64,000 bases of DNA from Arthrobacter sp. Leaf234 (GTDB taxonomy: Bacteria > Actinomycetota > Actinomycetes > Actinomycetales > Micrococcaceae): positions 372,001-436,000 of the forward strand of contig NZ_LMLU01000005.1 in the NCBI RefSeq assembly GCF_001422665.1, given 5' to 3'. The position numbers were made by a program, and so were the translations under genes. This document shows, in pieces, positions 1 through 64,000 of the stretch. The notes beneath the pieces are model-generated. The model saw only the letters and a list, made by a program, of their open reading frames with translations. It ran no database searches and had not been told where the DNA came from. The stretch's first letter is position 1. The number at the start of each line of letters is the position of its first letter.

Positions 1-225
1 GTACGGGGCGTCCATGAAGGTCTGGGCGAGGCCCGAGACCTGCAGGTTGACCGTGGCCTGATCGCCCACGACGTCGAGGGTGATGGTGCCGGTGCCGGTC
101 GTGCCGTTCAGCTGGCCGAGGGTCGAGGAGTAGGAGCCGTCAGCGGCCATCGCGGGGGAGCCCGCGAGAGCGACTGCGCCGATGGCGAGGGCCGGTACTG
201 CGAGGAAGCGCATCTTCTTGTTCAT
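1..225 (-). CDS. secreted protein, possibly CHRD-type (3' end outside window)
   Basis: Only the first 75 codons are inside the window; the gene runs off the left edge. The product begins with a clear Sec signal peptide: MNKK, a hydrophobic stretch rich in Ala/Val/Leu, then a likely cleavage site after SPAMA. The start of the mature part (YSSTLGQLNGTTGTG, then alternating hydrophobic residues) looks like a beta-rich extracellular domain and reminds me of CHRD-domain proteins. That name is a guess from a short piece. A good ribosome binding site, GGAGGA, lies 7 nt before the ATG. Its promoter region would be 226-310 and contains a palindrome. Confidence 0.6.
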   Translation of the reverse strand, partial: MNKKMRFLAVPALAIGAVALAGSPAMAADGSYSSTLGQLNGTTGTGTITLDVVGDQATVNLQVSGLAQTFMDAPY

Positions 226-273
226 GGGAAAGTCCTCCATAGTGCGAATGAGGCGCACCGTGGGGCGCGCACG

Positions 274-300
274 ACTGTACTTCGGGGTGATCCCGATCAC
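274..300 (-). promoter_or_regulatory. candidate promoter and palindromic operator of the secreted protein gene
   Basis: On the minus strand a -10-like TACAGT lies at 274-279. Just upstream is the perfect 14-bp palindrome GTGATCCCGATCAC (287-300), placed where a -35/-10 spacer would be. No good -35 box is visible. The palindrome could bind a dimeric regulator, but the assignment rests on sequence symmetry alone. Confidence 0.3.
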
Positions 301-396
301 GGATGGGAGCGGATGGGAAAAAACTTCGAAACCCCTGTGAGTTCGCCTGCGGTGGAAGACCGGGGGGTCGGTCGGCCGATGCGGGAGAATGGCCTG

Positions 397-885
397 ATGC
401 AGTCTCTTGGAAGCAATGGGCGGCCTCAGGGCCGGGGTGTGAGCATGCGCATGGGCACGGCCGGGATGGCCGTCATGGTGGTCGTGTTCCTCGTGGCGGT
501 CGTCTTCGCGGCCAACCAGAACGATGTGATCGGCTGGTTGGTCGCCATCATCTCCCTGGGCTGGCTCCTGATCTTCAGCTACGTGGTGCTGAGTCTCCGC
601 TCCGCGGCACGGAAGGCCGCGGACCGGATCCAGGCGCACGGCGGGTTCGGCGGTGCCGGTGCGTCACCCGCGGGTCCGGTGGCCGTCGACAGGGCGAGGG
701 ACCTGAAGCTCGACCACAGCTTCAAGATCGTCCAGGTGCAGGTGGGCGTCGTGCGCGAGTACCTCGGCAAGGACGAGGGCATGGTGGAACGTGCACTCGA
801 GACCATCGAGATCACCTCGCACAACGCGAGGTCCATGATGAAGGGCTCCACCGAGGGTCCGGTGGAGGGCACGGTCGTCGACTGA
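397..885 (+). CDS. small two-helix membrane protein of unknown function
   Basis: I do not recognise this protein. From the chosen ATG it has 162 residues: a short basic N terminus, two adjacent membrane helices (about 20-40 and 46-67) joined by a short Asn/Asp loop, then a cytoplasmic tail of about 95 residues. The tail begins with a Ser/Arg/Ala-rich helix and ends in an amphipathic helix (VVREYLGKDEGMVERALETIE). The frame is open from 313; I prefer 397 because GGGAG lies 10 nt upstream and the earlier residues look non-coding, but 313 or 379 are possible. The next gene, xth, starts 52 nt later from its own predicted leaderless promoter. Confidence 0.6.
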   Translation: MQSLGSNGRPQGRGVSMRMGTAGMAVMVVVFLVAVVFAANQNDVIGWLVAIISLGWLLIFSYVVLSLRSAARKAADRIQAHGGFGGAGASPAGPVAVDRARDLKLDHSFKIVQVQVGVVREYLGKDEGMVERALETIEITSHNARSMMKGSTEGPVEGTVVD

Positions 886-924
886 GCACCTCCCGACCGA
901 GGTGAAGGGACACACCCTCCGGGG

Positions 925-937
925 TAAGGTTGATCGA
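925..937 (+). promoter_or_regulatory. -10 element for leaderless xth
   Basis: TAAGGT at 925-930 is followed by 7 nt and then the GTG start at 938. This spacing puts the transcription start at or next to the start codon, so the mRNA would have no 5' leader. No Shine-Dalgarno sequence is present. Confidence 0.6.
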
Positions 938-2825
<1,888 letters not shown>

Positions 2826-2828
2826 CCC

Positions 2829-3428
2829 ATGTGTGCTTCCACGGGTCTCCCCGGCCGGTTGGCGACGCCGTCGTCTCCGCCGGGACCGAGCGGCAGCTGC
2901 GTGGGCATCACCATTCCGATCCCCGAACCGCTCGCGGGTGACCTCGAGGCCTGGCGCGCGTCGTTCGGCGACCCCATGGCAGCCGTGGTGCCCCCGCACA
3001 TCACCCTGATCACGACGACGCCGGCCTCCGACTGGGAGGCGACGATCGAGCACGTCCGGGCGGTCGCGCAGCACCAGCGGCCCTTCAGGGTCAGGCTCTG
3101 CAGCACCGGCTCCTTCCGGCCGGTCTCACCGGTGGTGTTCCTCAAGCTGACCGACGGCTTCGACGAATGCGTAGCCCTGCATGCGAGGCTGCAGACGGGC
3201 CCGCTCGAACGTGACCTCGAGTTCCCCTTCCATCCGCACGTGACCGTCGCGCATGATGTCTCGGAGGCAGGAATGGATGCGGCTGTGGAGGAACTGGAGT
3301 CCTTCGAGGCGTCCTTCGACGTCCGGTCCATGGGACTGTACGAACACGTGCCGTCGGGGTTGTGGAAACTGAGGGAGGAGCTACGTTTTGGCGAAGTCGC
3401 TGACGGCTCCGAAACCACCACCCGTTGA
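2829..3428 (+). CDS. 2H phosphoesterase superfamily (2'-5' RNA ligase-like) protein
   Basis: Has the two histidine motifs that define the 2H phosphoesterase fold: PPHITL (H57) and HPHVTVAHD (H137), 80 residues apart, in a 199-residue protein. Family members include 2'-5' RNA ligase/cyclic phosphodiesterases acting on 2',3'-cyclic phosphates; the true substrate here is unknown. The gene starts 3 nt after the trpS stop and overlaps the start of the BrkB-type gene by 41 nt, so trpS, this gene and the next form one unit. The first 24 residues are low-complexity; GTG 2901 (VGITIPIPEP) is an alternative start. Confidence 0.8.
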   Translation: MCASTGLPGRLATPSSPPGPSGSCVGITIPIPEPLAGDLEAWRASFGDPMAAVVPPHITLITTTPASDWEATIEHVRAVAQHQRPFRVRLCSTGSFRPVSPVVFLKLTDGFDECVALHARLQTGPLERDLEFPFHPHVTVAHDVSEAGMDAAVEELESFEASFDVRSMGLYEHVPSGLWKLREELRFGEVADGSETTTR

Positions 3429-4476
3429 GCAGCCCTCCCCGGCGAACCTGGCGGATCTGCGCCGGAAGGTGATCGATGCCCAGGTCCGGGTCGGGAGGCT
3501 GAAGCGCTCCGGCGATGGCGGCGCGGGTCTCCTCCTGGCGAGGGTGGATCTTGCGATCTCGCGGTTCTACACGCTGAGGCCCGTGCGCGTGGTCCTGCTG
3601 TACAACGAGCGCCGCGGCCCGTTGATGGCGGCGGGGCTCGCCTACCGCCTGTTCTTCGCCATCTCCGCCCTGCTCGTCGTGGGATTCGCCGCGCTCGGGC
3701 TGGTGGTCGCCGGCGACGAGAGCCTGCGCGAACTGTCCGTGGACGCCCTCGATAAGGCGGTACCGGGGCTGATCGACCTGCAGGACGACGGGGGCGGCCT
3801 CGTCACTCCCACCCGCCTCTTCGACGCGACCAGTGGCCTCGGCTGGGCCATCGTCGTATCCTCGGCCGTCATGCTCGTGACGGCGCTCGGCTGGATCGGT
3901 GGCATGCGCCAGGCGATGCGCGGGATCTTCGCGCTGAAGCCCGTCGCCGCGCCGCCAGTGGTCCTCTGGGCGAAGGACCTCGGGACCCTCGCGGTCCTGG
4001 GTGTGATCATGGTCGTGACGACCGCCCTCGGCGTCGTGGCGACGAATACGCTGGGAGCCCTCCTGAGCTTCCTCAACCTGACGAGCGTGAGCCAGCTCCT
4101 GACACAGATGGCCGGATTCGCGGTGATGATCCTGCTGGACATCCTCGTGGCCGTGGTCCTGTTCCGGTCCGCGTCCGCCATCGAGATGCCGCGTCCGGTC
4201 CTGATCCAGGGTGCGGTGATCGCCGGAGTCGGCACCACGCTGCTCCGCACCTTCTCCACCCAGATCCTTGGAAGCTTCGGCAACAATCCGCTCCTGCTGT
4301 CCTTCGCCGTGATCCTCGCGCTGTTCGTCTGGTTCTTCCTCTTGAGCCAGGTGTACCTGGTGGCGACGGCCTGGTGCGCCGTCGGGACCGCTGACGCCGA
4401 GACCGACGCCGAGCGGCAGCACCACGCGAAGGGCGGCACCCTCCGTCAGCGCAGCCGCCGGGGGAACCGCACCTGA
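3388..4476 (+). CDS. YihY/BrkB-family inner membrane protein
   Basis: Integral membrane protein of 362 aa with about six helices and the family hallmarks: a charged N-terminal segment, then LYNERRGPLMAAGLAYRLFFAISALLV, a glycine-rich second helix region (SGLGWAIVVSSAVMLVTALGWIGG) and a terminal helix pair around LFVWFFLLSQVYLVATAWC. YihY/BrkB proteins have no settled biochemical role; old annotations as RNase BN are wrong. The start is TTG 3388, preceded by a strong GGGAGGAG. The start lies inside the preceding 2H gene. Its stop codon falls within the first copy of a 14-bp tandem repeat. Confidence 0.85.
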   Translation: MAKSLTAPKPPPVEQPSPANLADLRRKVIDAQVRVGRLKRSGDGGAGLLLARVDLAISRFYTLRPVRVVLLYNERRGPLMAAGLAYRLFFAISALLVVGFAALGLVVAGDESLRELSVDALDKAVPGLIDLQDDGGGLVTPTRLFDATSGLGWAIVVSSAVMLVTALGWIGGMRQAMRGIFALKPVAAPPVVLWAKDLGTLAVLGVIMVVTTALGVVATNTLGALLSFLNLTSVSQLLTQMAGFAVMILLDILVAVVLFRSASAIEMPRPVLIQGAVIAGVGTTLLRTFSTQILGSFGNNPLLLSFAVILALFVWFFLLSQVYLVATAWCAVGTADAETDAERQHHAKGGTLRQRSRRGNRT

Positions 4477-4526
4477 CCGTCCGCACCTGACCGTCCGCAC
4501 CTGACCGTCCGCACCGGACCGTCCGC
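4471..4526 (+). repeat. 14-bp tandem repeat, 4 copies
   Basis: Four consecutive copies of ACCTGACCGTCCGC; the last has one change (CTG to CGG). The array covers the stop codon of the BrkB-type gene and runs up to the terminator. Each TGA lies in the same register only every third copy, so copy-number change would not lengthen the protein, because the stop is in copy one. Confidence 0.9.
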
Positions 4527-4543
4527 ATCTGCAGGGAGACGAC

Positions 4544-4575
4544 GAAGGCGGCCCGTCGTGTGACGGGCCGCCTTC
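4544..4575. terminator. bidirectional terminator between BrkB-type gene and sdhB
   Basis: Perfect 14-bp stem (GAAGGCGGCCCGTC with its complement) closed by a GTGT loop, between converging genes. There is no T-tract on the plus side, as is usual in actinobacteria. Confidence 0.8.
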
Positions 4576-4635
4576 GGGCGGAGCATTGTGGTCAGGACCG
4601 GACGCCGCATCCGGCGTCGGTTCCCGAGCAGCGAG

Positions 4636-5424
4636 TCAGACCTTGCGGGTCAGGATCGCCTGCTTGACCTCCGAGATGGCCTTGGTGACCTGGATGCCGC
4701 GAGGGCAGGCCTCGGAGCAGTTGAAGGTGGTCCGGCAGCGCCAGACACCCTCCTTGTCGTTGAGGATCTCGAGGCGCATGTCCCCGGCGTCGTCCCGCGA
4801 GTCGAAGATGAACCGGTGGGCGTTGACGATCGCGGCCGGCCCGAAGTACTGGCCGTCCGTCCAGAAGACCGGGCAGGAGGAGGTGCAGGCTGCGCAGAGG
4901 ATGCACTTCGTGGTGTCGTCGTAGCGGTCGCGCTCCTCGGCGGACTGCAGGCGCTCCTTCGTGGGCTCGTGGCCCTTGCTGACGAGGAACGGCATGATCT
5001 CGCGGTAGGACTGGAAGAACGGCTCCATGTCCACGATCAGGTCCTTCTCCACCGGCAGTCCCTTGATGGGTTCCACCAGGATCGGCTTGGACGTGTCGAG
5101 ATCCTTCAGCAGCGTCTTGCAGGCCAGCCGGTTGCGGCCGTTGATGCGCATGGCATCGGAGCCGCACACGCCGTGCGCGCAGGACCGGCGGAAGGAGACG
5201 GAACCGTCGTGCTCCCACTTGACCTTGTGCAGGGCGTCCAGCACGCGGTCCGTGCCGTACATGGTCAGCTGCCATTCGTCCCAGTGCGCCTCGTCGGACA
5301 CCTCGGGGTTGTAGCGCCGGACCTTCAGGGTGATGTCGAAGGTGGGGATCTCTCCACCGCCGCCGACGCCGGGCGCGAGCTCGACCTTGGAGGCCGGCTC
5401 CTTTTCCATCGTTTCGGTGCTCAT
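4636..5424 (-). CDS. sdhB: succinate dehydrogenase iron-sulfur subunit
   Basis: SdhB passes electrons from the FAD of SdhA to quinone through three Fe-S clusters. All ligands are visible in the 262-aa protein: C82, C87 and C102 (N-terminal 2Fe-2S plant-ferredoxin domain, SCAHGVCGSDA), C174/C177/C180/C184 (CILCAACTSSCP) and C230/C236/C240 (CSEACPRGI) for the 4Fe-4S and 3Fe-4S clusters. The ATG overlaps the sdhA stop by one base (TGATG), indicating translational coupling. It is the last gene of sdhCDAB and is followed by the bidirectional hairpin. Confidence 0.97.
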   Translation of the reverse strand: MSTETMEKEPASKVELAPGVGGGGEIPTFDITLKVRRYNPEVSDEAHWDEWQLTMYGTDRVLDALHKVKWEHDGSVSFRRSCAHGVCGSDAMRINGRNRLACKTLLKDLDTSKPILVEPIKGLPVEKDLIVDMEPFFQSYREIMPFLVSKGHEPTKERLQSAEERDRYDDTTKCILCAACTSSCPVFWTDGQYFGPAAIVNAHRFIFDSRDDAGDMRLEILNDKEGVWRCRTTFNCSEACPRGIQVTKAISEVKQAILTRKV

Positions 5425-7202
5425 CAGTACTTACGCTCCATGGGCTGGTATCGGGTGAAGATCACCGGTTTGGTCTCAAGGCGAACGCCACTGGTCTCGG
5501 TGGCGCGGGGGTCCTTGTAGGCCATGGAATGGGTCATGAAATTCTCGTCGTCCCGCTCGGGGTAGTCCTCACGGAAGTGGCCACCACGGGACTCCTTGCG
5601 GTGCAGGGCAGCGGCAGTCATGACCTTGGCCATGTCCAGGAGGAAGCCTAGTTCGACGGCCTCCAGCAGGTCGAGGTTGAACCGCTTGCCCTTGTCCTGC
5701 ACGGTGATCCGCGTATAGCGCTCCTCCAGCGTATCGATCACGCGCAGGGCCTCGACGAGCGTCTCTTCGGTGCGGAACACCTGGACATTCGCGTCCATGA
5801 TGTCCTGCAGCTCCTTGCGGATGAGGGCCACGCGCTCCCCGCCCTCCGAGCTGCGGGCCCGGTTCAGGAGCTCCTCCGTCTCGGTGGTCGGGTTCTCGGG
5901 GATCTCCACGAAGTCGGCGGTGAGGGCGTACTCTGCCGCAGCGAGGCCGGCGCGCTTGCCGAATACGTTGATGTCGAGGAGCGAGTTGGTGCCGAGGCGG
6001 TTCGAGCCGTGCACGGATACGCAGGCGACCTCACCGGCGGCGTACAGGCCGGGTACCACCGTGTCGTTGTCCGAGAGCACCTCCGCCTTGATGTTCGTCG
6101 GGATGCCACCCATCGCGTAGTGCGCCGTCGGGAACACGGGCACGGGCTCTGTGTAGGGCTCCACGCCGAGGTACGTGCGGGCGAACTCCGTGATGTCGGG
6201 CAGCTTCGCGTCGATGTGTGCGGGTTCGAGGTGGGTCAGGTCGAGGAGGACGTAGTCCTTGTTCGGCCCGGCTCCGCGTCCTTCGCGGACCTCGTTGGCC
6301 ATCGACCGGGCGACGATGTCGCGCGGCGCGAGGTCCTTGATGGTGGGGGCGTAACGCTCCATGAAGCGCTCACCCTCCGAGTTGCGGAGGATCGCGCCCT
6401 CGCCGCGTGCGGCCTCCGAAAGGAGGATGCCGAGGCCTGCGAGGCCGGTCGGATGGAACTGGAAGAACTCCATGTCCTCGAGGGGGATGCCCCTGCGGAA
6501 CGCGATACCCATGCCGTCGCCCGTGAGGGTGTGGGCGTTGGAGGTCGTCTTGTAGACCTTGCCGACACCGCCCGAGGCGAACACCACGGACTTCGCCTGG
6601 AAGACGTGCAGTTCGCCGGAGGCGAGGTCGTAGGAGACGACCCCGGCCACGCGCTTCTGGATGCGGGTGACACCGTCCTCGGTGACCTCCTGGTCGACCA
6701 TCAGCAGATCGAGGACGTAGTACTCGTTGTAGAACTCGACGTTGTGCTTGACGCAGTTCTGGTAGAGCGTCTGGAGAATCATGTGACCCGTACGGTCCGC
6801 CGCGTAGCAGGAGCGCCGGACGGGTGCCTTGCCGTGGTCCCGGGTGTGTCCGCCGAAGCGTCGCTGGTCGATCCGGCCCTCGGGCGTGCGGTTGAAGGGC
6901 AGACCCATCTTCTCGAGGTCCAGGACCGCCTCGATGGCTTCCTTGGCCATGACTTCGGCCGCGTCCTGGTCCACCAGGTAGTCACCGCCCTTGACGGTGT
7001 CGAACGTGTGCCACTCCCAGTTGTCCTCTTCGACATTCGCGAGTGCGGCGCACATGCCACCCTGTGCTGCGCCGGTGTGGGAGCGGGTCGGGTAGAGCTT
7101 GGTCAGCACGGCGGTGCGAGCCCGCTGGCCGGACTCGATAGCTGCGCGCATTCCCGCGCCGCCCGCGCCGACGATGACGACGTCGTACTTGTGGACCTGC
7201 AT
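5424..7202 (-). CDS. sdhA: succinate dehydrogenase flavoprotein subunit
   Basis: Catalytic subunit of complex II, oxidising succinate to fumarate at a covalent FAD. The 592-aa protein starts MQVHKYDVVIVGAGGAGMRAA (Rossmann dinucleotide fold, about 8-21), has the FAD-attachment region SHTGAAQGG near residue 42, the HPTGLAGLGIL/RGEGA segment and the C-terminal helical domain (MAYKDPRATETSGVRLETKPV). The reading frame is open to 7562, but ATG 7202 starts right at the conserved N terminus; its ribosome site (AAAGAG) is weak. There are 107 nt between the sdhD stop and this start. Confidence 0.97.
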   Translation of the reverse strand: MQVHKYDVVIVGAGGAGMRAAIESGQRARTAVLTKLYPTRSHTGAAQGGMCAALANVEEDNWEWHTFDTVKGGDYLVDQDAAEVMAKEAIEAVLDLEKMGLPFNRTPEGRIDQRRFGGHTRDHGKAPVRRSCYAADRTGHMILQTLYQNCVKHNVEFYNEYYVLDLLMVDQEVTEDGVTRIQKRVAGVVSYDLASGELHVFQAKSVVFASGGVGKVYKTTSNAHTLTGDGMGIAFRRGIPLEDMEFFQFHPTGLAGLGILLSEAARGEGAILRNSEGERFMERYAPTIKDLAPRDIVARSMANEVREGRGAGPNKDYVLLDLTHLEPAHIDAKLPDITEFARTYLGVEPYTEPVPVFPTAHYAMGGIPTNIKAEVLSDNDTVVPGLYAAGEVACVSVHGSNRLGTNSLLDINVFGKRAGLAAAEYALTADFVEIPENPTTETEELLNRARSSEGGERVALIRKELQDIMDANVQVFRTEETLVEALRVIDTLEERYTRITVQDKGKRFNLDLLEAVELGFLLDMAKVMTAAALHRKESRGGHFREDYPERDDENFMTHSMAYKDPRATETSGVRLETKPVIFTRYQPMERKY

Positions 7203-7309
7203 GCTGGTCGCTCTTTCTGTTGAAACCGGTGAGGATGCATGAGGCCGCCCCAGTGGGCCTGTCATGCGGGAACTGCCGACCTGCGGCAGGGACGGACTGC
7301 GGGGTGGCG

Positions 7310-7777
7310 TCAGGGAGCGGGGCAGTAGTCCGCGACGTGAGCCACACCGTCGATCACGGGGCACGGATCGAAGGTGAAGATCACGAGGGTGCCGAGGACC
7401 ACGATGACGACCGTCGAGGTGTACAGGACACCCTTGAGCCACATGCGGGTGCTGTTCTTCTCGGCGTAGTCGTTGATGATCACGCGGATGCCGTTGGTGC
7501 CGTGCAGCATCGAGAGCCACAGGAGCGTCAGGTCCCAGATCTGCCAGACCGGGTCGGCCCACTTGCCGGCGACGAAGCCGAAGTCGATCCCGCTGATGCC
7601 GTCACCCGCGACGAGGTTGACGTAGAGGTGGACGAAGATGAGTACCACGAGGATGGCTCCGGAGAGGCGCATGAACAGCCAGGCGACCATTTCGAAGTTC
7701 CCGCGGGAGCCCGGGGTGCGTGAGTAGCCGGGGGAGACGCGGCCGGAGCGCGGGCTCTCGATGGTTGGGGTAGCCAT
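7310..7777 (-). CDS. sdhD: succinate dehydrogenase membrane anchor subunit
   Basis: Hydrophobic anchor of complex II, 155 aa, three membrane helices after a cytoplasmic N-terminal extension (MATPTIESPRSGRVSPGYSR). The segment LHGTNGIRVIINDYAEK carries the family HGxNGxRxxxxDY motif near the haem/quinone site. The frame is open further upstream to 8113 but overlaps sdhC there; ATG 7777 has GGAGG within the sdhC tail and begins 5 nt after the sdhC stop. Subunit naming C versus D follows order and motif and could be exchanged. Confidence 0.93.
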   Translation of the reverse strand: MATPTIESPRSGRVSPGYSRTPGSRGNFEMVAWLFMRLSGAILVVLIFVHLYVNLVAGDGISGIDFGFVAGKWADPVWQIWDLTLLWLSMLHGTNGIRVIINDYAEKNSTRMWLKGVLYTSTVVIVVLGTLVIFTFDPCPVIDGVAHVADYCPAP

Positions 7778-7782
7778 GGGTA

Positions 7783-8178
7783 CTAACCTCCGAAGACGTG
7801 CGAGAGATGGCGGATCGAGAAGGCGATCATGACGACGGCCCAGAGGCCGATGACGCTCCAGAGCATCTGGCGGTGGTACTTGGGACCCTTCTTCCAGAAG
7901 TCCACGAGGATCACGCGGATGCCGTTGAAGGCGTGGAAGACGATGGCCGCGACCAGTCCGAGCTCCCCGAGACCCATGATGGGGTTCTTGTAGGAGGCGA
8001 TCACGGCGTCGTACGCCTCGGGCGAGACCCGGACGAGGGACGTGTCCAGCACGTGGACCAGGAGGAAGAAGAAAATCACGACCCCGGTGATGCGGTGGGC
8101 GACCCAGGACCATTGGCCTTCGCGGCCACGGTAGAGGGTGCCCGCTGGTGTCAGCGACTTAGTCAGTGTCTTCGGCAT
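7783..8178 (-). CDS. sdhC: succinate dehydrogenase cytochrome b556 subunit
   Basis: First gene of the sdhCDAB operon. The 131-aa product has three membrane helices and the signature SWVAHRITGVVIFFFLLVHVLD, in which the R-I-T-G turn and following histidine are typical of SdhC; FHAFNGIRVILVDF is the second conserved block with a haem-ligand type histidine. Chosen start is ATG 8178, preceded by an excellent GGGAGGT with 7-nt spacing; the frame is open to 8247 but that extension has no homologous look. A sigma-70-type promoter is visible about 85-110 nt upstream. Confidence 0.95.
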   Translation of the reverse strand: MPKTLTKSLTPAGTLYRGREGQWSWVAHRITGVVIFFFLLVHVLDTSLVRVSPEAYDAVIASYKNPIMGLGELGLVAAIVFHAFNGIRVILVDFWKKGPKYHRQMLWSVIGLWAVVMIAFSIRHLSHVFGG

Positions 8179-8261
8179 TGAAATTACCTCCCTGCATCGC
8201 CTGGGCGTTAGCGCGCTATACGCAGGGATACGCCGGTGCGACAGCACTCTTCGATAAGAAT

Positions 8262-8290
8262 AATCTAGGCCGGTGACACTCCTGGATCAA
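8262..8290 (-). promoter_or_regulatory. sigma-70-type promoter of sdhCDAB
   Basis: On the minus strand TTGATC (8285-8290) and TAGATT (8262-8267) are separated by exactly 17 nt. Transcription would start near 8255, leaving a leader of about 77 nt before sdhC. Confidence 0.6.
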
Positions 8291-8366
8291 TTTAGGGGCC
8301 CCTCACCTGTGACCTTGTTAACACCGGAGGGCGGCCGGTGGTTCCGGGCCGCCCGGGCGCGTCGGT

Positions 8367-8379
8367 TACCGTGGAACGG
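8367..8379 (+). promoter_or_regulatory. -10 element for leaderless manC
   Basis: TACCGT at 8367-8372, 7-nt spacer, then ATG 8380. No Shine-Dalgarno sequence precedes the ATG. Confidence 0.5.
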
Positions 8380-9519
8380 ATGAGTACCGAGAGGGCGGCT
8401 GCCCGTACCCCTGACAATGTGTTGGAGCGCTTCCACGGCGTGATCCCCGCCGGAGGGACCGGCACCCGGCTGTGGCCTCTGTCGCGTGCCGCGGCGCCGA
8501 AGTTCCTCCACGACCTCACCGGCTCCGGGAGCACGCTGATCCGCGCGACCTACGATCGCCTGCGCCCCCTCTGCGACGGCCGCACCATGGTCGTCACCGG
8601 CATCGTCCACCGCCGGGCCGTCCTCGAGCAGTTGCCCGAGATCGAGGACATGAACCTCGTCCTCGAGTCCGAGCCCAAGGACTCCGGTGCGGCCATCGGG
8701 CTCGCCGCGGCCATCCTCCACCGGCGGGATCCGGGCATCATCATGGGATCCTTCGCCGCGGACCAGGTGATCGCCCCGGTCGAGGTCTTCCAGGATGCGG
8801 TGCGCGAGGCGATCCACACGGCCGCCGAGGGGTACATCGTGACCATCGGGATCAAGCCGACGCACCCCTCCACCGGTTTCGGCTACATCAGGGCCGGCGA
8901 GCCCCTGGCGATCGACGGCGCCCCCAGCGCGCGCGCCGTGATCGAGTTCGTCGAGAAGCCCTCACAGGAGGTCGCGGACGGCTACATCGCCGGCGGCGAC
9001 TACTCCTGGAACGCGGGCATGTTCGTGGCGCCGGTCGACCTCATGCTCAAGCACCTCTCGGCGAACGAGCCCGACCTCTACGCCGGCCTGATGGAGATCG
9101 CCGAGGCGTGGGACACCCCGCAGCGCGTCGAGGTGGCCCGAAGGGTCTGGCCGACGCTGCCCAAGATCGCCATCGACTACGCGGTGGCCGAACCGGCTGC
9201 GGCGGCAGGTGACGTCGCCATGATCCCGGGTGAGTTCAACTGGGACGACGTCGGCGACTTCGCCGCGATCGGCCGACTGAACCCGGCCGAGGAGAACAGC
9301 GAGCTGACGGTGATGGGGGAGGGCGCACGCGTGTTCTCCGAGAACGCCTCGGGCATCGTCGTGTCGGACACCAAGCGCGTGATCGCCCTCATCGGCATCG
9401 ACGACGTCGTCATCGTCGACACGCCGGACGCCCTGCTGGTGACCACCAAGGAGCACGCGCAGGAGGTCAAGAAGGCCGTCGAACGCCTGCGGGCCAGCGG
9501 CGACACCGACGTCCTGTAG
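8380..9519 (+). CDS. manC: mannose-1-phosphate guanylyltransferase
   Basis: GDP-mannose pyrophosphorylase, making GDP-mannose from GTP and mannose 1-phosphate for glycolipids, glycoproteins and polysaccharide. The 379-aa protein has the nucleotidyltransferase signature VIPAGGTGTRLWPLSR near its start, the sugar-binding YIRAGEP and VEKP segments, and NWDDVGD towards the C-terminal left-handed helix region. It is the short form without a fused isomerase domain. The start is ATG 8380, supported by the leaderless promoter signal. It diverges from sdhC across a 200-bp region. It is far from the polysaccharide genes at 60 kb but could feed them. Confidence 0.92.
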   Translation: MSTERAAARTPDNVLERFHGVIPAGGTGTRLWPLSRAAAPKFLHDLTGSGSTLIRATYDRLRPLCDGRTMVVTGIVHRRAVLEQLPEIEDMNLVLESEPKDSGAAIGLAAAILHRRDPGIIMGSFAADQVIAPVEVFQDAVREAIHTAAEGYIVTIGIKPTHPSTGFGYIRAGEPLAIDGAPSARAVIEFVEKPSQEVADGYIAGGDYSWNAGMFVAPVDLMLKHLSANEPDLYAGLMEIAEAWDTPQRVEVARRVWPTLPKIAIDYAVAEPAAAAGDVAMIPGEFNWDDVGDFAAIGRLNPAEENSELTVMGEGARVFSENASGIVVSDTKRVIALIGIDDVVIVDTPDALLVTTKEHAQEVKKAVERLRASGDTDVL

Positions 9520-9683
9520 CGGACAGGTCCCCGACCGGGCCGGCCTGGCCGGACGGCGTGACCCGTGGGAAGGGGCACACGCCCCGGGACGTGGCGTCGG
9601 GCGGCCGCCGGCCCTCGGAGGGGCGCGGAGGTCCCATGACGCGGCCCCGACACAGGAGTGCTGGTCGCCGCGCCACCGGTCGG

Positions 9684-9695
9684 TAGGCTGAGGAC
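9684..9695 (+). promoter_or_regulatory. -10 element for leaderless amidohydrolase gene
   Basis: TAGGCT at 9684-9689, 6-nt spacer GAGGAC, then GTG 9696. The spacer also contains GAGGA, but it is too close to the GTG to serve as a normal ribosome site. Confidence 0.6.
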
Positions 9696-10895
9696 GTGGA
9701 AACGTCCAGCACCCAGAGCCCTCCGGCCTCCCGCGTCGGTGCCTCCCTCGATCCCCTGCTCGACGAGCTGACCGACATCCGGCGTGACATCCACCGTCAC
9801 CCGGAACTGTCCTACAAGGAGCACCGCACCACGGACCTCGTCGTGGCCCGGCTCGCGCAGGCGGGTCTGTCCCCCCGGCGCCTCGAGGGGACCGGCGCGT
9901 GCGTCGACATCGGTAGCGGCCCCCTGCGGCTCGGTCTCCGCGCCGATATCGACGCGTTGCCGATCATCGAGGAGACCGGCCTGCCCTTCGCGTCCGCATC
10001 GACGGGCGTCACGCACGCCTGCGGCCATGACATCCACACCACCGTGATGCTCGGCGTCGCCCTGGTCCTCGCGGACATCGATGCCGCGACACCGCTCCCC
10101 GGCACGGTGCGCATCATCTTCCAGCCCGCCGAGGAGATGATGCCCGGGGGAGCGATCGACGTCATCGCCCAGGGCGTGCTCGACGGCCTGCCACGCATCC
10201 TCGCGCTGCACTGCGACCCGAGGATCGACGTCGGCCTGGTCGGCACGCGCATCGGTGCGATCACCTCGGCATCGGACACGATCCGGGTGGAGCTGAGCGG
10301 ACGCGGCGGGCACACCTCGCGCCCGCACCTCACCGAGGACCTCGTCTTCGCGCTCGCGACCATCGCCGTCAACGTGCCGGCCGTCCTGTCCCGCCGGATC
10401 GACGTGCGCAGCGCCGTGTCCGTGGTGTGGGGCCAGATCCACGCGGGCTCCGCGCCCAATGCCATCCCCGCGCACGGCTTCATGTCCGGCACGCTCCGCT
10501 GCCTCGACGGCGAGGCCTGGGAGTCGGCCGGGGAGCTTCTCGACCGGGCCGTCCGTGAGGTCGCCGCGCCCTTCGGCGTCGACGTGAAGCTCGAGCACAT
10601 CCGGGGGGTCCCGCCGGTGGTCAACCAGGAGGCGGAGACGGGCCTCCTGGAGGCGGCCGCCCGGGCCGAACTCGGGTCGGGCGCCGTCGTGCTCACACCG
10701 CAGTCCATGGGAGGCGAGGACTTCGCGTGGATGACGCAGGAGGTCCCCGGCGCCATGATGCGCCTCGGGACGAGGACCCCGGGCGGCGAGACGTTCGACC
10801 TCCACCGCGGCGACTACACGCCCGATGAGCGTGCCATCGGGTACGGCGTGAGGGTCATGGCGGCGGCGGCCCTGCAGGCGGTCCTCGAGCGCTGA
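9696..10895 (+). CDS. M20D-family amidohydrolase (hippurate/N-acyl amino acid hydrolase type)
   Basis: Metal-dependent amidohydrolase of 399 aa. Visible hallmarks: RRDIHRHPELSYKEHRT at the N terminus, RADIDALPI, THACGHDIHTTVMLG (Cys and His metal ligands), FQPAEEMMPGGA (Glu pair), ALHCDP, and the C-terminal SMGGEDFAWM with the last ligand. The dimerisation domain lies about residues 185-300 (GRGGHTSRPH). Relatives hydrolyse N-acyl amino acids, hippurate or auxin conjugates; the substrate cannot be read from sequence. It stands alone between manC and the nucleoside transporter genes, with its own leaderless promoter. Confidence 0.88.
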   Translation: METSSTQSPPASRVGASLDPLLDELTDIRRDIHRHPELSYKEHRTTDLVVARLAQAGLSPRRLEGTGACVDIGSGPLRLGLRADIDALPIIEETGLPFASASTGVTHACGHDIHTTVMLGVALVLADIDAATPLPGTVRIIFQPAEEMMPGGAIDVIAQGVLDGLPRILALHCDPRIDVGLVGTRIGAITSASDTIRVELSGRGGHTSRPHLTEDLVFALATIAVNVPAVLSRRIDVRSAVSVVWGQIHAGSAPNAIPAHGFMSGTLRCLDGEAWESAGELLDRAVREVAAPFGVDVKLEHIRGVPPVVNQEAETGLLEAAARAELGSGAVVLTPQSMGGEDFAWMTQEVPGAMMRLGTRTPGGETFDLHRGDYTPDERAIGYGVRVMAAAALQAVLER

Positions 10896-11208
10896 CCGCA
10901 GGCTGGGCGGCTGCGTGGGCTCCGTCGGGGCTCCGTCGGGGGTTCCGCCCGGGGCGCGGAGCGGCAGGTCCGCCGGACCCGGCTGTCCTCAGCGACCTGC
11001 GCATAACGAAAGCCGAACGATCGACCGCCCTGGACGGCCCGTGTAGTGTTCCGCGTCACTTGGCCCTTAGGATGTTCGCATACGTGCTGCACCGACGGTG
11101 TCGCGGCGCCACGGTCTTCAGTGAAAACAGAGCCTCGGATCAATCGTGACCCGTGATGGACACTCACTGGCAGTCGTCCCCGTGGCGCATTTCTTTCCTG
11201 GAGGCATT
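10896..11208 (+). other. 313-bp gap upstream of bmpA
   Basis: No gene is apparent here. It holds a duplicated 11-mer (GGCTCCGTCGG at 10918-10939), a candidate promoter (11021-11049) and a leader of about 150 nt leading to the bmpA ribosome site GGAGG at 11200-11204. I see no recognisable riboswitch. Confidence 0.5.
11021..11049 (+). promoter_or_regulatory. candidate promoter of the nucleoside transporter operon
   Basis: TCGACC (11021-11026) and TAGTGT (11044-11049) are 17 nt apart, close to the TTGACA/TANNNT pattern. Transcription would start near 11056. Confidence 0.4.
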
Positions 11209-12324
11209 TTGAAGAACTCACTGCGCACTTTCTCGCGCGGAACCGGCCTGTCCGCCGCCGTCCTCGGCGTCTCGGCCCTCGTCCTCTCCGGCTGCGGTGC
11301 GCCGCCCGCCGAGGACGCCCCCGCCGCAGGCGGTAGCAGCGCCGCTGCAGGCACCGACTACCTCGGCTGCATCGTCTCCGACTCCGGTGGATTCGACGAC
11401 CGCTCGTTCAACCAGTCGAGCTACGAGGGTCTGAAGAAGGCCGAGACGGACCTCGGCATCCAGACCAACCAGGCCGAGTCGCAGGCCGAGACGGACTTCG
11501 GCCCCAACGTCGACCAGATGGTCCAGGGCGGCTGCAACCTCATCGTGACGGTGGGCTTCCTGCTCGCCGACACCACGAAGGAGGCCGCGGAGGCGAACAC
11601 CGAGACGAACTTCGCGATCGTCGACGACAACTCGATCGACCTCCCCAACGTCAAGCCGATCATCTACGACACGGCCCAGGCGGCGTTCCTCGCCGGGTAT
11701 GCGGCAGCGGCGACGAGCGAGACCGGGAAGGTGGCGACGTACGGCGGCATCAACATCCCGACCGTGACCATCTTCATGGACGGCTTCGCCGAAGGCGTGA
11801 ACTACTTCAACGAGGAGACCGGCGGCGAGGTCGAGCTCCTGGGCTGGGACAAGGAGAGCCAGAACGGCACCTTCGTCGGCAACTTCGAGGACCAGGCAGC
11901 CGGCAAGACCAACACCCAGAACTTCATCAACGAGGGTGCGGACATCATCATGCCCGTCGCCGGTCCGGTCGGTTCCGGCACGCTCGACGCCGTCATCGAG
12001 GCGAACGCGGGCGGCAAGGACGTCAAGGCCATCTGGGTCGACTCCGACGGCTACGAGACCGCCGGCAAGGGCGAGGAGTTCATCCTCACCTCGGTCATGA
12101 AGCTCATGGGCGACGCCGTCGAGGACGTCATCAGCACCGACGTCGACGGCGAGTTCGACAACACGCCGTACGTCGGCACGCTCGAGAACGGTGGAGTGGC
12201 CCTCGCGCCGTTCCACGACCAGGAGGCCAACGTCCCCGACGACCTGCAGGCCACGCTCGACGGTCTGACGGAACAGATCGTCGCCGGCGAGATCGCGGTC
12301 GACTCGGCCGCCAGCCCCCAGTAG
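11209..12324 (+). CDS. bmpA: BMP-family nucleoside-binding lipoprotein
   Basis: Substrate-binding lipoprotein of a BMP/PnrA-type ABC importer, which in this family binds purine or pyrimidine nucleosides. The 371-aa protein has a lipoprotein signal (ALVLSGC) and family motifs: CIVSDSGGFDDRSFNQSSYEG at the mature N terminus and ADIIMPVAGPVGSGTL, IWVDSDGYE further on. The start is TTG 11209 after GGAGG; earlier in-frame codons lack a signal-peptide n-region. It is followed by a strong hairpin, then the ATPase and two permeases. The neighbouring cdd, deoA and add genes support nucleosides as the substrate. Confidence 0.92.
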   Translation: MKNSLRTFSRGTGLSAAVLGVSALVLSGCGAPPAEDAPAAGGSSAAAGTDYLGCIVSDSGGFDDRSFNQSSYEGLKKAETDLGIQTNQAESQAETDFGPNVDQMVQGGCNLIVTVGFLLADTTKEAAEANTETNFAIVDDNSIDLPNVKPIIYDTAQAAFLAGYAAAATSETGKVATYGGINIPTVTIFMDGFAEGVNYFNEETGGEVELLGWDKESQNGTFVGNFEDQAAGKTNTQNFINEGADIIMPVAGPVGSGTLDAVIEANAGGKDVKAIWVDSDGYETAGKGEEFILTSVMKLMGDAVEDVISTDVDGEFDNTPYVGTLENGGVALAPFHDQEANVPDDLQATLDGLTEQIVAGEIAVDSAASPQ

Positions 12325-12350
12325 GACCGCGCCACACGAGTACCACCGCA

Positions 12351-12391
12351 CCGCCTTCCTCCCCGCGGAACCCCCGCCCGGAGGAAGGCGG
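12351..12391 (+). terminator. hairpin after bmpA (partial terminator)
   Basis: Perfect 12-bp stem CCGCCTTCCTCC/GGAGGAAGGCGG with a 17-nt loop, followed by the T-rich TTTGCGTTTG. It lies inside the operon, so partial termination would give more binding protein than membrane components. Confidence 0.8.
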
Positions 12392-12499
12392 TTTGCGTTT
12401 GTCCCGGCTGCGTGTCCGCAGGCCGCACCCGGTATCCTTCACGTGACTTCCGCTCGATTCCGACGCGAAGACAACAGAACAGAACAGGCTGGTTGAGTT

Positions 12500-14044
12500 G
12501 TGAAACTCGAACTGATCGGCATCACGAAGCGCTTCGGATCGCTCGTCGCCAACGATCACATCGATCTCGTCGTCGAACCGGGACAGGTCCACAGCCTGCT
12601 CGGCGAGAACGGGGCCGGCAAGTCCACGCTCATGAACGTGCTGTACGGACTGTACGACCCCACCGAGGGTGAGATCCTCGTCAATGACAAGCCGGTGACC
12701 TTCAAGGGTCCCGGGGATGCGATGGCCGCGGGTATCGGGATGGTGCACCAGCACTTCATGCTCGTCCCGGTCTTCACCGTCGCGGAGAACGTCGCCCTCG
12801 GCAACGAGGCCACGAAAGCCGGCGGCATGCTCGACCTCCAGGAGACGCGGACGCGTATCCGCCGGATCTCCGACCAGTACGGGTTCGACGTCGATCCCGA
12901 TGCCGTGGTCGAGGACCTGCCCGTCGGGGTGCAGCAGCGCGTCGAGATCATCAAGGCTCTCGTGCGGGACGCCGAGGTCCTGATCCTCGACGAGCCGACC
13001 GCAGTGCTGACGCCGAAGGAGACCGACGAACTGCTCGGGATCATGGCGCAGCTGAAGGCCGACGGCAAGTCCATCGTCTTCATCTCCCACAAGCTCCGCG
13101 AGGTCAAGGCCGTCTCCGACGTCATCACCGTCGTGCGGCGCGGCAAGGTGGTCGGCACCGCGGACCCGAGCGCCCCGACCACGGAGCTGGCCTCCCTCAT
13201 GGTCGGCCGGTCCGTGAGCCTCACCCTCGACAAGAAGCCGGCCACCCCCGGTGAGGTGACCTTCCGGGTGCAGGACCTCACGGTGCAGGCCCCCAACGGG
13301 CAGCACGTCGTCGACGGGCTCAGCTTCGAGGTCGCCGAGGGGGAGATCCTGGCGATCGCGGGCGTGCAGGGGAACGGCCAGACGGAACTGACCGAGGCGA
13401 TCATGGGTCTCCAGGACCACGTGACCGGGTCCATCACGCTGAACGGCAACCAGTTGCTGGGCCGCAGCGTGAAGGAGGTCATCCGTGCCGGTGTCGGGTT
13501 CGTCCCCGAGGACCGGAGCGTCGAGGGCCTCGTGGGCACCTTCTCGGTGGCGGAGAACCTCATCCTCAACCGGTACGACGACGCCCCCTTCGCCCGGGGA
13601 CTCTCGATGTCGCAGTCGGCGATGGAGCAGAATGCCCAGGCGAAGATCGCCGAGTACGACGTCCGGACGCAGTCCGCCCAGTCCGCGGCCGGGACCCTGT
13701 CCGGCGGCAACCAGCAGAAGGTGGTCATGGCGCGCGAGTTCTCGCGTCCCCTCAAGCTGTTCATCGCCTCGCAGCCCACCCGCGGCGTCGACGTCGGATC
13801 CATCGAGTTCCTGCACCGCCGCATCGTCGCCGAGCGCGACGGCGGCACCCCCGTCATCATCGTGTCCACTGAGCTCGACGAGGTCCTCGAGCTCGCCGAC
13901 CGGATCGCGGTCCTGTACCGCGGTCGCCTCATGGGGATCGTGCCGGGCACGGTCTCGCGTGATGTCCTCGGCCTGATGATGGCCGGCATGCCCGCCGACG
14001 AAGCGCTCGCGCAGGCACACGACGTACAAGGAGGAGACCTGTGA
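12500..14044 (+). CDS. nucleoside ABC transporter ATP-binding protein (two ABC domains)
   Basis: RbsA/YufO-type ATPase of 514 aa made of two fused ABC domains that power the BMP-type importer. The N-terminal domain has Walker A GENGAGKST (35-43), Q-loop VHQHFMLV and Walker B ILDEPTAVLTP. The C-terminal domain is degenerate at Walker A (GVQGNGQTE near 288, Gln in place of Lys) but has a canonical LSGGNQQKV signature; the N-terminal signature is the atypical LPVGVQQRVEI. Such asymmetry is normal in this family and means one functional composite ATP site. GTG 12500 is the start; the stop overlaps the next gene by 4 nt (GTGA). Confidence 0.93.
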   Translation: MKLELIGITKRFGSLVANDHIDLVVEPGQVHSLLGENGAGKSTLMNVLYGLYDPTEGEILVNDKPVTFKGPGDAMAAGIGMVHQHFMLVPVFTVAENVALGNEATKAGGMLDLQETRTRIRRISDQYGFDVDPDAVVEDLPVGVQQRVEIIKALVRDAEVLILDEPTAVLTPKETDELLGIMAQLKADGKSIVFISHKLREVKAVSDVITVVRRGKVVGTADPSAPTTELASLMVGRSVSLTLDKKPATPGEVTFRVQDLTVQAPNGQHVVDGLSFEVAEGEILAIAGVQGNGQTELTEAIMGLQDHVTGSITLNGNQLLGRSVKEVIRAGVGFVPEDRSVEGLVGTFSVAENLILNRYDDAPFARGLSMSQSAMEQNAQAKIAEYDVRTQSAQSAAGTLSGGNQQKVVMAREFSRPLKLFIASQPTRGVDVGSIEFLHRRIVAERDGGTPVIIVSTELDEVLELADRIAVLYRGRLMGIVPGTVSRDVLGLMMAGMPADEALAQAHDVQGGDL

Positions 14045-15447
14045 ACCGGCAGGACGACCGGCCGGTGGACCCGGCCACCGGCGGGGGAGCACACCCCACC
14101 CGACGCGACGCGAAGGACGCCGCCCGGCAGGACGAGATCCGGCTCGAGACGGCGGCCGAGACAGCGGGCGGCGAGGTGCCGCCCCCGGCCGTGCCGGCCA
14201 CCACGGCGGGCCTCGGGGTCGGTCCGGGCGCCGAGGCACCCCTCATGCAGCGCATCATGACCGGCAACGCGCTCGTCGCCTTCCTCTCCGTGGTGCTGTC
14301 CCTCATCCTCGGCGGCCTGCTCATCGCGGTGACCGACCAGGAGGTGGCGAGTGCGTCGTCGTATTTCTTCAGCCGTCCGCAGGACACCATCGCTGCCGCC
14401 TGGACGGCGGCCTCGAGTGCCTACATCGCGCTCTTCCAGGGCTCGGTCTTCAACTTCGAGGGCGACACCTTCACCCGGATGATCTACCCGCTGACCCAGA
14501 CCCTGACCGTGGCGACGCCGCTGATCTGCGCGGGCCTCGGCGTGGCGCTCGCCTTCCGCGCGGGCCTCTTCAACATCGGTGCGCAGGGCCAGATCCTCAT
14601 CGGGGCGACATTCGCCGGCTGGGTCGGCTTCACGCTGCACCTGCCGGTCGGGATCCACCTGCTCCTGGTGATCCTCGCGGGAATGGTCGGCGGTGCCCTC
14701 TGGGGCGGCCTCGTCGGACTCCTCAAGGCACGCACGGGCGCCCACGAGGTGATCCTCACCATCATGTTCAACTACATCGCGACGAACCTGGTGCTGTACT
14801 TCCTGAGCACGCCGGCCTTCCAGCGGCCCGGTTCCACCAACCCCATCAGTCCGCAGCTGGACGCGACGGCGGTGTACCCGCCGTTGCTCGGGGCCTCCTT
14901 CCGCCTGCACTGGGGCTTCGTCGTCGCCGTGCTCGCCACGGTCTTCGTCTGGTGGCTGCTGAACAGGTCCACCGTGGGCTTCGAGCTCCGCGCCGTCGGT
15001 GCGAACCCGAGCGCCGCGCGGACCGCGGGCGTGAATGTCAGCAAGGGCTACATCCTCGCCATGGCGATCGCCGGTGCACTCGCGGGCCTCGCGGGTGTCG
15101 CCCAGGTCTCCGGCACCGAGAAGGTCCTGACGTCGGGCGTCGCGGCGAGCTTCGGGTTCGACGCGATCACGGTGGCCCTGCTCGGGCGGTCCTCCCCCTG
15201 GGGCACCTTCGCGGCAGGCATCCTGTTCGGGGCCTTCCGCGCCGGTGGCGTGGCCATGCAGGCCTCCACGGGGACGAGCATCGACATCGTCCTCGTCGTG
15301 CAGTCGCTGATCGTCCTCTTCATCGCGGCGCCGCCCCTCGTCCGGGCGCTCTTCCGCCTCCCCGCCCCGGGCGCCACGCGTGCCGGCAAGGGCGGCTCCT
15401 CCACCTCCACGACCCCGACGCCAGCCTCGACCGGAGCAGCAGCATGA
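14041..15447 (+). CDS. nucleoside ABC transporter permease 1
   Basis: BPD_transp_2-type permease (468 aa) of the BMP importer. A disordered acidic/Pro-rich N terminus of about 75 residues precedes some nine to ten membrane helices. Family blocks include FRAGLFNIGAQGQILIGA, GAHEVILTIMFNYIATNL and the cytoplasmic coupling segment AVGANPSAARTAGVNV. It overlaps the ATPase by 4 nt and the second permease by 4 nt (ATGA), so the three are translated together. The long hydrophilic N-terminal tail is unusual compared with homologues I know. Confidence 0.93.
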   Translation: MNRQDDRPVDPATGGGAHPTRRDAKDAARQDEIRLETAAETAGGEVPPPAVPATTAGLGVGPGAEAPLMQRIMTGNALVAFLSVVLSLILGGLLIAVTDQEVASASSYFFSRPQDTIAAAWTAASSAYIALFQGSVFNFEGDTFTRMIYPLTQTLTVATPLICAGLGVALAFRAGLFNIGAQGQILIGATFAGWVGFTLHLPVGIHLLLVILAGMVGGALWGGLVGLLKARTGAHEVILTIMFNYIATNLVLYFLSTPAFQRPGSTNPISPQLDATAVYPPLLGASFRLHWGFVVAVLATVFVWWLLNRSTVGFELRAVGANPSAARTAGVNVSKGYILAMAIAGALAGLAGVAQVSGTEKVLTSGVAASFGFDAITVALLGRSSPWGTFAAGILFGAFRAGGVAMQASTGTSIDIVLVVQSLIVLFIAAPPLVRALFRLPAPGATRAGKGGSSTSTTPTPASTGAAA

Positions 15448-16730
15448 GCACAGCAACCACCAGCGCACCGGCGCGCAGCGCGAGCGACGCGACCGTCCGG
15501 AGCTGGAAGAACCCGATCATCCTGTCCGTCGTGGCACTCTTCGCGCTCTTCGTCTTCGCCGTCGGAGCGCCGGGCAACGACGTCACGTTCCGGTTGTCCG
15601 AGGAGAACGATCCGATCGTCCTCCCGTCGATCGTCGTCTCGGCGCCCGTCATCGGGTGGGTCGCGGCCCTGGCCATGATCGTCCTCGCCGTCCTCGCGAT
15701 CCTCCGGACCCGGTCCGGGCGGAAGATCCCGGTCTGGGTCCTGGCGGTCTTCGCCGTCCTGTTCCTGATCGCCTTCCTCACGTGGGTGGTCGGCAGCGCC
15801 CGGACACCGAATGTCGCCCTGTACGGGCTCCTCGCCGGCTCGGTGACCCTCGCGGTGCCGCTCATCTTCGGCTCGCTCTCGGGTGTGCTCTGTGAGCGCT
15901 CGGGCGTCGTGAACATCGCGATCGAGGGCCAGCTCCTCTTCGGGGCGTTCGCAGCCGCCGTCGCCGCGTCGCTCTCCGGCAGCGCGTTCGTGGGCCTCCT
16001 CGCGGCAGCGGTCGCCGGAGTCCTCGTCTCGCTCGTCCTCGCGGTCTTCAGCATCTGGTACGTCGTCAATCAGGTGATCGTCGGCGTCGTCCTGAACGTG
16101 CTCGTCTCCGGGCTCACGGGTTTCCTGTTCTCCGCCGTCCTCAGCGAGGACTCGGAGCGCTGGAACTCCCCGCCGCGCCTGCCCGTCATCGACATCCCGT
16201 TGCTCGCCGACATCCCCGTGATCGGGCCGATCCTCTTCCAGCAGACGATCGTCGGCTACCTCATGTACATCGCCGTCGCCGTCGTGTACGTGGCGCTGTA
16301 CCACTCGCGGTGGGGCCTTCGGACCCGCGCAGTGGGCGAGCACCCCAAGGCCGCCGACACGCTGGGCGTCAACGTCAACCGCATGCGGTTCATGAACGTG
16401 CTGCTGGCGGGCGTCGTGGCGGGTATCGGCGGATCCTTCTTCACGCTCGTGGCCGTCTCCGGCTTCGGGCGGGACATGACGGCGGGGCAGGGCTACATCG
16501 CGCTGGCAGCCCTGATCTTCGGCCGCTGGAACCCGATCGGTGCGTTCTTCGCGGCGCTGCTCTTCGGCTTCGCCACCAACCTCTCCAATGTCCTCAGCCT
16601 GCTCGGCACCCCAGTGCCGGACCAGTTCCTGCGCATGCTGCCGTACGTGGTGACGGTGTTCGCCGTCGCCGGGCTCGTCGGCCGGTCCCGCGCACCGGGC
16701 GCGAGCGGCATTCCGTACATCAAGGGCTAG
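15444..16730 (+). CDS. nucleoside ABC transporter permease 2
   Basis: Second permease (428 aa), partner of the preceding one in the BMP-type importer. Two N-terminal helices with a short periplasmic loop (about 25-110) precede the conserved core: LSGVLCERSGVVNIAIEGQLLFGAF, VVNQVIVGVVLNVLVSGLTG, AVGEHPKAADTLGVNV and GQGYIALAALIFGRWNPIGAF. The frame is open back to 14952 inside permease 1; ATG 15444 is chosen because it forms the ATGA overlap and starts the hydrophilic leader. cdd follows after only 10 nt. Confidence 0.93.
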   Translation: MSTATTSAPARSASDATVRSWKNPIILSVVALFALFVFAVGAPGNDVTFRLSEENDPIVLPSIVVSAPVIGWVAALAMIVLAVLAILRTRSGRKIPVWVLAVFAVLFLIAFLTWVVGSARTPNVALYGLLAGSVTLAVPLIFGSLSGVLCERSGVVNIAIEGQLLFGAFAAAVAASLSGSAFVGLLAAAVAGVLVSLVLAVFSIWYVVNQVIVGVVLNVLVSGLTGFLFSAVLSEDSERWNSPPRLPVIDIPLLADIPVIGPILFQQTIVGYLMYIAVAVVYVALYHSRWGLRTRAVGEHPKAADTLGVNVNRMRFMNVLLAGVVAGIGGSFFTLVAVSGFGRDMTAGQGYIALAALIFGRWNPIGAFFAALLFGFATNLSNVLSLLGTPVPDQFLRMLPYVVTVFAVAGLVGRSRAPGASGIPYIKG

Positions 16731-16740
16731 GAGGCTCCGC

Positions 16741-17136
16741 ATGACCGAGAACGACATCCCCTGGGAGGACCTCGCCGCCGCCGCGCGAACCGCGATGGCG
16801 AAAGCGTACGTCCCCTATTCCACGTACCCGGTAGGGGCGGCGGCTCTGCTCGACGACGGCCGGATCATCTCCGGCTGCAACGTCGAGAACGCGTCCTACG
16901 GGCTGACCCTGTGCGCCGAGTGCGCCCTCGTCAGCGCGCTCGCGATGAGCGGGGGCGGACGCATCCGCGCCTTCAGCTGCGTGGACGGCGAGGGGAACAC
17001 CCTCATGCCGTGCGGCCGCTGCCGGCAGTTGCTGTACGAGTTCCGGGCGCCCGACATGGTGCTCATGACCGTCAGCGGCATCCGCACCATGGACGAGGTC
17101 CTGCCCGACGCCTTCGGGCCGCAGCATCTCGCCTGA
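16741..17136 (+). CDS. cdd: cytidine deaminase
   Basis: Zinc enzyme converting cytidine and deoxycytidine to uridine forms. The 131-aa protein (usual size of the homotetrameric class) has the zinc ligands C58, C91 and C94 and the proton-shuttle E60 (CAE and PCGRC motifs), plus YVPYSTYPVGAA and NVENASYGLT at the nucleoside site. GGAGG lies 7 nt before the ATG. It is directly downstream of the transporter permeases and is separated from deoA by a strong hairpin, which places pyrimidine salvage in the same regulon as uptake. Confidence 0.95.
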   Translation: MTENDIPWEDLAAAARTAMAKAYVPYSTYPVGAAALLDDGRIISGCNVENASYGLTLCAECALVSALAMSGGGRIRAFSCVDGEGNTLMPCGRCRQLLYEFRAPDMVLMTVSGIRTMDEVLPDAFGPQHLA

Positions 17137-17160
17137 CCCGGGCCCCGCCCGACCAGCGCC

Positions 17161-17195
17161 GCGAGGGGCGCGGCCCTTCCGGCCGCGCCCCTCGC
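17161..17195 (+). terminator. hairpin between cdd and deoA
   Basis: Perfect 15-bp GC-rich stem (GCGAGGGGCGCGGCC and its complement) with loop CTTCC and no T-tract. It probably ends or attenuates the transporter-cdd transcript. Confidence 0.75.
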
Positions 17196-17270
17196 ACGTC
17201 ACGGCCGCCCCATCGGCCGCCGGCACCATGTGACCCACGCCCGACCACCGCTCGACCAGAGGACACCACC

Positions 17271-18557
17271 ATGACTGAAGCCTTCGACGCCGTCGACATC
17301 ATCCGCATCAAGCGCGACCGCGGCACCCTGACGCCCGAGCAGATCGACTGGACCATCGACGCCTACACGCGCGGCGCCATCGCCGACGAGCAGATGTCCG
17401 CCCTGAACATGGCCATCCTGCTCAACGGGATGGACCGCGCCGAGATCTCTCGCTGGACCGCCGCGATGATCGCCTCGGGGGAACGGATGGACTTCTCCTC
17501 CCTGGGTCGGCCGACGAGCGACAAGCACTCGACCGGCGGGGTCGGGGACAAGATCACTCTTCCGCTGGCACCGCTCGTCGCGGTCTTCGGTGTCGCGGTA
17601 CCGCAGCTCTCCGGTCGCGGCCTCGGTCACACGGGTGGCACGCTGGACAAGCTCGAATCGATCCCCGGCTGGCAGGCGCACCTCAGCAACGAGGACATGA
17701 TGCGCCAGCTCGCGGAGGTGGGAGCGGTCATCTGCGCCGCCGGGACCGGCCTCGCTCCGGCGGACAAGAAGCTGTACGCCCTGCGCGACGTCACGGGCAC
17801 CGTCGAGGCCATCCCCCTCATCGCCTCCTCGATCATGAGCAAGAAGATCGCCGAGGGCACGGGGTCGCTCGTCCTCGACGTGAAGGTGGGCAGCGGGGCG
17901 TTCATGAAGAACGTGGACCAGGCACGTGAACTGGCCGAGACGATGGTGGCGCTCGGGAAGGACGCCGGCGTCAACACCGTCGCGCTCCTGACCGACATGA
18001 GCACGCCGCTGGGCCTGACGGCCGGCAACGCCATCGAGGTCGAGGAGTCCGTCGAGGTGCTCGCGGGCGCTGGTCCGTCCGACGTCGTCGAGCTCACGGT
18101 CCGCCTCGCGGAGGAGATGCTCGCCTGCGCGGGTGTGCACGACGCCGATCCGGCCGCTGCGCTGAAGGACGGCCGCGCCATGGACGTCTGGAACCGGATG
18201 ATCGAGGCGCAGGGCGGCGACCCTCGTGCCACGCTCCCGGTCGCGAAGGAGTCCGAGGTGGTCCTGGCGCCGACCGACGGAGTCCTCGTGGGTCTCGATG
18301 CCCTCGCCGTGGGCGTCGCGGCCTGGCGCCTCGGAGCCGGGCGTGCCCGCAAGGAGGACCAGGTGCAGGCCGGCGCGGGTGTGCGTCTGCACGCGAAGCC
18401 CGGTGCCACCGTCCGTGCGGGCGAACCCCTCATGACGCTGCTCACCGACACTCCCGACAAGTTCGATCGCGCCCGCGAGGCTCTCGCCGACGCCGTCCTC
18501 ATCGCCCCCGAGGGATCACGGACCGCCCAGCAGCTCATCATCGACCGGATCGCCTGA
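17271..18557 (+). CDS. deoA: thymidine/pyrimidine-nucleoside phosphorylase
   Basis: Phosphorolysis of thymidine (and possibly uridine and deoxyuridine) to base and sugar 1-phosphate. The 428-aa protein carries the family motifs KHSTGGVGDK (phosphate site, about residue 85) and the signature SGRGLGHTGGTLDKLES (about 114-130), followed by SLVLDVKVGSGAFMK. Domain order is helical N domain, central alpha/beta domain, C-terminal PYNP domain. ATG 17271 has AGAGGA upstream. It follows cdd and the hairpin at 17161. Whether the enzyme is DeoA or the broader Pdp type cannot be decided by eye. Confidence 0.92.
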   Translation: MTEAFDAVDIIRIKRDRGTLTPEQIDWTIDAYTRGAIADEQMSALNMAILLNGMDRAEISRWTAAMIASGERMDFSSLGRPTSDKHSTGGVGDKITLPLAPLVAVFGVAVPQLSGRGLGHTGGTLDKLESIPGWQAHLSNEDMMRQLAEVGAVICAAGTGLAPADKKLYALRDVTGTVEAIPLIASSIMSKKIAEGTGSLVLDVKVGSGAFMKNVDQARELAETMVALGKDAGVNTVALLTDMSTPLGLTAGNAIEVEESVEVLAGAGPSDVVELTVRLAEEMLACAGVHDADPAAALKDGRAMDVWNRMIEAQGGDPRATLPVAKESEVVLAPTDGVLVGLDALAVGVAAWRLGAGRARKEDQVQAGAGVRLHAKPGATVRAGEPLMTLLTDTPDKFDRAREALADAVLIAPEGSRTAQQLIIDRIA

Positions 18558-18914
18558 GGGTCCCCGCCCGGTTCCCGCCCGGTTCCCGCCCGGTTCCCGC
18601 CCGGTTCCCGCCCGGTTCCCGTCCCGTCTCAACGCAGCACTGCTGGTCCCCGCTCCGGGGCGCGTCGGGGATGATCCCTAGGGGGTCCGACGGCCGGCCT
18701 CATCCCCAGGGGTGAGGCTCGCCGTCGCCGATGTCGGCCGGAAGGGCGACGACCCGGAGGTGGGCCCCCGGGTAGCGTCGACGGCAGGCGCACGGCAGCG
18801 TATCGCGGCTCGCCCCGAGCCGCGCCGCCCGGCGCCATGTCCCGTCCCGACCATCCCGCGGCATCCTCCGCCGGGACGGCGCCGGTGGGGCGGACGAGCG
18901 GCAGGAGCCACTGG
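18558..18914 (+). other. 357-bp gap between deoA and the DedA-type gene
   Basis: No gene is evident. It contains an 11-bp tandem repeat array directly after the deoA stop, some C/G-rich inverted segments, and a TAGCGT hexamer near 18771 that could be a -10 box without a recognisable -35. The ribosome site of the next gene lies at its right end. Confidence 0.45.
18563..18628 (+). repeat. 11-bp tandem repeat, 5 copies plus a degenerate sixth
   Basis: Five perfect copies of CCCGCCCGGTT from 18563 to 18617, then a diverged copy. The array starts 5 nt after the deoA stop codon. Such arrays can change in copy number by slipped-strand replication. Confidence 0.9.
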
Positions 18915-19598
18915 ATGGACGAGATCATCAGTGCACTGGACGGCATCAGCGGGTTCGTCCTCGCTGCGGCCGAGCAGCCCTGGGTCTATTTGCTGGTCCT
19001 CGTCTGCTGCCTCGTCGACGGGTTCTTCCCGCCGTTCCCGAGCGAGTCCGTCGTCGTCGGCCTCGCCTCCCTCGTCATCACGCAGGGCGTCCCCGATCCG
19101 TGGCTGCTGATCCTCGCCGCGGCCCTCGGGGCGTTCCTCGGTGACAACATCGCGTACATGATCGGCCGGGGGATCGGGACCACCCGGTTCCGGTGGATGC
19201 GGCGGCCCCGCCCGCAGCGCTCCTTCGCCTGGGCGGGCCGGGAGCTGTCGAAACGTGCCGCCTCACTCATCCTGGTGGCCAGGTTCATCCCGATCGGCCG
19301 GGTGGCCGTCAACCTGACCGCGGGAGCAACCGGCTACTCGCAACGGCGCTTCGTCGCCCTGACCGCGCTGTCCGGCATCGTCTGGGCGGGCTACTCCGTG
19401 GGCATCGGTGCCGTCGCCGGTACGTGGTTCCAGCACAACCACCTGCTCGGTGTGGCGGTGGCGATCGGGATCGCCGTGGTCATCGGGTTCGTCGTGGACC
19501 GGGTCATCGCGCTCGTGCGGGGATCGACGCCCCTGCAGGAAGCTGTCGAGGCGCACCAGGACGAGCCCGAACCAGCGCGCGAGACGAGCCCGCCCTGA
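18915..19598 (+). CDS. DedA-family membrane protein
   Basis: SNARE-associated/DedA (VTT domain) protein of 227 aa. Members are linked to recycling of lipid carriers such as undecaprenyl phosphate and phosphatidylethanolamine; the role here is inferred only from the family. Visible features: CCLVDGFFPPFPSESVV (conserved acidic and proline residues of the first half-helix), GDNIAYMIGRGIG, and the ARFIPIGRVAVNLTAGATG signature with its essential Arg. ATG 18915 has AGGAGC 7 nt upstream; an in-frame ATG at 18837 would add a non-conserved tail. It sits between deoA and add but is unlikely to share their pathway. Confidence 0.88.
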   Translation: MDEIISALDGISGFVLAAAEQPWVYLLVLVCCLVDGFFPPFPSESVVVGLASLVITQGVPDPWLLILAAALGAFLGDNIAYMIGRGIGTTRFRWMRRPRPQRSFAWAGRELSKRAASLILVARFIPIGRVAVNLTAGATGYSQRRFVALTALSGIVWAGYSVGIGAVAGTWFQHNHLLGVAVAIGIAVVIGFVVDRVIALVRGSTPLQEAVEAHQDEPEPARETSPP

Positions 19599-19609
19599 AA
19601 GGGATCGCG

Positions 19610-19622
19610 TAGGCTGGTCGCC
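19610..19622 (+). promoter_or_regulatory. -10 element for leaderless add
   Basis: TAGGCT at 19610-19615, 7-nt spacer, GTG 19623. No Shine-Dalgarno sequence is present. Confidence 0.6.
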
Positions 19623-20780
19623 GTGACCCAGACCCAGAACGACGCCGTCCCCACCGCTGCCGTCGACATCCAGACCCTGCCGAAGATCTCCCTCCACGAC
19701 CACCTGGACGGCGGCCTCCGTCCGGCCACCATCCTCGAGCTCGCCGCCGAGATCGGCCACGAACTGCCCGCCGCGGATGCCGAATCGCTCGGTGCGTGGT
19801 TCCGCGAGTCGGCGGACTCCGGCTCGCTGGTCCGGTACCTCGAGACCTTCGACCACACCATAGCCGTCATGCAGACGCGCGAGGGACTCATCCGGGTGGC
19901 CCGCGAGTTCGTCGAGGACCTCGCGCTCGACGGCGTCGTCTACGGCGAGGTGCGCTGGGCTCCCGAGCAGCACACGCAGAAGGGACTGTCCCTGGACGAG
20001 GCCGTCGAGGCCGTGCAGGAGGGCCTCGAGGCCGGGGCCGCCGCGGCGATCGCCGCCGGCCGGGTCATCCAGGTGGGACAGCTCATCACCGCCATGCGTC
20101 ACGCGGACCGTGGCCAGGAGATCGCGGAACTCGCCGTCCGCCACCGCGACCGCGGTGCTGTCGGCTTCGACATCGCCGGAGCCGAGAACGGCTTCCTGCC
20201 CTCGCGCTTCGCCGAGGCGTTCACCTATCTCGCCTCCGAGCAGTTCCCGGTGACCATCCACGCCGGCGAGGCCGCCGGCCTGGACAGCATCAAGGACGCC
20301 CTCGTCGCGGGCCGTGCGCTGCGCCTGGGGCACGGCGTGCGCATCGCCGAGGACATCGAGATCGAGGAGTCGGAGGACGAGCAGGCCGGTGACAGCGAGG
20401 AGATCGGGATCGCGAACCTCGGGCGCGTCGCGTCGTGGGTCCGTGACCGGGGCATCCCCCTGGAGCTGTGCCCGTCGTCGAACCTGCAGACCGGGGCCAT
20501 CGAGGCCTTCGGGACCACGATCGACAGCCATCCCTTCGACCTGCTCTACCAACTCGGCTTCAAGGTCACGGTGAACACGGACAACCGGCTCATGAGCGGT
20601 GTCACGCTGACCGGCGAGTTCGAACTGCTGGTCGACACCTTCGGCTACGACCTCGCGGACCTCCTCGATCTCACCCTCAACGCCGTGGACGCCTCGTTCC
20701 TCCCGCTCGAGGACCGCGATGCCCTCGCCGAGCACATCGCCGAGGCCTTCGACGCCGCTGCCCGCCAGGCATCCGCCTAG
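19623..20780 (+). CDS. add: adenosine deaminase
   Basis: Zinc amidohydrolase deaminating adenosine and deoxyadenosine to inosine forms. In the 385-aa protein the first metal histidines are H25 and H27 (LHDHLDGG), followed by TIHAGEAAG (His and catalytic Glu), RLGHGVRI, and the terminal VNTDNRLMSG with the metal Asp. An acidic insertion (EIEESEDEQAGDSEE) between the HGVRI and C-terminal motifs is typical of actinobacterial add. It has its own leaderless start and is followed after 7 nt by mazG. It complements the nucleoside importer and cdd/deoA upstream. Confidence 0.93.
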   Translation: MTQTQNDAVPTAAVDIQTLPKISLHDHLDGGLRPATILELAAEIGHELPAADAESLGAWFRESADSGSLVRYLETFDHTIAVMQTREGLIRVAREFVEDLALDGVVYGEVRWAPEQHTQKGLSLDEAVEAVQEGLEAGAAAAIAAGRVIQVGQLITAMRHADRGQEIAELAVRHRDRGAVGFDIAGAENGFLPSRFAEAFTYLASEQFPVTIHAGEAAGLDSIKDALVAGRALRLGHGVRIAEDIEIEESEDEQAGDSEEIGIANLGRVASWVRDRGIPLELCPSSNLQTGAIEAFGTTIDSHPFDLLYQLGFKVTVNTDNRLMSGVTLTGEFELLVDTFGYDLADLLDLTLNAVDASFLPLEDRDALAEHIAEAFDAAARQASA

Positions 20781-20787
20781 CAGCGCC

Positions 20788-21582
20788 GTGCAGCACGAGG
20801 CCCCGTCGACGCCGGCCGCCGCGACCGGACCGGGCGTGGCGGTCGAGCGGCTTGTCGAGGTGGTGGACCTCCTGCGCAGGCACTGCCGCTGGACGGCGGC
20901 CCTGACCCACGAAGCGCTGCTCGCCTACCTCGTCGAGGAGACCTACGAACTCTACGAGGCGGTCGACGACGTCGCGCGAGCGTCCGTGCCGTCACCCGGG
21001 CTCGTCGACGAACTGCGCGGCGAACTCGGTGACGTGCTGTTCCAGGTGGTGCTGCACGCCCGGTTGGCGGCCGAGCAGGACCACTTCGATCTGGCGGACG
21101 TCGTGGCGGGCCTGACGGCGAAGCTGGTGCGCCGCAACCCCCATGTGTTCACCGCGGACGGTGCCCTCCTGGAGCTGCCGGGAACTGCGGCGGGTCCAGG
21201 AGGTGCAGCGGGCGCGCCGGTTTCGGCCGAGGAGATCGTCGAGACCTGGCACGCCGTCAAGCGCCGCGAGAAGCCCTCGCGCACATCGCCGTTCGACGGT
21301 ATCCCGCACCACCTGCCCGCCTTGGCGTTCGCCGCCAAGACGCTGGCCCGGGCGGGCGAATCCGCCGGGCCGTCGGAGGGTGCACCGGGCGGTCGACCGG
21401 AGGGTGGTCCGGAGAGCCGATCGGTCGGTACGCAGCAGGGAGAGGTTCCGCCCGGCGACGAAGCCACCCTGGGCCAGGCCCTCCTGGAGCTGACACGCCG
21501 GGCGGTCCACCTCGGCCTCGATCCAGAGCGCGCGTTGCGCCGGGCCGTGCTGGAGTACCAGGCGGGCTCGGAGCGAGGGTGA
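20788..21582 (+). CDS. mazG: MazG-family nucleoside triphosphate pyrophosphohydrolase
   Basis: House-cleaning enzyme hydrolysing NTPs (often damaged dNTPs) to NMP and pyrophosphate. The 264-aa protein has the metal-binding EExxE (E50, E51, E54 in VEETYELYEAVDD) and ExxD (E79, D82 in GELGDVLFQ) of the MazG fold, and WHAVKRREK in the linker. Residues about 190-230 are a low-complexity Gly/Pro/Ser/Glu insertion absent from most relatives. GTG 20788 starts 7 nt after the add stop with no clear ribosome site, implying coupling. Gene order mazG-eno-ftsB-DUF501-ppx matches that in M. tuberculosis. Confidence 0.88.
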   Translation: MQHEAPSTPAAATGPGVAVERLVEVVDLLRRHCRWTAALTHEALLAYLVEETYELYEAVDDVARASVPSPGLVDELRGELGDVLFQVVLHARLAAEQDHFDLADVVAGLTAKLVRRNPHVFTADGALLELPGTAAGPGGAAGAPVSAEEIVETWHAVKRREKPSRTSPFDGIPHHLPALAFAAKTLARAGESAGPSEGAPGGRPEGGPESRSVGTQQGEVPPGDEATLGQALLELTRRAVHLGLDPERALRRAVLEYQAGSERG

Positions 21583-21715
21583 GACCGGCCGTGTCGCTGA
21601 GGCATCTTGATCGCCGCCTGACCGGTTCCCCGCACGCGCGGTGCAGCGTGGACGGGGCGATGCGGCGCCGCGTCACACGTCGGGTTCCCACCCGACGTCC
21701 GGAAGCCGCGTGAAC

Positions 21716-23083
<1,368 letters not shown>

Positions 23084-23180
23084 GTGATCCTCGGGTGAGC
23101 GGCTGGGCGGTTACCCTCGTTAGACGGGTTCCGCGAGGAATCCGACGCGAACCGACGCGACTGCACTGACGAGGAGCTCC

Positions 23181-24014
23181 ATGACTGCCCGCCGCCCTAA
23201 CGTGCCGCGAGCCGGCCGACCGACGCCAGTGGCGGACGATCGGCCGGTTCCCGGAGCGGCCAAGGGCCAGACCCCACCGCACGGAGATCACCGGTCCGGC
23301 GTGGCCACGCCCGGAGCCGGCTCCCGGCAGGGGACGCATCCGTCCACCTCCCGCGGGTCGGAGCCCCGGTCCGGGGGATCGTCGCAGCGGGCGCCCGGGG
23401 TGCCGCGGACGGTGGGCCCCTCCGCGACGAAGGATCCACGGGACGCTGCGAAGACTGTTCCGGCCCGGAAGGGCACGGCCCCTGCGGGGGCAGGCTCCAC
23501 CCGGAAGCCCGCGACGACGACTCCCTCGGACGTGCGTGCGGCCGAGAGGTCCCAGCTGGCCGCGAGCATCCGCCGCGGCCGCCTCGGATCGCGCCGCGCG
23601 GAGTCGCCGATCCAGCCTGCCGAAGAGGCGACGCCCATCCCGGCGAAGTCGTTCTCCGGCCGGCTGCTGGCCCTCGCCGTCGTCCTGATCGCCGTGATCG
23701 TGCTGCTGGCACCCTCGGTGAGCCGTTACGTCCAGCAGCAGTCCGAGCTCGACGCCCTCCGCGCGGACATCGCCCGGCAGGAGCAGCAGCAGGCGGACTA
23801 CCAGTCGGAACTGGCCCGGTGGGACGACCCCGCCTTCGTGAAGCAGCAGGCGCGCGAACGGATCTTCCTCGTGATGCCCGGCGAGACCCGCTACCTCGTC
23901 AAGGGCAGCGAGGGCATCGAGAAGGGGACGGGCGAAGGATCGGCCGCCGAGCCGGCCGATCTCCCCTGGGTCGATTCCCTGTGGAGCTCGGTGGAGCGCG
24001 CCGCGACGGATTGA
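23181..24014 (+). CDS. ftsB: FtsB/DivIC-type septum formation initiator
   Basis: Bitopic division protein of the FtsB/DivIC family, acting with FtsL and FtsQ in the divisome. The 277-aa protein is long for the family: a disordered basic/Pro-rich cytoplasmic region of about 155 residues, one membrane helix (LLALAVVLIAVIVLLAP, about 156-174), a short coiled coil (QQQSELDALRADIARQEQQQADYQSELARW) and the conserved DDPAFVKQQARERIFLVMPGETRYLV. Position directly after eno is the usual one in actinobacteria. ATG 23181 has GAGGAG only 4 nt upstream. Confidence 0.88.
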   Translation: MTARRPNVPRAGRPTPVADDRPVPGAAKGQTPPHGDHRSGVATPGAGSRQGTHPSTSRGSEPRSGGSSQRAPGVPRTVGPSATKDPRDAAKTVPARKGTAPAGAGSTRKPATTTPSDVRAAERSQLAASIRRGRLGSRRAESPIQPAEEATPIPAKSFSGRLLALAVVLIAVIVLLAPSVSRYVQQQSELDALRADIARQEQQQADYQSELARWDDPAFVKQQARERIFLVMPGETRYLVKGSEGIEKGTGEGSAAEPADLPWVDSLWSSVERAATD

Positions 24015-24082
24015 ATCCGGGTGGATCGGGCGTCGGGACGAGCGGCCGAACCGGTCGTGCCTGACCGGCACGGCGGAGACCC

Positions 24083-24126
24083 GGCACGGCCGGGAAGTGG
24101 CACGGCCGGGAAGTGGCACGGCCGAG
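24083..24126 (+). repeat. 16-bp direct repeat, about 2.5 copies
   Basis: GGCACGGCCGGGAAGT occurs at 24083-24098 and 24099-24114, followed by a partial copy. It fills the ftsB-DUF501 spacer just before the ribosome site of the next gene. Confidence 0.85.
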
Positions 24127-24164
24127 AATCGGCGCTCGCGGAGCGCTCCCCAGGAAGGAACAGC

Positions 24165-24968
24165 GTGACCCAGCAGGACCACGACGACCAGCACGACCAG
24201 GACGGTCAGCCCGACGGGCGGGCCGGACAGTCCCGGCAGCCCGATCAGGGTGGACCCCGCGACGATCCCAGGCCCCCGAGTGAGCATGACCTCGACGTCC
24301 TCAGCCGACAGCTCGGACGCCCGGCGCGTGACGTCGTGGAGATCGGCGCGCGGTGCGTCTGCGGCAACCCGCTCGTCGCCACGACGGCACCCCGCCTCTC
24401 GAACGGCATCCCCTTCCCGACCACCTACTACCTCACCCACCCCGTCGTGACAGCGGCGGTGTCCCGTCTCGAGGCCGAGGGTGTCATGACCGAGATGAGT
24501 GAGCGCCTCACCGCCGATGCCGGTCTCGCAGCGGGCCACCGGAAAGCGCATGCGGCGTATCTCGAGGCCCGGAACGACGTCGGGGCGCGTGCCGGGACCG
24601 GCGCGGTTCCCGAGATCGACGGGGTATCGGCCGGCGGCATGCCGACGCGCGTGAAATGCCTCCACGTGCTGGTGGGCCACGCGCTCGCCGCGGGGCCGGG
24701 AGTGAACCCCCTCGGGGACGAGGCGATCGAGCGGATCGCCCCGTGGTGGACACGGGAGCGATGCTCCTGCGACGGTGCCTGGGACACCACCGGCCAGGCT
24801 CCCGACGCCGACCTCAGCAGGCACACCCGGACCCAGGGGCTGACCGCCGAGGAACTCGCCGCGAAGCGGGACGCCCGACGGCGCGGGGGAGCAGATGCGC
24901 CCGACACCACCCACACCCCCGACACGTCCGACGTACCCGGGACCATCGCACCCTCTGAGGAGACGTAA
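24165..24968 (+). CDS. DUF501 family protein
   Basis: Conserved actinobacterial protein of unknown function (267 aa). The DUF501 core runs from about 45 to 215: GRPARDVVEIGARCVCGNPLV, a pair of Cys in RCVCG, TAPRLSNGIPFPTTYYLTHP, and MPTRVKCLHVLVGHALAAGPGVNPLGDEA, which contains further Cys/His residues. RERCSCDGAW supplies more cysteines near the C terminus. Cys/His content suggests metal binding, but this is inference. A 40-residue Gln/Asp/Gly-rich N-terminal tail precedes the core. GTG 24165 follows AAGGAA. The stop overlaps ppx by one base. Confidence 0.9.
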   Translation: MTQQDHDDQHDQDGQPDGRAGQSRQPDQGGPRDDPRPPSEHDLDVLSRQLGRPARDVVEIGARCVCGNPLVATTAPRLSNGIPFPTTYYLTHPVVTAAVSRLEAEGVMTEMSERLTADAGLAAGHRKAHAAYLEARNDVGARAGTGAVPEIDGVSAGGMPTRVKCLHVLVGHALAAGPGVNPLGDEAIERIAPWWTRERCSCDGAWDTTGQAPDADLSRHTRTQGLTAEELAAKRDARRRGGADAPDTTHTPDTSDVPGTIAPSEET

Positions 24969-25912
24969 TGCGCACAGCTGCCATCGACTGCGGGACCAAC
25001 TCCATCCGGCTCCTGATCGCGGACATCGAGGACGGCGTGCTCACCGATGTCGTCAGGCTCATGCGGGTGGTCCGGCTCGGTGAGGGGGTGGATGCGACGG
25101 GGCGTCTCTCGGAGGCCGCACTCGAGCGCACCTTCACCGCTGCCGAGGAGTATGCGGCGCTGATCGAGCAGCACGGTGCGCCACCGGTGCGGTTCGTCGC
25201 CACCTCGGCCTCCCGTGACGCGGAGAACCGCCTGGTCTTCGTCGACGGCATCCGGGAGCGGCTCGGCGTGGAACCCGAGGTCATCACGGGCGACGAGGAG
25301 GCGCGGCTCTCCTTCGACGGAGCGGTCAGCGTCCTCGCGACGGCGGACGACGAGACGGTCCTGGTGATCGACCTCGGCGGCGGCAGCACGGAGTTCGTGG
25401 CCGGGACCGCCGGCGGCCTGATCGCGGCGCGCAGCACCGACATGGGCTGCGTCCGCTTCACCGAGCGCTTCCTCCAGGACGACCCGCCGACCGAGGCGCA
25501 GATCGCGTCGATGAGCACCGCGGTGGGCCTCCTCATGGACGAGGCAGCGGCACAGGTGCCCTTCGAGCGGATCACGAAGCTCGTCGGTGTGGCCGGGAGC
25601 GTCACGACGGTCACGGCGCATGCCCTCGACCTGCCCGCGTACGAGCCGGACTCGATCCACGGGGCGGAGCTGACGGTCGACGCCATCTCCACTGCCGCAG
25701 CGGACCTCCTGCACCTGGCGTGCGGGGACCGGGCGGCGCTTCCCTACATGCACCCCGGACGGGTGGACGTCATCGGTGCCGGCGCCCTCATCTGGATGTC
25801 CATCGTGCAGCGGGTGGCAGAGGCCACCTCCGGCCGCGTGTCGACGGCCGTCACCAGCGAGCACGACATCCTCGACGGGATCGCCCTGAGCGTTGCCGCG
25901 CGGGGCGTGTGA
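24968..25912 (+). CDS. ppx: exopolyphosphatase/guanosine pentaphosphatase family (Ppx/GppA)
   Basis: ASKHA-fold phosphatase that removes phosphate from polyphosphate ends or from pppGpp. The 314-aa protein is the short actinobacterial form without a C-terminal HD domain. Visible motifs: AAIDCGTNSIRLLIAD (phosphate 1), TSASRDAENR, EEARLSFDGAV, and IDLGGGSTEF (phosphate 2), then GVAGSVTTVTAHALDL. The start overlaps the DUF501 stop (TAATG). Polyphosphatase versus ppGpp activity cannot be decided; mycobacterial homologues at this position act on short-chain polyphosphate. Confidence 0.92.
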   Translation: MRTAAIDCGTNSIRLLIADIEDGVLTDVVRLMRVVRLGEGVDATGRLSEAALERTFTAAEEYAALIEQHGAPPVRFVATSASRDAENRLVFVDGIRERLGVEPEVITGDEEARLSFDGAVSVLATADDETVLVIDLGGGSTEFVAGTAGGLIAARSTDMGCVRFTERFLQDDPPTEAQIASMSTAVGLLMDEAAAQVPFERITKLVGVAGSVTTVTAHALDLPAYEPDSIHGAELTVDAISTAAADLLHLACGDRAALPYMHPGRVDVIGAGALIWMSIVQRVAEATSGRVSTAVTSEHDILDGIALSVAARGV

Positions 25913-25916
25913 CCTG

Positions 25917-27422
25917 ATGGACACCCGGGCAGCCCGGGCGGCAGGCTCCGTCGTCCTGTCGTTCGCCCTGCTCCTGCCCGGAGCCGTGCAGGCCTCCGCC
26001 GACGACATCCGGGCCAAGGAGTACTGGCTCGAGGACTACGGCATCGCACAAGCCTGGAAGAGCACGCGAGGGGAGGGCGTCACCGTCGCCGTGATCGACA
26101 GTGGTGTCGACGGTACCCACCCCGACCTCGTGGGTGCGGTGGTGGGCGGGACGGACGCCTCGGGTGCCGGTGACCCCGGCGGGCAGCGCGGCCTCGGCGA
26201 GGTGCAGGGCCACGGGACCCTGGTCAGCACGCTCCTCGCCGGCCGCGGGCACACCGCTGCCACCGATCCCGACGTCCCGCGACCCGAGGGCTCCGGCGCT
26301 CCGACGGCCACCGCCGGAGCGGACGATGACCGGGACGACGCCGGCGGGGGTGCGGAGGATCCCGCGGCCCGTGCTCCGGAGACCCCGGCGCCCGGGCCCT
26401 TCGCCCAGTACGGCGAAGGTCCGGACGGTATCGTCGGCGTCGCGCCCGCAGCAGACCTGCTGGCGATCTCCCTGTGGATCGAGGGCCCCGGCAGCGGCCC
26501 CAACCCGGCGGGGATCCCGGTGGACGAGCAGGTGCCGAAGGCTGTCCACTGGGCGGTCGACAACGGGGCCGATGTCATCAACATGTCCCTGGGCAGTACC
26601 AGCACCGCGTGGCCCGAGAGCTGGGACGAGGCGTTCCTGTACGCCGAGCAGAACGACGTCGTCATCATCGCCGCCGCCGGGAACCGCGCCGGAGGACTGA
26701 CGCAGGTCGGAGCGCCGGCGACGATCCCTGGTGTGCTCGCGGTGGCGGGACTCGACCGGGCGGGCCGCGCGAGCGCCGAGGCGTCGTCCGAGGGCATCAG
26801 CATCGCCGTCGCGGCCCCGTCAGAGAACCTCGTGGGAGGGCTGCCGGGCGGGCTGTACGCCGACTGGTCCGGGACATCGGGGGCCGCCCCGCTGGTGTCC
26901 GGGGTCGCCGCCCTCATCCGCTCGCGGTACCCCGAGCTGTCGGCTGCGGAGGTGGTCAACCGGATCGTCGACACGGCGCGGGACGCCGGCGAGCCCGGCT
27001 TCGACACGCTGTACGGCTACGGCGTCCTGGACGTCGCGGCGGCGGTCGGCGAGGACATCACGGTGCCCCAGGAGAGCCGCCTCGGCACCATGGCCGACTG
27101 GATCGAGCTGTACCGGCGCCACAATCTGACGCCCACTGCGCCACCTGCCCCACCGAGCGAGGAGCCGGCCGAGGTCATCCCCGCCCCGGCGCCTCCGCAG
27201 GCGCAGGACCCGCTGCGTCCGATGCACGATGTACCGGCCTTGGTCGTCCTGGGTTACGGCGGGCTGGCGCTCGCCGTCGTGCTCGCCGGGGCCCTCCACG
27301 TGACCCGCGTCCGACGGCGCCAGGCCGCCCTCCCGGAGGAGGTCGCCGATGACGCCGAGCCGGGCGGATCGGCGGCTAACGAGCGGGCCGACCGGGGAGT
27401 TCCGGAGGCACCCGCGAGCTAG
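25917..27422 (+). CDS. mycosin-like membrane-anchored S8 subtilisin protease
   Basis: Secreted, membrane-tethered serine protease of 501 aa. Signal peptide at 1-27, then the subtilase triad D61 (VIDSGVDG), H99 (QGHGTLVS) and S321 (GTSGAAPLVSG), with oxyanion Asn in AAAGNRAGG. A low-complexity Ala/Pro/Asp-rich insertion (about 112-165) follows the His. After the catalytic domain come a Pro-rich linker and a C-terminal membrane helix (about 440-462) with a short cytoplasmic tail. This layout matches mycosins of type VII secretion, but no ESX genes are in the window. ATG 25917 lies 4 nt after ppx; its stop codon overlaps the predicted Rex operator of ndh. Confidence 0.88.
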   Translation: MDTRAARAAGSVVLSFALLLPGAVQASADDIRAKEYWLEDYGIAQAWKSTRGEGVTVAVIDSGVDGTHPDLVGAVVGGTDASGAGDPGGQRGLGEVQGHGTLVSTLLAGRGHTAATDPDVPRPEGSGAPTATAGADDDRDDAGGGAEDPAARAPETPAPGPFAQYGEGPDGIVGVAPAADLLAISLWIEGPGSGPNPAGIPVDEQVPKAVHWAVDNGADVINMSLGSTSTAWPESWDEAFLYAEQNDVVIIAAAGNRAGGLTQVGAPATIPGVLAVAGLDRAGRASAEASSEGISIAVAAPSENLVGGLPGGLYADWSGTSGAAPLVSGVAALIRSRYPELSAAEVVNRIVDTARDAGEPGFDTLYGYGVLDVAAAVGEDITVPQESRLGTMADWIELYRRHNLTPTAPPAPPSEEPAEVIPAPAPPQAQDPLRPMHDVPALVVLGYGGLALAVVLAGALHVTRVRRRQAALPEEVADDAEPGGSAANERADRGVPEAPAS

Positions 27423-27437
27423 TGAAGATTTTCACAA
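27420..27437 (+). promoter_or_regulatory. predicted Rex operator upstream of ndh
   Basis: TAGTGAA-GATT-TTCACAA matches the Rex consensus TTGTGAA-N4-TTCACAA at 13 of 14 defined positions. Its centre is about 28 bp upstream of the predicted leaderless start of ndh, covering the -35 area. Rex senses NADH/NAD+ and is known to repress respiratory NADH dehydrogenase genes in actinobacteria; no rex gene lies in the window. Confidence 0.75.
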
Positions 27438-27444
27438 AGTCCGG

Positions 27445-27456
27445 TAGCATCGAGGA
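27445..27456 (+). promoter_or_regulatory. -10 element for leaderless ndh
   Basis: TAGCAT at 27445-27450, spacer CGAGGA, ATG 27457. The GAGGA directly before the ATG is too close for normal ribosome binding, so a leaderless start is favoured. Confidence 0.55.
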
Positions 27457-28896
27457 ATGGCATCGAATCCACATTTCTCCGACCGCCCGCGCATCCTCGT
27501 CGTCGGCGGCGGTTACGTAGGCCTCTACGTCGCGCACAGGCTCCAGAAGCAGGTCAAGAACCACGGCGGCATCGTCACGCTGGTCGACCCCCTTCCCTAC
27601 ATGACGTACCAGCCCTTCCTCCCCGAGGTCGCGGCCGGCAGCATCGAGCCACGCCATGCGATCGTCTCGCACCGCAAGCACCTGAAGAAGACGGAGTTGA
27701 TCTCCGGCAAGGTCACCTCGATCAACCACGCGGGCCGCACGGCCACCATCGCCCCGACGGGCGACGGTGAGCCCTTCGAGCTGGCCTACACGGACGTCGT
27801 CGTCGCCGCCGGCTCCATCACCCGCACCTTCCCCATCGACGGTCTCAAGGACCAGGGCATCGGGCTCAAGACCATCGAGGAAGCCGTCGCCCTGCGCAAC
27901 CGCATGTTCGAGCGCATCGAGACCGCCTCCGTCCTCCCCGAGGGCCCCGAGCGGGACCGTGCGCTCACGTTCGTCGTCGTCGGCGGTGGGTTCGCCGGTA
28001 TCGAGACCATCACCGAGATGGAGGACGCCGCACGCGACGCAGTGAAGGCCAACGCCCGGCTCGACCGGTCGGACCTCCGCTTCGTCCTCGTCGAGGCCAT
28101 GGGACGCATCATGCCCGAGGTCACCGCCGAGCAGGCGGAGTGGGTCGTCGGCCACCTCCGCTCCCGCCAGATCGAGGTCCTCCTCAACACCTCGCTCTCC
28201 AGCGCGGTCGACGGCACCCTGAAGCTCATCAACATGCCGGACAAGACCCCGGCCGACCAGTTCGAGACCGACACCCTGATCTGGACCGCAGGTGTCCAGG
28301 CCAACCCGGTGGTGCGCTCCACCGACTTCCCCGTCGATGAGCGCGGTCGCGTCCGCGCCACTCCCGAGCTGCGCATCACCGGCGACGACGGACCCATCGA
28401 CCATGCATGGACCGCCGGTGACGTCGCGGCGGTGCCCGATCTCACGGGTGGGGGAGTGGGGGGCTTCTGCGTCCCCAACGCCCAGCACGCCGTGCGCCAG
28501 GCGAAGCTGCTCGCCGCCAACATCCTCGCCGCCAACTACGGTATCGGCGAGGTCAAGGAATACCGCCACACCAACCTCGGCGCGGTCGCGGGCTTCGGCC
28601 AGTTCAAGGGTGTCGCGAACATCATGGGCTTCGGCTTGAAGGGCTTCCCGGCCTGGCTGGCGCACCGTGGGTACCACGGCTTCGCCATGCCGATGTACGA
28701 GCGGAAGGCGCGCGTCATCATCAACTGGAGCATGAGCTTCCTCTTCGGTCGCGACCTCGCCCCGATCTCGGACCTGCAGGAGCCGAGGCGCCAGTTCCGC
28801 GAAGCGGCCACCCCGCCGCCGAAGAAGGACACCGCCCTGCAGAGCCAGCCTCCGACGCCCGCCGGCAAGGCTGCTTCGGCGAAGGCCTCCGCCTGA
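27457..28896 (+). CDS. ndh: type II NADH dehydrogenase (NDH-2)
   Basis: Single-subunit, non-proton-pumping NADH:quinone oxidoreductase on the inner face of the membrane. The 479-aa flavoprotein has the FAD Rossmann motif VVGGGYVGLYVA (about 15-26), the NADH motif FVVVGGGFAGIET (about 172-185), PFLPEVAAG, VVAAGS, and the late FAD-binding AWTAGDVAAV. The C-terminal amphipathic region (GFGLKGFPAWLAHRGYHG) anchors it to the membrane; the last 40 residues are Ala/Lys/Pro-rich. It stands alone behind a predicted Rex operator and ends in a clear hairpin. Confidence 0.95.
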   Translation: MASNPHFSDRPRILVVGGGYVGLYVAHRLQKQVKNHGGIVTLVDPLPYMTYQPFLPEVAAGSIEPRHAIVSHRKHLKKTELISGKVTSINHAGRTATIAPTGDGEPFELAYTDVVVAAGSITRTFPIDGLKDQGIGLKTIEEAVALRNRMFERIETASVLPEGPERDRALTFVVVGGGFAGIETITEMEDAARDAVKANARLDRSDLRFVLVEAMGRIMPEVTAEQAEWVVGHLRSRQIEVLLNTSLSSAVDGTLKLINMPDKTPADQFETDTLIWTAGVQANPVVRSTDFPVDERGRVRATPELRITGDDGPIDHAWTAGDVAAVPDLTGGGVGGFCVPNAQHAVRQAKLLAANILAANYGIGEVKEYRHTNLGAVAGFGQFKGVANIMGFGLKGFPAWLAHRGYHGFAMPMYERKARVIINWSMSFLFGRDLAPISDLQEPRRQFREAATPPPKKDTALQSQPPTPAGKAASAKASA

Positions 28897-28924
28897 CGCA
28901 CGGCCCGAGTACCCCTGCATGAAA

Positions 28925-28956
28925 CGACGGCGGCTCCTCCCGAGGGGCCGCCGTCG
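28925..28956 (+). terminator. terminator after ndh
   Basis: Ten-base-pair perfect stem CGACGGCGGC/GCCGCCGTCG, extended by weaker inner pairs, 28 nt after the ndh stop. Confidence 0.75.
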
Positions 28957-29018
28957 CCGTGTCCGCCGATTGCCGTGCACGCCTGATCGGCGCCGCCCGG
29001 GCGGACGCCCTCACGGGG

Positions 29019-29024
29019 TAGGCT
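29019..29024 (+). promoter_or_regulatory. -10 element of the tRNA gene
   Basis: TAGGCT ends 13 nt before the mature tRNA 5' end, a distance that fits a short 5' precursor removed by RNase P. The -35 region is GC-rich and not recognisable. Confidence 0.45.
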
Positions 29025-29037
29025 GATCCGGCGGCCG

Positions 29038-29110
29038 GCCCCAGTAGCCCAATGGCAGAGGCAGCAGACTTAAAATCTGTTCAGTCAGGGTTCGAGTCCC
29101 TGCTGGGGCA
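29038..29110 (+). tRNA. tRNA with anticodon UAA (Leu by code), short variable loop
   Basis: A complete cloverleaf of 73 nt can be drawn: acceptor GCCCCAG/CTGGGGC (29038-29044 with 29103-29109), discriminator A29110, D arm with GCC/GGC and the GG pair, anticodon stem GCAGA/TCTGT, loop CTTAAAA with anticodon TAA at 29071-29073, T arm CAGGG-TTCGAGT-CCCTG. CCA is not encoded (CCG follows). By the code it reads UUA, leucine, and the A discriminator fits leucine. However the variable loop is only 5 nt (TCAGT), whereas bacterial tRNA-Leu normally has a long class II arm. Confidence 0.85.
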
Positions 29111-29204
29111 CCGGAGGCTCCTCCCGGACCGGTAGGCGGGCGCCCCTCCATGGCGAGGCCTTGCACTCCGGCGGTGCCGACTGTCAAGAGTGCCGATCAT
29201 CGCC

Positions 29205-29230
29205 TGTGACGAGCGTTACAAGGATGTAAC
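29205..29230 (+). promoter_or_regulatory. CRP/GlxR-like box and overlapping inverted repeat upstream of livK
   Basis: TGTGA-CGAGCG-TTACA (29205-29220) matches the CRP/GlxR consensus TGTGA-N6-TCACA at 9 of 10 positions. Overlapping it is a perfect inverted repeat GTTACA-AGGA-TGTAAC (29215-29230). The CRP-like box is centred about 62 bp before the predicted transcription start, a classic class I activator position. Confidence 0.55.
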
Positions 29231-29239
29231 CCGATTCGC

Positions 29240-29268
29240 TTACCTCAGACACAAATGTGGATTAGCTT
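29240..29268 (+). promoter_or_regulatory. promoter of livK
   Basis: TTACCT (29240-29245) and TAGCTT (29263-29268) are exactly 17 nt apart. Transcription would start near 29275, leaving a leader of about 65 nt. The spacer contains the small palindrome CACAAATGTG. Confidence 0.55.
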
Positions 29269-29340
29269 TTCCTACAAGCCAGGAACACCTGGCGATCGCA
29301 TCAAAGGCAGCAAGAGCCTTTCGGTCGAGGAGAACAATTC

Positions 29341-30738
29341 ATGACTGCAACACGCAACTCCGCGCGGTTCGGCATCGGGGAGAATGCCCCGCGCGCGGCG
29401 AAGGTCGCTGCCCTGAGCCTGGGTATCGCGCTCTTCGCCTCAGGCTGCGGTGGCGGCGGGACCACGGGTTCCGAGGGTGAGGGTGGCGACACCGAGACCA
29501 CCGCTGCGGCTGCCACATCGGCCCTGGCATGCCCCGAGAGCGAAGGCGGCACCGGCGAGGAGCAGGGCGAGAAGGGTGACCCTGCAGCCGTACCGGCCAG
29601 CACCACCACCAGCCCCACCCCGCTCAAGCTCGGCTCCATCCTGCCCACCACCGGAACGCTCGCGTTCCTCGGCCCGCCGGAGATCGCCGGCGTCAACCTC
29701 GCTGTCAACGAAGTCAACGAGGCAGGCGGCGTCCTCGGCCAGGACATCTCGATCACCCACCGCGATTCCGGTGACACCACGACGGACATCGCCACGCAGT
29801 CCGTCACGGACCTGCTGTCCCAGGACGTCAGCGCCATCATCGGTGCCGCGTCCTCCGGCGTCTCGAAGACCGTCATCAACCAGATCACCGGCGCGGGAGT
29901 CATCCAGTTCTCGCCCGCCAACACCTCGCCCGAGTTCACCGACTGGGACGATCAGGGACTGTACTTCCGTACGGCTCCCTCCGACGTCCTCCAGGGCCGC
30001 ACGCTCGGCAACTACATCATGACCTGTGGTGCCCAGACCGTCGGCATGATCACCCTCAACGACTCCTACGGCACCGGTCTGCAGACCAACATCCAGGAGA
30101 CCGTCGAGTCCGCCGGCGGCGAGGTCGTCGCGAACGAGATGTTCAACACCGGTGATTCGCAGTTCTCGAGCCAGGTGGACGCCATCGCGGCGGCCAAGCC
30201 CGACGCGATCGTCCTGATCAGCTTCGACGAGGCCAAGAGCATCATCCCGCTGCTGGTCGCCAAGGGCGTCGAGGCGAGCTCGATCTTCATGGTCGACGGC
30301 AACACCACCGACTACAGCAAGGACCTCGATCCCGGAACCCTCGAAGGGGCCCAGGGCACCATCCCCGGCCCGTTCACCGGTACCGGCTTCCAGGAGGCCC
30401 TGGCCACGGTCGACCCGGCCCTGACCAGCCTGGCCTACGCCGGGGAGAGCTACGACGCCGTCAACCTGATCTCGCTCGCAGCGGAAGCCGCCGGCAGTGT
30501 CGAGGGTGCCGAGATCGCCAAGCAGCTCGAGAGCGTGTCGAAGGACGGGACGAAGTGCTTCGACTTCGCCGGTTGTGTCACACTGCTGCGCGGCGGCGAG
30601 GACATCGACTACGACGGCATCTCCGGACCGGTCTCCTTCGACGCGAAGGGTGATCCCACCGAGGCTGCCATCGGTATCTACAAGTACGATGCCGACAACG
30701 TCCCCCAGCCGAGCCGTTCCGAGGTCGGACAGCTCTAG
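29341..30738 (+). CDS. livK: branched-chain amino acid-type ABC transporter binding lipoprotein
   Basis: Periplasmic-binding-protein type 1 (LivK/AmiC-like) lipoprotein of 465 aa, expected to deliver branched-chain or related amino acids to LivHMGF. Lipoprotein signal with LFASGC, then a Gly/Glu/Thr-rich linker, then the binding fold: LKLGSILPTTGTLAFLGPPEIAGVNLAVNEVN, IIGAASSGVSKTV, FSPANTSPEF, FRTAPSDVLQG. ATG 29341 has GAGGAGA 8 nt upstream. It is monocistronic, with its own promoter and a very strong terminator; the cognate permease genes are on the opposite strand from 35.96 kb. Confidence 0.9.
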   Translation: MTATRNSARFGIGENAPRAAKVAALSLGIALFASGCGGGGTTGSEGEGGDTETTAAAATSALACPESEGGTGEEQGEKGDPAAVPASTTTSPTPLKLGSILPTTGTLAFLGPPEIAGVNLAVNEVNEAGGVLGQDISITHRDSGDTTTDIATQSVTDLLSQDVSAIIGAASSGVSKTVINQITGAGVIQFSPANTSPEFTDWDDQGLYFRTAPSDVLQGRTLGNYIMTCGAQTVGMITLNDSYGTGLQTNIQETVESAGGEVVANEMFNTGDSQFSSQVDAIAAAKPDAIVLISFDEAKSIIPLLVAKGVEASSIFMVDGNTTDYSKDLDPGTLEGAQGTIPGPFTGTGFQEALATVDPALTSLAYAGESYDAVNLISLAAEAAGSVEGAEIAKQLESVSKDGTKCFDFAGCVTLLRGGEDIDYDGISGPVSFDAKGDPTEAAIGIYKYDADNVPQPSRSEVGQL

Positions 30739-30777
30739 GGTTCGCGCCGGGGCACTGCCCCGGTCGTCGACAGCAGT

Positions 30778-30820
30778 ACAGAGGCCCCGGCCGCTTCCGT
30801 GAAGCGGCCGGGGCCTCTGT
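30778..30820. terminator. bidirectional terminator after livK
   Basis: Perfect 20-bp stem with a 3-nt loop (CGT), core GAGGCCCCGGCCGCTTC, between livK and the converging minus-strand gene. It is the longest perfect hairpin I see in the window. Confidence 0.9.
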
Positions 30821-30835
30821 CATGTCCTCGGGCAG

Positions 30836-31546
30836 TCAGGCGTCGCCCGGCGCACGCCTGGACAGGGCGTAGGAGGGCTCCCGCACCCGCCGGGCCCATT
30901 CATAGGTCCGGGCACCCGCGAGCGGGTGGAGGACGGCGTCGAAGCGCAGGTCCGTGTCCTCGGCAGCGGGACCGAGGGTCAGCGTGAGTGTTCCGAAGTG
31001 CTGCCATGGGCCACGCGGTGTCGCGAAGTAGAGGCCCAGGTGCCAGGACGATGATCCCAGCGAGCGGCGGAAGGCGGGTAGGGACGAGGGAAGGCCCGCG
31101 GGGCCGACGGTACGGGCGCCGAGCAGGACGGGGCCGTCGTCGCCCCGATAGGGCATCATCGTGCCCAGCGGCGCCCGTGAGACGCTGAGCCGCGGGAGGA
31201 GCAGGTAACGGCCCGGGACGGACCACCCCGTGGAGGACAGGAGGACGTCCGAGAACGTGGACGGTGCTGGACCCGACTCGGGGTGATGCAACCGCAGGGC
31301 GAGCCCGATCACGTCCGGTAACCTGTCGGGCGTTCCCGCGGAGCGGGAGATCCGGGCCGTCGCCGGGCTCCGGCCGGGCGCGTCGATCCAGGAGATACCG
31401 CTGCGGAGCCCGTGCGCATGCACCACCACGTGCCCCTCGAGCCGGAGCCCCCTCGTATGGATGGGGCGGTTCCTGCGCACCTGCTTGATGCCCCTGAAGA
31501 GGACCTCGAAGCCGGTGCCGATCGCGCTGCTGAAGATCCGTGCCAT
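30836..31546 (-). CDS. uncharacterised protein, possibly catalase-like fold
   Basis: I do not know a proven function. The 236-aa protein resembles small actinobacterial proteins loosely annotated as phosphodiesterase or catalase-related: NRPIHTRGLRLEGHVVVH, then ARISRSAGTPDRLPDVIGLALRLHHPE, FSDVLLSSTGWSVPGRYLLLPRLS, TMMPYR. The RLPDV.GLALR segment recalls the catalase barrel, but no haem-ligand Tyr motif is visible, so haem catalase activity is unlikely. ATG 31546 (MARIFSSAIG) is chosen; the frame is open to 31672 but that part looks non-coding. It lies between livF and the livK terminator on the minus strand. Confidence 0.6.
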   Translation of the reverse strand: MARIFSSAIGTGFEVLFRGIKQVRRNRPIHTRGLRLEGHVVVHAHGLRSGISWIDAPGRSPATARISRSAGTPDRLPDVIGLALRLHHPESGPAPSTFSDVLLSSTGWSVPGRYLLLPRLSVSRAPLGTMMPYRGDDGPVLLGARTVGPAGLPSSLPAFRRSLGSSSWHLGLYFATPRGPWQHFGTLTLTLGPAAEDTDLRFDAVLHPLAGARTYEWARRVREPSYALSRRAPGDA

Positions 31547-31610
31547 GTGCCGGGCGTCCCTCCCGAAGTGTCGCCTGTCGTCTCCTTCAACGTAGCGGGC
31601 CGGGAACGAC

Positions 31611-31642
31611 GATGGGCGGGACCGTCTCCGGTCCCGCCCATC
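31611..31642 (-). terminator. terminator of livHMGF
   Basis: Perfect 13-bp stem GATGGGCGGGACC/GGTCCCGCCCATC with a 6-nt loop, about 125 nt beyond the livF stop on the minus strand. Confidence 0.7.
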
Positions 31643-31768
31643 CTTGCCATCCGCCGCATCGTCCGCAAGCACCGGGCGTCCGGGGTTCCGTGACGCCCGC
31701 CCCGCCGGACGTCCCGCGGGTCGGCGACTCCCTGCCGTCAGGGCGTCGCCGTACCCCTCGGCTCCGCC

Positions 31769-32515
31769 CTAGGCGGTGTCGGCGAGTGTGCCGAGGTAGA
31801 GCTGGATGACCTTCGGGTCCTTCATGAGCTCGCGGCCCGTGCCCGTGTAGGCGTCCTTGCCCTGATCCAGGACGTACGCGCGGTCGCAGATCTGCAGGCA
31901 CCGCCGGGCATTCTGCTCGACCATGATCACCGACACGCCCGCGCGGTTGATCTCGTGCACGCGGAGGAAGGTCTCGTCCTGCTTGACCGGGGACAGGCCG
32001 GCCGACGGTTCGTCGAGGAGCAGCACCGCCGGGTCCATCATCAGGGCCCTCCCCATCGCGACCATCTGGCGTTCGCCGCCGGAGAGCGACCCGGCGCGCT
32101 GGGCTCGCCGCTTGCCCAGCTCGGGGAACAGCCCGGCGACGAACTCGAAGCGCTCCTTGAAGTCCTTGGGCCGCTGGTACATGCCCATCTGGAGGTTCTC
32201 CTCGATGGTCAGGGTGGCGAAGACGTTGTTGTTCTGCGGCACGAAGCCCACGCCGCGGCTCACGAGCCGGTTCGCCTTCAGCCCGGTGAGATCCTGGCCG
32301 CGCACCACGACGGTGCCGGAGTGGACCTTGACGAGCCCGAACATCGCCTTGAGCAGCGTGGACTTCCCCGCGCCGTTCGGGCCGATGATGCCGATCAGCT
32401 CACCCCGGCGGGCCTCGATGCTGCAGCCGTTGAGGATGTTCACGCCCGGGAGGTAGCCGGCGACGAGGTCCGTGACCTTGACGACGGAGTCGCCCTCGAA
32501 TTCTGCCTCGGTCAT
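31769..32515 (-). CDS. livF: branched-chain amino acid ABC transporter ATP-binding protein
   Basis: LivF-type ATPase, 248 aa. Walker A GPNGAGKST at 45-53, Q-loop VPQNNNVFATLT, signature LSGGERQMVAMGRAL, Walker B VLLLDEPSAGLSP with catalytic Glu, switch His-region MVEQNARR (the histidine position is Gln-Asn as usual in LivF). ATG overlaps the livG stop by 4 nt (ATGA). Last gene of livHMGF, followed by a hairpin at 31611. Confidence 0.94.
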   Translation of the reverse strand: MTEAEFEGDSVVKVTDLVAGYLPGVNILNGCSIEARRGELIGIIGPNGAGKSTLLKAMFGLVKVHSGTVVVRGQDLTGLKANRLVSRGVGFVPQNNNVFATLTIEENLQMGMYQRPKDFKERFEFVAGLFPELGKRRAQRAGSLSGGERQMVAMGRALMMDPAVLLLDEPSAGLSPVKQDETFLRVHEINRAGVSVIMVEQNARRCLQICDRAYVLDQGKDAYTGTGRELMKDPKVIQLYLGTLADTA

Positions 32516-33621
32516 CGCTTCGTCTCCTCATCCGTGTGCGTGGGTCCGGCGGCGTGCGCGCCGCCGACCTCGGTGACGCCGTGCCCGAGGATTCCCTCGT
32601 CCTCGGTGCCGACCACCGACTCGGCGTCGTGGGCCAGCTCCTCCTCCAGGCGCTCGATCCCGGTGGAGTCACCGAGGTCGACGTCGTGGTGGGCGCCCAG
32701 GTACGCGTCGATCACCGCCTGGTCCTTCATGACGATGTCCGGCGGCCCTTCCGCCACGACCTTGCCCTCGGCCATCACGACGACCCAGTCCGCGATGTGC
32801 CGGACCATGTGCATGTCGTGCTCGACGAAGAGGACGGTCATGCCCTCGGCCTTCAGGTTCTTGATGTGGTCCAGCAGCGACTGCGTCAGTGCCGGGTTGA
32901 CGCCGGCCATCGGCTCGTCGAGCATCACGAGCCGCGGCCGGACCATCAGGGCCCGTGCCATCTCGAGGAGCTTGCGCTGGCCGCCGGAGAGCGAGGCCGC
33001 GTAGTCGTCGCGCTTGGTGTCGAGCTTGAACTTGGTCAGCAGGACCTCCGCCTGCTCGGTGATCTCGCGCTCACGTCCACCCCAGATGCCCTTGAAGAGC
33101 GCCCGGGCCAGGCTCTCGCCCGGCTGGTCCGTGGCGCCGAGCCGCATGTTCTCCATGACGGTGAGCTTGCCCATGACCTTGGTGAGCTGGAAGGTGCGCA
33201 CCATGCCCATGCGGGCCACCTTGTGCGAGGCGACCTTGGCCAGCGGCTTGCCGTCGAACTCCCAGTCCCCACTGTTGGGGACGTCGAAGCCGGTCAACAG
33301 GTTGAACAGCGTGGTCTTGCCGGCGCCGTTCGGACCGATGAGTGCGGTGATCTTGTGGCGGGGGATCTCGAGGTGCTCGACGTCGACCGCGTTGATCCCG
33401 CCGAAGCTCCGCGTGACGTTCCGTGCGATGACGATGGGATCCCGCTTGCGGCAGCCCGGACGGGTCTCCTCCTCGGTGATCGGCGAGGCGTCGGTCATGT
33501 AGTCGTGGCCGCCACCGACGGCGTCCACAGGGGCGTCGGCGGCGTGCGCGCCGGCGGGCTGGGTGCCACCGGCGGAGGGTCCGCCCGGTGCGGGATTGCC
33601 GTGCTCGTTGTCGGAGGTCAT
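32512..33621 (-). CDS. livG: branched-chain amino acid ABC transporter ATP-binding protein with long tails
   Basis: LivG-type ATPase. Walker A GPNGAGKTT (96-103), Q-loop RTFQLTKVMGKLT, signature LSGGQRKLLEMARAL, Walker B VMLDEPMAGVNP, switch His in FVEHDMHMV. At 369 aa it is about 110 residues longer than usual LivG: 60 extra disordered Gly/Ala/Pro residues at the N terminus and about 55 acidic residues (GDSTGIERLEEELAHDAES and onward) at the C terminus. The tails are encoded in frame without disruption. It overlaps livM and livF by ATGA junctions. Confidence 0.93.
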   Translation of the reverse strand: MTSDNEHGNPAPGGPSAGGTQPAGAHAADAPVDAVGGGHDYMTDASPITEEETRPGCRKRDPIVIARNVTRSFGGINAVDVEHLEIPRHKITALIGPNGAGKTTLFNLLTGFDVPNSGDWEFDGKPLAKVASHKVARMGMVRTFQLTKVMGKLTVMENMRLGATDQPGESLARALFKGIWGGREREITEQAEVLLTKFKLDTKRDDYAASLSGGQRKLLEMARALMVRPRLVMLDEPMAGVNPALTQSLLDHIKNLKAEGMTVLFVEHDMHMVRHIADWVVVMAEGKVVAEGPPDIVMKDQAVIDAYLGAHHDVDLGDSTGIERLEEELAHDAESVVGTEDEGILGHGVTEVGGAHAAGPTHTDEETKR

Positions 33622-34598
33622 GCGAACGCCAACTCCTTCTTGTTACCCAGGACGCCCTGCGGCCTGAAGACCATGAGCAGCATCAGTGCCACACCCACGA
33701 GGATGTAGCGCAGCTGACCCGCCTGCGAGTTGGACAGGAACGTGATGGCGCCGATCTCGATGGCGCCGTACAGCAGCCCCTGCGTGAGGGAGAGGACCAC
33801 CCAGAAGATCATCGCTCCGATGACCGGCCCGAGGACGGTGGCCATGCCGCCGAGGAGGAGGCAGGTGTAGAGGAAGAACGTCAGCTCCGTGGCGTAGTTG
33901 GCCGGCTGCACCGCGCCGCGCGGCAGGGTGAAGATGATGCCGGCCAGCGACCCGAGCACACCGCCGATGACGAGGGCCTGCATCTTGTAGGCGTACACGT
34001 TCTTGCCGAGCGAGCGGACCGCGTTCTCGTCCTCGCGGATGCCCTTGAGGACACGACCCCAGGGGCTCCGCATGAGGAGCCACACGACGAGGCACGCGAC
34101 AATGACGACGGTCCAGCCGACGATGCGGATCCAGAGATCGCGCTCGTTCATGGCCAGGGGGCCGACGTTGTAGGTGCCCGGGGAGAACGGGTTGAGGGAG
34201 AAGAAGCCGCCCTCGAAGGCCGCGAGTCCGTTCGCGGAACCGGTCACGTCCGTGAGCCCGTTGGTGGTGACGATGTAGCGGATGATCTCCGCCGCGGCGA
34301 TCGTGACGATGGCCAGGTAATCCGCCCTGAGGCGCAGGGTCGGGATGCCGAGGACGATCGCGAAGACGACCGAGGCGAGGATCGCCACCAGGACCGCCAC
34401 CGGGAGCGGCGCGTTGAACGTCAGCGTCGAGATCGCGTAGCCGTAGGCTCCGACGGCCATGAACCCGGCCTGCCCGAAGTTCAGGAGGCCCGAGTAGCCG
34501 AAGTGGACGGCGAGTCCGAGGGCCGCAAGGGCGTAGGCCGCCGTCGTCGGGCTGATCAGCTCGCCGAAGGCGTTGATGAGGATGTTTCCGAAGTCCAT
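33618..34598 (-). CDS. livM: branched-chain amino acid ABC transporter permease LivM
   Basis: LivM-type permease, 326 aa, about nine membrane helices. Diagnostic segments: HFGYSGLLNFGQAGFMAVGAYGYA near the start, LRADYLAIVTIAAAEIIRYI, SPWGRVLKGIREDENAVRSLGKNVYAYK (cytoplasmic coupling loop), and FLYTCLLLGGMATVLGPVIGA. The C terminus FRPQGVLGNKKE is typical. It starts 9 nt after the livH stop and overlaps livG by 4 nt. Confidence 0.94.
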   Translation of the reverse strand: MDFGNILINAFGELISPTTAAYALAALGLAVHFGYSGLLNFGQAGFMAVGAYGYAISTLTFNAPLPVAVLVAILASVVFAIVLGIPTLRLRADYLAIVTIAAAEIIRYIVTTNGLTDVTGSANGLAAFEGGFFSLNPFSPGTYNVGPLAMNERDLWIRIVGWTVVIVACLVVWLLMRSPWGRVLKGIREDENAVRSLGKNVYAYKMQALVIGGVLGSLAGIIFTLPRGAVQPANYATELTFFLYTCLLLGGMATVLGPVIGAMIFWVVLSLTQGLLYGAIEIGAITFLSNSQAGQLRYILVGVALMLLMVFRPQGVLGNKKELAFA

Positions 34599-34607
34599 GA
34601 AGAGTCC

Positions 34608-35960
34608 CTAACCTATGCGCTCTCGGCGGCCGAGGATACCCTGCGGCCGGAACAGGAGAACGAGAATCAAGATCAGCAGCGCTCCGACGTACTTGAGGTC
34701 TGCCTCGAGCCAGATCGTGGAGATCTCCACGAAGAGGCCGACGATGATGGAGCCGACGAGGGCGCCGAAGACCGTCCCCAGGCCGCCGAGCGTGACGCCG
34801 GCGAAGATGAGCAGCAGGATCTGCTGGCCCATGTTGTAGGAGACACCCGGCCGGTAGTAGGCCCACAGGACGCCACCGAGCGCAGCCAGCATGCCGCCGA
34901 TGACCCAGACGATCCTGATGACGCGGTCGACGTCGATACCCGATGCCGCGGCCAGGGCCGGGTTGTCGGCGACGGCGCGCGTGGCCTTGCCGATGCGCGT
35001 ACGCAGCAGCAGGAACGCCACGACCAGGATGATCACGAGGCTGACGACCAGCGACGTGAGGTTGTTGCGGGAGATGGACACCGAGCCGAGGTCGATGATC
35101 GGGCTCTGCGAACCCGGCAGCTGCTGCGTCGCACCGCCGAAGAAGAACTGGATGATGTACCGCAGGGCCAGGGCGAGGCCGATGCTGACGATCATCATCG
35201 GCACCAGGCCCGTCCCGCGCCGGCGCAACGGCTTCCAGAGCCCTGCATCCTGCACGTAGCCGAGAAGGCCTCCTCCGACGACCGCGAGGACGATCGACAC
35301 CGCGATCGGCAGCCCCATCGCCGCGAAGGCGAAGGCGAGGACCGCACCGAGGGTGACCATCTCGCCGTGCGCGAAGTTGGTCAGTCCCGTGGTGCCGAAG
35401 ATGAGGGAGAGGCCGACGGCGCTGAGTGCGAGGAGGAGACCGAAGCTGAAGCCCGCGAGGGCACGCTCGGCCAGCGTCTCGAGGAACGGCGTCTGCTGCG
35501 CGACGATGCCCTCGCCGAACAGGAACAGCGTCGAGGCGCTCGAGGTGTTGGCAAAGGTGACCTCACGCGGGTTCTCCTGGCCCTCCGCCAGGGCGATGCC
35601 CTCGGGCAGGGTCTCCTCGTCGATCGCCACCTCGTACGTCCCCTGCTCGGGTACGCCGATGCTCCAGGCACCGTTGGGACCGGACGTGGCCTCGCCGTCG
35701 AAGCCGTTGCCGGTCGCCGTCACGGTGACGTCCGCGATGGGGCCGTCGACGCCGCGCAGCACCCCGCTGATGCGATTGTCGAATTCCTGGGCCTGGACGC
35801 TCGTAGGGGTCTGCTGATGGACTGCCGTGGCGCTCATCGCGTGCGCGGGCGGGTGGGTGAACGCCTGCGCCGCGGGGGCGCCGACCAGCACGAGCAACAG
35901 GAGACCGAGCATCAGGAGCAACGACCTCCTGATCCGTGCAGGCGTCGATAGGGTGAACAA
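34608..35960 (-). CDS. livH: LivH permease with extra exported N-terminal domain
   Basis: The C-terminal 290 residues are a normal LivH permease: FGLLLALSAVGLSLIFGTTGLTNFAHGE, LALRYIIQFFFGG, RAVADNPALAAASGIDVDR, GGVLWAYYRPGVSYNMG, FRPQGILGRRE. In front are about 145 extra residues: a signal peptide (LLLMLGLLLLVLVGAPAAQA), a short linker and a beta-rich module (ISGVLRGVDGPIADVTVTATGNGFDG, then GPNGAWSIGVPEQGTYEVAID) resembling carboxypeptidase-regulatory or Cna-B-like folds. I take TTG 35960, which has GGAGG 8 nt upstream; GTG 35975 would add five residues. It begins the livHMGF operon. Confidence 0.88.
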   Translation of the reverse strand: MFTLSTPARIRRSLLLMLGLLLLVLVGAPAAQAFTHPPAHAMSATAVHQQTPTSVQAQEFDNRISGVLRGVDGPIADVTVTATGNGFDGEATSGPNGAWSIGVPEQGTYEVAIDEETLPEGIALAEGQENPREVTFANTSSASTLFLFGEGIVAQQTPFLETLAERALAGFSFGLLLALSAVGLSLIFGTTGLTNFAHGEMVTLGAVLAFAFAAMGLPIAVSIVLAVVGGGLLGYVQDAGLWKPLRRRGTGLVPMMIVSIGLALALRYIIQFFFGGATQQLPGSQSPIIDLGSVSISRNNLTSLVVSLVIILVVAFLLLRTRIGKATRAVADNPALAAASGIDVDRVIRIVWVIGGMLAALGGVLWAYYRPGVSYNMGQQILLLIFAGVTLGGLGTVFGALVGSIIVGLFVEISTIWLEADLKYVGALLILILVLLFRPQGILGRRERIG

Positions 35961-36016
35961 GATGGGAACCTCCACGGTGGGGGCAGACCCGGCGGCTGTG
36001 CACCGGGAGCAACAGT

Positions 36017-36032
36017 TGTGACGAGTGTCACG
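36017..36032 (-). promoter_or_regulatory. CRP/GlxR-like box upstream of livHMGF
   Basis: Read on the minus strand: CGTGA-CACTCG-TCACA, a 9 of 10 match to TGTGA-N6-TCACA. It lies about 57-72 nt before the livH start. Its inner six bases are almost the same as in the box before livK. Confidence 0.5.
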
Positions 36033-36213
36033 GACGTGGGGATCATGTTACTAGCGGCATGTTTCGGCAATTCGCAAAAGTGCCGGGACAAGGTAGCGAT
36101 TCGGTAACGAAAGTTTTACCAAGGAGCCTTCCTGTTGTAATTCCGCAGCTCGACGGGAAGGCGTGCCGGTCGTCGAGGGAACAAAAAATGGGCCGGACCG
36201 TTGCCATTGGTAG

Positions 36214-36225
36214 GGTTGAACAACC
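36214..36225 (+). promoter_or_regulatory. palindrome near the Bax-inhibitor gene promoter
   Basis: Perfect 12-bp palindrome GGTTGAACAACC, overlapping a -10-like TAGGGT (36211-36216) and lying 31 nt before the start codon. It could be an operator; no regulator is known. Confidence 0.3.
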
Positions 36226-36256
36226 ACGCAGCCCCCTATTGGAGGACAAAGACACC

Positions 36257-37105
36257 ATGGCACTTGGCGCTAATCCGGTCTTCAACGGAAAGACCTTCCG
36301 TTCCGCGACCCGAGGCAACCAGGCGGCAGGATTCGGCACCGCGACCTATGCCGGGCAGGCGGTCGCGAACCAGCAGCAGCTGGAGCACATGTACAACCAG
36401 CCGTCGGCGGGTCCGGCCCAGACCGGACGGATGACGTTCGACGACGTCATCGTGAAGACGCTGCTCTGCCTCGGTGTCGTCCTGGTCGGTGCGGCGATCC
36501 CAGCGTTCGTCCTGCCCGGGCTCGCGCTCCCCCTCATGGTGGTCGGAGCCCTCGGTGGATTCGTCCTCGGGCTCGTCAACGCCTTCAAGCGGGAGCCGTC
36601 TCCCGCGCTGATCATCGCGTACGCGGCCCTCGAGGGTCTCTTCGTCGGTGGCTTCACGATGTTCCTCGAGGCCCAGTTCCCCGGGATCGCGATGCAGGCC
36701 GTGCTCGGCACGCTCGTGGTCTTCGGCGTGACCCTCGCGCTGTTCAAGAGCGGCAAGGTCCGCGCGACCCCGAAGGCGATGAAGTTCTTCATGATCGCGA
36801 TGATCAGCTACGCGCTGTTCTCGCTCGTGAACCTCGGGCTGATGCTGTTCAACGTCACCGACGATCCCTGGGGCCTTCGCGGCGCCGAGATCGCGGGGAT
36901 CCCGGTCGGTGTGATCATCGGTCTCCTGGCCATCGGTCTGGCTGCCTTCTCCCTGATTATCGATTTCACCTCGATCAGTGAGGGCGTCCGTCAGGGCGCG
37001 CCGATGAAGTACTCCTGGACCGCTGCTTTCGGCCTGACCGTCACGCTGATCTGGCTGTACGTCGAGATCCTCCGCGTCCTCGCGATCCTCCGCGGCAGCG
37101 ACTGA
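36257..37105 (+). CDS. Bax inhibitor-1/YccA family membrane protein
   Basis: TMBIM-family protein of 282 aa with seven membrane helices after a soluble N terminus of about 60 residues (FNGKTFRSATRGNQAAGFGTATYAGQ). Family blocks: IAYAALEGLFVGGFTMFLE, KFFMIAMISYALFSLVNLGLMLF and the C-terminal acidic pair region LIIDFTSISEGVRQGAP, which in bacterial BsYetJ holds a pH-sensitive calcium leak gate. Function here is inferred only from the family. ATG 36257 follows GGAGGA (10 nt). It is divergent from livH and ends in a strong hairpin. Confidence 0.9.
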   Translation: MALGANPVFNGKTFRSATRGNQAAGFGTATYAGQAVANQQQLEHMYNQPSAGPAQTGRMTFDDVIVKTLLCLGVVLVGAAIPAFVLPGLALPLMVVGALGGFVLGLVNAFKREPSPALIIAYAALEGLFVGGFTMFLEAQFPGIAMQAVLGTLVVFGVTLALFKSGKVRATPKAMKFFMIAMISYALFSLVNLGLMLFNVTDDPWGLRGAEIAGIPVGVIIGLLAIGLAAFSLIIDFTSISEGVRQGAPMKYSWTAAFGLTVTLIWLYVEILRVLAILRGSD

Positions 37106-37153
37106 GGCTCACGCACCTGGCTCCGGGCAGATCCGGGGCCGAAGCGCTCTTCT

Positions 37154-37196
37154 ACGACGAAGGACCCGCAACCGGAGGGTGCGGGTCCTTCGTCGT
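37154..37196. terminator. bidirectional terminator between Bax-inhibitor gene and galK
   Basis: Perfect 17-bp stem (ACGACGAAGGACCCGCA and complement) with a 9-nt loop between converging genes. Confidence 0.88.
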
Positions 37197-37228
37197 TCCC
37201 GGGCGGGATCCGACCGGGTCTGCTCTGC

Positions 37229-38386
37229 TCAGGCCACCCGCGCGGCGCCGGCGCCGGGAAGCACGCTGAAGATCACCGGGGACCGGAATCCGGCGGCGGA
37301 GAACGCACCTTCGACGGCGTCCCGGATGGCGGTGACGTCACCGACCCGCGCCAGCGCGATCGCCGCACCGCCGAAGCCGCCACCCGTCATGCGCGCCCCG
37401 ATGGCTCCCGCGTCGAGCGCGGTGTCCACGGCGGTGTCGAGTTCGGCGCAGGAGATCTCGAAGTCGTCCCGCATCGATGCATGGCTCGCGATGAGGAGCG
37501 GGCCGATCTCCGCGGGTCCCTTCTCGCTGAGCACCCTCACGGTGTCCTCCACCCGGGCGTTCTCCGTCACGATGTGCCGGACGCGCCGGAACGTCTCCTC
37601 GTCCAGCAGCCCCGCGGCCTCCGCGAGGTCCTTGACGGACAGGTCCCGGAGCGCAGGGACTCCCATCAGCTCGGCGCCGAGTTCGCAGGAGCGGCGGCGG
37701 GCCGCATAGCCACCCGTCGAGTGCGAGTGGCTGACCCGGGTGTCGATGACCATGAGCTCCAGTCCGGCGCCCTCGAGGTCGAGCGGCACGAGCCGGGATT
37801 CGCCGGAGCGGCAATCGAGGAACACGGCATGCCCCGCCTCGCCGAGCAGCGATGCGGACTGGTCCATGATGCCGGTCGGCGCCCCCACCATGCGGTTCTC
37901 GGCGAGCTGCCCGATGCCCGCGAGTTCCCGCCGGGAGATGCCGGCGTGTGCGAGGTCATTGGCGGCGACGGCCACGGAGCACTCGAGGGCGGCCGAGGAG
38001 GACAGTCCGGCGCCCACCGGCACCGACGAGTCCACCAGGAGGTCCATGCCCTGGATCCGGTAGCCCGACTGCTCCATGGCCCACAGGACGCCGAGCGGGT
38101 AGGCGGCCCAGCCGTCCACGCCGCCTTCCTCGAGACTGTCGAGGTCCGCGGTCACGGGAGCCTCGTCCGGCGCGAAGGTCGAGGCGACGCGGACCAGGCG
38201 GTCGGTGCGCAGTGCCGCGGCGACGGTCGTCGAGTGGTTGATGGCGAAGGGGAGGACGAAGCCGTCGTTGTAGTCGGTGTGTTCGCCGATGACGTTGACG
38301 CGGCCGGGGGCGGCCCACAGGCCGTCCGGCTCCGTGCCGAACCGATCGGTGAAGGCAACTGCGAGGTCGTGCGGTGTGGAGGTCAT
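37229..38386 (-). CDS. galK: galactokinase
   Basis: GHMP-family kinase phosphorylating galactose at C1, first step of the Leloir pathway. The 385-aa protein has the galactokinase signature PGRVNVIGEHTDYNDGFVLPFA (about 28-49), the ATP-binding GHMP motif PVGAGLSSSAALE, and the C-terminal MTGGGFGGAAIAL. Start ATG 38386 overlaps the galT stop by 4 nt. It is the last gene of the unit deoR-galT-galK. Confidence 0.96.
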   Translation of the reverse strand: MTSTPHDLAVAFTDRFGTEPDGLWAAPGRVNVIGEHTDYNDGFVLPFAINHSTTVAAALRTDRLVRVASTFAPDEAPVTADLDSLEEGGVDGWAAYPLGVLWAMEQSGYRIQGMDLLVDSSVPVGAGLSSSAALECSVAVAANDLAHAGISRRELAGIGQLAENRMVGAPTGIMDQSASLLGEAGHAVFLDCRSGESRLVPLDLEGAGLELMVIDTRVSHSHSTGGYAARRRSCELGAELMGVPALRDLSVKDLAEAAGLLDEETFRRVRHIVTENARVEDTVRVLSEKGPAEIGPLLIASHASMRDDFEISCAELDTAVDTALDAGAIGARMTGGGFGGAAIALARVGDVTAIRDAVEGAFSAAGFRSPVIFSVLPGAGAARVA

Positions 38387-39546
38387 GCCTGGTCCTTCCG
38401 GGCTGGTGCAGAGCGTGGTGCCGATACCTGAACCGGCGTGAGCGGCGTGGCTGCGCGGAGCGCGTCGGCGACCTTCTCGGGGGTCGTGTCGTTGATGAAG
38501 GCGCCCATCGCCGCCTCCGAGCCGGCGAGGAACTTGAGCTTGTCGGCAGCCCTGCGCGGCGAGGTCAGCTGCAGGTGCAGGTAGCTCGCGGGGCGGAGCA
38601 CGTCATCGATCGGTGCCTGCTGCCAGGCGGCGATGTACGGCGTAGGAGTGGGGTAGAGGGCGTCGAGCCGGCCGAGCAGTTCGAGGTAGACGGTGGTGAG
38701 CTCGTCGCGCTCCTCGCCGGTGAGGCCGGCGATGTCCGCGACCTGGCGATGGGGAACCAGGTGCACCTCGAGGGGCCAGCGGGCCGCGAACGGCACGAAG
38801 GCGCTGAAGTGCTCTCCTTCGATCACCATGCGGTCACCGGATGCCCGCTCGGCCGCGAGGGCCTGGCCCATCAGGGTCTGCGTCCCGTCGGAAGCCTCGA
38901 AGAACGCGTGCGCCCGGGCGGCGAGGGTCGCCGCACGCGGCGGGATGAACGGGTAGGCGTAGATCTGGCCGTGCGGGTGGAGCAGGGTCACACCGATGTC
39001 GGCGCCGCGGTTCTCGAAGCAGAAGACCTGCTTGATGCCCGGCATCGCGGACAGGGCCTCCGTCCGGTGGGCCCAGGCGTCGATGACGGTCCTGGCCCGC
39101 TCGGGACTCAGCGACCCGAAGGACCCCTCGTGGGCCTGATCGAACGCGACGACCTCACACCGGCCGAAGGCCGTCGTCGTCGTACCCCATTCCGGTGCGT
39201 CCGGCAGGTGGCCGAGGTCGGGGCCGAAGGAGGAGAACCGGTTCTCGAACACCACCACCTCGTAGTCGGAGGCGGGGATCTCGGACAGGTTCGCGGGCGT
39301 CGTCGGGCACAGGGGGCACTGATCAGCGGGGGGCAGGTGCGTGCGCGACTGCCGGTGCGCGGCGACGGCGATCCACTCGCCGGACAGTGCGTCGAACCGG
39401 GCGGTGCCGGACGGGCCTCTCGGCGGGAGTCCGCGGGCATCGCGGACGGCGGCGGCGTCGCGGTGCCGCGCGGCGCTCTCCTCCCGCGCATCGAAGTAGA
39501 TCAGCTCGCGCCCGTCGGACAGGCGGGTGGGGGTGATGTGGGTCAT
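38383..39546 (-). CDS. galT: galactose-1-phosphate uridylyltransferase
   Basis: Transfers UMP from UDP-glucose to galactose 1-phosphate. The HIT-superfamily active site HPHGQ is at 190-194 (H192 is the nucleophile), preceded by CFENRGADIGVTL, and a zinc-type CPLCP motif is near residue 80. The 387-aa length fits. The ATG overlaps the stop of the upstream regulator gene and the stop overlaps galK, both by ATGA. galE, the epimerase, is not in the window. Confidence 0.95.
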   Translation of the reverse strand: MTHITPTRLSDGRELIYFDAREESAARHRDAAAVRDARGLPPRGPSGTARFDALSGEWIAVAAHRQSRTHLPPADQCPLCPTTPANLSEIPASDYEVVVFENRFSSFGPDLGHLPDAPEWGTTTTAFGRCEVVAFDQAHEGSFGSLSPERARTVIDAWAHRTEALSAMPGIKQVFCFENRGADIGVTLLHPHGQIYAYPFIPPRAATLAARAHAFFEASDGTQTLMGQALAAERASGDRMVIEGEHFSAFVPFAARWPLEVHLVPHRQVADIAGLTGEERDELTTVYLELLGRLDALYPTPTPYIAAWQQAPIDDVLRPASYLHLQLTSPRRAADKLKFLAGSEAAMGAFINDTTPEKVADALRAATPLTPVQVSAPRSAPARKDQA

Positions 39547-40343
39547 GGGCGTTCTTCCGGATCGGGGTCGGGGACGGGGTCGAAGAGGATGCGGGTCAGG
39601 GCGGTGTAGTCGTCACCGGGCGGATGGTCGGTGACGAGCACCGCGGCGGCGTTCAGCGGAGCCACGCGCGCGAGGCTCACGACGCCGATCTTGCTGGCGT
39701 CGGCGAGGACCACGAGTTCTCCGCAGGTCCGCGCGAACGCCTGGTTCGTGTCCGCCTCGGCGAGGTTGGGGGTGGTGATGCCGGAGGACGCGTCCACCCC
39801 GTGCGCCCCCATGAAGCAGAGGTCCGCCCGCAGGGAGGAGATGGCGCGCGTGGCGAGCGGACCGACGAGCGCCTTCGACGGCGTCTGCTGGCCACCCGAG
39901 AGCAGGACCTGAGGCCGGTCCCCGCCCGGCGCTCCGGCGTCGAGCCGGTGCAGTTCGTCCGCGAGCGGCAGCGAATTGGTGATGACGGTCAGACCTGGTA
40001 CCCGGGCCAGGAGGGGTGCGAGGGCGTAGGTGGTACTGCCGCCCGTGATCGAGACCGTCATGCCCGGGCTCAGCAGGGACACGGCCGCCTCGGCGATCCG
40101 CTGCTTCGCCTCCCCGCCACGGGTCCTGTTGACGTCGAAGCCCGCCTCCACGGAACTCAGGCTCCCCGGGCGGACGGCTCCGCCGTGGACCCGGACGAGA
40201 GCGCCCCGCGCCTCGAGGACGTCGATGTCCCGCCGGACGGTCATCTCCGACACGCCGAGGTCGAGGGCCAGGCCGCTGACGCGGACCGCAGGACGCCGGA
40301 CCAGCCGGTCGAGGATCATGGCGTGGCGTTCCGCTGCGAGCAC
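39543..40343 (-). CDS. DeoR/GlpR-family transcriptional regulator of galactose genes
   Basis: DeoR-type repressor of 266 aa: an N-terminal helix-turn-helix (AERHAMILDRLVRRPAVRVS, SEMTVRRDIDVLEARG) and a C-terminal DeoRC sensor domain (ITGGSTTYALAPLL, VLLSGGQQTPSKALVGPLA, DLCFMGAHGVD, ADASKIG). Sensor domains of this family bind phosphorylated sugars, so galactose 1-phosphate is a plausible effector; this is inference from the operon. The start is GTG 40343 with GGGAGGA 6 nt upstream, not the ATG at 40376. First gene of the operon with galT and galK; a repeat resembling DeoR half-sites overlaps its promoter. Confidence 0.88.
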   Translation of the reverse strand: MLAAERHAMILDRLVRRPAVRVSGLALDLGVSEMTVRRDIDVLEARGALVRVHGGAVRPGSLSSVEAGFDVNRTRGGEAKQRIAEAAVSLLSPGMTVSITGGSTTYALAPLLARVPGLTVITNSLPLADELHRLDAGAPGGDRPQVLLSGGQQTPSKALVGPLATRAISSLRADLCFMGAHGVDASSGITTPNLAEADTNQAFARTCGELVVLADASKIGVVSLARVAPLNAAAVLVTDHPPGDDYTALTRILFDPVPDPDPEERP

Positions 40344-40393
40344 GACTGTTCCTCCCGTCCTTCCTCTCCCGATCATCCGAACGAGTCCGCACG

Positions 40394-40415
40394 GAAACGA
40401 ACAAAACCTATCATA
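40394..40415 (-). promoter_or_regulatory. promoter and candidate DeoR-type operator of the gal operon
   Basis: On the minus strand a -10-like TATGAT (40410-40415) is followed by GGTTTTGTTCGTTTC (40394-40408). TTTTGTTCGTTTC resembles the GTTCGTTTT-type half-sites of DeoR-family repressors (LacR, FruR). It covers the expected transcription start, as expected for autorepression. Confidence 0.45.
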
Positions 40416-40464
40416 TGGCGTGACGCCACCACCAGAGCCGGGCGATCGGGATCACTGGGCGCAG

Positions 40465-40476
40465 TAGCATCGCTGC
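40465..40476 (+). promoter_or_regulatory. -10 element for leaderless galM
   Basis: TAGCAT at 40465-40470, 6-nt spacer, ATG 40477. It is divergent from the deoR-galT-galK promoter, about 55 bp away. Confidence 0.6.
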
Positions 40477-41463
40477 ATGACCACGCCGGCCCCCGATGCC
40501 ACCTCCGCCGTCACCTCCGCTGCCGTCTCCGACCCGTCGACCGGGCACTCCCCGCACGCGCCCCGACCCGCCAGCGGCATCAATGTCACCCTGCGGTCGG
40601 GACCCGCCACCGTCGTCGTCGCGAGCCTGGCGGCAGCCCTGCGCTCCTACGAGTACGACGGCGTCGCGCTGACGGAGACCTGGGGCGATGCCGACATCCC
40701 GGCCGGAGGCGGCGGGATCCTCCTCGCGCCCTGGCCGAACCGCGTGGCGGGCGGGCGCTGGATGCTGGACGGGAAGGAGCAGCGGCTCGACATCACGGAG
40801 CCCTCGAAGGGCAACGCGAGCCATGGGCTGCTCCGTAACACCGGCTACCGGGCGGTGGACGTCGGGCCGTCCAGGGCCGTCCTCGAAGCGGAGATCTTCC
40901 CGCAGCACGGGTATCCGTTCCACCTGATGCACCGCGCCACCTACGAGCTGACGGAGGAGCAGCTGACCGTGACCCAGCACCTGAGCAACCTCTCGGCCAC
41001 CCCCGCTCCCTTCGCACTCGGAGCGCATCCCTACCTGAAGATCTCCGGCGTACCGACCGAGGACCTGACGCTGACGGTGCGCGCGGACAGCCGGTTCGAG
41101 ACCGACGAGCGATCCATCCCCACGGGCAAGGTCGCCGTCGCCGGCCAGTACGACCTGCGGCACGGGCAGCGCATCGGCGACATCCGCTTCGACACCGCCT
41201 TCACCGACCTCGCATCCATGCGGGAGCGTCATGAGCACGTGCTCTCGGCTCCCGACGGCCGCAGCGTCACCCTCTGGGCCGAGGCCGCCTTCGCCTACGC
41301 CCACGTGTACATCAGCACCAGCTACCCGGGCGTGGACACCGCCGTGGCGATCGAGCCCATGACGGCACCGGCCGATGCGCTCAACTCGGGCGAGGGTCTC
41401 CGGTGGCTGCAGCCGGGTGCCTCCTTCGCCGCTTCATGGGGCATACTGCCAGGTCTCGAATAG
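40477..41463 (+). CDS. galM: aldose 1-epimerase
   Basis: Mutarotase family protein of 328 aa, converting beta- to alpha-galactose/glucose before phosphorylation. Family features: LLAPWPNRVAGGRW, ASHGLLRN with the catalytic His, FALGAHPYLKISG with the second His, and the late Glu in VAIEPMTAPADALN. The first 34 residues are a disordered Ser/Ala/Pro tail. The start is fixed by the leaderless -10 signal. It sits head-to-head with the regulator-galT-galK operon and completes a galactose locus apart from galE. Confidence 0.9.
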   Translation: MTTPAPDATSAVTSAAVSDPSTGHSPHAPRPASGINVTLRSGPATVVVASLAAALRSYEYDGVALTETWGDADIPAGGGGILLAPWPNRVAGGRWMLDGKEQRLDITEPSKGNASHGLLRNTGYRAVDVGPSRAVLEAEIFPQHGYPFHLMHRATYELTEEQLTVTQHLSNLSATPAPFALGAHPYLKISGVPTEDLTLTVRADSRFETDERSIPTGKVAVAGQYDLRHGQRIGDIRFDTAFTDLASMRERHEHVLSAPDGRSVTLWAEAAFAYAHVYISTSYPGVDTAVAIEPMTAPADALNSGEGLRWLQPGASFAASWGILPGLE

Positions 41464-41498
41464 GGGAGGGGCCGGCCTTCTATGGAAGGATTGGCCCC

Positions 41499-42821
41499 AT
41501 GCAGCGCCTCCCCGGAGCGAAACCACAGCGCGTGCTCCAGCGTGCTGTGAGCCGCGGCGCTGCGGCACTGCCCGAGCCCCTGCCGCAGCCTCCCACCGGG
41601 CTGCGTCCCCGGCGTGTCGAGGACCGGAGCGACGTCCCCTTCGCCCTCCGCGTCGCCGCCTCCTGGTCCTGGCGCCTCGGGCTCGTGATCCTCGTGGCAG
41701 GAGTGCTCATCTTCCTGCTGAGCCAGGTCTCCCTGCTCGTCATACCCCTCATGATCGCGGGTCTGGTCGCGGCACTCCTGATGCCGCTGAAGAACATCCT
41801 GCGGCGTCGGCTGCCGAACGGACTGGCCGTCGGCGCGACACTGGTCACCTTCTTCGGTGTGATCACCGGTGCGCTGCTGCTCGTCGGCCAGCAGCTCGCC
41901 GTCGGGTTCGCCAGCCTGTGGAGCCAGGCGCGGGAAGGTCTCCAGCAGACGCTCGACAGCCTGGCCCAGGGTCCGCTCCGGCTCACCACGTCGCAGATCG
42001 ACCAGTACCTCCAGGACCTCGGCGGTGCCGTGCAGAACAACAGTGCCTCGATCCTCAGCGGCGCCCTGTCCTTCGGCACGACCGCGGGGCACGTCGCGGC
42101 AGGGACCCTGCTCACGGTGTTCGCCCTGATCTTCTTCCTGCTCGACGGCGGTCGTATCTGGCGGTTCGTCGTCGGGCTCGCGCCCTCGAGGGCCCGCGCA
42201 GCCGTGGACGGCGCGGGCCGCCGCGGTTGGACGTCGATGGCGAGCTACGTCCGCGTGCAGATGCTCGTCGCGGCCGTCGACGCCGTCGGGATCGGGGTAG
42301 GCGCAGCCATCATCGGTGTCCCGCTCGCCCTGCCGCTCGGGGTGCTGGTCTTCCTCGGCTCCTTCATCCCGATCGTCGGCGCGCTCGCCACGGGATCCGT
42401 CGCCGTCCTGCTCGCGCTGGTGGCGAACGGCTGGGTGAACGCGCTGATCATGCTGGCCATCGTGCTGCTCGTGCAGCAGGTGGAGGGCCACATCCTGCAG
42501 CCCCTCATCATGGGACCCGCCGTCGCGCTCCACCCGCTCGCCGTCGTCCTCGCGGTGGCCGGAGGGACGCTGCTCGCAGGGATCCCGGGTGCGCTGTTCT
42601 CCGTGCCGGTCCTCGCGGTGCTGAACACGTCCGTCCGCTACATCGCGCACCGGGCCTGGGAGTACGATCCGGTCGTGACGGTGGAGGGCGGACCGTACAC
42701 CGGTGGATCCGGGATTAGGGAGCCGGCGACGGCGGGGCACGAGAGCCCCGCAGCGCCGGCCAGCACCCCGGATCCCCGCGCCTCCGAGGCGCCCCTCCTC
42801 CAGGAAGAGACCGCACCGTGA
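41499..42821 (+). CDS. AI-2E (UPF0118/PerM) family transporter
   Basis: Membrane protein of 440 aa with about eight helices of the AI-2E/PerM family: two N-terminal helices (VILVAGVLIFLLSQVSLLVIPLMIAGLVAALLMP), a long cytoplasmic/periplasmic segment, and the C-terminal block VFLGSFIPIVGALATG plus VEGHILQPLIMGPAVALHPLAVVLAV. Some relatives export autoinducer-2, others act as sodium/proton antiporters; substrate unknown. ATG 41499 has GGAAGGA 8 nt upstream. An acidic/Pro tail of 45 residues ends the protein. Its stop overlaps ilvA by 4 nt. Confidence 0.88.
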   Translation: MQRLPGAKPQRVLQRAVSRGAAALPEPLPQPPTGLRPRRVEDRSDVPFALRVAASWSWRLGLVILVAGVLIFLLSQVSLLVIPLMIAGLVAALLMPLKNILRRRLPNGLAVGATLVTFFGVITGALLLVGQQLAVGFASLWSQAREGLQQTLDSLAQGPLRLTTSQIDQYLQDLGGAVQNNSASILSGALSFGTTAGHVAAGTLLTVFALIFFLLDGGRIWRFVVGLAPSRARAAVDGAGRRGWTSMASYVRVQMLVAAVDAVGIGVGAAIIGVPLALPLGVLVFLGSFIPIVGALATGSVAVLLALVANGWVNALIMLAIVLLVQQVEGHILQPLIMGPAVALHPLAVVLAVAGGTLLAGIPGALFSVPVLAVLNTSVRYIAHRAWEYDPVVTVEGGPYTGGSGIREPATAGHESPAAPASTPDPRASEAPLLQEETAP

Positions 42822-44158
42822 CCGACCAGACCGTCGCCCTCCGCACGAGCACCCCGGGTTCGCCCGACCCCACCCACGCCGGCAGCGCCGTCCGCACCCA
42901 CCCCGACGCCGCCGTCCCGGCCCTCTCGGTCACGCTCGCCGACGTCGAGGCGGCCCACCGCACGCTCGACGGCGTCATCGCGCGCACACCCATCGAGCAG
43001 TCACGCGCGCTCGGACGGCTGACCGGGTCCACGGTGTCCTTCAAGTGCGAGAACCTGCAGCGCGCCGGATCCTTCAAGGTCCGCGGCGCCTACAACCGGA
43101 TGGCGAAGCTGACAGAGGCCGAGCGAGCCCGCGGCGTGGTCGCCGCCTCGGCCGGTAACCACGCCCAGGGCGTGGCGGTGGCCGCCGCCCGCCTGGGCAT
43201 CTCCGCACGGATCTACATGCCGCTCGGCGTCGCCCTGCCGAAGCTGGCGGCGACCCGCGGGCACGGCGCGGAGGTGATCCTGCACGGCCACACGGTGGAC
43301 GAGGCGCTCGCCGAGGCGAAGAGGTACGCGGACTCCACCGGCGCCGTGTTCGTGCACCCGTTCGACAATGTCGACGTCGTGGCGGGTCAGGGCACCATCG
43401 GGCTCGAGATCCTCGAGCAGGTGCCCGACGTCGACACGATCCTCATGGGTGTCGGCGGCGGCGGACTGCTGGCCGGCGTCGCCGTGGCCGTCAAGGCGCG
43501 GGCGAAGGAACTGGGCCGCGAGATCCGCGTCATCGGTGTCCAGGCGGAGAACGCGGCGGCGTATCCGCCGTCCCTCGCGGCGGACGCGCTCGTCCCGCTC
43601 ACCAAGGTCTCCACGATCGCCGACGGCATCGCCGTCGGCCGGCCGGGCCAGCTGCCGTTCTCGATCATCCGCGAACTCGTCGACGACGTCGTCACCGTCA
43701 GCGAGGACTCCCTGGCCCGCGCCCTGATCTTCCTGCTGGAACGCTCCAAGATGGTCGTCGAGCCGGCCGGTGCCGTCGGCGTGGCGGCCCTGCTCGACGG
43801 CAAGCTGACCGAGGACGGAGCCGATCCGGGGAACACCGTCGTCGTGCTCTCGGGCGGCAACATCGACCCGATGCTGATGCTCAAGGTCATCCAGCGCGGA
43901 CTCGCGGCGGCGGGACGCTTCCTCGTGGTGCGCATGCTGCTCGACGACCGGCCGGGATCCCTGGCCACCATCTCGCGCATCATCGCCGAATCGGATGCGA
44001 ACGTGACTGGCGTGGACCACACGCGCGTGGGCGGGTCGATCAGCATGGGCGACGTCGCCATCACCATCAACATGGAGACCAAGGGCGACGAGCACTGCGA
44101 GCAGGTCCTCAGCAACCTGCGCGCCGAGGGCTTCCAGCCGGTGGTCATCCAGGGCTGA
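42818..44158 (+). CDS. ilvA: threonine ammonia-lyase (catabolic-type with ACT domain)
   Basis: PLP enzyme converting threonine to 2-oxobutyrate and ammonia. The 446-aa protein shows ENLQRAGSFKVRGAYN with PLP Lys K87, AASAGNHAQGVA, VGGGGLLAG (phosphate loop) and a C-terminal ACT-like domain from about 365 (FLVVRMLLDDRPGSLATISRI). One ACT domain and this length are typical of the TdcB/actinobacterial IlvA form. A 40-residue low-complexity leader precedes the fold. GTG 42818 overlaps the transporter stop (GTGA). 2-oxobutyrate feeds isoleucine synthesis; no other ilv genes are nearby. Confidence 0.93.
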   Translation: MTDQTVALRTSTPGSPDPTHAGSAVRTHPDAAVPALSVTLADVEAAHRTLDGVIARTPIEQSRALGRLTGSTVSFKCENLQRAGSFKVRGAYNRMAKLTEAERARGVVAASAGNHAQGVAVAAARLGISARIYMPLGVALPKLAATRGHGAEVILHGHTVDEALAEAKRYADSTGAVFVHPFDNVDVVAGQGTIGLEILEQVPDVDTILMGVGGGGLLAGVAVAVKARAKELGREIRVIGVQAENAAAYPPSLAADALVPLTKVSTIADGIAVGRPGQLPFSIIRELVDDVVTVSEDSLARALIFLLERSKMVVEPAGAVGVAALLDGKLTEDGADPGNTVVVLSGGNIDPMLMLKVIQRGLAAAGRFLVVRMLLDDRPGSLATISRIIAESDANVTGVDHTRVGGSISMGDVAITINMETKGDEHCEQVLSNLRAEGFQPVVIQG

Positions 44159-44169
44159 TCGACGGCACC

Positions 44170-44769
44170 ATGACACTCCTCGCGCGTCGCGCCCGCACGG
44201 GCCTGATCACCGTCCTCGGACTCGTCGGCGTCATGTGGGCCGTGTTCTTCCTGAATCTCCTGCTCGGCAACCGTCTCGTGCGGACGCTCGGGATCGGACC
44301 ACGCGAGGTGGACGGACTCGACGGCGTCGTCTTCGGCCCGTTGCTGCACGGCGGCGTGGAGCACCTCGCGAGCAATTCCTTCCCGCTCGTGGTGCTCGGC
44401 TTCCTGGCCTTCCTCGAGGGCGCGCGGCGTTTCGTGGTCGCGGTCGGGATCAGCTGGCTCGTCTCGGGCCTCGGCACGTGGGTGTTCGGCGGGGGACTGA
44501 CCATCGGTGCGTCCGGCGTCGTCTTCGGCCTGTTCACCTACATGATCACGCGCGGCTTCTACAACCGGGACTGGAGGCAGCTCCTGCTCGCCGTCGTCCT
44601 CTTCATCGCCTACGGGTCCATCCTGTGGGGCGTCCTGCCGACCGTCGGCTCGAACATCTCGTGGCAGGCGCACCTGTCCGGGGCCGTCGGCGGGGTGATC
44701 GCGGCCTTCCTGCTCAAACGGAAGCGGCCCGCCCCGGTGGGGGCGGACCGCTTCGCGTCGGACCGGTAG
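44170..44769 (+). CDS. rhomboid-family intramembrane serine protease
   Basis: Six-helix rhomboid of 199 aa. Catalytic dyad: S115 in GASGVVFG and H168 in AHLSGAVGG; the conserved HLxxN is present as EHLASNSF (65-71). Rhomboids cut transmembrane segments of other membrane proteins; the substrate is unknown. ATG 44170 lies 11 nt after ilvA with no good ribosome site, so coupling to ilvA is likely. It converges on greA, and I see no strong hairpin between them. Confidence 0.92.
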   Translation: MTLLARRARTGLITVLGLVGVMWAVFFLNLLLGNRLVRTLGIGPREVDGLDGVVFGPLLHGGVEHLASNSFPLVVLGFLAFLEGARRFVVAVGISWLVSGLGTWVFGGGLTIGASGVVFGLFTYMITRGFYNRDWRQLLLAVVLFIAYGSILWGVLPTVGSNISWQAHLSGAVGGVIAAFLLKRKRPAPVGADRFASDR

Positions 44770-44779
44770 CGCGCGGGGA

Positions 44780-45268
44780 TCAGCCGGCGTACGGGGTCGC
44801 GGAGATGATCTCGACGGTGATCTGCTTACCGTTCGGCGCGGCGTAGGTGACGGTGTCGCCGGCCTTGGTGCCCTGGATCGCGGCACCCAGCGGGGACTTC
44901 TCGCTGTACACGTCGATATCGGTGTCGCCTGCGACCTCGCGGCTTCCGAGCAGGAAGTTCTCGACGTCGCCCGCGATCTTGGCGGAGACCATCATGCCGG
45001 GCTCCACGATGCCGTCGTCGGCAGGCGCCTCGCCGACGTGCGCGTCGTTGAGGAGTTGCGTGAGCTGGCGGATCCGGGCCTCGGACTTGCCCTGCTCCTC
45101 CTTGGCGGCGTGGTATCCGCCGTTCTCCTTGAGATCGCCCTCGGAGCGGGCCTGCTCGATGCGGGCCACGATCTCGGTGCGCCCGGGACCGGACAGGTGT
45201 TCGAGTTCGGCCTTGAGCCGGTCGTAGGACTCCTGCGTGAGCCAGGCGGCGGCGCTGTTCGTGGACAC
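44780..45268 (-). CDS. greA: transcription elongation factor GreA
   Basis: Rescues backtracked RNA polymerase by stimulating transcript cleavage. The 162-aa protein has the N-terminal coiled coil with the acidic tip (RSEGDLKENGGYHAAKEEQG) and the C-terminal globular domain (SPLGAAIQGTKAGDTVTY). GTG 45268 is preceded by AAGGAG with 7-nt spacing. Its promoter (45424-45452) leaves a leader of about 150 nt with a clear hairpin. Neighbours DUF4307 and mca are in the same arrangement as in mycobacteria. Confidence 0.96.
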   Translation of the reverse strand: MSTNSAAAWLTQESYDRLKAELEHLSGPGRTEIVARIEQARSEGDLKENGGYHAAKEEQGKSEARIRQLTQLLNDAHVGEAPADDGIVEPGMMVSAKIAGDVENFLLGSREVAGDTDIDVYSEKSPLGAAIQGTKAGDTVTYAAPNGKQITVEIISATPYAG

Positions 45269-45326
45269 GGATAACTCCTTAGGTACGGCCTCCGCCTGGT
45301 GCGGCGTGGCTCATGGTCGCTCCGCC

Positions 45327-45349
45327 GGCGGTGACACGGGGTCACCGCC
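45327..45349 (-). other. hairpin in the greA leader
   Basis: Perfect 9-bp stem GGCGGTGAC/GTCACCGCC with a 5-nt loop, in the middle of the roughly 150-nt untranslated leader of greA. It could affect leader stability or translation; no known RNA family is recognised. Confidence 0.5.
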
Positions 45350-45423
45350 CGGCAAGCAAACACCCCGCCTCGTGGGACCGGTTGCCCGGTACGCCGGTGA
45401 AGCGGGGCGATACGTATCCGTCC

Positions 45424-45452
45424 ATTCTAGAGCGGGGCGGGCCAGAACCCAA
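45424..45452 (-). promoter_or_regulatory. promoter of greA
   Basis: On the minus strand TTGGGT (45447-45452) and TAGAAT (45424-45429) are 17 nt apart. The predicted start near 45417 lies in the perfect palindrome GATACGTATC (45409-45418). Confidence 0.55.
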
Positions 45453-45470
45453 GAAGTACCGGTCTCTAGC

Positions 45471-45905
45471 TCAGTCCTCGACGACCCAGCAGGCGTTGAC
45501 GCCACCGGAGACGCCCGGCGAATCCGTCCGCACGTCCGTCCGGTGCGCCGTGGTGCCGCCGCCGTTGGCGCCGTCGTCCGCGCTGTTCGGTCCGATGGTC
45601 ACGACCGTCCAGCCGACCACCGCATAGTTCTCACTGAGGACCTGCACCGCGCACTGGGCCGTGGCCGCGCGGTCCTTGGTGACCTCGAAGTCCACGCTGG
45701 CCCGTCCGTCGCCGATCAGGGCGAACCCCACATCCTTGGAGGACACCTCGGGGCTACCCGTCGTCAGGGCGACGGCGGCGACGGCCGCCACGGCGGCGAG
45801 GAGCACGGCGACGACCAGCGTCCGCACGCGGCCGAGGGGTTTCCTCGGCTTTGGGGTGCCGTAGCGATTGGCTACTCTTGGTGGTGGCGCATAGGAGGAG
45901 CTCAC
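45471..45905 (-). CDS. DUF4307 membrane protein
   Basis: Small membrane protein (144 aa) of unknown function, conserved next to greA and mca in actinobacteria. A proline-rich cytoplasmic N terminus (YAPPPRVANRYGTPKPRK) precedes one membrane helix (VRTLVVAVLLAAVAAVAAVAL, about 27-47) and an exported domain of about 95 residues with a cysteine in AQCAVQV and one in NACWVV, which could form a disulfide. GTG 45905 is chosen because TAAAAT lies 6 nt upstream (leaderless). It is divergent from mca. Confidence 0.85.
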   Translation of the reverse strand: MSSSYAPPPRVANRYGTPKPRKPLGRVRTLVVAVLLAAVAAVAAVALTTGSPEVSSKDVGFALIGDGRASVDFEVTKDRAATAQCAVQVLSENYAVVGWTVVTIGPNSADDGANGGGTTAHRTDVRTDSPGVSGGVNACWVVED

Positions 45906-45917
45906 CCCTCCATTTTA
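45906..45917 (-). promoter_or_regulatory. -10 element for leaderless DUF4307 gene
   Basis: On the minus strand TAAAAT (45912-45917), spacer GGAGGG, then GTG 45905. The GGAGG touches the start codon, too close for a normal ribosome site. Confidence 0.55.
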
Positions 45918-45977
45918 CCGCCCACCGATGGCGTCCCGATCCGGTCGCCGTCCCACTCGCAGAGCCAGGAGCACGTG

Positions 45978-46901
45978 TTGCCAAGCCACGATCAATCCCG
46001 TGTGTCCCGCGAGGGCTTCCGCCTCCTCGCGGTCCACGCCCACCCCGACGACGAATCGAGCAAGGGTGCGGCCACCATGGCCGGCTATGTCGCAGCAGGT
46101 GCGGAGGTCATGGTCGCCACCTGCACGGGTGGCGAGCGGGGGGACATCCTGAACGCCGCCATGAACGACGATCCGCGCGGCAAGCGGGATCTGCCCGGGC
46201 TGCGACGGGTCGAGATGGCGAACGCCGCCGCGGAGCTCGGCATCCAGCAGCGCTGGCTGGGATTCACGGACTCAGGCCTGCCCGAGGGGGATCCGCTGCC
46301 GGACCTGCCGTTCGGGTGCTTCGCCCTCCAGCCCCTCGAGCGTGCCGCGGCGCCTCTGGTGAAGCTGGTCCGCGAGTTCCGCCCGCACGTGATCATCAGC
46401 TACGACGAGAACGGCGGGTACCCGCACCCCGACCACATCATGGCGCACCGTGTCGCCGTGGAGGCGTTCGAGGCCGCGGCGGATCCTGCCCGCTATCCGG
46501 GGACCGGTGAGGCGTGGGGCACGTCCAAGCTGTACTACGACCGCGCCTTCAACCCCGAGCGTTTCCGAGCGCTGCACTTCGCGCTGGAGGAGGCCGGGCT
46601 GCAGTCGCCGTACGCGGAACGCCTGGCGCAGTGGCTCGAGGCCGACGCCGAGGGCCACCAGCCCCCCGTCCCCGTCCACCCCACCACCACGCAGATCGAC
46701 TGCGGCGACTACTTCGGTCACCGGGAGCGGGCCCTGCTGGCCCATCGCACGCAGGTGGATCCTGAGGGCTTCTTCTTCGCCGTGTCGGTCGAGATGCAGC
46801 AGAAGGTGTGGCCCTGGGAGGACTATTCGCTGATCACCTCGAGGGTGGAGACGCAGCTGCCCGAGGACGACTTCTTCACCGGCATCACCGCCGGCTCCTA
46901 G
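45978..46901 (+). CDS. mca: mycothiol S-conjugate amidase
   Basis: Zinc amidase cleaving mycothiol S-conjugates in detoxification, so the organism should make mycothiol. The 307-aa LmbE-fold protein has AHPDDE with H22 and D25 and HPDH ending in H153 as metal ligands, plus TCTGGERGDILN and SYDENGGYPHPDH. The longer conserved C-terminal half (YYDRAFNPERFRAL, VHPTTTQIDCGDYFG) separates Mca from MshB. The start is uncertain: TTG 45978 has AGGAG at 6 nt; GTG 45975 and GTG 46002 are alternatives. Confidence 0.92.
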   Translation: MPSHDQSRVSREGFRLLAVHAHPDDESSKGAATMAGYVAAGAEVMVATCTGGERGDILNAAMNDDPRGKRDLPGLRRVEMANAAAELGIQQRWLGFTDSGLPEGDPLPDLPFGCFALQPLERAAAPLVKLVREFRPHVIISYDENGGYPHPDHIMAHRVAVEAFEAAADPARYPGTGEAWGTSKLYYDRAFNPERFRALHFALEEAGLQSPYAERLAQWLEADAEGHQPPVPVHPTTTQIDCGDYFGHRERALLAHRTQVDPEGFFFAVSVEMQQKVWPWEDYSLITSRVETQLPEDDFFTGITAGS

Positions 46902-46981
46902 GCCCCGCAGAATTTCTATCGAGCGTAGAATTGCAGGCGGCGGATCACCCCGGCCCGCTGCGAGCTCCGAAAGTGGTACCT

Positions 46982-47371
46982 GTGTTCCTTGATCTCCGCC
47001 TGGCCGCGACGACCACGCCCTCGGGCGACCCGACCCTGCGGCCGGGGCTCGACCCCGCGTCGGTGACCCCGGGTACCCTCGGCTTCCTCGCGACCCTGTT
47101 CATCGTGGTGCTGGTGATCTTCCTGATCCGGGACATGGTCAAGCGCATCCGCCGCGTGCGCTATGCCGCAGAGGTGGAGCAGGCGCGCGCGGAGCGCACC
47201 GGACGCACCGGTGATCGTCCTGCAGAGCCGGGTCCGTCGTCGACCACCGACGGACCTGGCGACGGGCCCGCCGGTGGAGCTGCGGGACCTGCCGGCGGAT
47301 CCTCGGAGCGCCGGGACGGGCCGGACCGGCCGATGCCCGGCGGGAAGCACGGCCCCGACCGCCAGGGGTAG
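46982..47371 (+). CDS. small single-helix membrane protein downstream of mca
   Basis: 129 residues: short exported N terminus (TTTPSGDPTLRPGLDPASVTPGTLG), one membrane helix (FLATLFIVVLVIFLIRDMV, about 34-52), a basic stretch KRIRRVRYAAEVEQARAERTGR and a disordered Gly/Pro/Asp tail. Its function is unknown. By position and layout it matches the small membrane protein that follows mca in mycobacteria (Rv1083, from memory). GTG 46982 is the only start near the helix; no ribosome site is evident. Confidence 0.7.
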   Translation: MFLDLRLAATTTPSGDPTLRPGLDPASVTPGTLGFLATLFIVVLVIFLIRDMVKRIRRVRYAAEVEQARAERTGRTGDRPAEPGPSSTTDGPGDGPAGGAAGPAGGSSERRDGPDRPMPGGKHGPDRQG

Positions 47372-47377
47372 TAGCGG

Positions 47378-48130
47378 TCAGCCCCCGACCGGCTGCAGGA
47401 CGGCGCGCATGATCGCGATGAAGTGCGCCGCGAAGGCTGCGACGGTGAAGGCGTGGAACAGCTCGTGGAATCCGAAGACCCGCAACGAGAAGTTGGGTCG
47501 CTTGATGCCGTAGAACACCGCTCCCGCGATGTAGAGGGCACCGCCCACGCAGATCAGGATCCCGGCCGCGAGGTCGGCGGCGAAGAAGTCCGGCATGTAG
47601 AAGACCGAGCCGAGCCCCAGTGCCACGTAGATCGGCACGTACAGCCAGCGGGGTGCGTCCACCCACAGATTCCTGAAGAGGACCCCGGCGATCGCCCCGC
47701 TCCAGATGATCCACAGCAGCATCTCGGCCTTGCCGCGTTCCAGCAGCGCCCACGCGAGCGGCGTGTAGGACCCGGCGATGACCAGCATGATGTTCGTGTG
47801 GTCCAGTCGCTTGAGGACCACCCTCACCCCGGGGCTCCAGTTGCCGCGGTGGTAGACAGCGCTCACGCCGAAGAGCAGGATGCCCGTCAGGGCGTAGATG
47901 CCGGATGCCACCTTCAGCCCTGGCGTCGGTGCGAGGGTGATCAGCACGATCCCGGCGGCGATCGCCAGCGGAGTGGCGACGGCGTGGATCCAGCCCCGCC
48001 ACAGCGGCTTGGTCGCCAGGGCATCGGCGAGCGGACCGGTCACCGAGGCGACGGTGTCCTGCAGGGTCGAGGGACGCGCATCGACGGGTTCCGAGGGGCC
48101 TGGGGCAGGGACCGGAGGGCGCGGGGTCAT
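47378..48130 (-). CDS. trhA: hemolysin III-type membrane protein (TrhA/PAQR family)
   Basis: Seven-helix PAQR/hemolysin III protein, 250 aa. Conserved elements: RGWIHAVATPLAIAAGIVL with the first metal-type His, SAVYHRGNWSPGVRVVLKRLDHTNIMLVIAGSYTPLA with His/Asp residues, and FHELFHAFTVAAFAAHF with the C-terminal His cluster. Such proteins affect membrane fluidity and probably act as metal-dependent hydrolases; haemolytic activity is not implied. The start is supported by TAGAAT 6 nt upstream (leaderless). Confidence 0.9.
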   Translation of the reverse strand: MTPRPPVPAPGPSEPVDARPSTLQDTVASVTGPLADALATKPLWRGWIHAVATPLAIAAGIVLITLAPTPGLKVASGIYALTGILLFGVSAVYHRGNWSPGVRVVLKRLDHTNIMLVIAGSYTPLAWALLERGKAEMLLWIIWSGAIAGVLFRNLWVDAPRWLYVPIYVALGLGSVFYMPDFFAADLAAGILICVGGALYIAGAVFYGIKRPNFSLRVFGFHELFHAFTVAAFAAHFIAIMRAVLQPVGG

Positions 48131-48142
48131 CCCCGGATTCTA
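48131..48142 (-). promoter_or_regulatory. -10 element for leaderless trhA
   Basis: On the minus strand TAGAAT (48137-48142), 6-nt spacer, ATG 48130. Confidence 0.6.
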
Positions 48143-48245
48143 GCCCACCGCGCCTGATGCCACCCGGCGGTAGCCCTGCCCGCGGCCCCCACGCTCGGCA
48201 GGAATGCAGCCCTTTGTCAGCCAACTGCCGGTACGGTAGGGACAG

Positions 48246-49091
48246 GTGCGCGGGGCGGATTCGTCCTGCGGGATGTGCAGCCTCCGGCCGGACCGGAGCG
48301 GGACCAGGGGAGGGCAGCCGGGCGTGACGTGGAACTTCCCCGAGGTCGGCTACAGCTTCTACGAGCGCAGGCTCCAGCGGAACCTCGCTCCCGAGCGGAT
48401 CCCGCACCACATCGGCGTCATGGTGGACGGCAACCGGCGCTGGGCCAAGCTCGCGGGGGCTCCGACCAGTCACGGGCACCAGGCCGGGGCGGACAAGATC
48501 CACGAGTTCCTCGGCTGGTGCGAGGAACTCGGAGTCGACGTGGTGACGCTCTACATGCTGTCCACGGACAACATGGGCCGCCCCCAGGAGGAGATCGACC
48601 AGCTCCTGGACATCATCGCCAACACGCTGGACCGCCTCGGCGAGAGCAATCGTGTCCGTGTGCAGCCCGTGGGAGCGCTCGACCTCCTGCCCGAGGACCT
48701 CGGCGCGAAGCTCGTGAGCCTGGCGGCCTCCACCGCGACCATCGACGGCCTGCACGTGAACGTCGCCGTCGGCTACGGGGGGCGTCGTGAGATCGTGGAT
48801 GCCGTCAAGGAACTCATGCGCGATGCCGCGGGCAAGGGGGCCTCGCTCGAGACCCTGGCCGAGGAACTGACCGACCAGCACATCTCCTCCTTCCTCTACA
48901 CGCGCGGCCAGCAGGATCCGGACCTCGTGATCCGGACGTCGGGCGAGCAGCGCCTGTCCGGATTCCTGATGTGGCAGAGCGCCTACAGCGAGTTCTACTT
49001 CTGCGAGGCGCTGTGGCCGGATTTCCGGCGCGTCGACTTCCTCCGGGCCCTGCGTGATTTCGGTCGCCGGCAGCGCCGCTTCGGATCCTAG
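48246..49091 (+). CDS. uppS: isoprenyl transferase (cis-prenyl diphosphate synthase)
   Basis: UPP-synthase family enzyme adding isoprene units in cis; related proteins at this locus in mycobacteria make short-chain Z,E-farnesyl diphosphate. Motifs: HHIGVMVDGNRRWAK with catalytic Asp, TLYMLSTDNMGRP, NVAVGYGGRREIVDA, DLVIRTSGEQRLSGFLMWQSAYSEFYF and WPDFRRVDF. From GTG 48246 the protein has 281 aa; TACGGT lies 8 nt before it. GTG 48324, with GGGAGG upstream, would give 255 aa and starts at the conserved WNFPEVGYSFYERRL, so it is a strong alternative. Confidence 0.92.
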   Translation: MRGADSSCGMCSLRPDRSGTRGGQPGVTWNFPEVGYSFYERRLQRNLAPERIPHHIGVMVDGNRRWAKLAGAPTSHGHQAGADKIHEFLGWCEELGVDVVTLYMLSTDNMGRPQEEIDQLLDIIANTLDRLGESNRVRVQPVGALDLLPEDLGAKLVSLAASTATIDGLHVNVAVGYGGRREIVDAVKELMRDAAGKGASLETLAEELTDQHISSFLYTRGQQDPDLVIRTSGEQRLSGFLMWQSAYSEFYFCEALWPDFRRVDFLRALRDFGRRQRRFGS

Positions 49092-49327
49092 TGTTCACCG
49101 GGTCTTGACCTCCGACACGCTGGACAGGACCTGTGTCACGCGGATCGACGGCGTAAGGTCGAGCCATCGACGGCAGCCCAGAACCGTCGACGGAAGGCCG
49201 CTGATGACGCCGACGATGCTGACAGGCATCTCGTACGAGTCGGGGAGGCCGCGTCCGGCCTCCGGGCCGGAACGCACCACCTCAACCCTACGAATTCGGG
49301 GTGTGCCCACCCCGGAGCGGAGTCCAC

Positions 49328-50701
49328 GTGGCCACACCGATCACCTCCCAGCAGGACCCCACCACCGGTACCGCCGCGCACGTGGCGCATGACACCGGCT
49401 CCGCTTCCACCTCACGCCGGAGCTACGTCATCGACACCTCCGTCCTGCTCTCGGATCCCCGCGCGGTCCTGCGGTTCGCCGAGCACGAGGTGATCCTGCC
49501 CGTCGTCGTCATCAGTGAGCTCGAGGGCAAGCGGCACGATCCGGAGCTGGGGTACTTCGCGCGGAAGGCGCTGCGCCTGCTCGACGATCTGCGCGTCGCG
49601 AACGGCGGTCTCGACCGGGACGTGCCCCTCGGCGACGAGGGCGGCACGCTGCGTGTCGAGCTGAACCATGTCTCGGCGGAGGTCCTGCCCGTGGGGTTCC
49701 GCAGCGGGGACAACGATGCCCGGATCCTCGCCGTGGCGAAGAACCTGTCCGTGGAGGGAAGGGCCGTCACCGTCGTCTCCAAGGATCTGCCGATGCGGGT
49801 CAAGGCGTCCGCGATGGGTCTGCAGGCCGACGAGTACCGCAACGAGTTCGTGAAGGACTCCGGCTGGACCGGCGTCGCCGAGCTCGACGCGACCGTCGAG
49901 GAGGTCAATGCCCTGTACGACCACGAGGCCGTCTTCGTGCCGGCCGGCGCCGAGCAGCCGGTCAACACGGGTGTCATCATGCTCTCGCCGCGCGGCTCCG
50001 CCCTGGGGCGCGTGGGTGCGGACAAGCAGATCCGGCTGGTCCGCGGCGACCGCGACGTCTTCGGGCTGCACGGACGGTCCGCGGAACAGCGCCTGGCGAT
50101 CGACCTGCTCATGGATCCGGACGTGGGGATCGTCTCCCTCGGTGGCCGCGCGGGAACCGGAAAGTCCGCCCTGGCCCTGTGTGCAGGCCTCGAAGCGGTC
50201 CTGGAGCGTCGGGAACACCGCAAGGTGGTGGTCTTCCGGCCGCTCTACGCCGTGGGCGGCCAGGAACTCGGTCACCTGCCCGGGAGCGAGAACGAGAAGA
50301 TGAACCCCTGGGCGCAGGCGGTCTTCGACACGCTCGGGGCCCTCGTTTCTCAGGAGGTCGTCGAGGAGGTCATGGACCGCGGGATGCTGGAGGTGCTGCC
50401 GCTCACGCACATCCGCGGACGCAGCCTGCACGACTCCTTCGTGATCGTCGACGAGGCGCAATCACTCGAGAAGAACGTGCTGCTCACCGTCATGAGCCGC
50501 ATCGGGCAGAACTCCAAAATCGTCCTGACGCACGACGTCGCCCAGCGGGACAACCTGCGCGTCGGCCGGCACGACGGCATCGCCGCCGTCGTGGAGACGC
50601 TCAAGGGGCACCCGCTCTTCGGCCACGTCACCCTGACGCGATCCGAGCGCTCGCCGATCGCGGCCCTCGTGACGGAACTCCTCGAGGGCGCCGAGATCTA
50701 G
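49328..50701 (+). CDS. phoH2: PhoH family ATPase with N-terminal PIN domain (PhoH2 type)
   Basis: Two-domain protein of 457 aa. N-terminal PIN-like RNase domain: [13 protein letters not shown] (D36), [12 protein letters not shown] (Glu), [12 protein letters not shown] (Asp residues). C-terminal PhoH P-loop ATPase from about 255: [12 protein letters not shown] with Walker A K279, [29 protein letters not shown] (Walker B), [15 protein letters not shown]. Mycobacterial PhoH2 is an RNA helicase and RNase with a small antitoxin partner; no partner gene is evident in the 236-bp region upstream. GTG 49328 follows GGAG-CGGAG. Confidence 0.93.
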
Positions 50702-50768
50702 GTGATGGCGGGGCGGGCCTCCTGTCCACAAGTGCGCGGGCAGGGGGCGACGCCGTCGGGCGGTCCCG

Positions 50769-50780
50769 TAGCGTGGGGGC
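50769..50780 (+). promoter_or_regulatory. -10 element for leaderless A24 peptidase gene
   Basis: TAGCGT at 50769-50774, 6-nt spacer GGGGGC, GTG 50781. Confidence 0.55.
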
Positions 50781-51287
50781 GTGATCACCGCACTCGCCGC
50801 GTATCTGGGGGACGCGCCCGTCGCCTTCGGGCTGCTGGTCGCGGCGCTCACCGCCTTCATGGTCGTCGGCGTGCGCCTGAGCGTGATCGACCGCCGCACG
50901 CACCGGCTCCCGAACGGCATCGTCCTGCCGTCCTACCCCGCGGCGGCCCTCCTGCTCTCAGCGGCCGGTGGGAGCGCGGGTGAGTGGCACCGGGTGCTCG
51001 GCATGCTCGGCGGGGCGGCCGTGCTCTGGCTGGCCTTCGGGGCGCTGCACCTGCTGTACCGGCAGGGACTGGGCTTCGGCGACGTCAAGCTGGCCGGGCT
51101 GCTCGGTCTCTACCTGGGTTTTGCGGGCTGGGCCGCGGTGTGGTGGGGTCCGTTCCTCGCGCTCCTCCTCGGGGGCGCGTGGAGCCTTGTCCTCGTGGTC
51201 ACCCGGAGGGCCACGCTGCGCTCCACGGTGGCCTTCGGTCCGTTCCTCGTCGCGGGTACGGCGCTCGCGCTGGCTGTACTACCCTGA
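50781..51287 (+). CDS. A24-family prepilin peptidase-like protein
   Basis: Aspartic membrane peptidase domain of type IV prepilin peptidases, 168 aa, about six helices. The two catalytic aspartates are D37 (VIDRRTHRLPN) and D101 (GLGFGDVKLAG). There is no N-terminal methyltransferase domain, as in the short TadV-type enzymes. No pilin or tad genes are nearby. It starts from a predicted leaderless GTG. The -10 box of the following NUDIX gene is built into its last codons. Confidence 0.88.
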   Translation: MITALAAYLGDAPVAFGLLVAALTAFMVVGVRLSVIDRRTHRLPNGIVLPSYPAAALLLSAAGGSAGEWHRVLGMLGGAAVLWLAFGALHLLYRQGLGFGDVKLAGLLGLYLGFAGWAAVWWGPFLALLLGGAWSLVLVVTRRATLRSTVAFGPFLVAGTALALAVLP

Positions 51288-51292
51288 CAGCC
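51280..51292 (+). promoter_or_regulatory. -10 element for leaderless NUDIX gene
   Basis: TACCCT at 51280-51285 overlaps the stop codon of the A24 gene; 7-nt spacer, then GTG 51293. Confidence 0.5.
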
Positions 51293-51763
51293 GTGCCCAC
51301 TCCAGACTTCGTCCTCGCCCTCCGCAGCAAGATCGGCCATGATCCGCTCTGGCTCCCCGGCGTGGGCGGCGTGGTGTTCGACGGCGACGGCCGGGTCCTC
51401 CTCGGCCAGCGCGCCGACAACCGGGCGTGGACCATCATCACGGGCATGGTGGATCCGGGGGAGGAACCCGCCGTCGCCCTGCGCCGCGAGGTCGAGGAGG
51501 AGACGGGGGTCCTCGTGGAGGTGGAGCACCTGCTGGACACCGGCGTCGTCGGGCCCATCACGTTCCCGAACGGGGACGTCTGCACCTTCCTGAACCTCGA
51601 CTTCCGGTGCCGAGCGATCGGCGGGGAGGCGCGCGTCAACGACGATGAGTCACTCGACGTGCGGTGGTTCCACCTCGACGACCTGCCGGACCTCAATCCG
51701 AGGCACAGGGCCCTCGTCCTGGGCGCCGGGGACTTCGACGGCCGAACCCGGTTCGTGTCCTGA
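51293..51763 (+). CDS. NUDIX hydrolase
   Basis: Small NUDIX pyrophosphohydrolase, 156 aa. The full Nudix box is at 51-73 (GMVDPGEEPAVALRREVEEETGV), fitting GX5EX7REUXEEXGU. N-terminal WLPGVGGVVFDGDGRVLLGQR is the usual beta-sheet start. Substrate (NTP, ADP-sugar, NADH) cannot be read. The start is GTG 51293, just 5 nt after the A24 stop. The stop codon is the first part of the following terminator. Confidence 0.9.
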   Translation: MPTPDFVLALRSKIGHDPLWLPGVGGVVFDGDGRVLLGQRADNRAWTIITGMVDPGEEPAVALRREVEEETGVLVEVEHLLDTGVVGPITFPNGDVCTFLNLDFRCRAIGGEARVNDDESLDVRWFHLDDLPDLNPRHRALVLGAGDFDGRTRFVS

Positions 51764-51792
51764 TGAGGCGGCGCCGGGCGGCGCCGCCTCAT
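51763..51792. terminator. bidirectional terminator between NUDIX and MFS genes
   Basis: Perfect 13-bp stem ATGAGGCGGCGCC and its complement with a GGGC loop. The left arm starts at the last base of the NUDIX stop codon and the right arm ends 5 nt before the MFS stop. Confidence 0.85.
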
Positions 51793-51797
51793 GCGTG

Positions 51798-54154
<2,357 letters not shown>

Positions 54155-54183
54155 ATTTGCACTATGTGATTCAAGGTGCAAAT
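54155..54183. promoter_or_regulatory. predicted TetR operator
   Basis: Perfect 8-bp inverted repeat ATTTGCAC-N13-GTGCAAAT directly before the tetR start codon. It covers the region where RNA polymerase must bind to transcribe tetR and the exporter gene, so it fits autorepression. A further TTGCAC lies at 54130 inside the gene. Confidence 0.6.
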
Positions 54184-54197
54184 CCTTGTGGTACAGA

Positions 54198-54231
54198 GAA
54201 GGGGTGCACCGCAGCAGCGGCGCACCCCTTC
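54198..54231 (-). terminator. terminator of fumC
   Basis: Ten-base-pair stem GAAGGGGTGC/GCACCCCTTC with a 14-nt loop, 17 nt past the fumC stop on the minus strand, between fumC and tetR. Confidence 0.7.
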
Positions 54232-54247
54232 GATGGAAGCTCCGGGA

Positions 54248-55726
54248 TCAGCCCTGGGGCGGTCGGGTCATCGAGAGCACGTCGAGGGCGGTGTCGAGCT
54301 GCTCCTCCGTGAGCTCGCCCCGCTCGACGAAGCCGAGGGCGATGACCGCCTCGCGGACGGTCAGGCCCTCGGCCACGGCCTTCTTAGCGATCTTCGCTGC
54401 ATTCTCGTAGCCGATGTACTTGTTCAGCGGCGTCACGATCGACGGCGACGCCTCGGCGAGGAATCGGGCCCGCTCGACATTCGCGGTGATGCCGTCGATC
54501 ATGCGGTCGGCGGAGACCCGCGTGGAGTTGCTGAGCAGGCGGATCGACTCGAGGACGTTGCGGGCGATCACGGGGATGCCCACGTTGAGCTCGAAGGCGC
54601 CGTTGGTGCCCGACCACGCGACGGTGGCGTCGTTCCCGACCACCTGGGCGCAGACCATGATGACCGCTTCGGCGATGACCGGATTGACCTTGCCCGGCAT
54701 GATCGAGGAGCCAGGCTGCAGGTCGGGGAGGGCGATCTCGCCGAGACCGGTGTTCGGGCCGGAGCCGAGCCAGCGGAGATCGTTGTGGATCTTGGTCAGT
54801 GAGACCGCGATCGTCCGCAGCATCCCCGAGATCTCGACGAGGGAGTCGCGGTTCGCCTGGGCCTCGAAGTGGTCGCGGGCCTCGGTCAGGGGGAGACCGG
54901 TGTCCTCGGCGAGCAGGTCGATCACGCGGGCCGAGAAGCCTGCGGGGGTGTTGATGCCCGTGCCGACGGCTGTCCCGCCGAGCGGCACCTCGGCCACGCG
55001 CGCGAGCGAGGCGTGGATGCGCTCGATCCCGTAGCGGACCTGCGCGGCGTAGCCGCCGAACTCCTGCCCGAGCGTCACCGGGGTGGCGTCCATGAGGTGG
55101 GTCCGGCCGGACTTCACGACGGTGCTGAACTCGGCGGCCTTCCGCTCGAGCGCCTCGGCGAGATGCGTGAGCGCCGGGACCAGGTCCTTGACGAGTGCGG
55201 AGGTGGCGGCCACGTGGACCGAGGTGGGGAAGACGTCGTTGGAGGACTGGGACGCGTTGACGTGGTCGTTCGGGTGGACCGTCGTCGTGCTGCCCGCGGC
55301 CTCGAGCGCGCGGGTCGCGAGCGTCGCGATGACCTCGTTGGCGTTCATGTTCGAGGACGTGCCGGAGCCGGTCTGGTAGATGTCCACCGGGAAGTCGCCG
55401 TCGTACCGGCCCGACGCCACGTCCTCGGCGGCAGCCTCGATGGCCCTGGCGCGCTCCTCGTCGAGCACACCGAGCTCGGCGTTGGCCGTGGCGGCGGCCT
55501 TCTTGATACGGGCCAGCGCCTCGATGTGCGCACGCTCCAGGGTGGTGCCGGAGATGGGGAAGTTCTCGACGGCGCGCTGAGTCTGGGCGCGGTAGAGGGC
55601 ATTGACCGGGACGCGCACCTCACCCATGGTGTCGTGCTCGATGCGGTACTCCACGGCATCCTCCGTACCCGGCGTCGCGCCGGTCGGGGAGCTGGGATCA
55701 GGACTGGCTGCAGGCGTTGGAGTCAT
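54248..55726 (-). CDS. fumC: class II fumarate hydratase
   Basis: Heat-stable, iron-independent fumarase of the TCA cycle. The 492-aa protein has the superfamily signature [10 protein letters not shown] at about 339-348, [34 protein letters not shown] and [18 protein letters not shown]. About 30 disordered residues precede the fold. The frame is open to 55843; ATG 55726 is chosen because GAGAAT, a near -10 box, lies 6 nt upstream, as in the other leaderless genes here. It works with sdhCDAB; its place next to glpX and DUF4245 is conserved in mycobacteria. Confidence 0.96.
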
Positions 55727-55748
55727 GCCGCAATTCTCGCCGTTCGCG

Positions 55749-56363
55749 TTACGGTGCGCCAAATCCCGACACGAGCACGGCCTTGCCCTCGTCGAGGCGG
55801 TAGGAGACGCCGATGACGGCCACCTCTCCCCGCCCCACGGCATCGGCGATCACCCGGGAACTGTCCACGAGACGCTGTGTGGTCTGCTTCGTGTGCTCGA
55901 TGACCGTCTCGTTGAGGTCCGTCACCCCGTCGCGCCGCGCGGTGAGCACCGAGGGTGTGATCCGCTCCACGAGGTCACGCAGGAACCCGGTGGGCATCTC
56001 TCCCGAGTCGACGGCCTGCATGGTGGCCGTCACCGCGCCGCAGCTGTCATGGCCCAGGACCACGATCAGCGGCACGCCGAGCACGCTCACGCTGTACTCG
56101 AGCGAGCCGAGGACGGCGTCGTCGATCACCTGGCCCGCGGTCCGCACCACGAAGACGTCACCGAGACCGAGGTCGAAGATGATCTCGGCGGCGAGGCGCG
56201 AATCGGAGCAGCCGAAGATCACCGCGAACGGGTTCTGCGTGTTCACCAGGGCCGTGCGGCGGGACGCGTCCTGGTTGGGATGCGAGACGTCCGAGGCGAC
56301 GAAGCGGTCGTTGCCCGCCTGGAGGCGGGACCAGGCGGCGGCGGGGGTCAGTTGCTGGGTCAC
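55749..56363 (-). CDS. beta-carbonic anhydrase
   Basis: Zinc enzyme interconverting CO2 and bicarbonate, 204 aa. Zinc ligands and catalytic dyad are visible: C52, D54 and R56 in GCSDSRL, H105 and C108 in GHDSCGA. The plant-type beta class is clear. The frame is open to 56453, but GTG 56363 starts the conserved [20 protein letters not shown] and has TACAGT 6 nt upstream (leaderless). It lies between DUF4245 and fumC on the same strand. Confidence 0.94.
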
Positions 56364-56375
56364 GCGCCCACTGTA
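56364..56375 (-). promoter_or_regulatory. -10 element for leaderless carbonic anhydrase gene
   Basis: On the minus strand TACAGT (56370-56375), 6-nt spacer GGGCGC, GTG 56363. Confidence 0.6.
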
Positions 56376-56400
56376 CTGTCCGCCCCTCGAGGCGGTGCGC

Positions 56401-57141
56401 TCAGGACCCGTCCGAGTCCGAAGATGACAGCCGTTCGGCCTCCTCGACGGCATTCCGCCGCACGTCGTCGATCACGGCCTCGCCCATGGTGTCGAACTCC
56501 GTGAGCGACGCCTCGCCGTTGAGGATGACGGTGGACCCGTCGATCTCCGAGGTCAGCACGCTGTCGCCGTTGGGGGCGTCGAGCAGCTCCCAGTCGAGTC
56601 CACCGATGGTCCGGGTGCCCGAGACCTGGGCGTCGCCGATCCGCTGGGCGGTCCATGTCGGGTTGGCATCGTCCGTCTGGGTGAGCTGGATGAACCCCGT
56701 GTCGGAGGTCAGGAAGCCGACCTCCCAGAAGTCGACGCCGTCGCTCCTGCCGGTGACCCAGCGCGCGTAGTTGGAGGACCAGCCCTCGGGGAGATCAGGA
56801 GAGGCCGGCAGATAGCCGGCGTCCCCGGCGGCCTGGCGGGCGATCGTGCTCACATCGATGTCCCGCTTGTAGGTCTCGGCCGTGTACGTCGGGTTGAGGA
56901 AGTAGACGGGGAGCACGACGGCGATGGTCGCGCCCGTGGCGATCAGCATCCCGCGCGCGGACGAGCTGGCACGCTTGGCCTGGTTCGGGGTGAGGGTGAT
57001 GGGCGGTGCGTCGTCGTTCAGCTCCGCCTCGAGGCGCGCCTCGTCGGCCGCCCGCCGCGCACGGTCGCCGGCGCCGTCCTGTCCCTCGACCGGACCGTTC
57101 CCGGCCCCGGTGATGTCCCGTTCCCCGCCCTGAGTGCTCAC
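56401..57141 (-). CDS. DUF4245 membrane-anchored protein
   Basis: Actinobacterial protein of unknown function, 246 aa. An acidic cytoplasmic region of about 60 residues is followed by one membrane helix (GMLIATGATIAVVLPVYFL, about 64-82) and an exported domain of about 160 residues (YLPASPDLPEGWSSNYARW, VGFLTSDTGFIQLTQTDDAN, GTRTIGGLDWELLDA). DUF4245 genes are typically next to glpX and fumC, as here. GTG 57141 is preceded by GAAAAT at 6 nt, a weak leaderless-type signal; the frame is open to 57216. Confidence 0.88.
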   Translation of the reverse strand: MSTQGGERDITGAGNGPVEGQDGAGDRARRAADEARLEAELNDDAPPITLTPNQAKRASSSARGMLIATGATIAVVLPVYFLNPTYTAETYKRDIDVSTIARQAAGDAGYLPASPDLPEGWSSNYARWVTGRSDGVDFWEVGFLTSDTGFIQLTQTDDANPTWTAQRIGDAQVSGTRTIGGLDWELLDAPNGDSVLTSEIDGSTVILNGEASLTEFDTMGEAVIDDVRRNAVEEAERLSSSDSDGS

Positions 57142-57240
57142 CGATCCATTTTCGCTGATGCGGAGCGCCCCGCCTAACCGGCCGCCGCGTCCCGAGGTGC
57201 ACGTATCCACCGTCACAGGGTGGGAGGCACGGGGCCCGCC

Positions 57241-57246
57241 TATGAT
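57241..57246 (+). promoter_or_regulatory. -10 element of glpX
   Basis: TATGAT at 57241-57246; transcription from about 57252 would give a leader of about 55 nt ending in GAGGA 5 nt before GTG 57307. The -35 is not recognisable. Confidence 0.4.
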
Positions 57247-57306
57247 GGCACCACGGAACAGGCACGCCTGCGCGCTGCCGAGCCACCTTCGACGATGAGG
57301 ATAGAC

Positions 57307-58347
57307 GTGTCCCAGAACGCGACCAATGCCCAGTATTCGACGCTGTCACCGGCCCTGGCGGTCGGGGACGACGAACCGGACCGGAACCTCGCCCTCGAAC
57401 TCGTCCGCGTCACGGAGGCCGCCGCCATCGCCGGTGGGCACTGGGTGGGCTTCGGCGACAAGAACCTGGCCGACGGCGCCGCCGTGGACGCCATGCGCTC
57501 CCTCCTGCAGACCGTGCACTTCAACGGGATCGTCGTCATCGGCGAGGGCGAGAAGGACGAGGCGCCGATGCTGTTCAACGGCGAACGCGTCGGGGACGGC
57601 AGCGGGCCGGAGTGCGACGTCGCCGTCGACCCGATCGACGGCACCCGCCTGACGGCGCTCGGCATCAACAACGCGCTCGCGGTCCTCGCCGTGGCCGAGC
57701 GGGGCTCCATGTTCGATCCCTCGGCGGTCTTCTACATGGAGAAGCTCGTGACGGGTCCGGAGGCGGCCGACATGGTGGACCTGCGCCTGCCGGTCAAGCA
57801 GAACCTGCATCTCATCGCGAAGGCGAACAACAAGAAGGTCAGCCAGCTCAACGTCATGATCCTGGACCGCGACCGGCACAAGCCCCTCGTCGAGGAGATC
57901 CGCGCTGCGGGGGCGCGGACGAAGTTCATCATGGATGGCGACGTCGCCGGCGCCATCGCTGCGGCCCGGGAGGGCACCGACGTCGACGCCCTGATGGGGA
58001 TCGGCGGCACGCCCGAGGGCATCGTCGCGGCCTGCGCCATCAAGTCCCTGGGCGGCGTCATCCAGGGCCGGCTCTGGCCCACCAGCGATGACGAGAAGCA
58101 GAAGGCGCTCGACGCCGGCCACGACCTGGACCGTGTGCTGTCCACCAACGACCTCGTCACGAGTGACAACTGTTACTTCGCCGCCACGGGTATCACCGAC
58201 GGCGACCTGCTGCGCGGGGTGCGCTACAGCAAGGACAAGGTGCTGACGCAGTCGATGGTCATGCGCTCGAAGTCCGGGACCATCCGCGTGGTGGACGGCG
58301 AGCACCAGGCGCACAAGTGGGAGACCTACGCCCGCGTCAGGGACTGA
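57307..58347 (+). CDS. glpX: class II fructose-1,6-bisphosphatase
   Basis: Gluconeogenic phosphatase hydrolysing fructose 1,6-bisphosphate. The 346-aa protein has VIGEGEKDEAPMLFNGE and VDPIDGTRLTALG (Li-sensitive-phosphatase-type metal sites), KFIMDGDVAGAI and GTPEGIVAACAIKSLGG. GTG 57307 (MSQNATNAQYSTL) is chosen for its GAGGA ribosome site; ATG 57295 and 57220 are further in-frame options. It is the usual sole FBPase of actinobacteria. Divergent from DUF4245 with about 165 bp between the starts. Confidence 0.95.
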   Translation: MSQNATNAQYSTLSPALAVGDDEPDRNLALELVRVTEAAAIAGGHWVGFGDKNLADGAAVDAMRSLLQTVHFNGIVVIGEGEKDEAPMLFNGERVGDGSGPECDVAVDPIDGTRLTALGINNALAVLAVAERGSMFDPSAVFYMEKLVTGPEAADMVDLRLPVKQNLHLIAKANNKKVSQLNVMILDRDRHKPLVEEIRAAGARTKFIMDGDVAGAIAAAREGTDVDALMGIGGTPEGIVAACAIKSLGGVIQGRLWPTSDDEKQKALDAGHDLDRVLSTNDLVTSDNCYFAATGITDGDLLRGVRYSKDKVLTQSMVMRSKSGTIRVVDGEHQAHKWETYARVRD

Positions 58348-58390
58348 GGCGCGGCCCCCGGGCCGGGCCGACTACGCCGCCGCGCCGCTA

Positions 58391-58402
58391 TAGGCTGATC
58401 GG
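58391..58402 (+). promoter_or_regulatory. -10 element for leaderless femX-like gene
   Basis: TAGGCT at 58391-58396, 6-nt spacer GATCGG, ATG 58403. Confidence 0.6.
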
Positions 58403-59443
58403 ATGAGCCTTTCCGTCACGCCCTGCTCCGACCCCGATCTCTGGGACGCCACCGTCGACCGCCTCGGGGGACACCCGCAGCAGCTGTGGGGATGGGGCCG
58501 GACCAAGGCGGCGCACGGGTGGAGCGCGGACCGCGTGCTCGTCGCCGAGGGCGGCGAGGTGATCGCTGCGGCGCAGCTGGTCCTGAAGAAGCTGCCCGGG
58601 CCGCTGCACAGCCTCGCGTACATCCCCCGCGGCCCGGCGACGGCCGAGGGGCGGGGGGTGGAGGTGCTCCAGGCCGTGGCGGGATACGTCCGTGCCGCGC
58701 ACCGGTCCGTGGCGCTCTCCGTGGAACCGGACTGGGACGCCGACAGCGAGGTGATGCGTGGCCTGGCCGCCGCAGGGTGGAGAAGCAGCACCAACACCAT
58801 CCTCATCGGGCGCACCCTGATCCTCGACCTGTCGCACACCGAGGACGAGCTGCTGGCCGGGATGTCCAAGAAGCACCGGCAGTACATCCGGAAGTCCGGG
58901 CGCGAGGGCCTCGACATCCGGCGGGTCGGCCGCGGCGAGCTCGGTGCCTGCCTCGACGTCTACCGGCTGACCGCACAGCGCGCCGGCTTCGGCATCCACG
59001 AGGACTCCTACTATCTGGACATCTTCGACAACCTCGGCGACGCCTCGCCGGTCTACGCCGCGTTCCGGGGCGAGGACGTCGTCGCGTTCCTCTGGATCTC
59101 CGCGAGCTCCACGACGAGCTTCGAGCTCTACGGCGGCATGACCGACGAGGGGGAGCGGCTCCGCGCCAACTATGCGCTCAAGTGGTTCGCCATCCAGGCG
59201 ATGAAGGCCCGCGGCGTGACGCGCTACGACTTCAACGGGCTGCTCAACGACGGCGTATCCCGGTTCAAGATGGGCTGGGCGGGTCACGAGAACCAGCTCG
59301 CGGGCACCTGGGACCTGCCGCTCTCGCCCTTCTACCCCGTCTTCAGCCGCGCCCTGCCGCTCGCCAAGCGAGGCATGCAGGTGGGGCGGCGCCAGGCGTC
59401 CCGAGCGCTGGAAGCGGTCCGCAAGGTCCGGGCCGGGCGCTAG
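58403..59443 (+). CDS. FemABX-family peptidyltransferase
   Basis: Protein of 346 aa with two GNAT-like halves, of the family that adds amino acids from aminoacyl-tRNA to the peptidoglycan stem peptide. Features: QLWGWGRTKAAHGW, GPLHSLAYIPRGP, the KKHRQYIRKSGREGLDIR loop, and the C-terminal ELYGGMTDEGERLRANYALKWFAIQAMKARGVTRYDFNGL with SRFKMGWAGHEN, typical of Fem proteins. No coiled-coil arm is seen. Arthrobacter-type walls have Ala/Ser/Thr interpeptide bridges, so a role in bridge formation is plausible; the residue added is unknown. It has its own leaderless start. Confidence 0.87.
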   Translation: MSLSVTPCSDPDLWDATVDRLGGHPQQLWGWGRTKAAHGWSADRVLVAEGGEVIAAAQLVLKKLPGPLHSLAYIPRGPATAEGRGVEVLQAVAGYVRAAHRSVALSVEPDWDADSEVMRGLAAAGWRSSTNTILIGRTLILDLSHTEDELLAGMSKKHRQYIRKSGREGLDIRRVGRGELGACLDVYRLTAQRAGFGIHEDSYYLDIFDNLGDASPVYAAFRGEDVVAFLWISASSTTSFELYGGMTDEGERLRANYALKWFAIQAMKARGVTRYDFNGLLNDGVSRFKMGWAGHENQLAGTWDLPLSPFYPVFSRALPLAKRGMQVGRRQASRALEAVRKVRAGR

Positions 59444-59543
59444 GAGCAGGGACCTCCGCACCACCACGCGTGTCATCCATTGACGTCGCGGACGCGCAGG
59501 AGCAGGATGCACCCAGAGAACCGGGCCTCATCCGGGAGGTGTC

Positions 59544-60833
59544 GTGCGTCGACGGGTCTGCATCGTGCTGGTGATCCTTCTGGCATGCGCGGGATGCGGG
59601 TTCTTCCCGCCGGCACCACCGGTGGTGGAGGGCCCCCGGCTGCGGTCGGTCGACGGGGGGCCGGGCTACTACGCCGGGTTCGCCCCGACCCTGCCGACGT
59701 CCCCCGAGTACTTCCCGGTCGCGGTGTGGCTGGAGAGCGTCGTCGAGCCGGGCGATGTGCAGCTCGACCGCCAGATGGGCATCAACACCTATGCAGGGCT
59801 CACCACCAACTCCGACCTGGGACAGGTGGAGCGGGAGGGTTCCTTCGCCCTGACCGGCTGGACGGCATCGGGGGCGTCCGGGTTCATGCTCGCGGACGAA
59901 GCGGACATGTGGGCCGGGGCAGGATCAGCCCCGTGGAGCGGCATGTACCCGGGAGAGGGTGACATCTGCGTGCCTGCATCCTCGTCCTGCGGCTTCACGG
60001 TCCAGGAGTCCCTCGCCGGGACGGCGCCGCCCGGCATGCTGGTGTACACGAACTACGGCAAGGGCGTGACCTTCTGGCAGTCGGACAGCGACGCGGGACG
60101 GTTCGTCAACGAGTTCCAGGACGTGGTGTCGGCGGACAACTACTGGTTCACGGATCCGTTCATCTGCGGCCCGTCGGAAGGGGGCGCAGCGCTCAACGGT
60201 GGCCAGCCCCTTCCCGCCGAGGAATGCCGCAGCGCAGCCAACTACGGCTGGACGATCGACCGGATGCGCGAGCTGGTGGAACCTGAAGGCAGCCGCCCGG
60301 TCTGGGCCCTGGTCGAGGTGGGGCATCCGTTCCAGGAGCCGGCCGGCGGCTCGATCGAGGGGCCGGAGATCAGGGCCGCAGTGTGGAGCAGCATCATCCA
60401 TGGTGCCCGGGGGATCGTGTACTTCAACCACAGCTTCGGTGGCGACTGCACCACCCAGCACGTGCTGAGGGGACCCTGCGGGGACACCGTCCGGCCCTGG
60501 GTCGAGGGCATCAACGCCCAGATCGCACTGCTCGCGCCCGTCCTCAACGCCCCGTTCGCCGACGGGGTCGCTGCAAGCAGCCAGGACGTCGACCTCGCGA
60601 CGAAGCTCCATGACGGCGCCCTCTTCGTCCTGGCGGCCTCCACGGGGGACGGAGCCCAGGAGGTCACGATCGATGTCGCCTGCAGCGGTGCGCTCACCGC
60701 TGTGGTCATCGGTGAGGAACGGAGCGTCCCCGTGACGGACGGCGCGATCCGCGACGTCTTCACCGATGCCAACGCCGTACACCTCTACGAGCTCGTGGGC
60801 GGAGATACCTGCGGCCTCGGCGACGGATCATGA
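59544..60833 (+). CDS. secreted lipoprotein, possibly TIM-barrel glycoside-hydrolase-like
   Basis: Exported protein of 429 aa with a lipoprotein-type signal (RRVCIVLVILLACAGC). I do not recognise the family. The body reads like a glycoside-hydrolase TIM barrel: PEYFPVAVWLES, MGINTYAGL, GFMLADEADMW, PGMLVYTNYGKG, VSADNYWFTDPF, ARGIVYFNHSFGG, followed by a small beta domain at the end. Conserved-looking acidic residues (DEADMW, SADNYW) could be catalytic, which is inference. GTG 59544 follows GGGAGG. It lies between the FemX-like gene and a polysaccharide glycosyltransferase, suggesting an envelope glycan role. Confidence 0.65.
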   Translation: MRRRVCIVLVILLACAGCGFFPPAPPVVEGPRLRSVDGGPGYYAGFAPTLPTSPEYFPVAVWLESVVEPGDVQLDRQMGINTYAGLTTNSDLGQVEREGSFALTGWTASGASGFMLADEADMWAGAGSAPWSGMYPGEGDICVPASSSCGFTVQESLAGTAPPGMLVYTNYGKGVTFWQSDSDAGRFVNEFQDVVSADNYWFTDPFICGPSEGGAALNGGQPLPAEECRSAANYGWTIDRMRELVEPEGSRPVWALVEVGHPFQEPAGGSIEGPEIRAAVWSSIIHGARGIVYFNHSFGGDCTTQHVLRGPCGDTVRPWVEGINAQIALLAPVLNAPFADGVAASSQDVDLATKLHDGALFVLAASTGDGAQEVTIDVACSGALTAVVIGEERSVPVTDGAIRDVFTDANAVHLYELVGGDTCGLGDGS

Positions 60834-60847
60834 CGACGCCGGGCACC

Positions 60848-60876
60848 TAGTCAAGCCCTGCGTTCGGGTCTACATT
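60848..60876 (+). promoter_or_regulatory. candidate promoter of the polysaccharide genes
   Basis: TAGTCA (60848-60853) and TACATT (60871-60876) are 17 nt apart. This AT-richer patch stands out in the GC-rich surroundings. Transcription would start near 60883. Confidence 0.4.
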
Positions 60877-60945
60877 TGGTTCCACTTCAGGTAGTAGATG
60901 ACCGGACCGATTCTGGGGGTCTGTCCTCTTCACCAAGGGGCCGGA

Positions 60946-63627
60946 ATGCAGTGTGTGACGTTGGGTGGCGTTCGGATCGACCTGTTGGACACGGAGGACG
61001 CCGTCCGGCGCATCGCCTCCCATGCGCACAACACTCCCGCTGATCTGATCCAGGGGCCCCTGGCGGTCATCTCGGCCAATCTCGACCATATCGCCCATTT
61101 CGGGACGGAGGGGCGGTGGTTCGACACCCTCGATCTGTCCCGGGACGACGGACCCTCGAACACCCAGTGGCTGACACTCGTCGACGGCGCACCGCTCGCA
61201 GCCGAGGCCGAGCGCCTGACCGGACGGTCGTGGCCCCGCCTCGCCGGGAGTGACCTGATCGGTCCGCTGCTGGACCAGGCCGAGGCCGACGGGACGACCG
61301 TCGGTTTCCTCGGAGGGTCGGCACTGATCCAGCGACTCCTGTCCCGGACCCTCACCAGGACACGCCCCGATCTGGTCATCGCCGGCATGTGGTCGCCGGA
61401 CCGCGCCGTCCTCGCCGACCCGGCCGCGTCACGCGATCTCGCGCAGTCGATCCGGGAGGCGCAGGTGCAACTGCTCGTCGTCGGGCTGGGCAAGCCGCGC
61501 CAGGAACTGTGGATCGCGGAGTACGGACAGCTCACCGGCGCCAACGTCCTGCTGGCCTTCGGTGCCGTCGTGGATTTCCTGGCGGGCGGCATCAGACGGG
61601 CGCCGCGCTGGGCGAGCTCGAGGGGCCTGGAATGGGCATGGAGGCTCGCCCTCGAACCCCGACGCCTCGCGCGTCGGTACCTCATCGACGATCCTCCCAG
61701 CTACTTCAGGATGCGCCGCGACAGTTTCGTGCCCGAGCCCACTCCCCATGCGACAGTTGCCGCTGTCCCCGTGTCCCCGCTGATCGGCGGCACTCCGGAC
61801 GGCTCCTTCGCGCCTGCCGGGGAGGCGGTCGACGTCGTCGTCCAGGTGGTGACCTACAACAGTGCGGAGCAGCTCGAGGGCCTCATGGCGAGCCTGCGCC
61901 GCGAAGCGCGGCTCCTCCGGCTGCGGGTCGTGGTCGCCGACAACGACTCGACGGACGGGACCCTGGCCGTGCTCGCCGCGTACCCCGATGTCATCGCGCT
62001 CCCGACCGGTGGGAACCTCGGATACGCGACAGGCATCAACGCTGCGATGCGAGTGCCGGGCGACAGCGCGGCGGTCCTCGTCCTGAACCCGGACCTGACG
62101 GTGGGACCGGGAGCCATCAGCAGCCTGTATGCGCGGATGGTGCGGTCCGGGGCGGGCATCGTCGCACCCCTGCTGCTCGACGACGACGGAGAGATCTACC
62201 CGTCACTCCGCCGTGAACCATCGATCGCCCGCGCGCTGGGTGATGCTCTGTTGGGCAGCCGGGTCCGGGGCAGGCCGGGCCGGACGGCCGAGATCGACGC
62301 CGAGCCGGAGAGCTACCGTCACCCGCACCGCATCGACTGGGCGACCGGGGCGGCACTCCTCGTCCGGTCCGACCTGGCCTCGCAGCTCGGCGACTGGGAC
62401 GATCGTTTCTTCCTCTACTCGGAAGAGGTGGACTACTGCAGGAGGGCCCGAGCCTCGGGAGCCGCAGTGTGGTTCGAACCTGCTGCCCGGATGACGCACT
62501 CCCGCGGCGGATCCGGGGCGTCGCCGGAATTGAATGCACTGCTGGCGGTCAACCGGATCAGGTACATCCGCAAGCACCATCCGCCGCTGTACGCGGCGGT
62601 GTTCAGGGCGGTGGTGGTGCTCTCGGAGATGGTGCGCGTCACCCTCCCGGCCCACCGCGGCGTCCTCGCGATCGTCATCGACGAACAAGGCTGGGATCTT
62701 CTGCCCGGACCGACGGGCTCGAGGCAGGACGCCCGGTCTGCTGACTTCCCCCGGGGGTCGGTCATCATCCCCGCCCACAACGAGGAAGCGGTCCTGGCCC
62801 GGACGCTGGCGCCGCTGGCGCCGCTCGCGGCCGCCGGTCGGATCGAGCTCATCGTGTCCTGCAACGGCTGCACGGATGGGACCGTGGGGATCGCGCGCAG
62901 CTTCGAGGGTGTGCGGGTGACGGAGGTCCCGGTCGCCTCCAAGACCGCTGCTCTGAATTCTGCCGACGAGGTGGCCACGGTATGGCCCCGCATCTACCTC
63001 GACGCGGACATCGAGGTCACCCCGGCCGCTCTGGGCCTGGTCCTCGATCGATTGACGACCGGGGAGGCCGTGGCAGCCCGACCGACCTTCCGCTACGACT
63101 CCTCCGGCGCGAGCTTTCCCGTCAGGGCGTATTTCCGGGCCCGCCAGCGGATCCCGGCTTTCAGCAAGGCGCTGTGGGGAGCCGGTGTCTACGGGGTGAG
63201 CGAGACAGGTCATGCTCGCTTCGGGACCTTTCCGGCCGTGACGGCCGACGACCTCCTGATCGACAATCTCTTCGGTGCCTGCGAGAAAGCAGTCGTCAAC
63301 GGACCGCCGGTGCGGGTCAGGACGCCACGCACAGCCTCGACCCTGCTCGCCGTCCTGACGAGGGTGCACCGCGGTAACAGTGAACTCGCCCATCAGGACC
63401 TCCACGACCGTGGCAAGCGGGCGGACGACGCCGTGTCCTCGCCAGGGCGCACCCTGTTCGCTCTCGTGACATCGGTCCGCGGACCCGTCAGCGCACTCGA
63501 CACCGCAGCCTACGTCGCATTCACGACGGTAGCCCGGGCCCAGGTGCTGGTACGGAGCGCGGCCCGACCCGCACGAGGAGGAAGGCAGGGGGCATGGGAG
63601 CGGGACGAGAGCAGCAGGCGACGGTAG
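60946..63627 (+). CDS. three-domain glycosyltransferase: WecG/TagA-type plus two GT2 domains
   Basis: One uninterrupted frame of 893 aa holds three transferase domains. Residues about 5-250: WecG/TagA/CpsF family (GGVRIDLLDTEDA, ISANLDHIA, DGAPLAAEAERLTGR, VGLGKPRQELWI, GAVVDFLAGGIRRAPRW). About 295-590: GT2 of rhamnosyltransferase type (VVTYNS, VADNDSTDGT, NLGYATGINAAM, LNPDL, YSEEVDYCRRA). About 605-850: a second, different GT2 (VIIPAHNEEAVL, SCNGCTDGT, YLDADIEV). It probably assembles successive sugars on a lipid-linked repeat unit. ATG 60946 has AAGGGG upstream; ATG 60898 adds 16 residues. The next gene overlaps its end by 34 nt. Confidence 0.88.
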   Translation: MQCVTLGGVRIDLLDTEDAVRRIASHAHNTPADLIQGPLAVISANLDHIAHFGTEGRWFDTLDLSRDDGPSNTQWLTLVDGAPLAAEAERLTGRSWPRLAGSDLIGPLLDQAEADGTTVGFLGGSALIQRLLSRTLTRTRPDLVIAGMWSPDRAVLADPAASRDLAQSIREAQVQLLVVGLGKPRQELWIAEYGQLTGANVLLAFGAVVDFLAGGIRRAPRWASSRGLEWAWRLALEPRRLARRYLIDDPPSYFRMRRDSFVPEPTPHATVAAVPVSPLIGGTPDGSFAPAGEAVDVVVQVVTYNSAEQLEGLMASLRREARLLRLRVVVADNDSTDGTLAVLAAYPDVIALPTGGNLGYATGINAAMRVPGDSAAVLVLNPDLTVGPGAISSLYARMVRSGAGIVAPLLLDDDGEIYPSLRREPSIARALGDALLGSRVRGRPGRTAEIDAEPESYRHPHRIDWATGAALLVRSDLASQLGDWDDRFFLYSEEVDYCRRARASGAAVWFEPAARMTHSRGGSGASPELNALLAVNRIRYIRKHHPPLYAAVFRAVVVLSEMVRVTLPAHRGVLAIVIDEQGWDLLPGPTGSRQDARSADFPRGSVIIPAHNEEAVLARTLAPLAPLAAAGRIELIVSCNGCTDGTVGIARSFEGVRVTEVPVASKTAALNSADEVATVWPRIYLDADIEVTPAALGLVLDRLTTGEAVAARPTFRYDSSGASFPVRAYFRARQRIPAFSKALWGAGVYGVSETGHARFGTFPAVTADDLLIDNLFGACEKAVVNGPPVRVRTPRTASTLLAVLTRVHRGNSELAHQDLHDRGKRADDAVSSPGRTLFALVTSVRGPVSALDTAAYVAFTTVARAQVLVRSAARPARGGRQGAWERDESSRRR

Positions 63628-64000
63628 GACCAGCAACCGGTGACGCTGTCACACGACCGGGCGGTCCCGACCGCCCGGTCCCGCTGCTCCTGCGGATCTT
63701 CGCCTTCAGCGTCTTCTTCTTCCCCTCGAGCATGGTGATCGGCCCCCTTGGCGCTGTCGGCACCGTTCCGATGATCCTCGGCGGACTCCTCCTCGCGCTC
63801 TGGTTCGCCTCCGCGGTGTTCGGTCTCCACGACCCCTTGGCCGCCCGACATCCGGCGCGCCTGGCCGTCGGGGTGCTCCTGCTGGCGACCTTCGCCTCCT
63901 ACGTCGCCCTGTACTCGGGATGGTCCGGCACCAGTACCGTCGCCGGCCGGGCATCCGCCGATCGCTGGCTCATCCTGCTGCTGGTGAGCGCGGGGATCGT
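63594..64000 (+). CDS. O-antigen-ligase/polymerase-like membrane protein (3' end outside window)
   Basis: The frame is open to the right edge: 135 codons visible. A polar N terminus of 33 residues (MGAGREQQATVGPATGD...) is followed by at least three membrane helices: IFAFSVFFFPSSMVIGPLG, VPMILGGLLLALWFASAV and LAVGVLLLATFASYVALYSG, then WLILLLVSAG. The start pattern resembles O-antigen ligase/Wzy-type polymerases. ATG 63594 lies inside the preceding gene and has a strong AGGAGGAAGG about 10 nt upstream. With the upstream fusion transferase it suggests a Wzy-type polysaccharide locus. Confidence 0.65.
   Translation, partial: MGAGREQQATVGPATGDAVTRPGGPDRPVPLLLRIFAFSVFFFPSSMVIGPLGAVGTVPMILGGLLLALWFASAVFGLHDPLAARHPARLAVGVLLLATFASYVALYSGWSGTSTVAGRASADRWLILLLVSAGI

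Follow-up and report, generated by a model that had tools for sequence, protein, structure and literature searches.

TagA, a GT26 glycosyltransferase, is described as acting second, on GlcNAc-PP-undecaprenyl (PMC6493773). Another GT26 enzyme, GumM (263 aa), also acts second according to PMC4443731, in xanthan synthesis, on Glc-PP-undecaprenyl after GumD. EpsA is assigned in PMC7484181 to the PHPT-started Wzx/Wzy EPS pathway of Myxococcus xanthus. Each of these is a separate, unfused protein (EpsA model length 265). Proteins with several transferase domains are already known, WsaE and K4CP among them. The chondroitin polymerase K4CP and the heparosan synthase 2 of P. multocida carry two GT2 domains per chain, lack a GT26 domain and are processive. 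WsaE of the Geobacillus S-layer glycan is described in PMC2943079 as trifunctional, with two transferase domains that form different linkages and a methyltransferase as its third domain, in an ABC-transporter pathway. The protein considered here shares the pair of GT2 domains with K4CP and heparosan synthase 2, but all three of its domains are transferases: one of the WecG/TagA/CpsF type is joined to two of the GT2 type. In the portions of the open-access literature that were covered, as distinct from subscription journals and preprints, no description of such a triple fusion was found, and the term "undescribed" in the original prediction stands as far as that literature goes.

The window, meaning the whole stretch of 64,000 nucleotides analyzed, carries the fusion as one uninterrupted frame of 893 codons (893 aa) without an internal stop in its translation. 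AAGGGG precedes the start at 60946, and an in-frame upstream ATG at 60898 would give an alternative product of 909 aa; both starts seem feasible. The features discussed below are the following.

58403..59443, + strand: FemAB-family gene (PF02388, 110.6 bits), taken as the last left-flank gene before the island
59544..60833, + strand: gene of a predicted 429-aa lipoprotein that recurs next to the fusion
60946..63627, + strand: triple glycosyltransferase fusion, 893 aa (909 aa from the start at 60898)
60946..61749, + strand: WecG/TagA/CpsF (GT26) part, residues 1-268, with a C-terminal appendage that bears R233 and R240
61750..62730, + strand: GT2a part, about residues 269-595, with NPD 381-383 and EEVD 493-496
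62731..63624, + strand: GT2b part, about residues 596-893, with DAD 686-688 and DD 768-769
63595..63618, + strand: conserved C-terminal tail W884-R891 (WxRDxSxR), a candidate gating-loop equivalent
63594..64000, + strand, continuing to G000:C5:436,973: Wzy_C polymerase/ligase gene (PF04932, 53.3 bits), overlapping the fusion by 34 bp

A Pfam search of the 893-aa protein matched all three parts to their models. PF03808 covers residues 76-245 (143.1 bits against a cut-off of 27.4), while PF00535 and PF13641 each match two stretches (107 and 51.1 bits, respectively). In NCBIfam, the WecG part matches TIGR00696 (98.1 bits, cut-off 69). The N-terminal domain belongs to WecG/TagA/CpsF (GT26) by its PF03808 profile, its TagA fold and its catalytic residues. 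GT2 membership is found twice, each time through PF00535/PF13641 and a DXD-type motif: the NPD of LNPDL (residues 380-384) in GT2a and the DAD of DADIEV (686-691) in GT2b. Counted over all 121 fusions, of which 79 form alignment A1, the WecG residues S43, N45, D80, R98, Q186, E187, R233 and R240 are kept in 118-121, with D80 present in 120 and R240 in every one. The GT2a NPD and the E, E and D of EEVD are likewise kept in 118-121 of 121, and the GT2b DAD and DD in 121/121. Close to the DXD-type site of GT2a, two positions vary (S335 in 80/121, D337 in 93/121). Translation, Pfam matches and conserved residues thus confirm the single frame with one WecG/TagA-type domain and two differing GT2 domains that had been proposed. 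The domain packing that the original prediction had singled out for modeling is confident: AlphaFold2 packs the three domains of the whole protein with a pTM of 0.90, a value that does not amount to a demonstration of intermediate hand-over.

TagA/TarA (GT26; PDB 7mpk and 5wb4) and the N-terminal domain have the fold, the active-site residues and the C-terminal appendage in common. Residues T37, N39, D65, R83, Q167, E168, R214 and R221, as given for TagA in PMC6493773, correspond in that order to S43, N45, D80, R98, Q186, E187, R233 and R240 of the fusion, with the one substitution, T37 to S43, paired by motif. The curated TagA/TarA equivalog nevertheless does not include the WecG part, which scores 40.2 bits with TarA (NF041710) against a cut-off of 350. 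Its best NCBIfam match is EPS_EpsA (NF041872), a likeness shared with the unfused EpsA of Myxococcus xanthus EPS at 105.7 bits, far under the 500-bit equivalog cut-off. The relatives of the fusion differ from TagA further in that their neighbouring initiator is of another family and a ManNAc epimerase is often absent.

The fold matches of GT2a are dominated by GalNAc-transferases, WrtF and GlfT2, which tells of a GT-A fold and not of the donor. GT2b aligns almost full length with some hyaluronan and cellulose synthases, its tail lying about at their gating loop. The structural alignment extends up to GT2b model residue 298 in three cases: with 8smp_A, which is UDP-bound XlHAS1 with its gating loop inserted (ending at its residue 498), with 4p00_A, BcsA in complex with c-di-GMP and UDP (ending at 511), and with 9b8v_E, the BcsA of E. 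coli (ending at 625). Alignments of the other HAS rows end at GT2b residue 276-282 and those of the other BcsA rows at 278-288. In XlHAS1 the gating loop spans 485-503 with WGTSGRK/R at 491-497, and the substitutions W491A and R496A are reported in PMC11750622 to abolish activity. The GT2b alignment, known as ranges and not as residue pairs, ends at XlHAS1 498, next to this motif, and the tail itself is modeled at low confidence (pLDDT about 57-61). The WxRDxSxR pattern occurs in 118/121 fusions, every match within the 121 lying in the final 80 residues, and at the domain junction of 21/21 fusions of GT2b-WecG build. It is also found in 29 of the 35 members of A2 and, among the GT2b rows taken from the loci fetched (several phyla), in 44 of 49, the exact pattern being missing in L031, L043, L044, L051 and L054. 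By its modeled position, the tail may be the equivalent of the hyaluronan/cellulose synthase gating loop. Those synthases possess a transmembrane channel, whereas the 298 residues of GT2b, taken up by the catalytic part, the tail and three more helices, are too few for one. If the tail is indeed a gating loop, such a loop could be studied without a membrane channel.

The fusion sits in a polysaccharide island of about 18 kb between glpX-femX and manA (G000:C5:430344-449820). As anticipated, the overlapping gene that starts at 63594 is of the ligase/polymerase type, and the locus extends past 64 kb, with polysaccharide genes up to about G000:C5:449,770. The Wzy gene is followed by a gene for a PCP-like protein without a Pfam match, in which hydrophobic segments near both ends were recognized by eye. 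The opposite strand then encodes, in sequence, a DUF6492 protein, a pair of GT4-type transferases, Wzx, a DegT aminotransferase, one more GT4-type transferase, an acetyltransferase of the NeuD type (169.5 bits, cut-off 160.8), another DegT protein, an SDR and an oxidoreductase of the Gfo/Idh/MocA type. The last resembles UDP-GlcNAc 3-dehydrogenase at 146.6 bits, below the cut-off of 450, and a further hexapeptide acetyltransferase gene is divergent from it. An LCP gene lies beyond manA. The flippase gene sought past 64 kb is present as Wzx (PF13440, 180.6 bits), and its pairing with Wzy points to a Wzx/Wzy-dependent locus. This set of genes suggests that the glycan may contain a 2,3-diamino sugar. 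In the four loci read over their whole length (G201, G215, G239 and G250), the fusion is accompanied by PGT, Gfo/Idh, DegT, NeuD/PglD and Wzx.

The 429-aa lipoprotein encoded upstream of the fusion matched nothing in Pfam or NCBIfam. At E <= 1e-8 it recurs beside the fusion or its separate genes in ten of the 13 loci, with copies 51-55% identical in six and 29-31% identical in four more. Inspection by eye makes a glycoside hydrolase possible, and one might guess at a hydrolase that perhaps trims the glycan.

The glpX-manA distance is 19,475 bp here versus 1,112-4,308 bp in 18/18 other genomes examined (16 of 34 from the same genus and two from the family; the glpX match of G012 is partial). 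Base composition was considered as a sign of recent foreign DNA and discarded, with no anomaly in the island (G+C 0.685 versus 0.692-0.693 for the window); the insertion is argued from gene order alone. In G239 and G303, glpX and manA stand side by side, and the fusion locus is at another site.

A protein search retrieved 850 relatives, the best 120 of which have lengths of 814-966 aa and query coverages of 87-100%, and contain both PF03808 and PF00535. Named sources among the relatives listed are Arthrobacter, Paenarthrobacter, Paeniglutamicibacter, Pseudarthrobacter, Citricoccus, Glutamicibacter and other Micrococcaceae, with a few from Microlunatus, Raineyella and Microbacterium; database names, where given, read "WecB/TagA/CpsF family" protein or similar. 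An assembly error or frameshift, which homologues consistently split in three would have indicated, is ruled out by the full or nearly full length of these 120 among the 850. The same architecture, sought in other genomes, recurs across the Arthrobacter group and Micrococcaceae, where it is frequent and not rare as had been implied. These comparisons of sequence confirm a three-transferase fusion that is real, conserved and widespread.

Among 297 genomes from the order of the window, 54 match at E <= 1e-30. Eight contain the whole protein as one match, all in the window's family (f1); a ninth genome of f1 (G118) holds the whole protein in two frames, and the remaining 45 have single parts only. 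No match is recorded for fifteen further f1 genomes, and a full-length match is absent from 34/34 other genomes of the window's genus. Within the best 13 named loci (L026-L038), whose counts are not independent of the genome counts because L029, L037 and L038 are contigs of G058, G312 and G173, respectively, the triple fusion occupies one frame in ten. The other three are L034, with WecG-GT2a and GT2b in separate frames; L036, with GT2a-GT2b and no WecG inside the 21.8 kb fetched; and L037 (Okibacterium), with three genes in the fusion order WecG, GT2a, GT2b. The Okibacterium genes overlap by four bases (ATGA) and then by one base, and each protein is 52-55% identical to the matching part of the window protein. 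An identical split is seen in L034:9836-12597 and L165:15767-18528 (G118), with WecG-GT2a of 642 aa and GT2b of 294 aa in frames that overlap by 52 bp; it may be either an inherited fission or a frameshift site. The split frames in L034 and L165 and the missing WecG in L036 imply that fusion is not essential.

Genes around the fusion bear on the step at which it acts. In 12 of 13 genomes, the fusion or its parts have a gene for a PF02397 polyprenyl-phosphate sugar-1-phosphate transferase at a distance of 0.13-15.8 kb. This distance is 9.0-15.8 kb for the fusion in 8/8 other fusion genomes, including G118 with its two frames, and 0.13-3.9 kb where the genes are separate, in 4/4. This initiator would act first, contrary to the original prediction that the fusion catalyzes the first biosynthetic step. 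A PF02350 epimerase, for UDP-ManNAc supply, is found in the window's genome and is absent from 4/9 fusion genomes; its presence does not track the fusion (5/9 genomes with versus 24/41 without). Teichuronic acid synthesis, mentioned in the original prediction, is possible but unsupported: those 4/9 fusion genomes lack the epimerase, and a UDP-sugar 6-dehydrogenase gene was seen less than 5 kb from the fusion in one of nine genomes (G173), lying on other contigs in three drafts; a PF00984 dehydrogenase occurs in 13/13 genomes searched. A teichuronic-like polymer with diamino-uronic sugars is described from Streptomyces (PMC13274773). Given an initiator nearby and an epimerase often missing, the fusion is most likely an enzyme of the GumM position followed by two GT2 steps, and not a TagA-type linker enzyme. 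As described in PMC4443731, GumM is a GT26 enzyme in a pathway begun by a sugar-1-phosphate transferase, as would hold for the fusion, and the two are likened by this description and not by sequence; GumM stands alone, while the fusion has two further domains.

We therefore regard the fusion as probably a membrane-surface enzyme that performs three successive sugar transfers in building the repeat unit of a surface polysaccharide made by the Wzx/Wzy route. A WbaP/WcaJ-type enzyme would first load sugar-1-phosphate onto undecaprenyl phosphate. The WecG-like domain would then add the second sugar, with D80 as base and R240 of the appendage acting on the leaving group, and GT2a and GT2b would add the following two in either order. 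The product would be flipped by Wzx and polymerized by Wzy with the PCP-like protein, all three encoded in the island. By keeping its three active sites on a single patch of membrane, the fusion may allow short lipid-linked intermediates to be handed on. The predicted addition of successive sugars to a lipid-linked acceptor is probably correct in light of the three complete conserved domains, the adjoining Wzy and the Wzx in the locus. Against this explanation, the window's own genome has its sole PF02397 gene in another EPS locus at a distance of 74 kb (G000:C5:509836-510402, L151); its initiator could be shared with that locus or be a PF00953 protein, two of which were found in this genome, the one searched for that family.

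That distant PF02397 gene is also what a TagA-like linkage-unit enzyme would lead one to expect. Such an enzyme would transfer ManNAc onto GlcNAc-PP-undecaprenyl, the TagO/WecA product, and its GT2 domains would finish a cell-wall polymer linker. The GT26 fold with catalytic residues matching TagA, the PF02350 epimerase and the two PF00953 proteins of the window's genome, and the LCP gene beyond manA are all consistent with it. The nearby initiator in 12/13 genomes, the independence of the epimerase from the fusion and a TarA score under that of EpsA nevertheless make this reading unlikely.

Fused transferases with inactive domains exist, and one or two domains of the fusion might be active with the rest structural or acceptor-binding. 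With the catalytic residues of all three kept in 118-121/121 fusions, and each part retained as a separate gene in Okibacterium, we consider this improbable. Least convincing is a processive two-domain polymerase formed by GT2a and GT2b, comparable to the chondroitin synthase K4CP or to heparosan synthase, with the WecG product as primer. K4CP and PmHS2 head the Foldseek list obtained with the whole model, and GT2b resembles the catalytic parts of HAS/BcsA, but superposing the model on K4CP and PmHS2 gives an rmsd of 16-20 A over a long alignment, indicating that single domains match and not the arrangement. The locus moreover has its own Wzy and Wzx, not an expected need of a processive synthase, and a polymerase of this kind is very improbable. 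Under the favoured reading of three successive transfers, the fused form and the overlapping separate genes point to three cooperating enzymes across a large group of Actinomycetota. The order of transferases in Wzx/Wzy pathways is often obscure, and the order of these three is directly testable. One polypeptide with three activities could also serve as a tool for making lipid-linked oligosaccharides.

Related domains are joined in other ways elsewhere. PGT, GT2b and WecG are adjacent in L005, L130, L132, L134 and L136, and a GT2b-WecG fusion, opposite in order, is encoded in G051 (L008), with 21 relatives of like build (P0122-P0142). The WecG parts of these fusions are only 32-37% identical to that of the window and fall in another clade, so they look like an independent fusion of like partner kinds in reversed order. 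The WecG and GT2a trees (50/113 and 59/124 rows) were made quickly with FastTree and show long branches; the GT2b tree (76/129 rows) was built more carefully. P0143 combines a GT2b-like domain with a GT4-type domain. From such recurrent fusions, joining adjacent steps looks like a habit of these polysaccharide loci. A more ambitious reading is a colinear assembly line with active sites in order of use, GT2b as a channel-less relative of HAS/cellulose synthase, the free tail as gating loop, and fusions of like partners, arisen at least twice in opposite orders, recording direct hand-over of a short lipid-linked glycan; we consider it possible but rather doubtful.

Other pairings were noted in the same searches. 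GT2 pairs outside Actinomycetota (L039, L040, L047, L049, L052 and L053) were rejected as the same pair, with a GT2a partner just 27-32% identical. L051:2477-4354 encodes a GT2-GT2 fusion in reversed order; the 87 relatives listed include at least 19 with >=92% coverage, from Pengzhenrongella, Georgenia and others. The first half of the L051 protein still has WGRD where the two domains join; its second half is 29-30% identical to GT2a, an equally weak match, and was not accepted as a GT2a equivalent. In P0200 (740 aa) and P0204 (761 aa), a Wzy_C polymerase domain is joined to a WecG domain. P0262, P0263, P0267 and P0270 (Microbacterium where named) combine GT2 domains with a PF11316 putative rhamnosyl transferase.
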